From positions 1-34,515 of the forward strand of contig JAQVKF010000016.1 in assembly GCA_028694795.1 (NCBI GenBank): 34,515 nucleotides of DNA. The letters run 5' to 3'. This stretch comes from Thermoguttaceae bacterium. Its GTDB lineage: Bacteria > Planctomycetota > Planctomycetia > Pirellulales > Thermoguttaceae. Each line of letters opens with the position of its first letter. Position 1 is the stretch's first letter. Position numbers and translations under genes: made by a program. Positions 1-34,515 of the stretch are shown here, piece by piece. A model generated the notes under the pieces. That model ran no database searches. It saw nothing but the letters and a program-made list of their open reading frames with translations, and was not told the DNA's origin.

Positions 1-2
1 GG

Positions 3-188
3 CCGGTTTCGTCGGTTGCGGGAACGGGCATCGCTGGTGTTTCGGGTAGTTTTTTAACGCTCATTTTGACCGTTTGTACAGGTTTTTGCATTGCTATTTT
101 TCGCAAAAAACGCGGAAAAAGTAGTTCCGATACATTGGAACATTGTTCGATGGATATTGCCTGTTCGTCGGGTGGGGAGTCGTTATGA
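3..188 (+). CDS. C-terminal fragment of CbiM/NikM-type ECF transporter component (PDGLE-like tail), truncated by window start
   Basis: Open frame 3 from the window edge reads PVSSVAGTGIAGVSGSFLTLILTVCTGFCIAIFRKKRGKSSS... to TGA at 186-188; ATGA overlap with the next gene (ATG 185), typical of an operon. Confidence 0.55.
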   Translation, partial: PVSSVAGTGIAGVSGSFLTLILTVCTGFCIAIFRKKRGKSSSDTLEHCSMDIACSSGGESL

Positions 189-997
189 TCGCGTCCCTGT
201 TTCGAGCCGCGACACGTATTCGAACTCTCGAATTACAGGCTGACCGCGATACATTTATTCACCATCTTCATCCGCTGGTCAAGATGGCCGTTACGCTTCT
301 TTTTTTGGTGTTTGTGATTTCGTTTGATCGCTATCAAATCAGTCCGTTGATCCCTTTTTTTTTGTATCCGGTGGGGCTGGCGATTCTGTCGGAAACCAAA
401 ATTCGACCGATCATGATCAGCCTTTTGACCGTGCTGCCATTTGTACTTTTTATCGGAATTTCTAACATGGTGCTGGATCGGCAGCTTGCGTTCACTGTGG
501 GACGCATCCCGATTTCCTATGGGATGATTTCGTCGGTTTCGATACTCCTTAAAACCATTCTGACCGTATCCGCGGTACTGCTGTTGATTTCGACCGCCCC
601 GGTCTCGGTTTTAGCGGAACAGCTCACACGGCTCAAAATCCCGTCGATACTCGTTCTTCAACTGATGCTCACCTACCGGTATATTGCTGTTCTGTTTGAA
701 GAGGCGTCGTCGATGGTGATCGCATATACACTTCGTTCGCCACGTAAACGAGGGATTGCGATGCGTGATATGGGCGTTTTCCTAGGCAATTTATTATTGC
801 GGAGTATGGATCGGGCGGATCGGATTTACCACGCGATGAAATGTCGAGGATTTCATGGAAAATACCATACGAGATTTCTAACACGTTGGTGTTGGAAAGA
901 TTTTCTTTTTGCCGGATTTTGTGGCCTCACACTTTGTTTTTTCCGTATGGTCCATATCAGCCTTTGGCTCGAACAGTTGACCGGAGGGCTGCGTTAA
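185..997 (+). CDS. cbiQ: Energy-coupling factor transporter transmembrane protein, CbiQ/EcfT family
   Basis: Hydrophobic protein with ...HHLHPLVKMAVTLLFLV... and C-terminal ...RSMDRADRIYHAMKCRGFHGKY... typical of CbiQ/EcfT; start at ATG 185 (MIASLFRAATRI) preferred over 143 because of the ATGA overlap. Confidence 0.85.
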   Translation: MIASLFRAATRIRTLELQADRDTFIHHLHPLVKMAVTLLFLVFVISFDRYQISPLIPFFLYPVGLAILSETKIRPIMISLLTVLPFVLFIGISNMVLDRQLAFTVGRIPISYGMISSVSILLKTILTVSAVLLLISTAPVSVLAEQLTRLKIPSILVLQLMLTYRYIAVLFEEASSMVIAYTLRSPRKRGIAMRDMGVFLGNLLLRSMDRADRIYHAMKCRGFHGKYHTRFLTRWCWKDFLFAGFCGLTLCFFRMVHISLWLEQLTGGLR

Positions 998-1725
998 TGA
1001 CAATTCCGAACATGATCGAAGCGGAAGGTTTGCGGGTAGTTTGCGAGGATGGATATGTGGCATTGTCGGACGTGTCTTTTTCGCTGGAGTCCGGCAGTCG
1101 TACGGCGTTGATTGGAGCCAATGGCGCGGGTAAATCGACGTTGCTGTTGTCGATGGTTGGTGTGGTTCCGTACACTTCTGGGGTGTTGCGCGTCGCGAAT
1201 GCGGTAGTGGACAAAAAAACATTCTCCGAGTTATGGAAAACGGTCGGTCTCGTGTTTCAAAATCCAGATGATCAATTGTTCACGATGAAAGTGGTGGACG
1301 ATCTGGCGTTTGGACTTCGGAATCAGGGGCTAGACGAGTTAGAGGTAGAGCGTCGTGTGACTGAAACGCTTGAAAGAATGGATATTATCCATCTTCGTAA
1401 TCGTATGCCGTCTCGACTTTCGTTGGGGGAAAAACGCAGTGTGGCGATTGGAGCCGTTTTGGCGATGGAACCGAAAGTGTTGCTTTTAGACGAACCGACA
1501 TCGTTTTTAGATCCGCGTTCACGGTCGCTTTTGGTGCGCACATTGGCTTCGTTGCCACAAACCCAGCTGATTGCCACCCACGATCTCGATTTTGCTCGTG
1601 GGCTGTGTGAACGCGTGATTATTCTTCAAAAAGGCAAAGTCCAAGCAGAGGGCAAAGCGACCGATCTTCTGTCGGATCATTCCTTGCTGATCCGATGCGG
1701 GTTGGAATTGGCCCCCCAGTTCTAA
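997..1725 (+). CDS. cbiO: ECF transporter ATP-binding protein, CbiO family
   Basis: Walker A GANGAGKST, Q-loop VFQNPDDQLF, signature LSLGEKR, Walker B VLLLDEPTSFLD, switch His ATHD; start ATG 997 overlaps the cbiQ stop (TAATG). Confidence 0.92.
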   Translation: MTIPNMIEAEGLRVVCEDGYVALSDVSFSLESGSRTALIGANGAGKSTLLLSMVGVVPYTSGVLRVANAVVDKKTFSELWKTVGLVFQNPDDQLFTMKVVDDLAFGLRNQGLDELEVERRVTETLERMDIIHLRNRMPSRLSLGEKRSVAIGAVLAMEPKVLLLDEPTSFLDPRSRSLLVRTLASLPQTQLIATHDLDFARGLCERVIILQKGKVQAEGKATDLLSDHSLLIRCGLELAPQF

Positions 1726-1868
1726 CCTTACTTTTTGGCCGTTCTAACATTCCATCCGATAGCAGTCCCATCCATTTTATTCGCTGTGACAAACACGCCG
1801 TCGGGCGTTCCCGGCCCGGCAGCGCAACGACCGCAATGGGTGGACATGTGTAGCCAGCATTTGCCCTA

Positions 1869-2143
1869 GGGCGTGTTCACGTAATTAATATGGAATATTT
1901 GAGGGTTATTGGTATCTTTGGGTCGAATATACCAGGCCATGAAATTCAGCGCAAATGTCCTTAACTATTTATTTGCTGTATATTATCATTTTAGACTCGC
2001 CACAAGTCATTTTTGGGTAGACGAAAAGTAATGGAGAGAGAACTTTTGAAAAAGTTCCCCTCCAAATCTCCCCCAGAACTTTTTACCATACGCACGAGCT
2101 GTAGCGTCGGTTAAAATGACACGACATTTATGTGAACACGTCC
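1869..2143. mobile_element. Putative 275-bp non-autonomous element (MITE/IS remnant) with ~17-bp imperfect terminal inverted repeats and TA duplication
   Basis: Left end GGGCGTGTTCACGTAATT (1869-) and reverse complement of right end GGACGTGTTCACATAAAT (-2143) match at most positions; both ends flanked by TA (1867-1868 and 2144-2145); no transposase ORF inside. Confidence 0.5.
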
Positions 2144-3069
2144 TAATTTTGGAACAGTGGTGTGGAAAGGTAACGATCACCGCCATCCGGTGCGACCGTG
2201 ACAATCGTTTTGCCCGTATATTCCGGCTTCGATGCCAATCGCGCACAGACCACCGCGTTCGTGCCGGCACTGATCCCCACGAGTAATCCTTCTTCTTTCG
2301 CGAGTCGGCGAGTCATCTTGAACGCTTCCTCATGGGTGACCGTTTCGATGGCGTTCATTAGTGAAATGTCGAAATTCTTTGGAATGAATCCCGCACCGAT
2401 TCCTTGTAGAGTATGCGGTCCAGGTTTGCCACCAGAAATGACGGGGGACGCCGCTGGTTCGACCGCCACCGCCACAAGGTTCGGATTCTGGCGTCGTAAG
2501 AATCGCGTCGTGCCGGTAAAAGTGCCGCCCGTACCGACCGCCGCGACAAAAACGTCGATTTTTCCATCTGTATCGCGCCAAATTTCTGGTCCAGTCGTCG
2601 CCTCATGTGCGGCGGGATTGGCTGGGTTCTCGAATTGCTGTGGAATCCACACATTCGGATCGTTCTCCGCAAGCTCGTTCGCTTTACGGATCGAACCGCT
2701 CATCCCCTCTACCGCCGGCGTCAATAGAAGATTTGCTCCCAACGCCGAAAAGAGCATCCGACGTTCGATGCTCATCGAATCGGGCATAACCAGCGTCAAC
2801 CGATAACCGCGAGCCGCCGCGATAAACGCCAAACCGATCCCTGTATTGCCGCTCGTGGGTTCAACGATATGCGTCACTTTCGTCAGTATTCCGGCCTGTT
2901 CCGCCGTCTCGACCATTGCACGCGCAACACGGTCCTTAACGCTCGAAAGCGGATTAAAATATTCTAATTTGACCAAAACTGTCGCTCCACCATTGGGAAC
3001 GACTCGATTCAGTCGTACCAATGGAGTGTTACCCGTCGTTTGCACGATGTCCGAAAAAATGCGCTGCAT
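2143..3069 (-). CDS. cysK: Cysteine synthase (O-acetylserine sulfhydrylase), PLP-dependent
   Basis: [25 protein letters not shown]-lysine motif, [38 protein letters not shown]. Confidence 0.93.
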
Positions 3070-3271
3070 GATGGAACCTCTATTCTTTTAGATCCTTAGT
3101 GTATGAGTTTTCACTCATTTGGAAAGCTTGTTGTCCTCGTCCATTTTACCCGAAAAATTGACCGATAAAATTATTTTTTTCCATTTTTACGCCCAAATGG
3201 TTGAATTCATCGTCCCATTCGAAGTATCATGACGGTACAGAGTGTGCCCCATCGACCATGTTCGGTGGAAG

Positions 3272-3302
3272 TTGAAACACAACCAATATGGTTGTGTATA
3301 GA
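3272..3302 (+). promoter_or_regulatory. Promoter/operator candidate with perfect 8-bp inverted repeat
   Basis: TTGAAA (3272-3277) followed by ACACAACC-aatat-GGTTGTGT (3277-3297) overlapping TATAGA/GTATAG-like -10; about 65-90 bp upstream of the Gfo/Idh start. Confidence 0.45.
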
Positions 3303-3365
3303 ATATACCTCTTTACGAGAGATTTGTGAAGACGTTTCCTCGTAGAATTAAAAAAAGGAGTATCG

Positions 3366-4595
3366 ATGGCATTTTCAATGAATCGTCGTTCCGTGCTGAG
3401 TGGCACGGCGTTGGGTGCGAGTTTGTTCGCGTTGGGACGTAGCCGTGTGTTTGGTGATGACACGCCGGCACCGACCGACATTGCCGGATTTGAGAGGAAA
3501 GATGGAGAAGCGGTGGCGAAACCGTGGGAGCAGAAATTCGAGCGTAAGATTCGGATGGGACTGGTCGGATTTGGTTTGTGCCAATTTGGCGTCCAGTTCA
3601 GTTTGCAAAACCACCCGAACGTCGAACTGATCGGCGTGAGCGATCTGATTCCGGAACGTTGTGCGGAAATGGCGAAGGTGGCTGGTTGTGAAAAGACTTA
3701 TCCATCGCTTGAAGAGATGGTGAAGGACGATCGGATTGAGGCGATTTTTGTGGCGACAGACGCTCCGAGTCACGTAAAGCACTGTGTCATGGCGTTGGAG
3801 CATGGCAAACATGTCGCGTCAGCCGTTCCGGCCTGCTTTGGTTCGCTTGAACAGGCGGATATGCTTTACGAAGCGGTCAAAAAGCACTCCGGGCTGAATT
3901 ACATGCTTTTCGAGACCTCAACGTTCCATGACGATTGTTACGCGATGCGTCAGATTTACAATGCGGGCGGATTTGGCAAAATGGTTTATTCGGAAGGCGA
4001 ATACTTCCATTATAATATCGAAGGGTTGCCGTCGTACAATGGTTGGCGTAACGGTTTGCCGCCGCAGTTTTATCCGACGCATTCGAACGGTTATTATTGC
4101 TGCGTGACGGGCGGTTCATTTACGGAAGTTTCGTGCATGGGAATGCCGAGTCGATTGAAAGACGCCTATTCGACGGATAACCAGTACAAAAATCCGTTTG
4201 GCACGGAGATTGCGCTTTTCCGGACGAGTGAGGGCGGTATGGCTCGTATGGGAGTAAGCTGGGATACGCCGGGATTCAACGGCGAAATGGGGCGTGTGCG
4301 CGGAGAATTTGCTTCGTACAATAATTCGTATGATGGAACGGCGGAATCGCAGGCGATTGTCAAGAATTTAGATCTCAAGAAACCGGCACTGCCGCCAGGC
4401 GTGGAAGCGGGTTATCACGGTGGTTCGCACGGATACTTAGGTAACGAATTCGTGATGTCGATTCTCGAAGGGCGTGAACCGTTGGTGAATGTTGAATGGG
4501 CATTGAATCTGAGTGCCTCGGGTATAGTCGCTCATCAATCGGCGATGAAAGATGGTGAACTGCTGAAAATCCCGCAATATCCGTTCCCCAATTAG
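3366..4595 (+). CDS. Gfo/Idh/MocA family oxidoreductase with Tat-like signal peptide
   Basis: N-terminal MNRRSVLSGTALGASLFALGRS (RR motif), Rossmann start IRMGLVGFGLCQFGVQ, and ...EHGKHVASAVPACFGSLEQAD...; AAAAAAGGAG ribosome-binding site upstream. Confidence 0.87.
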   Translation: MAFSMNRRSVLSGTALGASLFALGRSRVFGDDTPAPTDIAGFERKDGEAVAKPWEQKFERKIRMGLVGFGLCQFGVQFSLQNHPNVELIGVSDLIPERCAEMAKVAGCEKTYPSLEEMVKDDRIEAIFVATDAPSHVKHCVMALEHGKHVASAVPACFGSLEQADMLYEAVKKHSGLNYMLFETSTFHDDCYAMRQIYNAGGFGKMVYSEGEYFHYNIEGLPSYNGWRNGLPPQFYPTHSNGYYCCVTGGSFTEVSCMGMPSRLKDAYSTDNQYKNPFGTEIALFRTSEGGMARMGVSWDTPGFNGEMGRVRGEFASYNNSYDGTAESQAIVKNLDLKKPALPPGVEAGYHGGSHGYLGNEFVMSILEGREPLVNVEWALNLSASGIVAHQSAMKDGELLKIPQYPFPN

Positions 4596-4616
4596 CCCGC
4601 TGATATTACCACCAAC

Positions 4617-4658
4617 CAAGCGGCGACGGCAGCGTACTGCCGCGAATGGTCGCTTTTT
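4617..4658 (+). terminator. Intrinsic terminator candidate after the Gfo/Idh gene
   Basis: GCGAC-(GGCAG-cgta-CTGCC)-gcgaatg-GTCGC followed by TTTTT (4654-4658). Confidence 0.5.
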
Positions 4659-4909
4659 ACTATACGGTGATGGTTCAAACTTGGTAAGCAGGCATGAATG
4701 CCCCGTGCGGACGGCCGCTTTGTTCCGGGCCCCACTGGTCAGACATGATGCCGTGTTTTTCACTTCACCCCGACCACTTGTGCAGCAAGCCGAAGGGTAA
4801 TGGGAGCCGTACCACGCGGCTCAACCACCCGACGGCCCGAATGGCTTGGATGGGGAAATAAAAAAACGGGATGGGTAAAAAGGGCCGAGAGGGGCTCCAA
4901 TGGAATCAA

Positions 4910-5677
4910 TTAGAGACGTACCGGAATGCCGCGGTCAGCGAGGTAGCGTTTCATTTGTTCAATGGTGAAGGTCCCATAGTGGGCGATTGAAGCGACAAGT
5001 ACGGCATCCGCACCACCTTGGGTAATCGCCTCATACAGATGTTCGAGTGTTCCCGCGCCACCACTGGCAATCACCGGAATATTCTGAGCCGCATCCACGA
5101 TTGCTCGCGTCATCGGAAGATCGTATCCCGTCTGCATTCCGTCGGCATCCATACTCGTTGGCAAAATCGCGCCAGCCCCCAGTTGTACGACTCGCTTCGT
5201 CCACTCAACCGCGTCAAGCCCTGCTCCTTGTGTGCCACCACGTACCACCACTTCAAACGTGGATGGCATATCGGCGTTTTTGCGTGTGTCGATTGCCACC
5301 GTAATACGGTCAGATCCAAACTCCTGAGCCGCCTCACGAACGAGTTCCGGATTTCGCACCGCGGCGGAATTCATCGAAACCTTGGAAACGCCCAATTCGA
5401 ACAACGTCCGCATGTCGCTGAGCGAACTAACGCCACCACCCACAGTCAACGGAATCGAGAGGCGTTTAACAGTACGTTCCACGGCGGCGAAAAAAGTCTG
5501 ACGCCCTTCCAAAGTCGCGGTAATATCCAGAAAAACTAACTCGTCCGCACCGGCGTCACTATACGCGGCACCCACTTCCGCCGGATCGCCCAATACCTTC
5601 AAATTGACAAAATTCACACCTTTAACCAATTTGCCATCTCGCGTATCCAGACACGGAATAATGCGACGATAATCCAT
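4910..5677 (-). CDS. hisF: Imidazole glycerol phosphate synthase cyclase subunit HisF
   Basis: RRIIPCLDTRDGKLVKGVNF, DELVFLDITAT, PLTVGGGVSS, VSMNSAAV, GYDLPMTRAI, VIASGGAGTLEHLYEA. Confidence 0.94.
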   Translation of the reverse strand: MDYRRIIPCLDTRDGKLVKGVNFVNLKVLGDPAEVGAAYSDAGADELVFLDITATLEGRQTFFAAVERTVKRLSIPLTVGGGVSSLSDMRTLFELGVSKVSMNSAAVRNPELVREAAQEFGSDRITVAIDTRKNADMPSTFEVVVRGGTQGAGLDAVEWTKRVVQLGAGAILPTSMDADGMQTGYDLPMTRAIVDAAQNIPVIASGGAGTLEHLYEAITQGGADAVLVASIAHYGTFTIEQMKRYLADRGIPVRL

Positions 5678-6005
5678 TTTGACTCCTTTGAACCGATCCT
5701 TTGGACCGTTTTCATGAAAAGGGGTTGATCTTGATTTTTCATCATTTTATGTTGTAGTTCATGATTTTGCAACCAAAAAACGCAGGCCTACACAGAGCCT
5801 ATGGAATAAATCCTAGGTGTCGATCCGATTTTTCGGAACGATTCACTCGCGTCACGGACGAACGCTGGAGAATTCGGGGCCTATCTCGGAATGGAGAATT
5901 TTACAGGCCGATTTGGCCTATGGTGAGACGTTTGCGGTCACCCGCCCGACACGTTACGTTTGAGCATAGAGCAAAGCGTCACGAATGGGAAACTAAGCTC
6001 CCGCA

Positions 6006-6035
6006 TTGTCAACCGAAACTGCTATGTGATATAAT
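6006..6035 (+). promoter_or_regulatory. Sigma70-type promoter upstream of the glycyl radical enzyme gene
   Basis: TTGTCA (6006-6011), 18-bp spacer, TATAAT (6030-6035), about 50 bp upstream of ATG 6084. Confidence 0.55.
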
Positions 6036-6083
6036 ACAGGAAGTTTTTCGTGTTCGTCCCACTGTGATGAAGAATTTTCGACT

Positions 6084-8465
6084 ATGAATCATCGTACCGC
6101 TGCATTGCGCCAAAAAAGTCTCGACACCCTGCCTTCGCTCACTGCCGAACGCGCTCGAATTGTGACCGGGTTCTATCAAGCGAATGACGGATTATATAGC
6201 ATTCCTGTGATGCGGGCCAAATGTTATTACGAAATCTGCGCTGAAAAAGCGATTTATCTTGGCGATGACGAGCTGATTGTGGGAGAACGCGGGCCTGCGC
6301 CGAAAGTGACTCCGACGTTTCCAGAGCTGACGTGTCACAGCGTGGACGATCTTCAAATTCTCAACAGCCGCCCGAAAACTTGGTACCATACGACCCCATC
6401 GGAAATCGAAACCTATGAGAAACTCGTGATTCCATATTGGCGTCATCGCACGATGCGTGATCGCATTTTCGAACGGCTCGAACCTGCGTGGCTTGACTGT
6501 TACGCGGCGGGAATTTTTACCGAATTTATGGAACAACGTGCTCCAGGACATACCGTCGCAGACGGTAAAATCTATCGAAAAGGATTGCACGAATTCCAAC
6601 GTGAAATTGACATTGCGATCCGAAATCTCGATTGGTGTAGTGATCCCCATGCTTATGAACGCCATGAACAACTCACCGCGATGCGCATTGCGTGCGACGC
6701 GTTAATCCTGTTTGCCGCACGTCACGCCGAGTTGGCCGAACAACGCGCGGCGTCCGAAACGAATCCTCAACGACGTGCGGAATTACTGAAAATCGCCGAC
6801 GTTTGCCGACATGTGCCCGCCGAAGCTCCTCGCGATTTCCACGAAGCGATCCAAATGTATTGGTTTTGCCACCTCGCGGTCATTACCGAACTCAATGGTT
6901 GGGATTCGTTCAGTCCTGGACATTTGGATCAACATTTATGGCCGTTTTATCAAGAAGGGTTGGCCGACGGTACGCTGACGCCGGAATCGGCTCGCGAACT
7001 GCTCGAATGTTTTTTCATTAAATTCAACAATCATCCCGCGCCGCCGAAGGTCGGGGTCACCGCGGAAGAAAGCGGTACTTATACCGATTTTGCGAATCTG
7101 AATCTCGCCGGTCTGCAACGCGACGGAAGTGACGGCTCGAACGCGCTGACGCATATGCTACTCGATATGATCGAAGAAATGCATCTGCTGCAACCGAGTA
7201 GTAATTTGCAGCTCTCTCGCAAAACGCCGGAAACGGTTCTCAAACATACGCTACGTGTGCTTCGAAATGGTTACGGTTTCCCGTCGATTTTTAATGCGGA
7301 TGCCGTCATTGAGGAACAACTGCGGCAAGGGAAAACGATCGAAGATGCTCGCGAAGGCGGATGCAGTGGTTGTGTCGAAACGGGTGCTTTCGGCAAAGAG
7401 GCCTACATTTTGACCGGCTATTTTAATCTCGTCAAAATTCTGGAAATCACGCTCCACAATGGACGCGATCCCCGTACGGGAAAACAACTCGGTCCGCAAA
7501 CGGGGGATTCTGAACAGATGAACACATTTGACGATTTATTCAAGGCGTTCTACCAACAGGTTTCTCATTTTCTGGAAATCAAAATGCGTGGAAATCGTCT
7601 GATCGAACAGATGTACGCACAACTGATGCCCGCTCCCTTTCTGTCGGTCATCACGGACGATTGTATTCAAAAGGGACGTGATTACAATGCCGGCGGAGCA
7701 AGGTACAATAATAATTATGTACAGTTCGTCGGTATCGGTTCGCTTACCGATTCGTTGGCCGCCGTCGCCCAAATGGTGTATACAGATAAACAGTGCACGC
7801 TTGTTGAACTTATCCGTGAATTGGACGCCAATTTTATGGAAAATGAACCACTACGTCAACGTTTGCTGCATCGAATGCCCAAATATGGGAATGACGATGA
7901 CCGAGCGGACGAGCTGATGCGGCGTTGTTTTCAACTCTGTTTTGAATTGCTGGACGGTCGTCCGAATTGCAAGGGCGGAGCTTATCGGATTGAAATGCTG
8001 CCGACGACATGCCATGTTTATTTTGGCAGCGTGACTGGTGCGACGCCGGATGGACGGTTCGCGGGGGTACCGCTCTCCGAAGGTATTTCGCCCGTTCAGG
8101 GGGCGGATCGTGAGGGACCGACGGCGGTCATTCGCAGCGTTTCGAAAATGGATCAATTAAAAGCTGGTGGAACGCTTTTGAATATGAAGTTGACCCCATC
8201 GCTTGTGGCCGATGAACGTGGCGTCGAACAGTGGAGCCATTTGGTGCGCACTTATTTCTTAATGGACGGGCATCATGTACAATTCAATGTGGTACGTGCC
8301 GAACAGCTGCGTGCGGCACAGTGTGAACCGGAAAAATATCGTGATTTGATCGTTCGTGTCGCGGGATACAGCGACTATTTTTGCGATCTCTCCGAGGCGC
8401 TGCAGGAGGAAATGATCCAACGAACGGAACATGAAGGATTCGGCGGATGCGCGTGCGGTGATTGA
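6084..8465 (+). CDS. Glycyl radical enzyme, HypD-like (trans-4-hydroxy-L-proline dehydratase-like)
   Basis: Active-site loop GGCSGCVETGAFGKEAY (Cys430, Glu432) and glycyl radical motif RVAGYSDYF (Gly761); ...RTEHEGF end extended by GGCACGD. Confidence 0.85.
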   Translation: MNHRTAALRQKSLDTLPSLTAERARIVTGFYQANDGLYSIPVMRAKCYYEICAEKAIYLGDDELIVGERGPAPKVTPTFPELTCHSVDDLQILNSRPKTWYHTTPSEIETYEKLVIPYWRHRTMRDRIFERLEPAWLDCYAAGIFTEFMEQRAPGHTVADGKIYRKGLHEFQREIDIAIRNLDWCSDPHAYERHEQLTAMRIACDALILFAARHAELAEQRAASETNPQRRAELLKIADVCRHVPAEAPRDFHEAIQMYWFCHLAVITELNGWDSFSPGHLDQHLWPFYQEGLADGTLTPESARELLECFFIKFNNHPAPPKVGVTAEESGTYTDFANLNLAGLQRDGSDGSNALTHMLLDMIEEMHLLQPSSNLQLSRKTPETVLKHTLRVLRNGYGFPSIFNADAVIEEQLRQGKTIEDAREGGCSGCVETGAFGKEAYILTGYFNLVKILEITLHNGRDPRTGKQLGPQTGDSEQMNTFDDLFKAFYQQVSHFLEIKMRGNRLIEQMYAQLMPAPFLSVITDDCIQKGRDYNAGGARYNNNYVQFVGIGSLTDSLAAVAQMVYTDKQCTLVELIRELDANFMENEPLRQRLLHRMPKYGNDDDRADELMRRCFQLCFELLDGRPNCKGGAYRIEMLPTTCHVYFGSVTGATPDGRFAGVPLSEGISPVQGADREGPTAVIRSVSKMDQLKAGGTLLNMKLTPSLVADERGVEQWSHLVRTYFLMDGHHVQFNVVRAEQLRAAQCEPEKYRDLIVRVAGYSDYFCDLSEALQEEMIQRTEHEGFGGCACGD

Positions 8466-8486
8466 TTGATTGATTGATGTACGGTG

Positions 8487-8558
8487 GCCACCAATGGCAT
8501 AAATCCCATCAGTGGTATAAAGTTCACCGATGATACAAAGGCCACCAATCAGATTGTC
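8487..8558. repeat. Degenerate 18-bp tandem repeat, about 4 copies
   Basis: gccaccaatggcataaat / cccatcagtggtataaag / ttcaccgatgatacaaag / gccaccaatcagattgtc in exact 18-bp register. Confidence 0.6.
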
Positions 8559-8570
8559 TCTTTTTTTAGG

Positions 8571-8648
8571 AAATCAGCATGAACGCCAAAGCGATTCCGA
8601 AAAAACGATCGCTTTGGAGAACGCCTCGGTCCAATAAAATCAGCATGA
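8571..8648. repeat. 10-bp hairpin flanked by 12-bp direct repeats
   Basis: AAATCAGCATGA at 8571-8582 and 8637-8648; between them CCAAAGCGAT (8586-8595) / ATCGCTTTGG (8608-8617). Confidence 0.6.
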
Positions 8649-8694
8649 CTACCGGATGAAATAACATTTATATCACAACTAAGAAGGGGAAATT

Positions 8695-11600
8695 ATGATG
8701 GGAATCCGCACAGGAATACTGTATTTTTGGATACTCATTGGAACTTTTTGCAGCCCCACGTTCGCGGATATCTCATGGTCTCCCATTTCTGTTCCTGCGC
8801 CTCCGATGATTTCTGGGGATGGTGTGCAAAAGTCCTCGTTAGAAGCGGAGCGAACCAACGCGTTTGGGATGCGGAATCTGGCTTTAGGTGAAAAAGCGGT
8901 TGCGTCAGCGTCGTCTTCACTCGACGGATATCCCATTCATCAGGTCGCCCATTTGAATGACGGACAGCTCGGAAATGACGCGAGTTGGGTCAGCGGCGGC
9001 GAACCGTCTTGGGCGCAGATTGATTTGGGTGACGTTTATTGGATTTGCGAAGTCGCTCTGGGAAACGACACTTCCGGACAGTATAGCGATCGTAGCATGA
9101 CCGATTGGTCGATTCAGGTGGCTACGCAATCGGTGGAAAACCCCGCGTCGTGGAGGCGGGTCGCGCCGCGTGATCCGAAACCATCGCCCGTGTCGCATCG
9201 TACGCTCTTTCGATTTGAACCAGTACAAGCAAGATATGTACGTGTTGCTATCGGCGGGAATATCGGCGGGGCCGCCCGAATTGATGAAATCGAAGTGTAT
9301 GGACGTTCAGAGCCGATTACGGCGGAAGAAATCGGGATCCAAACCGAAGAGAATCTCCTGAAACAGCCTGTGCATTCGATCACGCTGGATGAAAACGCGA
9401 TGAATCGTGAGTGGTTGCGAGCGGTGGTCGATGAGGAATACGCTTGGCTCAAGGCGTTCGGACGCGCGGATCTTGATCCCGGCTTGGTGAATACGCCTTA
9501 CCCCAAACGTAAATTTCCTTGCCACGTCGATGACGATGTGACTACTCTGGTACGATCAAAGTTGGTCCCCGTGCTTGATGGGGTTATTGACGAGGAGGAA
9601 TGGGCGACCACGTCCACAGGCGTCGTGACCGTTGCAAGCCCGTCGGACGATTTTGAAACGGGGGCGTTGGTCGAATATACCGGACGTTTAACGCTTTGCG
9701 ATACAGCGGACGGTTCTTTTTTATATGGCGCAATCCAGACAAATCGACTTCTTAGTGTACATATTGCCACGCTCCAAACACCGGCGGAACAGGATCGACA
9801 CGGAGGAGTCCTCTGTCTGAATGCCGATGGAACGAAACTCGTTTTGCGGGATTACGGACGCGCGGAAGCGGACCCGCTGCGGGAAACTCCACTCGATTCA
9901 TCAATCAATGCGGACAAAACAGCGTTTGAGTTCCGGATTCCGCTCCAACAACCGAATGTGAGCGGAGCGGAACATGGTGTTCGACTCGGTTTGGGAATCG
10001 GTGGTCGATATACGACTCACACCGGCCATCCGGTGACATTTTGGCCAGGTAATGTCGCCGTCACGAAGGTGCGCGATGGATTTGATCAACGAAATGGAGC
10101 ATTTGTATATCGGTTGACCAATTTATCCGAGCACCCCATCGTGATTTCCTACCGAAATGATTCGTTTTTCGAAGAGGTACGATTATTCCCGGAGGTGGTA
10201 CATAAACTGAGTGTCACGCCGCAAAATGGTCCGATTGGTCCGGAATTTTTCGATGGGTTGACGTTCCATCTAAGCGATGCGACACAGGTGACGCTCCATC
10301 CGTTCTGTTATTCTCCGGTACGACGAACGTGGACACTTCTCGACTCGCTCATTCCGCGGCATGAGTTGCCCATTTCCGAGGGCGAACGGGCAGTGTGGCG
10401 GCAGAAATACGACGTCGCGGGTAATGATCGTGAGCGATTTCGGGAAGTTCGGGAATTAAAGCGGCGAGTTTTCCTTTCGCTTTCGGAAGCGGCACCGATT
10501 GGAAAAATCCTATTCGAAAAACGATATCCACTTGAACCGACGCACAATTACAGCGACTATTTTGATTCGACTTGGCGGAGCGGTGGTGGAATTTACACGC
10601 TGACAATTCCTCAATTGGAGGGGACGTTTGTGCCGCAAAAAGCCGCGTTGACCGAGCTTTTTGCCACAACGGGAATGTCGCGGCATCCGTCGCTCAGTTT
10701 CGACGCAACGAAAATCTACTTTACAAATCGACGCGCGTATGATGATTTTTGGCACGTGATGGAGATGAACGCCGACGGAAGCGAAGTGCGGCAATTGACC
10801 GATGGGCCATTCCACGATCTCTGGCCCACACCCTTGCCCGACGGGGGGTTGGCCATGATCTCGACGCGATGCCGCCAAAAATTTTTGTGTTGGCGACCTC
10901 AGGCCTCCGTGTTGTATCGAATGGATCCGAACGATCCGATGAATCTCGATTCCATGAAACCGCTTTCATTTGCCAATCTGACCGAATGGGCACCCTCGGT
11001 AACACATGATGGACGGATCCTTTGGACGCGAAGCGAATACCAAGACAAAGGGGCCGATTACGGACATACGCTTTGGACGATGCGTCCGGATGGCACGATG
11101 CCGGAGTTGACGTTTGGTAACACGATCCCGTTGCCGCAAGGGTTTGCGAATGGGCGTGAAATTCCCGATTCCAATCTGTTGGCGGCAACGATGATTTCCC
11201 ACTTCGGCGACCTCAACGGACCGGTGGCGATTCTCGATCTCGATCGCGGTCGTTATGATCCTGAGGCGATTTCGACTGTGACGCCCGAAGTGCCATGGCC
11301 CGGTCAATGGGCACGGTGCGAAACGTTCCGCGAACCCTATCCTATCTCGAAAAATTTGATCCTTGTAAGCCATTCCTCACGTGATCGATTTGGTATTTTT
11401 CTGATCGACCGTTCAGGAAACCGTGAACTTTTGTATACAGATTCGGATGAGCCAATTGGTTCCATGTGTCCGATTCCGTTTCGAGCGGTGTCTGTGCCGC
11501 CGGTGATGACTGGTGCGATGGATGGCGAGATGGCGAAAGCGGATGTGGGTGAATTTTTTGTGGAAAATGTCTATGCGGGTCTGGGATTGCCATTGCCGTC

Positions 11601-12408
11601 GCAGGGGGGACCGACGGCGAAATATCTGCGAATTTGCCAGGAAGTGCGTCACACGTTGGATCAAAATGCGGATGGAACGTATCGTTCGGACCATGATCCA
11701 TTCATGGAATTTTACGCCTCGCCGGTGGATCTCGTTTCGGGACCATATGGTTGGACCTCTTATGTAGCGAAAGCGTCGTGGGGATTGGCGACGGTTGAAT
11801 CGGATGGTTCGGCTCGATTCACCGCTCCGGCGGGTAAAGTGCTTTATTTTGAGCTGTTGGACGAAGATTTTAATGAAATTCAACGGATGCGTAGTGTGGT
11901 TCAGCTTCAACCGGGCGAAACACGGGGATGTGTCGGTTGTCATGAAGACCGTCGTGAGTCGCCGATTCCTAAACTGGCGGCCCCGATGGCGATGCAACGC
12001 GAACCGGAATCGCTTGTCGCGGAACCGTGGGGAGTCGGCGCGTTCGATTATCAAAAAGTGGTACAGCCGGTGCTGGATCGTCGATGTGTGTCGTGTCATG
12101 CGACCGGTTCGCCGATTGACCTCAGCGGAGTGCGTGACGCGGATCATATTCCAGCTTCGTACAAAACGCTTATTCGAGGTGGATATATCCATCATTTTGA
12201 TTGGCAATGGCAGGGCGGCGTTCCCACCAAAGCGGAACCGCTCTCGTTCGGCACGGTGAAAAGCCGGTTGTGGCCGATTCTGGAAGACGCGAACCATCGG
12301 GAGACCCCGCTGACCGAAGAAGAAAAGCGAGCGATCCGCTGTTGGACCGATTTATCCTGTCCATTGTGGCCCGATTATGTCCAACGCAGTTTAAGAAAAG
12401 ACGATTAA
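8695..12408 (+). CDS. Secreted multidomain protein: F5/8-type C (discoidin)-like, CBM9/DOMON-like, PD40/TolB-type repeats, hydrazine-synthase-alpha-like region and two CXXCH haem motifs
   Basis: Signal peptide MGIRTGILYFWILIGTFCSPTFA; ASWVSGGEPSWAQIDLGDVYWICEVALG discoidin-like; LSFDATKIYFTNRR...DGSEVRQLTDGPFHDLWPTPLPDGGLAMIST PD40-like; CVGCH (codons from 11929) and CVSCH (from 12085). Confidence 0.82.
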   Translation: MMGIRTGILYFWILIGTFCSPTFADISWSPISVPAPPMISGDGVQKSSLEAERTNAFGMRNLALGEKAVASASSSLDGYPIHQVAHLNDGQLGNDASWVSGGEPSWAQIDLGDVYWICEVALGNDTSGQYSDRSMTDWSIQVATQSVENPASWRRVAPRDPKPSPVSHRTLFRFEPVQARYVRVAIGGNIGGAARIDEIEVYGRSEPITAEEIGIQTEENLLKQPVHSITLDENAMNREWLRAVVDEEYAWLKAFGRADLDPGLVNTPYPKRKFPCHVDDDVTTLVRSKLVPVLDGVIDEEEWATTSTGVVTVASPSDDFETGALVEYTGRLTLCDTADGSFLYGAIQTNRLLSVHIATLQTPAEQDRHGGVLCLNADGTKLVLRDYGRAEADPLRETPLDSSINADKTAFEFRIPLQQPNVSGAEHGVRLGLGIGGRYTTHTGHPVTFWPGNVAVTKVRDGFDQRNGAFVYRLTNLSEHPIVISYRNDSFFEEVRLFPEVVHKLSVTPQNGPIGPEFFDGLTFHLSDATQVTLHPFCYSPVRRTWTLLDSLIPRHELPISEGERAVWRQKYDVAGNDRERFREVRELKRRVFLSLSEAAPIGKILFEKRYPLEPTHNYSDYFDSTWRSGGGIYTLTIPQLEGTFVPQKAALTELFATTGMSRHPSLSFDATKIYFTNRRAYDDFWHVMEMNADGSEVRQLTDGPFHDLWPTPLPDGGLAMISTRCRQKFLCWRPQASVLYRMDPNDPMNLDSMKPLSFANLTEWAPSVTHDGRILWTRSEYQDKGADYGHTLWTMRPDGTMPELTFGNTIPLPQGFANGREIPDSNLLAATMISHFGDLNGPVAILDLDRGRYDPEAISTVTPEVPWPGQWARCETFREPYPISKNLILVSHSSRDRFGIFLIDRSGNRELLYTDSDEPIGSMCPIPFRAVSVPPVMTGAMDGEMAKADVGEFFVENVYAGLGLPLPSQGGPTAKYLRICQEVRHTLDQNADGTYRSDHDPFMEFYASPVDLVSGPYGWTSYVAKASWGLATVESDGSARFTAPAGKVLYFELLDEDFNEIQRMRSVVQLQPGETRGCVGCHEDRRESPIPKLAAPMAMQREPESLVAEPWGVGAFDYQKVVQPVLDRRCVSCHATGSPIDLSGVRDADHIPASYKTLIRGGYIHHFDWQWQGGVPTKAEPLSFGTVKSRLWPILEDANHRETPLTEEEKRAIRCWTDLSCPLWPDYVQRSLRKDD

Positions 12409-12521
12409 AAACCGATATGGATACGACGGATGAAAAGTCGGCATGTTGTCCCATTGGCCGCGGTTCACGGGACGAGGTAAGCGTATCCGATGACAAAAAG
12501 GTATAAAAGAGGATTTATCCG

Positions 12522-13544
12522 ATGAATGGTTATCAGCGAGTGATGCACTGTCTGTGTGGCGAACCCACCGATCGACTTCCAGCGATGCCGATTACGATGA
12601 TGTTTGCCGCACAGACGTTGGGTGTGTCCTATGGTCAATACGCGTCTGACTATCGCACTTTGGTGGAAGCCCAGTTAGTCGTGGCGAACCGTTACGATTT
12701 TGACCACGTTTCGGCGATTTCTGACCCCGCGCGTGAGGCTGCCGATTGTGGTGCCGCGGTTCATTTTTATGATGACCAGCCGCCCGCTCTCGATGAAGAA
12801 CATTCACTGCTTGCGGATAAATCGACGCTGCTCCAATTGCGTGCGCCCGATCCGATGGGTGGTGGACGGATGTACGATCGTGTTCAGGCGGTACGTCTGC
12901 TGAGCGAACGTGCCAAGGGTGAGAAATGGATCGAAGGTTGGGTGGAAGGCCCCTGTGCGGAGGCGGCTGATTTACGCGGTATCAATCGGTTGATGCTCGA
13001 TTTTGGTGATGATCCCACGTTTGTAAACGATCTGTTTGAATTTGTGCTCCAGATGGCCATATCCTTCGCCAAAGTGCAAATAGAAGCAGGAGCGGATATT
13101 CTTGGGCTGGGCGACGCTGCCGCGTCGCTTGTCGGACCAAGACTCTATCGTAAATTTGTATACCCATATGAAAAACGTCTTGTCGAAGCGATTCATGCAA
13201 TGGGAGGACGTGTACGTTTGCACATTTGTGGCAATACAAATAAAATTCAGCCGGAAATGGCGACGCTCGGTTGCGAAGTGGTCGATCTCGATTTTATGGT
13301 TCCATTGGCGACCGCACGCGCCGCCGCAAACGCCGCGAATTGTCCGCAAATTTACGCGGGAAATATCGATCCCGTACAAGTCGTCCGCAATGGAACGCCG
13401 GAGGGTATTTACGTGGCTCTCAAAAACTGTTTTGAAGAAGCTGGACGCAAAGGGTACATCGTTGCCGCGGGATGCGAAATTCCGCGAGATACGCCTGCCG
13501 CAAATGTTCACTCACTTATCGAATTCGCCAAATCACACTCGTAA
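12522..13544 (+). CDS. Uroporphyrinogen decarboxylase (UroD)-family / MtaA-MtbA-like methyltransferase
   Basis: RVMHCLCGEPTDRLPAMPI N-terminus, ADILGLGDAAASLVGPRLYRKFVYPYEKRL, Zn-site-like HICGNT and AAGCEIPRDTP. Confidence 0.85.
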   Translation: MNGYQRVMHCLCGEPTDRLPAMPITMMFAAQTLGVSYGQYASDYRTLVEAQLVVANRYDFDHVSAISDPAREAADCGAAVHFYDDQPPALDEEHSLLADKSTLLQLRAPDPMGGGRMYDRVQAVRLLSERAKGEKWIEGWVEGPCAEAADLRGINRLMLDFGDDPTFVNDLFEFVLQMAISFAKVQIEAGADILGLGDAAASLVGPRLYRKFVYPYEKRLVEAIHAMGGRVRLHICGNTNKIQPEMATLGCEVVDLDFMVPLATARAAANAANCPQIYAGNIDPVQVVRNGTPEGIYVALKNCFEEAGRKGYIVAAGCEIPRDTPAANVHSLIEFAKSHS

Positions 13545-15417
13545 TGAATGGAAAATCTCCATCGGCGGACCAACATGGCGTATGTATGATCGAAACTACA
13601 TGGATATACAAAATGGTGGCTGGTGGCGACATGATCGCTCCGGTGGACAGGACGAACGTTTCAAGTACGGTTGCCGTGAGGTCTTTGGTGAGTGTGTAAG
13701 GTTTTCCGGCGGCGTTTTCATTGGCGGTAACATCTCCGTTGGCGACGGCTTGGGCGATCTTCGAGCGTGCGAGTCCGGATTCCCGGTACAGAGCCGGAGC
13801 CTCGTTCGTTTCCTCTTTGGGGGCGGGGGTTGTCGTGCACGGTGAATCGCCGAGTGGAACCTGTGCGGTATCCATATCGTGCGTCATCGTTTCCGTTTGG
13901 GGAATTTCACATTGGGGAACTTCACTGCCGCGATTTGCCATTCTACTGGAAAATGTCATAGGCTCCTGCATTTCATCACGGCGTCTTGGTGTAGATCTCA
14001 TCATCCCCATACCACTCATGCCGCGGCCCATATCGGACGTGCCGGCAATCGAATCATCCGGTAGTTGTTCACTTCCGCTTCCGCCCGGCATATATTCCTT
14101 TTTATCCGATTGATTCTTATCCGATTCTTCGCTCTCGTCCATTGCGGTATTTGTCGCTGTCTCGAGCGAAAGTGGTTTATTGCGTGGAGAATCCACTCCC
14201 AGATCCGGTGATGGAATCGCATTTCGTACACTATACATTATTCCATTTGATACGGCTCGTGAACCGGAAAAATCGACCGCCTGCTTCGATAACTCCTGAG
14301 GAGCCGCCGAGCGTTTCTCGGGAGCTTCAGAGGTAGAATCGAGAGACTTGGCTTCGACCGGCGTTGCGGCCAACGTGCGTGGAGGTGGCACCGACTGGGC
14401 TTGCACATCAAAATGTGAGCTATCCGACGCATCCATCGTGCCGCGCGAGGCCCCCAACTGTAGCGGCATCGCACTGGACATGGCGGGCTGCGGGCAAGGC
14501 ATCGGAGCGGCGGCCATGCTGGGCGTCGTATCTATTTCTCCTATGGTAGCAGTCGTTTCCGCCATATTCATGACTCTCGCAGCACCTTTATCTATCGCCT
14601 CTGTGTCATCCGCCGTGCTCATCATATCAGCCACGTTTTGCGATTCTGTTGTACCTTTTACATCCGCCGCAGGCAATCCCGCAGAGACTGACTCACTTGG
14701 AGCGAGGCGGCTCTGTGGTGTCGAGGTCAAGGCGGCCGTATCCATTTGGTCTCGGGATGAACGAAGGGGGGTGTTGGCCGCTTGTTCATGGGCAGTGGCG
14801 ACTACCGAGTCCGCCGTGCTGACCGAGTTTGAGTGGGCGATGATTCTTGGTTGTGACTGTCCCATCTCGTTTGAAAACATCACCCAGCTGATTCCCGCCA
14901 ACACGGTGCACGCAAGAAGCAACATACTGGTCAAACGTACCGTTCGAAACCAGGAACGATCCGCAAATTGGCGGCTCCAACCGAATTTTCGCGAAACCGA
15001 AGCAGACTCTGCTGTGGTTTGGACCGGTTGCACTGGGACAGAATCGACAGTACCATTCGCCGATTTTTTTCCATCTGCTAAATCTTCCAAATCGAACTCG
15101 TTTACTTCATCCGGCTCATTTTCATTGTGTTCGCTATTTACGGCATCTCCACTGTTTGATGCGTCTGTCCCATGAGGAGACTGTGCAGTCTCGCGCATTC
15201 GTCGGGCCGCATTCGCCAAAATTGTCGCCGTGAGGTCTATCGGCATCGGCACGAGCGGCAACGCTTGAATGGATTCGCTCACCGCGCGCAATGACTGTAC
15301 CAGAGCCGCCGCTTCTGCATTGGTATCGACCAGGCTTTCAATCCGCGCCTGCTCATCGGGCATCAGTTCTCCATCAAGGTAGGCACTGAATAGCTCATTT
15401 TCTGGTACAGGTTTCAT
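13516..15417 (-). CDS. Zinc-finger-type (zf-HC2-like) anti-sigma factor with one TM segment and a long low-complexity region
   Basis: N-terminus MKPVPENELFSAYLDGELMPDEQARIESLV typical of anti-sigma factors; TM LTSMLLLACTVLAGISWVMF; directly downstream of an ECF sigma gene; start placed at Met 15417. Confidence 0.7.
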   Translation of the reverse strand: MKPVPENELFSAYLDGELMPDEQARIESLVDTNAEAAALVQSLRAVSESIQALPLVPMPIDLTATILANAARRMRETAQSPHGTDASNSGDAVNSEHNENEPDEVNEFDLEDLADGKKSANGTVDSVPVQPVQTTAESASVSRKFGWSRQFADRSWFRTVRLTSMLLLACTVLAGISWVMFSNEMGQSQPRIIAHSNSVSTADSVVATAHEQAANTPLRSSRDQMDTAALTSTPQSRLAPSESVSAGLPAADVKGTTESQNVADMMSTADDTEAIDKGAARVMNMAETTATIGEIDTTPSMAAAPMPCPQPAMSSAMPLQLGASRGTMDASDSSHFDVQAQSVPPPRTLAATPVEAKSLDSTSEAPEKRSAAPQELSKQAVDFSGSRAVSNGIMYSVRNAIPSPDLGVDSPRNKPLSLETATNTAMDESEESDKNQSDKKEYMPGGSGSEQLPDDSIAGTSDMGRGMSGMGMMRSTPRRRDEMQEPMTFSSRMANRGSEVPQCEIPQTETMTHDMDTAQVPLGDSPCTTTPAPKEETNEAPALYRESGLARSKIAQAVANGDVTANENAAGKPYTLTKDLTATVLETFVLSTGAIMSPPATILYIHVVSIIHTPCWSADGDFPFITSVIWRIR

Positions 15418-15559
15418 CGCAAACGTGTGGAGCTCCTTTCTTCCTGCATTGTCATATGGTGGTATTGTCACGCGGTTTGTCACCCGCTGTGGAATTTCGT
15501 GATCGGTCGAGGCTTTTAATTCGCTATTCCTATTTCAAATCTCACCCACTATAGGTTCG

Positions 15560-16132
15560 TCAGGACGAACGAAAATGTTCGTCTTCGAGTTCGAGAATGG
15601 GGATCAATAGCTCGCGCAATTGCAATCTCGCGCGGTGCAAACGGCTTCGGACAGTTCCGACGGGCAATTCGAGCATCTCTGCAATCGTTTCGTAACATAA
15701 ACCGTCCATCTCACGCATTACCAACACCACTCGCTGCTCGGTGGGCAGGCGTGAAATCGCGCGTTGGACCAGCTCGTCTCGCTCTTTCTGCAGCAGGGGC
15801 ATCTGCGGATTGCTTGTCGGTGCGATCAGTTCCCACTCCTCGTCACTCCCCATCGGTTCGAGTTGTTCCGTTCTTCGCCGACGTAGATCGAGAGCCGCTC
15901 GCACCGCAATTCGATAAAGCCACGTATAAAACGACGATTCCGCACGGAACGCCGATAGTTTCAGGTACGCACAGATAAACGCCTCCTGAACTGCGTCCAG
16001 GGCGTTCGACGAGTCGCCGGTGATATGCAGTGCAGTTTGGTAAAGTCGGCCTTCGTACTTCCGAATCAATTCACCAAACGCTGCCGAATTACCCGCGAGT
16101 GTTTCCTGAATCCATTGCGAGTCGCTCTTCAC
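15560..16132 (-). CDS. RNA polymerase sigma factor, ECF subfamily
   Basis: GELIRKYEGRLYQTALHITGDSSNALDAVQEAFICAYLKLSAFRAESSFYTWLYRIAVRAALDLRRRR and region 4 LPTEQRVVLVMREMDGLCYETIAEMLELPVGTVRSRLHRAR. Confidence 0.93.
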   Translation of the reverse strand: MKSDSQWIQETLAGNSAAFGELIRKYEGRLYQTALHITGDSSNALDAVQEAFICAYLKLSAFRAESSFYTWLYRIAVRAALDLRRRRTEQLEPMGSDEEWELIAPTSNPQMPLLQKERDELVQRAISRLPTEQRVVLVMREMDGLCYETIAEMLELPVGTVRSRLHRARLQLRELLIPILELEDEHFRSS

Positions 16133-16665
16133 GGTTTTCCGTTCTCAAATGGAGGAATATACCCCAGAAATTAATCTATCCATGTTCGATTTGTTCCATC
16201 CGTGTCGGAATGAGGTGTCGATATCGTGGGATCGCACATACCATTCCCTCAATTTTTCAGTTGGGAAAATTGCCGTTCGGAGTCGTTCTCCACCCTGTAG
16301 ACTTCGAAAAGACTCCCAAAGTTCCCTAAAAATGGAATTTTAACCCGTTTTTACCGAAATCTTTCCGTTTTTTCGGTTGACCAGGTTTTTGCAAGCACAA
16401 TACAAGGGATTATACGTTCCATGGGATGGCGGTATCGACACCACGTATCATATATCATAATAGAATCTTGCCAAAATCAAAAGGACAAAAATGGAATGAG
16501 GGACAATCGGGCTGATTTCAATGGTAAACGGTTCGATTTCCACAGCCGTTTTCCATAAGCCGCCGCAAACACCTCTGGGGTACGTGTTTTCCCTAAGCGG
16601 TGTGCCATCTTAATCGAGGAGAAGAAAATGTTTCATTGCAGAAGTGAGGTCTGTTCTGTGTTTGG

Positions 16666-17379
16666 ATGTGTTTAGCGACCACGCTTGTTTTTGCGCAAGA
16701 GTCGACGCGAGTTACGTTACCCACTCCGATTCCGGCGGATACACCTGAAATTCTGTCCGAAATCCAATCGGAGGTGATTCAGAATGTCGTGGGTTTAACC
16801 AATGACATTCTAAGTTTCGTGCCAAGTCAGAACGTCAAACAGAGCGCTCAATCGTTCCCCAAACATGGTGTGAATCCGGTGGCGATGACGGTTCATTTTC
16901 ACTACCAACCGTGCGTTGGCGAACCAAAAAACGCATCGGAACTCCGTTGGATCAAGGTAACTTTTACTGATGACGTTTCCTACACGCCGATTTATATTGC
17001 GGAGTCGAAGAAACGATTCATGGTGGATGGAGAATTTCCAAACGAGCCTGGCCAGATCAACGAATTTCAAGCGTTTGAAAACCAATTTCGTCAGACGCCA
17101 GAGTCTCGTTTTTACATAGGTTTTGTAAGATCCGCGTCCGGAGAACTTTTACCTACACTGGTTATTTTGGAGAATATTTTTGGACTAGATCAATGGATAT
17201 TGACCATCGAAAATGATCAGATTACCCGTTTGACGCAATGGAAAATGCCACGATTTGAGGGACGCACAGATCGTTCACAGTGGCAAGGTGTTTCACTTCG
17301 ATGGGATGCCGGACAAACCCAATGGGTAACTTTTGCGGATGTGACGACACTTTCCGTGGGGGATGGTGAACGGCCGTGA
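16666..17379 (+). CDS. Hypothetical secreted protein; upstream signal peptide appears split by a frameshift
   Basis: Long ORF with in-frame hydrophobic segment GLFCVWMCLATTLVFAQES spanning the nominal start; a GAGGAG ribosome-binding site and ATG lie at 16628 in a different frame. Confidence 0.5.
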   Translation: MCLATTLVFAQESTRVTLPTPIPADTPEILSEIQSEVIQNVVGLTNDILSFVPSQNVKQSAQSFPKHGVNPVAMTVHFHYQPCVGEPKNASELRWIKVTFTDDVSYTPIYIAESKKRFMVDGEFPNEPGQINEFQAFENQFRQTPESRFYIGFVRSASGELLPTLVILENIFGLDQWILTIENDQITRLTQWKMPRFEGRTDRSQWQGVSLRWDAGQTQWVTFADVTTLSVGDGERP

Positions 17380-17395
17380 GATTATCGGTCAATTT

Positions 17396-17575
17396 TCAGC
17401 CCACACGGATCGAATCCACGGCCTGCCGTTTAATATTCAGCTCCAATCCGCTCGGAACGTCCAGCTGTGAGTTCATTCTTTTGACCAGACGGTGGTGATT
17501 CAAACTCGTAATCAGTCGTACGGTCCGCCCGTGGTGCGTTACCTGAACGATGGTAGTCAATTGGACAACACGCAT
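17396..17575 (-). CDS. Possible small protein (59 aa), unannotated in the ORF track
   Basis: ATG 17575 to TGA 17396: MRVVQLTTIVQVTHHGRTVRLITSLNHHRLVKRMNSQLDVPSGLELNIKRQAVDSIRVG; sequence-like composition but no clear ribosome-binding site. Confidence 0.3.
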   Translation of the reverse strand: MRVVQLTTIVQVTHHGRTVRLITSLNHHRLVKRMNSQLDVPSGLELNIKRQAVDSIRVG

Positions 17576-17806
17576 GGCGTAATCACTTCGATCATTTTTC
17601 GTGGAAATTCGGATTTTCCATATACATCGCTTTTGGGATTCGATAGAATGGCGGGGGGCTGTGGACGGGTTTCGTGAAAGGCTGCTCGTGAGGGCGGCCT
17701 ACGACGAGAAAATCGTGAAAACGTCCCATTTTGCGATACTTTTGCTCGTAAACGCTCCTTCGTTTTCATTGCAATCCCTATCAAGCCGTTATAGGAAGTG
17801 TTTTTC

Positions 17807-19573
17807 ATGTCCCATTTTCTCATTATCGAATCGGGTTCGACGAAAGTCGATTGGGCATTGGTGGATCATGTCACGGGCGAAATTCTTCAAGCGTGGAACT
17901 CTCCAGGTTTGAATCCGTATCATCAACAGGAATCGGACATTCGAGCGGAAGTTTCCACAGGAATTCTGCCCGCTCAGGCGGTGGCGACCGACGTTCATCA
18001 CGTATTCTTTTACGGAGCCGGCGTTACAGGCGAGGCGAAAGCGGATGCGTTAAAATCGGCATTGCGTCAATCGCTTCCGAACGCCGTTGTGGAGGTCTGT
18101 TCCGATCTGTTGGCCGCCGCACGCGGATTGTTTGGCACAACCCCCGGTATCGCCTGCATTCTCGGTACGGGGGGCAATTCGGGATTGTACGACGGTCAGG
18201 CGGTGATCGATAATGTATCGGCGGGCGGCTTTATCCTCGGTGATGAGGGAAGCGGTGCGTGGCTCGGACGACAATTGCTATCCGACTTTCTCAAGCGTCT
18301 TATGCCGGAGCCGCTGCGTACCATTTTCGCGAAAAAATATGAACTTACCACTCTCGCGATTCTCGAACATGTTTATCGTAAACCCTTTCCCAATCGCTAT
18401 TTGGGCAATTTTTCACGCTTCTTGAACGAGCAGATTTCCGAACCCTATTGCCACGCACTCGTACGTCATGGTTTTTGCGAATTTTTTGAGCGAAATATCT
18501 GTCGTTATGCCGAGGCGACACGATATTCGGTCGCTGCGGTCGGTTCGATCGCGTTTGAATTTCAGGATATTTTCCGAGAGGTAGCGGCTCGATATGGTTT
18601 CACGGTGGGGCAAATCGTGCGTAGTCCGCTTGGCGGTTTGATCCGTTGTCATCACGCCATGCTCCATGGCCGAGCGTCAGCTGTGAACGCGGCGGGACTG
18701 GAAGAGAAGTCCAGAGTGTATGCCGACATGCCGGTGACCCCGTCAGATACGTCGTCAGCCGCGCCAGTAGCGAAAATTACGGAGTCGGCGTCGCGGTATG
18801 ATCATCTCGAACGGATGAGTACGCATGAGATATTGGAGGGGATTAATCGCGAAGATCACGGCGTTCCGGAAGCGGTTCGCGCATGTATTCCGGCGATGGA
18901 ATGGCTCGTCGATGCGACGGTTGAACGGATGCGGCGTGGTGGTCGGCTGTTTTATATTGGCGCGGGCACAAGCGGTCGATTGGGCGTGTTAGACGCCTCG
19001 GAAATTCCGCCGACGTACGGTATGCCGTTCGACCGCGTGATCGGTTTGATTGCGGGCGGTGATGGAGCGATTCGCAAAGCGGTTGAGGGTGCGGAAGATG
19101 ATTTTGCCGGGGGATTCCGCGATCTGGAAAAATACGCGATTGGGGCGGATGATGTGCTGGTGGGCATTGCAGCGTCGGGCACCACACCTTACGTGATTGG
19201 CGGTTTGCGAGATGCGCGTCAGCGTGGCATATTAACCGCCTGTATTACCTGCAATCCTGCCGCGCCGGTAACGCGGGAAGCTGAAATTCCACTCGTTGCG
19301 GTTGTCGGTCCGGAATTTGTCACCGGCAGTACACGTATGAAATCGGGGACGGCCCAAAAGTTGATTCTGAATATGATTAGTTCCGCGGTCATGATTCGGC
19401 TCGGTCGAGTTCAAGGCAATAAAATGGTCGATATGAAGATAGCGAACGCGAAACTTGTAGATCGCGGAACCCGCATGGTGATTGAGGCGACAGGTTTGGA
19501 CTACGATGAGGCGAAACGTCGGCTCCTCGAAGCGGGCAGTGTTCGTGAGGCGATTGCTCGTTTTCAGGGTTAA
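17807..19573 (+). CDS. murQ: Bifunctional fusion: BadF/BcrA-type N-acetyl amino sugar kinase (N-term) + N-acetylmuramic acid 6-phosphate etherase MurQ (C-term)
   Basis: N-term FLIIESGSTKVDWALVD, GIACILGTGGNSG, GGFILGDEGSGAWLG; C-term RLFYIGAGTSGRLGVLDASEIPPTYG, GIAASGTTPYVIGGL, VTGSTRMKSGTAQKLILNMISSAVMIRLG (MurQ); start at ATG 17807 with upstream AGGAAG. Confidence 0.9.
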   Translation: MSHFLIIESGSTKVDWALVDHVTGEILQAWNSPGLNPYHQQESDIRAEVSTGILPAQAVATDVHHVFFYGAGVTGEAKADALKSALRQSLPNAVVEVCSDLLAAARGLFGTTPGIACILGTGGNSGLYDGQAVIDNVSAGGFILGDEGSGAWLGRQLLSDFLKRLMPEPLRTIFAKKYELTTLAILEHVYRKPFPNRYLGNFSRFLNEQISEPYCHALVRHGFCEFFERNICRYAEATRYSVAAVGSIAFEFQDIFREVAARYGFTVGQIVRSPLGGLIRCHHAMLHGRASAVNAAGLEEKSRVYADMPVTPSDTSSAAPVAKITESASRYDHLERMSTHEILEGINREDHGVPEAVRACIPAMEWLVDATVERMRRGGRLFYIGAGTSGRLGVLDASEIPPTYGMPFDRVIGLIAGGDGAIRKAVEGAEDDFAGGFRDLEKYAIGADDVLVGIAASGTTPYVIGGLRDARQRGILTACITCNPAAPVTREAEIPLVAVVGPEFVTGSTRMKSGTAQKLILNMISSAVMIRLGRVQGNKMVDMKIANAKLVDRGTRMVIEATGLDYDEAKRRLLEAGSVREAIARFQG

Positions 19574-19607
19574 CGTGAAGATATTCCACACTACCGCGGC
19601 AACGGCC

Positions 19608-19690
19608 GGGAACGCCTGGTAGCGTATTGTCGCTACCGCGACGTTGCCATGAGGCCGCGATACGGTCGCGGAGTCGTAGCGGGCGTTCCC
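19608..19690. repeat. Palindromic multi-hairpin (REP/cruciform-like) element
   Basis: Outer stem GGGAACGCC (19608-19616)/GGCGTTCCC (19682-19690) encloses hairpins GGTAGCG-tattgt-CGCTACC (19618-19637) and CCGCGA-tacgg-TCGCGG (19655-19671). Confidence 0.6.
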
Positions 19691-19975
19691 CCTTCCGGTC
19701 CTCACTGATCGAATATGCTGAATCATATGCCGAATGCTGGCAAATGTTCTACTCCAACCCGGGAGGGTTTTCTTATTAGGACGTTGGTACTATTAGTGTT
19801 AGGTAAAAAACACCAGTGTCAGATAAAAAGTGCTATTTTCGCGATTCGGAGGCGTGCTTTTCTTGGATGCGTCTATTTTAAGTGGAATAGAAATGATGTC
19901 GGCAAATCTCTAGAATTGTGCCAAAATAAGGTAAATGGAATCGAGGCAAAAATAAAGTCTTTTTCAAGGAGATGT

Positions 19976-21112
19976 ATGGTGCTGTACATGTTGAAAAAAA
20001 CAAGGTTTTTCCGGCTTTATGTGCTGGTAATGCTTGCCCTGATGCAGAGTCCGGGGCTGATCTGGAGTGAGGAATCCCCTGAGGCATCCGAAGAACCTAA
20101 GTCTCTTTATGAGCCACTGGAATGGAACGTCGATGAATATTTCGGTGATCTTAACGGTGGTCGCATGGTGTGCCGGGCGATCGAGGAAAACAACGTCGAC
20201 AAGTGTTTCCACCTGGACGACGATTTGTCTCCATCTTTAAGTCCAGAATTTCAACGGCTGATTCTTAGTGCCGTTAATACTAAAGGCGTAGACAATATGA
20301 CACCCTTAATGTGGTCTCTCGCCTCCAATAATTTTGAGGCGTTTGAACATCTGTTGAAACTGGGCGCAAACCCCAATGTTGCTTATATTGGTTTGCCTTC
20401 GAGGATGGCAAAAGCGGTGAAGAATTATGAGGAAAAGTATTGCAGGGAAGAAACCAAATATGGCGAACTACATCCGATGCTTTATGCGATCATCTACCAT
20501 TGTCGACGCAATTGTACGGTGGTCGAGATTCTTGCAGATCATCCGGACAGTCGTTGGCTGAAAGCGGCGCTCGAAAACGGTTGGGATCCCAATTTTAGAC
20601 CTGGGGCAGCTCTGACGATCGCCGCGAACTCTGGTTATATGGATAATTTTTGGTTGCTTGTAGAGGCGGGGGCGGATATCAATCAGTGCAGATCGTCGTT
20701 TGAAGGTGTTTTTGGCGAGGCGCCAGAGGAACTCATTCCTGTTCTTGAGAAAGTGAATGAGTACGTTCGCAGAAGAATTTTAGATTTAGTGACGATGCCT
20801 ATCGAAGAATTGTGGAAAGACGGGACTTTTGCGGACAATTTATCCTCGCAACACTGGCGCAAAGGTCGGCAGCAATTACTTGATGCCCTCGTTGCCCAAG
20901 GGATAGATACTGTCAAGCACTGGGAAGAGTACCAAGAGTGGAAAAAGACCAGCAATTTGGAGAGCGCATGCGAACGCTACGGGTGGAAGAAAATGTCTAA
21001 GCAAGAGGAGCAAGAGGCTTTTTGGAGTATTCTCGAAAAGCCTATCAAGATTCCTTTGGAAGTCCCTCGTCTTCCGAATCGAACGCTGACCGGAAAGCTG
21101 GGTACGCCGTAG
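19976..21112 (+). CDS. Exported ankyrin-repeat protein
   Basis: AAGGAG upstream of ATG 19976; hydrophobic N-terminus MLKKTRFFRLYVLVMLALMQSPGLIWS; ankyrin-like NMTPLMWSLASNNFEAFEHLLKLGANPNV and GAALTIAANSGYMDNFWLLVEAGADIN. Confidence 0.65.
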   Translation: MVLYMLKKTRFFRLYVLVMLALMQSPGLIWSEESPEASEEPKSLYEPLEWNVDEYFGDLNGGRMVCRAIEENNVDKCFHLDDDLSPSLSPEFQRLILSAVNTKGVDNMTPLMWSLASNNFEAFEHLLKLGANPNVAYIGLPSRMAKAVKNYEEKYCREETKYGELHPMLYAIIYHCRRNCTVVEILADHPDSRWLKAALENGWDPNFRPGAALTIAANSGYMDNFWLLVEAGADINQCRSSFEGVFGEAPEELIPVLEKVNEYVRRRILDLVTMPIEELWKDGTFADNLSSQHWRKGRQQLLDALVAQGIDTVKHWEEYQEWKKTSNLESACERYGWKKMSKQEEQEAFWSILEKPIKIPLEVPRLPNRTLTGKLGTP

Positions 21113-21666
21113 CGGTTTATGGAGAAATCAACAGGGCAGCAATTCTTTATAAAGGGCCGCCCTCGTGTAGTTTTGCGGATTTGAGCGGTATGGCCGGTTG
21201 GATTTTCGAGTTAAAAGTGACGACGGGCAGTGATTTCGGTCTCAAATACTGGTTAGACGATGAAAAATCGCCTATCATCAACGGTACGAACCATAGTTTA
21301 CCCGTACAAATTACGGAAAACGGCAAGAGTAAGGATGTATACCAATGGACGGTGTTGTCAGATGGCACGGTCGATTATCCGAGTTCGATTTACGTCGAGG
21401 GTGTGAATGCGTATGGCAAAACGGATACGCTGATGTGGCGACTTCTGAAACTGGTGACGCTAGCCGAAGACGGTTTGACAGCAAAAATCACGGATACGAA
21501 TACAAAACGACGGGCACGGCGTACACGAGATGCTCGTCGTGGTATGCTGGAGGGCTCTCGCGGGACCCTTTTCACGGACGATGTGGGGTTCGCGACGGCG
21601 AGATGGTATGTATTGTGCGTTTTTTGGTTGGCATGGACGAATTGCTTGACTTGGATATGTGGATGA
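21088..21666 (+). pseudogene. Orphan coding frame, possibly a truncated or frameshifted Ig-like domain protein
   Basis: Frame reads AVYGEINRAAILYKGPPSCSFADLSGMAGWIFELKVTTGSDFGLKYWLDDEKSPIINGTNHSLPVQITENGKSKDVYQWTVLSDGTVDYPSSIYVEGVNAYGKTDTLMW, protein-like; no clear start, overlaps the ankyrin ORF end, and becomes Arg-rich after about 21500. Confidence 0.3.
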
Positions 21667-21724
21667 ATTATATCCGTGACCATAGGTGTTGCGTATGGAA
21701 AAAGCTACATGATAAGGGGGCTCC

Positions 21725-23014
21725 ATGAGTATGAAAAGGCAATTATCCGCAAGTGCGGCGTTATTGACGGCGGTGGCCGCTCCTGCGGTACACGCTGCGG
21801 GCAGCGATATGCTTCGGTTGGCGATGGTCGGTTGTGGTGGTCGCGGTACGGGGGCGATGATGGACGCTCTTTCCGCGCGTCGAGGTCTGAAGATTGTGGT
21901 GATGGCCGATGCGTTTGAGGGACGTTTGAGCAGTGCGTGGCAAAATGTCAACGATATGGTTTCGGGGACCGATGGTGCGGCTGGTTGGTTTGATGTTCCG
22001 GCGGAGCGACGTTTCGTGGGATTGCACGCTTATGAGGAAGCGATCGCGTGTGACTGCGATATTGTGGCGTTATGCGGTCCCCCGGGATTTCGTCCGATTC
22101 AATATGAGGCGGCGGTCGCGGCTGGTAAGCACGTTTTTCTCGAAAAACCGGTCGCCACCGATGCGCCGGGCGTCCGTTGTGTGATGGCGACGAATCAAAT
22201 CGCTAAAAGCAAAGGGCTAAGCGTGGCGGTCGGACACCATCTGCGGCATGAGGTAAAACATAAAGAGGCGATTTCGCGGATTCATGATGGAAGTATCGGC
22301 GAACTCAAATATATGCGCATTTACTTTGACGATAGCGGCATTTGGACTCGTCCGCGTCAAGCGAACCAGACGGAATTGGAGTTCCAAGTTCAGAACTGGT
22401 ACCACTTTGTGTGGTTGTCTGGCGACCATATTTGTGAACAACATGTGCATGATATTGACGTGGCGAACTGGATGGCTCAGGGGCATCCGGTCCGTGCGAT
22501 TGGTATGGGTGGACGAATGCGACGTGATCCGAAAACAAGTGAAATTTTTGATTATCACGCGGTCGAATTTGTTTATCCGAATGATGTACGCGCATTCAGC
22601 TTCTGCCGTCAGATTCCGAATTGTTGGAACAGCTTTTCGGAACATGCACATGGTACCAAAGGGCGTGTGGATATCGAGGGTCACGGAGCGGCGACGGTCA
22701 CGATGGATGGTCAAACGCCATTGCGTGTGGAACGTGGGCCGGACGGACATCGTTTGGAATGGGAATATTTCCTCGATTCGTTGCGAAACGGCAAACAGCA
22801 ATTTGATGCTGACTGGGCGACGGAATCGACGATGGCCTCGATTTTGGGCCGCATGGCGACATACAGCGGCGCGGAAGTGACGTGGAACGACGCGATCCAA
22901 TCGGAGACGAATTACTCGCCCGAATGGACCGATTGGAACTCGGAACCGAAATCGAAACCGGACGCGAACGGTAATTATGCCACCGCGGTACCGGGAGTCA
23001 CCCCCGCTCTTTAG
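21725..23014 (+). CDS. Gfo/Idh/MocA family oxidoreductase with signal peptide
   Basis: MKRQLSASAALLTAVAAPAVHA signal; LRLAMVGCGGRGTGAMMDAL Rossmann; GKHVFLEKPVATDAPG; HDIDVANWMAQGHPVRAIGMGGR. Confidence 0.9.
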   Translation: MSMKRQLSASAALLTAVAAPAVHAAGSDMLRLAMVGCGGRGTGAMMDALSARRGLKIVVMADAFEGRLSSAWQNVNDMVSGTDGAAGWFDVPAERRFVGLHAYEEAIACDCDIVALCGPPGFRPIQYEAAVAAGKHVFLEKPVATDAPGVRCVMATNQIAKSKGLSVAVGHHLRHEVKHKEAISRIHDGSIGELKYMRIYFDDSGIWTRPRQANQTELEFQVQNWYHFVWLSGDHICEQHVHDIDVANWMAQGHPVRAIGMGGRMRRDPKTSEIFDYHAVEFVYPNDVRAFSFCRQIPNCWNSFSEHAHGTKGRVDIEGHGAATVTMDGQTPLRVERGPDGHRLEWEYFLDSLRNGKQQFDADWATESTMASILGRMATYSGAEVTWNDAIQSETNYSPEWTDWNSEPKSKPDANGNYATAVPGVTPAL

Positions 23015-23023
23015 GGTGTGCTT

Positions 23024-23067
23024 CCCCAATCATTGGGGTAAATGGTCACTCCCATTTGGGAGCGACC
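23024..23067. terminator. Two tandem hairpins just after the Gfo/Idh stop; possible transcription end structure
   Basis: CCCCAAT-c-ATTGGGG (23024-23038) and GGTC-a-CTCCC-attt-GGGAG-c-GACC (23044-23067); no U-tract. Confidence 0.35.
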
Positions 23068-23270
23068 GGCTGTAAATAGGGAAGGTAAACCAGTGACGTT
23101 GGCAGCATCAATGTCTAATAAGAAGACCGCATCAACGTCAGATAAGAGAATCTTCCCGACCTACGTCGCGGCGGGTCAGGTTGGTGTGGTCTATTCAGCG
23201 ATAGATTCGCGAGCTGGACTAAGATCAATCGGATAGCGGTGCGATTCCGAATCGCCCAGGTTACGTGCGA

Positions 23271-23702
23271 TTACGGAATGGATTGACCGGTCGTTGTCAT
23301 CGATAACGAGGTGTGTATCATCCCTTTGCAGGCCGCAAGTTGTTCGTGCAGTTTGCGAATATCTTCGCCAGGACCGTGGACAATAATGCATTCCATGCAA
23401 TGATGATGATCGAGATGCGCGTGTTGCGAACAGATGATGAGATATCCGAAATCGTGTTGAATATCGACAATCTTCCGCAGTAGCGTCGCTCGGTGATGAT
23501 CATAGACAATCGTGATCGCTCCAGCCAGTGTTTCGGGGGCGGACTCTGCCGGCGCGATCCATTCGTGATGAACCAACGCCGCTCGCATCAGACTCTTAAA
23601 AGCCTCGCTGCGTGTGGGAAATTGCTTCTCTTGAATCCAGTGATCAAACTGTTCAAGCAAATTTCCTTCTATGGAAATTGTGATTTTGGCCACGCCGCTC
23701 AT
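23271..23702 (-). CDS. nikR: Nickel-responsive transcriptional regulator NikR
   Basis: Ribbon-helix-helix N-term KITISIEGNLLEQFDHWIQEKQFPTRSEAFKSLMR and ACT-like metal domain IQHDFGYLIICSQHAHLDHHHCMECIIVHG. Confidence 0.92.
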   Translation of the reverse strand: MSGVAKITISIEGNLLEQFDHWIQEKQFPTRSEAFKSLMRAALVHHEWIAPAESAPETLAGAITIVYDHHRATLLRKIVDIQHDFGYLIICSQHAHLDHHHCMECIIVHGPGEDIRKLHEQLAACKGMIHTSLSMTTTGQSIP

Positions 23703-23725
23703 TCGTCCATCCTTTCTTCGGTCTG

Positions 23726-23754
23726 TTGGATTCGCGTAGGATATTTGTTATACT
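23726..23754 (+). promoter_or_regulatory. Sigma70-type promoter upstream of the GH110-like gene (divergent from nikR)
   Basis: TTGGAT (23726-23731), 17-bp spacer, TATACT (23749-23754). Confidence 0.45.
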
Positions 23755-23874
23755 ATACTCGTGGTGTTCGATGATACCCATGGATAGGGCGTTTTCGTTC
23801 CCCTCAATGGGGCAGCAACACATCCCTTCCATAACCTTTCTGTTCAAAATGTGAGCCATTGATAGGAGTTTTTC

Positions 23875-25710
23875 ATGCGATTTGCCCTCATTTTTTGCGC
23901 TACCGTATTTTGGATGACGGCTTTCGGTGCCTTGCCTCAGGCGATTTCGGAGGGAACTTCCTCGCGGCCCACGCACGGAGTGCCGGGGATTCAGCAGCAG
24001 TTGGATCAGCTCGCACAAACGGCTGAAAATGCCACTTCTACCAAGGCACCCACCACAATCACCATTCCGAATGGGACGTACCATTTTTATTTCGACCAAG
24101 GCATTCGACAGACGCATTATATCTCGAATCACGATCAAAGTAATCCAAAATCCATTGGGATTGTCATGGAAAATCTAAAAAATGTGACGCTTGATTGTCA
24201 AAATTCGCTGTTTATTTTTCATGGAAAAATGTTGCCCATCGTGATGAAAAATTGTGTCGATTGTTCCGTCAAAAATCTACGCGTTGATTTTGATCATCCG
24301 GCCATTGCTCAGGTCGAAATTCTGAAAAACACGGACGACGGAATCACGATAAAAATTGCGAATGAACATCAGTTCGAGTTGGAAAATAACCAACTTTTTT
24401 TCCATGGGGACGGTTGGCGATACACCCCAGGAAGCGGGATCGCGTTTGATCCGCGGAAACGGAATCTCGTTTATAATACCGCAGATCTGCAAGTGAATCT
24501 ACAGAATGTGCAACCGGTGGAAGAGCGTGTATTTTTCTGTCCGAATTGGAAAGATGCCAAGTTAGTACCAGGTACTATCGTGGCATTGCGTCCGTGGGAT
24601 CGTCCCGCGCCAGCGTTCTTTTTGTACCAAAATACCAATACGACGCTTGAAAGTATCAAAGTACATTATGCCGAAGGAATGGGGCTTCTCGCGCAAGTTT
24701 GCGATGGCATCCATCTCAATGGATTTGCCGTCTGTCTGCGCGAAAGCGATCAGCCGGGAGTGGAGGGTTCCCGTTATTTTACAGCACAAGCCGACGCGAC
24801 CCATTTTTCGGGATGCAAAGGTTTAATTTTGTCTGAAAATGGGCTGTACGAAAATATGATGGACGACGCGATCAATGTCCATGGAACGTATCTGAAAGTC
24901 GTGAAACGAGTCGATGATCAAACGCTCGAATGCCGATATATGCATGATCAGTCATGGGGTTTCCATTGGGGGGATTCGGGGGATACGGTTCAATTTATTC
25001 GATCAAAAACGATGGAAATTCTCAGCGAATCGAACGTCATCGCCTCTATCGAACCTGTTGATCAGCCGACGGAATTCGGGGTTCGTGTGTTCCGGATTCG
25101 ATTTGAAAAGCCCGTACCCGCGGAGGTCGTTGAGAGCGGGGCGTTTGGTGTCGAAAACCTGACCTGGACGCCGGAAGTGATTTTCCGAAAAAATATCGTG
25201 CGTAACAATCGAGCTCGCGGCGCGCTCTTTTCGACTCCGCGAAAGACCATCGTCGAGGATAATCTGTTCGATCACACATCCGGGACGGCGATTTTGCTGT
25301 GCGGCGATTGTAACGGCTGGTTTGAAACGGGAGCGTGCCGGGAGGTCGTGATTCGTCGCAATCAATTCATCAATTCGCTTACGTCGATGTTCCAATTTAC
25401 CAACGCGATTATTTCGATTTATCCTGAAATTCCGGACCTTGGCTCGCAGAAACAATACTTCCATGGTGGAAACAAAGACGCCATTCTCATTGAGGATAAC
25501 ATTTTTGAAACGTTCGATAAACCGCTTGTCTACGCGAAATCGCTTGACGGTTTAACTTTCCGAAACAATACGGTACGCACGAATCACGATTTTCCAGCGT
25601 TTCACTGGAATACGCACGCGTTCCTTTTTGAACGTGTCCAAAATATTCAAATTGAGCATAATCAGTTCGATTGGAACTTCAATCCGAAAGAGGACATTTT
25701 GACCAAATAA
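23875..25710 (+). CDS. GH110-family-like alpha-1,3-galactosidase (right-handed parallel beta-helix), secreted
   Basis: Signal peptide; SIGIVMENLKNVTLDCQNSLFIFHGKMLPIVMKNCVDCSVKNLRVDFDHP and ENMMDDAINVHGTYLKV resemble GH110; beta-helix repeats ...FRKNIVRNNRARGALFSTPRKTIVEDNLFDHTSG. Confidence 0.8.
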   Translation: MRFALIFCATVFWMTAFGALPQAISEGTSSRPTHGVPGIQQQLDQLAQTAENATSTKAPTTITIPNGTYHFYFDQGIRQTHYISNHDQSNPKSIGIVMENLKNVTLDCQNSLFIFHGKMLPIVMKNCVDCSVKNLRVDFDHPAIAQVEILKNTDDGITIKIANEHQFELENNQLFFHGDGWRYTPGSGIAFDPRKRNLVYNTADLQVNLQNVQPVEERVFFCPNWKDAKLVPGTIVALRPWDRPAPAFFLYQNTNTTLESIKVHYAEGMGLLAQVCDGIHLNGFAVCLRESDQPGVEGSRYFTAQADATHFSGCKGLILSENGLYENMMDDAINVHGTYLKVVKRVDDQTLECRYMHDQSWGFHWGDSGDTVQFIRSKTMEILSESNVIASIEPVDQPTEFGVRVFRIRFEKPVPAEVVESGAFGVENLTWTPEVIFRKNIVRNNRARGALFSTPRKTIVEDNLFDHTSGTAILLCGDCNGWFETGACREVVIRRNQFINSLTSMFQFTNAIISIYPEIPDLGSQKQYFHGGNKDAILIEDNIFETFDKPLVYAKSLDGLTFRNNTVRTNHDFPAFHWNTHAFLFERVQNIQIEHNQFDWNFNPKEDILTK

Positions 25711-25714
25711 ATGG

Positions 25715-25814
25715 GTTCTGAGGAAAATGCGGGGTGAAAAAAGGCTCTCGGAGGACGAGCTATGCCCGTTTCGATGGGCTAAGTCCACACGTTGAGCCAA
25801 ATCGCTCTCAGAAC
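25715..25814. ncRNA. Candidate structured RNA: nested, in-register stem-loop
   Basis: GTTCTGAG/CTCAGAAC (25715-25722/25807-25814), GGCTC/GAGCC (25743-25747/25794-25798), GGAC/GTCC (25753-25756/25783-25786), GCCC/GGGC (25764-25767/25776-25779). Confidence 0.35.
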
Positions 25815-25919
25815 TTGGATCAGTTCGACGGGTGGGGGGTTATGATTTTCGCATTTTGTGGCATAATATAGAGGTTGGTATGCGGCGAGTTTTCAGGACG
25901 ATTTTACTAGGGTGGGACA

Positions 25920-27242
25920 ATGACAAGCGAAAAGAAAGATGAAATGTGTGATCCATCATCCATTTTAACCCCCAATTCAGATCGTATGGAAGCGGCGGAT
26001 ATCGCGGAATCGTCGGAAAACGATCAAGATCCCTCTCGGATAGAACCCCCCAAAGGCGGTCTTTCGTTTTCTATTCCTGTTTCCAGCAGGATTAAAAATT
26101 TACCACCCTATCTGTTTGCGCGTCTGAACAAATTAAAATATGAGAAGCGACATTCGGGAGTGGACGTCATTGACCTTGGTATGGGTTCTCCCACGGATGC
26201 GCCTCAGAAATGCGTGATCGACAAGTTGACGGAAGCCGCTTATGATCCGGAAAATCATGGTTATAGCCACGCGATCGGGCTGCTCGGTCTACGACGCGAA
26301 GTGGCCTCGAAATATCTGCGTCATTATGGTGTGCGACTTGATCCAGAGCGTGAAATTGTGGTTTCGCTCGGCTCGAAAGAAGGTTTTTCCCATCTGATGC
26401 TCGCACTGATGGACCAGGGGGATGTGGCGATGGTTCCAGCTCCGTCCTATCCGGCGCACATGTACGCGGTCGGTTTGGCGGGCGGCAAGACGATTCCGCT
26501 AGTCGTATACGATCCGGCAAAGCTGCTCGAGGATATCGAACGCACCTGTATCGAAAGCTATCCCAAGCCCAAATTGCTCGTGATGAATTTTCCACACAAC
26601 CCCTCCGCGACGGTTGTTGACGCCGAATTTTATGCGAAGGTGGCGAAGCTGGCTAAAAAATATGGATTCCTTGTGGTTAGCGATTTGGCATACGCCGATG
26701 TGACGTTTGATGGTTATCGGACGCCGAGTTTTCTTGCGGCCCCTGGTGGTATGGACGTCGGCATTGAGATGACGACGATGAGTAAGGGTTATAACATGGC
26801 TGGCTGGCGAGTCGGTTTTTGCGCGGGTAATCCGGAGTTGGTTCGGGCATTGGCGACGATTAAAACGTATTACGATTACGGTTCGTTTACGCCGATTCAG
26901 ATAGCGGCGATTTTGGCACTGCGTAAAACGGATGCGGCGGTAGAAGAACAGGCGATGATTTACCAGCGGCGTCGGGATGTGCTGTGCGACGGTTTGGAAC
27001 GTATCGGTTGGCCGATCACCCGTCCAAAGGCGAGTATGTTTGTCTGGGCGAAGATTCCAGAGCAGTGGGCACAAAAGATGAGTACGATGGATTTTGCCAT
27101 GAAATTGCTCGAAGAGGGCAACGTGGTGGCGAGTCCTGGCAGTGGTTTTGGACCGGCTGGCGAGGGATATTTGCGTATGGCGTTAGTCGAAAATGAGGAA
27201 CGATTGCGACAGGCCGTACGTCAAATCAGTCGTTGCATGTAG
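25920..27242 (+). CDS. PLP-dependent class I/II aminotransferase (AlaC / LL-DAP aminotransferase-like)
   Basis: [67 protein letters not shown] (PLP Lys), [19 protein letters not shown]. Confidence 0.92.
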
Positions 27243-27437
27243 TCCGAGGGGAAGGGGCTTGTAATTCCCGGTGGATTTTGATCCATCAATAGTGTTTCTA
27301 CCATTCGATAGGAGGGAAGGGCCGCAAGTCTCGAAACGTTGGGCTGGATATAAAACTTCCGGTTCGTGGGTGTGCCGTGTGAGGTCGCGGCACACTCGTC
27401 TGGTAAAATCTAGAACGTGGAAAATCGTTATGGGATG

Positions 27438-28685
27438 TTATTTTTTCGCTTTTCCGTAGTACTCCGCCGCCATAGCCGGGTCAGTCAGTACCGCGAGAAT
27501 CGCCTGTGCGTACAATCGATGTCCGAAGTCGTTCGGATGATTGACCCCGTTACCCGTGAGATCGTAGTACGTCTTTTTCGTAAGCAATTCGGCCCAAACG
27601 TCGGTCACATTCACGAAAACGCAGCCGGGCACCTCTTCGCACAACTGTTTTAACGCGTCACGATAGATTGGGAACATTTCAAGCCGTGGGTACGCCCATT
27701 CCGCGTTTGGCAGCATCGAAGCTACAAGTACAAATTCCGCTTCCGGATTCTCCGCGCGAATTCCGTCGATTATTTTTCGCATATTGGCAATGTAATCTTC
27801 CACTGAACGTCCGCCGGAATCGTTCATTCCATACGCAATCACGACGAGTTGCGGCTTTTCTTTTGCCGGTCTCGCCAGATCGTTCACCCCCTCTTGTGTC
27901 GTCCAACCGCCTACCGCGCAATTGACCAAACGGACGTCCGTGCGATAAAGATCCGATAGGCCGTCCGCGATTAAATGCGGATAATCCGGCTGGAATGGCT
28001 CCGCGTTGACCGCCCCGGAAGCGTTCGCGCCCGTCGAAATGCTGTCACCTGAAATTGCCAGCACAAATGGCTCGTGACTTCGCAATTTCTCAAACGTTTT
28101 GGGTAACGCCGCGTCGCCCACGAATGTTTGTTTCGGACCGTTCCAACTCGCCAGATCGTCATGTTCATACGTGACGGCCACCTGAAGCTGATGGAAAACG
28201 GAGCCTTCCCCAAAGAACATAAAATGTTCCGGATCGCCACGATGGAACGGATATTTATTCGGCGTCGGATCATCTTTCGAAGGATACATTTGTTCGCCGG
28301 TAATGAACGGAATTTTCGAATTGGCGGTCAACACGAGCGCATGGGTCGCCGCATCGAAAGTGTAGTCTTTTCCCTCTTCGAAGACGAGCTGATGGGTAGC
28401 ACTTTTCACTTCGAGAATTTTTTTGACCTGATAAAACAGCTTTGCCGCAGCGGGCTGTTTACCGTCTTGCGAAATGAACATAACCTCTTCCTCGAAGGCG
28501 GTTGGCGTGGCCCAGAACGGGAGTATCCAACGCGGTTCTTCGATTCGTTCACCTAGTTTGGCCGCCGCTTCTTTCGCCCCGAAAAGAGGGCGAAGACCTG
28601 TCATCATCACGCTGCTCAGAGCGATCGCTCCGGTGAAACCACGTCTTGAAATACGCATCATCATTCCTTTCGTTTTCATAGACAT
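27438..28685 (-). CDS. SGNH/GDSL hydrolase family protein with Tat-like signal
   Basis: MRISRRGFTGAIALSSVMMTG (RR motif); FVLAISGDSISTGANASG; CAVGGWTTQEGVND; VVIAYGMNDSGG; GVNHPNDFGHRLYAQ catalytic D/H. Confidence 0.87.
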   Translation of the reverse strand: MSMKTKGMMMRISRRGFTGAIALSSVMMTGLRPLFGAKEAAAKLGERIEEPRWILPFWATPTAFEEEVMFISQDGKQPAAAKLFYQVKKILEVKSATHQLVFEEGKDYTFDAATHALVLTANSKIPFITGEQMYPSKDDPTPNKYPFHRGDPEHFMFFGEGSVFHQLQVAVTYEHDDLASWNGPKQTFVGDAALPKTFEKLRSHEPFVLAISGDSISTGANASGAVNAEPFQPDYPHLIADGLSDLYRTDVRLVNCAVGGWTTQEGVNDLARPAKEKPQLVVIAYGMNDSGGRSVEDYIANMRKIIDGIRAENPEAEFVLVASMLPNAEWAYPRLEMFPIYRDALKQLCEEVPGCVFVNVTDVWAELLTKKTYYDLTGNGVNHPNDFGHRLYAQAILAVLTDPAMAAEYYGKAKK

Positions 28686-28940
28686 TTTTGTATAGGTTTA
28701 ACGGAATTATACCTGTTTATTTGATTTTGTACGCTTATTCGCGGTGTTTCGCCGAATATCGCGTTTGATTCAGTTTCCATCCGATATCTTTTCACGGAAC
28801 ACCTGCTCAATTTTCTTGGATGATTTAGGGCGTATCGGGTGGTCAGAACCGAAATTTGCCTGCCCAAAAATATATTCGGAAACCGTATTACGAGGGCGTG
28901 AGCAGGTACCGGCAACTGTCCAGTATCCATAATAAAATCT

Positions 28941-29234
28941 TCATTGGGACGTTCTCATTGTCTCTCTTCGACGAACTTTCGAGTGGACGCCACACCCGAC
29001 CTGGACGACTGGAAGAACCCTCATTTTCCATGTTGAATCAACACTAGGTCGAACTGCCACGTCAAATGAAAAGACCGCGAACATTCCTACAATCATCCAC
29101 GTGACATAGAGTAGCATTGATACACGCTTCAAAAAACGATTCAATTTTTGAGGATCAATTGTTTCTGGAAGAATGAACAACCATGCCGAGACAAATAAAA
29201 TCTCCGGTACAAGACTGTATACATGGCATTCCAA
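28941..29234 (-). CDS. Possible small membrane protein
   Basis: 97-aa ORF with two hydrophobic segments (SLVPEILFVSAWLFILPETI; VSMLLYVTWMIVGMFAVFSFDVAV). Confidence 0.35.
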   Translation of the reverse strand: MECHVYSLVPEILFVSAWLFILPETIDPQKLNRFLKRVSMLLYVTWMIVGMFAVFSFDVAVRPSVDSTWKMRVLPVVQVGCGVHSKVRRRETMRTSQ

Positions 29235-29414
29235 TGATGAAATCCCATCAATATTGCCTCAAAATGCCATATACATACACACACCTTTATCTCGGTCAGG
29301 GTAGGTATTCTACGAGTAAACATTTTTACCATTTTCATATTACACCTGACGGATTGGATGTTTATTCCGCATTATGATCTTCGACTTCCATCCATTTTAT
29401 ACACCCTCCGATCG

Positions 29415-31478
29415 TCAAAAGTAACAGTCGTCATTTTGGCGATATTCGGATGAATGGACTTCCATTTTTCCCGATTCGATCCAAACGGCCGTATCATCGA
29501 CGCCATTGGATCCCAACGCGTAAAGCAAAAAAGGGTGTTTTTCCGCACGCACCTTGGAATAATGGGGTATGTAGGGGAACTGCGATTGGATTGAGTCGGT
29601 CGTTTCCTTCGGTTCATCCACGACTTTAGGCAATGTGAAACGATCCAACCGATAGACAAACGGTCTGGCTCCACACACATCCAGGGGTACCGCGTCCATC
29701 CATCCCGATGTCACCAGCTGGGCAAGCGTCTTCGGGTATACACCGCTTGGAGAGGCTCCATCCCGATTGGTATGGACTGAATCAATCTTGGCTCCATTCG
29801 CTTCCGCCGTAGGCGATTCTATCACATTCGCATACGCAGTGTTCGATTCGGTGGTGTGGGCTTTGAGATCGGTGGCGTGAGGCTCGGACGGCTTGGACGC
29901 GGCTACCTGTTCCTGAGCAAGGCGATATCGTTCTAGGGCGATTCCGATTTGGCACAGCCGAATTTCATTCTCGGTACGTTCCACGATTTGGATGGTTGCT
30001 AACAAGATATTCATGGGCTGTTCTACCATTGCGGCGGCGGTTGCTTCCGCACGTCGTTGCGGCGAGAAGATACGCCAGACCGAGTCTATGCCATAACCTT
30101 TCGTCCCCATGCGCACATGATTCGTTTTCAGCCATTGGTCGTACATTTGTCGCCGCTTGGTGGGATCCGATTGCTCGGTGATGGGACGCATTTCGTCGAT
30201 CGCACGCTGAGTCACGGCGACCAACGCTTCCGAATCGGGTGGAAATCGAAACACCATTCGGAGTGATGCCCGGGTAAGTCGACTACCTCCTAGAGCTTGA
30301 TTCGGAAAATCAAAGAGCCACTGCGGACAGTCAGCAAAATCATCGGGATGGTTGCCTAATGTCTGAGCCATATCGCGAATGTCGTATTCCTCATATTGCA
30401 TGAGGTCGGCGAAAAGTGGAGCCAGTGGTAAGTTCGCGAGAAAATGCTGAAGTCTCGCAAGTTGGGCGTCGTTGAGCTTACCTTCACGTAAGAGCGGATC
30501 TCGAACGAACGTAATCGGAGCGAACGTTGGAACAGACATTTGCACGGCAGGTTCAGGACACTGCTGATAATGTCGCATGAGCAAAAATAGCGTTTCGACA
30601 TCCCGAATAGCACCATCGACGTCCCTGCCCGCGTCGTTAGCCAAGCGCCGACAGATTCGGATTTTGAACATTTCGGCCATCACGTGGGCCATGCTTATGT
30701 CACGACCATAGAAACCCCCAATAGGCATACGTGGGCTATAATAGGGGAAGTAAAACGGTTTGCGAACCGCTTTTTCCAGTGTATCGAACACAGGCGAGTA
30801 TGCGTCAAGCCACGCTTCTACGGCTGGATAATCCTCACCTCTCCACAGGGTGACCTGTAGGCGATATACCATATCTGTCGGATTCTTCCAATCCATCTCA
30901 TGGTCACGCTTTTGCGTTTTGGTATCGTCCACAGAAGGGACGACGGAAGCTGTGGGTGACGCCTCATTTTCACGATTTTGAGCGGATGGCGAAGACGATT
31001 CCGGGGTTTCAGACGATCGTTCGGAGGAGGATTTCGGGGATGCCGTTTGCGATTCGGGCAGTTTGGACGCCTGGGACAGCCGACGATACACACCTTTGCA
31101 ATGGGCATAAGGGGCCTTGACGTAAGGATCTATTCCAAATCGCTCGCAAATCGGTATCCATTCATTTTCGAACCACCATCGTTTCGACTTCGGCGAATTA
31201 TCACGCAAAGCTTCTTCGTATGTTTGCGACACATCAAACGCCATAGGGCCTAACGCCAGCATTATGTCACGAAAACCGTTTTGCGTTGGATTATCCACCC
31301 CCTCGCCGCCCCTCGTCGCTAGCCGTTGATGGTAGACGGCCTCGAATTTGGCAAAATAATCAACCGGAACGATTGATTTTGGCTTGGCGAACCATCCGCT
31401 GCCATATCCCACGAGAAGAGATAATATGAACATCGCGACAGAGGCGGATACCAGTCGTTGAATCCATTTTTTCATCAT
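29415..31478 (-). CDS. Hypothetical protein with N-terminal TM/signal anchor
   Basis: Long ORF; MMKKWIQRLVSASVAMFILSLLVGYGSGWF; AAGGA upstream of ATG 31478. Confidence 0.7.
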   Translation of the reverse strand: MMKKWIQRLVSASVAMFILSLLVGYGSGWFAKPKSIVPVDYFAKFEAVYHQRLATRGGEGVDNPTQNGFRDIMLALGPMAFDVSQTYEEALRDNSPKSKRWWFENEWIPICERFGIDPYVKAPYAHCKGVYRRLSQASKLPESQTASPKSSSERSSETPESSSPSAQNRENEASPTASVVPSVDDTKTQKRDHEMDWKNPTDMVYRLQVTLWRGEDYPAVEAWLDAYSPVFDTLEKAVRKPFYFPYYSPRMPIGGFYGRDISMAHVMAEMFKIRICRRLANDAGRDVDGAIRDVETLFLLMRHYQQCPEPAVQMSVPTFAPITFVRDPLLREGKLNDAQLARLQHFLANLPLAPLFADLMQYEEYDIRDMAQTLGNHPDDFADCPQWLFDFPNQALGGSRLTRASLRMVFRFPPDSEALVAVTQRAIDEMRPITEQSDPTKRRQMYDQWLKTNHVRMGTKGYGIDSVWRIFSPQRRAEATAAAMVEQPMNILLATIQIVERTENEIRLCQIGIALERYRLAQEQVAASKPSEPHATDLKAHTTESNTAYANVIESPTAEANGAKIDSVHTNRDGASPSGVYPKTLAQLVTSGWMDAVPLDVCGARPFVYRLDRFTLPKVVDEPKETTDSIQSQFPYIPHYSKVRAEKHPFLLYALGSNGVDDTAVWIESGKMEVHSSEYRQNDDCYF

Positions 31479-31651
31479 TCGGTTCCTTCTGCCATGAGGG
31501 ATTGCGGGCATTCAGGTGGTCGAAATTGCCCATTCCGACAGAAGTCCATTCTACTATGTATCCTGTTCGCGTCGCAAGCGGTCGGGCCGCAAGATATGGC
31601 TGTCATCCTACCTGAGGTTAAAGCAGTCGCTTTCTACGGCGGACCCACGGA

Positions 31652-32812
31652 TCAATCCCCCATCGAAAGCTCTGGAAGTTCCAGTTCATCTTTCGTCGGT
31701 GCCACGGGCGTCTGTGTCGGATTTGCCGAAGCTCGCGAGACCGGAGCGGAAACCGTCGCCCGATCGGACGCCGATAGCGATAACGGTGCCACTGGAGCCG
31801 TAGGAATCAGTGACGGATCGTTCTCGGAAAATTCCACGAATTCAGGAAGTTCGACGCATCCCGGTTCCGCAAACATGGCTAAAACCTCCGATTTCGAAGG
31901 GACTGATTCCGACGATGGAACCGCTTGCGCGGGTACGCAAAGTGTCGCTGAGGTCGGAACGATGGCGGATGACTTCGGATTCTGTGCGACCGATGTCACG
32001 ATACGGTTGGCTGGCGGCTGTACATTCAATTTCGGCACACTGACCGCAACCGGCTCAATGGCATTTCGCTCCTGCATGGTAATGGTGATCGCCTGTGGTT
32101 TGACGACTGGTACCGGATGATCCGTCAGCTGTGGCGGAACCTCTTGCATAGTCGCTCGAGAAGTGGACATTACCGCACGGTCCGATGCGAAGGCAAGCGA
32201 ATCGGAGGAGAACATCTGTCCAGAAGATACCGCCCCATCGGTTGTGAACGCTGGCGTCGCGGGAATCTCCAGAATCTCTGGAACGTCCATCGAATGGAAC
32301 GGGAGGGCGGCTGTGAGCGATACATTTTCATGCTTATTCGCAATCGGCATCGAACGTGGCTGTGCCGACAATGCGCCGGATGACGCGATTTCAGGTACCT
32401 CTGGTATGATTTCTGGTACGCTCTCCGGTATCGTTGCTGATGTGACCTTGGGGCTGCGCTCTGGTATCGTGGGCGCAGCGTTCGGTGTGGAACTCGACGC
32501 GATTTTTGGAGAAAATTCCGGAATAGCCTGCGGTGCGAATGATTCGGCCCGGCCGAATACGACCTCTGTAGGCGCGAATGCGGGCGCCGGGGGGAACGTG
32601 CCCACTGGTGCGACTGGTACAGGAGTCTGCTCGCACAGACGAACCATCGCGATCCAGGTCTGACGATAATCACTCAAAAAAGAGGCCTCTCGACAAATCC
32701 CCGTACCGCATAGCAATCCCACACCGAGAAGTCCCCCCATGCCAAGCCAAAATGGTCTTGAAAGAGGTTCGAATCGTAAGTGTCTTTTGTGTGTATGGGA
32801 TAATTTCATCAT
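31652..32812 (-). CDS. Hypothetical Pro/Ala/Ser/Val-rich low-complexity protein with N-terminal TM
   Basis: MMKLSHTHKRHLRFEPLSRPFWLGMGGLLGVGLLCGTG, then degenerate IPE-xP/P-E-I-type repeats; same strand as the downstream gene. Confidence 0.55.
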   Translation of the reverse strand: MMKLSHTHKRHLRFEPLSRPFWLGMGGLLGVGLLCGTGICREASFLSDYRQTWIAMVRLCEQTPVPVAPVGTFPPAPAFAPTEVVFGRAESFAPQAIPEFSPKIASSSTPNAAPTIPERSPKVTSATIPESVPEIIPEVPEIASSGALSAQPRSMPIANKHENVSLTAALPFHSMDVPEILEIPATPAFTTDGAVSSGQMFSSDSLAFASDRAVMSTSRATMQEVPPQLTDHPVPVVKPQAITITMQERNAIEPVAVSVPKLNVQPPANRIVTSVAQNPKSSAIVPTSATLCVPAQAVPSSESVPSKSEVLAMFAEPGCVELPEFVEFSENDPSLIPTAPVAPLSLSASDRATVSAPVSRASANPTQTPVAPTKDELELPELSMGD

Positions 32813-33392
32813 TTACCTTTCTTTTTCTTACAGAATCTTGTGGACCATAAAAGACGAGACATAAGGAATCGCTCTCATCTTTCTTCCGTCGGTCTTTTTC
32901 GGCAAAACGACGTGTAAAACTTAAACGATTATTCTGGTTATATCGGTTAGATAAAACAGTCCATTCTATTCCATGGAGGTACGATCTGTACCGAGCGAAT
33001 GCGTTGCACGGTGGCTTCGAGAATCGAAAGTGGAAAACAGGGAGAAAAATATTTTGAAAAATGAAGGAGAAAAGTGGCGGGATATTTGGGGACAGGGAAA
33101 CTATGTTCGTGTCAGACAAAAAGATGGTGAGGATCGGAAATAATACAATTGTCATAGATATGTGGTGAATGATCAAAAGCAGCATGTCTGGTATAAAACG
33201 GTGTAAACAAGAGAACATTCCTCCATTTTTGGATGATTATTTTCATCTGAAAGAAAAATTTCGTGGTACGGACAGTGTTCGGAGGTTGCGATCGAACGGA
33301 GATTGCTCCGATGGATGGATTTCCACGGATTTGGAATAAAAATGAGAACCGATTATCATCCAATGAGAATGGACCACACAGGAGAATGAACC

Positions 33393-34515
33393 ATGATGCA
33401 GATTCTTAAGAAAGCCCCGTGGGGCGCGACGGCATTTGCCGCAGTATGTCTTGCCGGAACACTGGCGTTTGCGCAGGGACCGGAAGGCCAAGGACCGGAG
33501 GCTCGTCCTGAGGGACCAGCGCCGCAAGTGGAACCGCAGAAGGATGGGCCGGCGGGCGAGTGGATGCGTGGTCCGCAACTTGGCGGTCCGCAGGGGATGC
33601 CGGGGATGGGGTTGCAATTCGCGGGAGGACGCGGACCTTGGGGTGGAATGAAAGCTCCGGAAGGGGAACAAGGCAAGGGATTTGCCAGAGGAATGGGCGG
33701 TCGTGGACAGCGATTTGCCGCTTCTGCGGCGGGGCTTGAGCTGACGGCGGAGCAGCGTGAGCAGTTGCGTACGGTGCGGGAAGAATTCCAGCCGAAGATG
33801 AAGGAATTGCAGGAGAAATATGCCGCCGAGATGAAGGCTTTAGCTGAAGAGATGAAGGCGAAAACGGAAGGTGTTTTCACGGAAGAGCAAAAAGCCAAAC
33901 TCGAAGAGCTGAAAAAAGATTTTCCGACGCCTGGTATGGGCTCGCAGTTTGGCGGCCCGCAGGGTATGCCTGGTGTTGGACCACAGTTCGGTGGCCCGCA
34001 GGGAATGCCTGGGATGGGTCCACAGTTCGGCGGCCCGCAGGGAATGCCTGGGATGGGACCACAGTTTGGTGGCCCGCAGGGTATGCCAGGGATGGGTCCG
34101 CAGTTCGGTGGCCCACAGGGAATGCCTGGTATGGGTCCGCAGTTCGGTGGCCCACAGGGAATGCCTGGTATGGGTCCGCAGTTCGGTGGCCCACAGGGAA
34201 TGCCGTGTGTGAAAGGTGGAATGTGCCCGATGAACGGACCGAAATTCGGAATGGGTGGTAAAAGTCCAATGGGCTGGGGGAAAAACGCTCGCGGTGCCCA
34301 TGGATTTGCTCCCAAGATGGATGATAAAGGTTGGTGCCCTTGTGGTCCGGAATGCCGCTGTGGCGCAGAGTGCCAGTGTGGCCCGCGTGGCGAGATGAAC
34401 CGTGGCGAAGGACGTGGCCCGCGTGGTGAGATGAACCGTGGTGAAGGACGTGGCCCGCGTGGCGAGATGAACCGTGGCGAAGGACGTGGCCCGCGTGGCG
34501 AGATGAAGCGTGGCG
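33393..34515 (+). CDS. Spy/CpxP-like (LTxxQ) secreted protein with 13-aa tandem repeats, Cys-rich cluster and 12-aa repeats; truncated by window end
   Basis: GGAG upstream of ATG 33393; MMQILKKAPWGATAFAAVCLAGTLAFAQ signal; LELTAEQREQLRTVREEFQPKMKELQEKYAAEMKALAEEMKAKTEGVFTEEQKAKLEELKKD; absent from the ORF track because there is no stop before the window end. Confidence 0.82.
   Translation, partial: MMQILKKAPWGATAFAAVCLAGTLAFAQGPEGQGPEARPEGPAPQVEPQKDGPAGEWMRGPQLGGPQGMPGMGLQFAGGRGPWGGMKAPEGEQGKGFARGMGGRGQRFAASAAGLELTAEQREQLRTVREEFQPKMKELQEKYAAEMKALAEEMKAKTEGVFTEEQKAKLEELKKDFPTPGMGSQFGGPQGMPGVGPQFGGPQGMPGMGPQFGGPQGMPGMGPQFGGPQGMPGMGPQFGGPQGMPGMGPQFGGPQGMPGMGPQFGGPQGMPCVKGGMCPMNGPKFGMGGKSPMGWGKNARGAHGFAPKMDDKGWCPCGPECRCGAECQCGPRGEMNRGEGRGPRGEMNRGEGRGPRGEMNRGEGRGPRGEMKRG
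33930..34202 (+). repeat. In-frame 39-bp tandem repeat, 7 copies (PGMGPQFGGPQGM)
   Basis: Seven contiguous 39-bp units; copies 6 and 7 are identical. Confidence 0.9.
34380..34515 (+). repeat. In-frame 36-bp tandem repeat (GPRGEMNRGEGR), 3.8 copies, running off the window
   Basis: Units at 34380, 34416, 34452 and 34488 (partial); near-identical. Confidence 0.9.

Follow-up and report, generated by a model that had tools for sequence, protein, structure and literature searches.

Members of the LTXXQ family (PF07813), such as Spy and CpxP, carry a signal peptide, two LTxxQ-like motifs and a helical hairpin. Metallothioneins are small and Cys-rich throughout, with CxC clusters; such clusters are classic thiolate metal sites, and the two cysteines of a CxC pair form a mutual disulfide only with difficulty and are typical of metal thiolate clusters. 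SilE is a disordered periplasmic metal sponge whose motifs pair Met with His (PMC5008109), and cysteine-rich YTV proteins occur in planctomycete wall preparations (PMC8567305). Full-text literature searches returned no paper on LTXXQ together with planctomycet and no paper joining metallothionein with Spy and CpxP. Planctomycetes have many exported LTxxQ proteins, the function of which is seemingly undescribed in the literature found.

Here, we examined an LTxxQ protein with a Cys cluster (below, the LTxxQ/Cys protein) encoded in the window, the whole 34,515-nucleotide stretch of DNA that was analysed. The window is the entire contig C115 of a 3.99 Mb genome in 310 contigs. As the genome has 41 matches to SBP_bac_10 (DUF1559), which we take to be characteristic of planctomycetes, versus none in 14 control genomes, it was assigned to a planctomycete. 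With the LTXXQ family, the protein shares a predicted signal peptide, two LTxxQ-like motifs, a helical hairpin and a distant sequence match to Spy, but it has one short hairpin (about 62 residues) within about 280 disordered residues, carries a Cys cluster, and scores far under the Spy-specific NCBIfam cut-off. Similarly to SilE-type sponges it appears exported and disordered and has Met-rich repeats, whereas SilE has the Met/His motifs MxxH and HxxM and the window protein only MxxM, with one mature His. Its CxC clusters resemble those of metallothionein, but only 8 Cys occur in 346+ mature residues. Finally, it is like the YTV wall proteins (PF07639) in its export, repeats, cysteines and phylum, although it lacks the YTV domain and its cysteines are few.

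Layout of the reading frame and its contig edge

The open reading frame (ORF) of the LTxxQ/Cys protein (33393-34514, + strand) has 374 codons and no stop before the contig, and with it the window, ends. Its features are listed below.

33380-33384, + strand: Shine-Dalgarno-like AGGAG, 8 bases 5' of the ATG (sequence)
33393-33473, + strand, residues 1-27: Sec-type signal peptide, predicted cleavage between AFA and Q (sequence; model helix 10-27)
33474-33734, + strand, residues 28-114: Gly/Pro-rich disordered N-terminal linker with a diverged repeat copy, GPQLGGPQGMPGMGLQF (sequence; pLDDT mostly <50; like composition in relatives)
33735-33920, + strand, residues 115-176: LTxxQ helical hairpin (PF07813; model helices; profile match to Spy in PDB)
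33930-34202, + strand, residues 180-270: seven 13-aa repeats, PGMGPQFGGPQGM, five of them exact (Tandem Repeats Finder, sequence)
34203-34334, + strand, residues 271-314: Met/Gly segment with C272 and C278 (PCVKGGMCPMNG...) (sequence)
34335-34379, + strand, residues 315-329: cysteine cluster CPCGPECRCGAECQC, C-x-C-G-x-x hexads with CQC at the end (sequence; random-placement test)
34380-34514, + strand, residues 330-374: 12-aa repeats GPRGEMNRGEGR, interrupted by the contig end and likely resuming on contig C194 (L003:3-92)

The initial annotation had described the protein as exported, in agreement with the predicted Sec-type signal peptide that ends at residue 27. It had also counted seven exact 13-aa repeats; seven copies were indeed recovered, as were the 12-aa repeats, but only five copies are exact, copy 1 having S for P and copy 2 having V for M. 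Tandem Repeats Finder placed the 13-aa array at 33929-34204 (period 39, 7.1 copies, score 384) and the 12-aa array at 34378-34515 (period 36, 3.8 copies, score 255). As the diverged 13-aa copy is N-terminal to the helical domain, repeats occur on both sides of the hairpin. The 39-bp copies differ by 13 distinct base changes, of which 10 were synonymous versus 23-26% expected (P about 1e-4), indicating that the + frame is translated and that the repeat sequence is constrained. At the level of the sequence, the architecture, the export signal and the constraint on the repeats were established. A collagen-like period, as first proposed, was rejected, because the longest GXX run was two triplets in either array and Pfam gave no collagen match.

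The sequence past 34515, to which the initial annotation had pointed, was sought in the rest of the genome. The sole further match to the contig-edge repeat was found in the first 48 bases of C194, and reading these in frame gives GPRGEMNRGEGHGPRDRGPDSDQPEAPEK followed by a stop, so that C194 begins in frame in the 12-aa repeat. Because C115 and C194 both break in the same, otherwise unique 12-aa repeat, the start of C194 is probably the C-terminus of the LTxxQ/Cys protein, and the ORF across this putative join is expected to end in GPDSDQPEAPEK and a stop. The protein length is put at about 400 residues. The GC content of the ORF is 61%, versus 46-56% in neighbouring genes, an excess that falls mostly on the first and second codon positions, as the Gly/Pro content would predict. 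No sign of foreign origin was seen, since third-position GC (56%) is close to that of the neighbours.

The helical hairpin and its planctomycete relatives

A relation to Spy and CpxP had been suggested at the outset from the LTxxQ region, and it was borne out. The two motifs are LTAEQ at 117-121 and FTEEQ at 162-166, the second with F for L. For the protein alone, Pfam LTXXQ (PF07813) gave E=6.4e-5 and 24.0 bits, its cut-off being 24.3; when neighbours in the frame were counted, the score was 28.9 bits, over the cut-off. The hairpins of the closest relatives were also made into a profile, which matched Spy crystal structures in the PDB (E=1e-4). A single-hairpin profile from which two longer rows were left out still matched Spy with E=1e-3 over 34 positions. 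Of the two HMMs named in the initial annotation, PF07813 thus scores at about its cut-off, and Metal_resist (PF13801) reached 14.8 bits, below its Pfam cut-off of 29.2. Single-sequence phmmer gave no match to solved Spy, and the Spy-specific NCBIfam equivalog scored 16 bits against the 174 required. AlphaFold2 without an alignment predicted one hairpin, with helices 119-159 and 164-176 (pLDDT about 90 over 121-150 and 69-80 afterwards), and disorder elsewhere; Foldseek gave no match for the whole-protein model, which is mostly disordered and of low confidence. As judged by these comparisons, the hairpin is homologous to Spy as a distant, shortened relative and not Spy proper.

Of 119 genomes from the same family, 85 had LTXXQ matches at E<=0.05, and in 61 the score was over the cut-off. 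In a set of 102 relatives, each with two motifs and nearly all of the same family, the flanks hold 25-29% Gly+Pro versus 8% in the domain and are often rich in Met or Arg too; Met reaches 8.5% in Cys-free members. No further genome of the same genus was present among the relatives searched. The window protein resembles these planctomycete exported LTxxQ proteins (for example L345, L321, L006 and L009) in its hairpin and low-complexity flanks, and QFRGPGMGPGGFGAGMG of L345 is strikingly similar; ahead of its domain, L345 carries PGPGQFRGPGMGPGGFGAGMG, which is close in sequence to the window repeat. The relatives, however, lack long exact arrays of this type and the Cys cluster, and the arrays that a periodicity scan detected, in four other members, were all short and of the GP/GR type. 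Because the family abounds in exported LTxxQ proteins whose flanks are disordered and G/P/R/M-rich, the linkers of the window protein are, on this comparison, an exaggerated family trait.

The same genome encodes a second LTxxQ-type protein (L453; G000:C160, 1029-2979, minus strand) of at least 650 aa and without cysteine, assigned by a weak genome match (16.2 bits) together with two clear motifs; it gave no Pfam match at E<=0.01. Met/Gly/Pro repeats lie on both sides of its motifs (GRMSGGMDGPMMGGM, GGPGGMPGGMNGPM), and the contig end falls inside repeats.

The cysteine cluster and its occurrence elsewhere

The mature protein has eight cysteines, namely the six of the cluster, spaced CxC-x3-CxC-x3-CxC, plus C272 and C278. 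Upon random placement of the eight, the cluster pattern was obtained in 0 of 200,000 placements, indicating that it did not arise by chance. Conservation of the Cys motif in LTxxQ homologues, set as a test in the initial annotation, was not observed: mature cysteines are absent from 83 of the 102 relatives, and none of the 102 has the window cluster. Only one other relative has more than four mature cysteines (L410, G125:C105), an LTxxQ protein with seven in another arrangement (CGC...CWMC...CVC), possibly reflecting an independent Cys gain.

The strict Cys pattern was matched in 14 of 119 genomes of the family and in 22 of 392 of a phylum sample, and translation of the frames at the Cys-pattern loci revealed no second LTxxQ-Cys fusion among the matches listed. 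Whole-protein searches detected LTxxQ proteins but none with the Cys cluster in 398 genomes of the class, and gave no match in GTDB genome contigs; when viral and genome contigs were scanned for the Cys pattern, most of the matches listed were frame noise from GCGC runs. Therefore, a search for the same architecture elsewhere, as first proposed, located it only in this genome, among the matches listed.

The hexad CPCGPE, however, recurs in sister genera, where it is carried by separate Cys-rich exported proteins (CPCGPECPCGSECACG in G053; arrays in G007, G067 and G030), and in small metallothionein-like ORFs of distant bacteria, for example CPCGPQCRCGAQCACG in a Burkholderiaceae contig. The exported Cys-rich or metallothionein-like proteins of G053, G067, G030 and G007 share the C-x-C-G-x-x hexads in almost the same letters, but they are Cys-rich over most of their length and without LTxxQ, whereas the module here spans 15 residues of about 400. 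Because near-identical hexads occur in these separate proteins, we regard the Cys module, common as it is to exported proteins of the family, as real on the sequence evidence, but as an add-on in an LTxxQ protein; the simplest reading is that it was gained by, or grew in, one such protein. The description of the cluster as metallothionein-like holds in part: the CxC clusters and the hexad of metallothionein-like ORFs agree with it, but the Cys tail alone matched no Pfam family at E<=1 and no metallothionein family. Hairpin, flanks and Cys module are each known or common, and their combination was met once in the genomes searched, among the matches listed.

Several other proteins with Cys-rich runs were recorded. 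A UVR-motif protein, presumably McsA-like (L024 and L025, in G153 and G019), has a CxCGxxCxCG run as an insertion that separates its two Cys regions. In the YTV wall-type proteins L026 and L027 (G024 and G064), a central CxC-motif run lies between YTV repeat blocks. A 136-aa ORF of an Oscillospiraceae MAG (L232), which we assume to resemble the nitrogenase-cofactor NifX/NifB-type fold, ends in a C-terminal GGCSCGDACNCGPECGCGCH, and a 321-aa ORF on a 300 kb viral contig (L119) holds an internal CHCGPNCKCGANCKCPPGCKCG run. Within the genome of the window, the Cys pattern was also matched through Gly-Cys alternating runs at G000:C22:941-1003 (minus strand; L022), which is part of a frame 828 aa or more in length, and at G000:C66:2568-2762 (plus strand).

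Possible functions and genomic neighbourhood

We tentatively propose, with somewhat less than even confidence, that the protein is an exported, largely disordered planctomycete LTxxQ member whose Cys tail would make it a soft-metal sponge of the envelope. Metal binding, the redox state of the protein, its dimerisation and any activity as a chaperone are inferred as follows. The G/P/M-rich linkers have expanded into tandem repeats, and the tail holds a metallothionein-like Cys module; Cu(I), Ag(I) or Zn could then be bound by eight thiolates, if kept reduced, and by 30 Met thioethers. The Spy-like hairpin could form dimers, keep hold of unfolded clients, or both, and the repeats could serve as flexible spacers by which the ligands are spread out and concentrated. 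The homologous hairpin, the soft ligands (Cys, Met), the non-random cluster, the mostly synonymous differences among repeat copies and the hexad common to exported Cys-rich proteins argue for this proposal. In the mature part, 30 of 346 residues are Met (8.7%), with seven MxxM and one His, versus 1.8-4.5% Met in neighbouring genes, and soft-metal binding by the candidate Cys/Met tail is plausible. Nevertheless, thiols outside the cytoplasm may become oxidised to disulfides, and the combination was seen in one genome only, among the matches listed. The Met richness may not concern metal because Met-rich linkers are also found in Cys-free relatives. Further points against the sponge are the near absence of His, in contrast to SilE, the lack of a Pfam metallothionein match for the Cys tail, and a neighbourhood in which no metal-related gene was found.

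The protein might instead be a disulfide-cross-linked component of the envelope or wall, with its cysteines linking it to itself or to other Cys-rich wall proteins, its hairpin anchoring or dimerising it, its Pro/Gly repeats forming an extended spacer, and no metal function. We consider this, the main rival, somewhat unlikely. An exported cluster would normally face an oxidising space, the host genome is planctomycete by its SBP_bac_10 matches, Cys-rich YTV proteins are known from planctomycete walls (PMC8567305), and a YTV protein from the same planctomycete family (L026; PF07639, E=9e-37) has a CACGCDCACGC run. However, the window protein gave no YTV (PF07639) match at E<=10, and cross-linking is no family trait, as most LTxxQ relatives are Cys-free. 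Furthermore, CxC pairs are generally ill-suited to form disulfides with each other.

A general envelope chaperone of the Spy type, with a functional hairpin, repeats that are near-neutral linker expansions and an incidental Cys cluster, is unlikely in our judgement. Such a chaperone would fit the wide occurrence of LTxxQ proteins with G/P/R/M-rich flanks (85 of 119 genomes), the free variation of these flanks, and the Cys-free paralogue with Met/Gly/Pro repeats in the same genome (L453), but the mostly synonymous changes among repeat copies are contrary to free drift, the Cys pattern is far from random for an idle tail, and the hairpin is short, with 16 of 174 bits in the whole-Spy model. Highly improbable is a redox- and metal-responsive envelope chaperone, in which metal filling of the Cys/Met tail would collapse the repeats and switch the hairpin between hold and release; if true, metallothionein chemistry would be fused directly to a periplasmic chaperone. 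Finally, that no true protein exists, the ORF being a repeat or assembly artefact or on the wrong strand, is scarcely credible. Although the ORF stops at a contig break within a repeat and a long antisense frame (33356-34513) is likewise open, the signal peptide, ribosome-binding site and Pfam match are all present, the in-frame 3' end with a stop on C194 fits, and the synonymous pattern of the repeats lies in the + frame. This pattern, together with homology, ruled out the antisense ORF.

The window protein hints that at least some planctomycete exported LTxxQ proteins may take part in metal or thiol chemistry of the envelope, and its chaperone-type hairpin with a putative thiolate cluster offers a testable fusion. 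If the metal role fails, the protein still illustrates the expansion of linkers into repeats.

No metal-related gene was found beside the ORF, and the two nearest upstream genes gave no Pfam match. Downstream, ApbE is located about 290 bases away on C194, beyond a terminator-like hairpin. A conserved ApbE operon was rejected, as this hairpin lies between the two genes and a simple motif check within 1.5 kb upstream of ApbE homologues in about 30 relatives found no LTxxQ homologue. No RNA element was detected by Rfam at E<=1 in 31500-34515. A Pro/Ala/Ser-rich protein of 386 aa without a Pfam or NCBIfam match is encoded at 31652-32812 (- strand), and the 580-base intergenic region that follows (32813-33392; 40% GC, no Rfam match) is long and AT-rich compared with the flanking genes.
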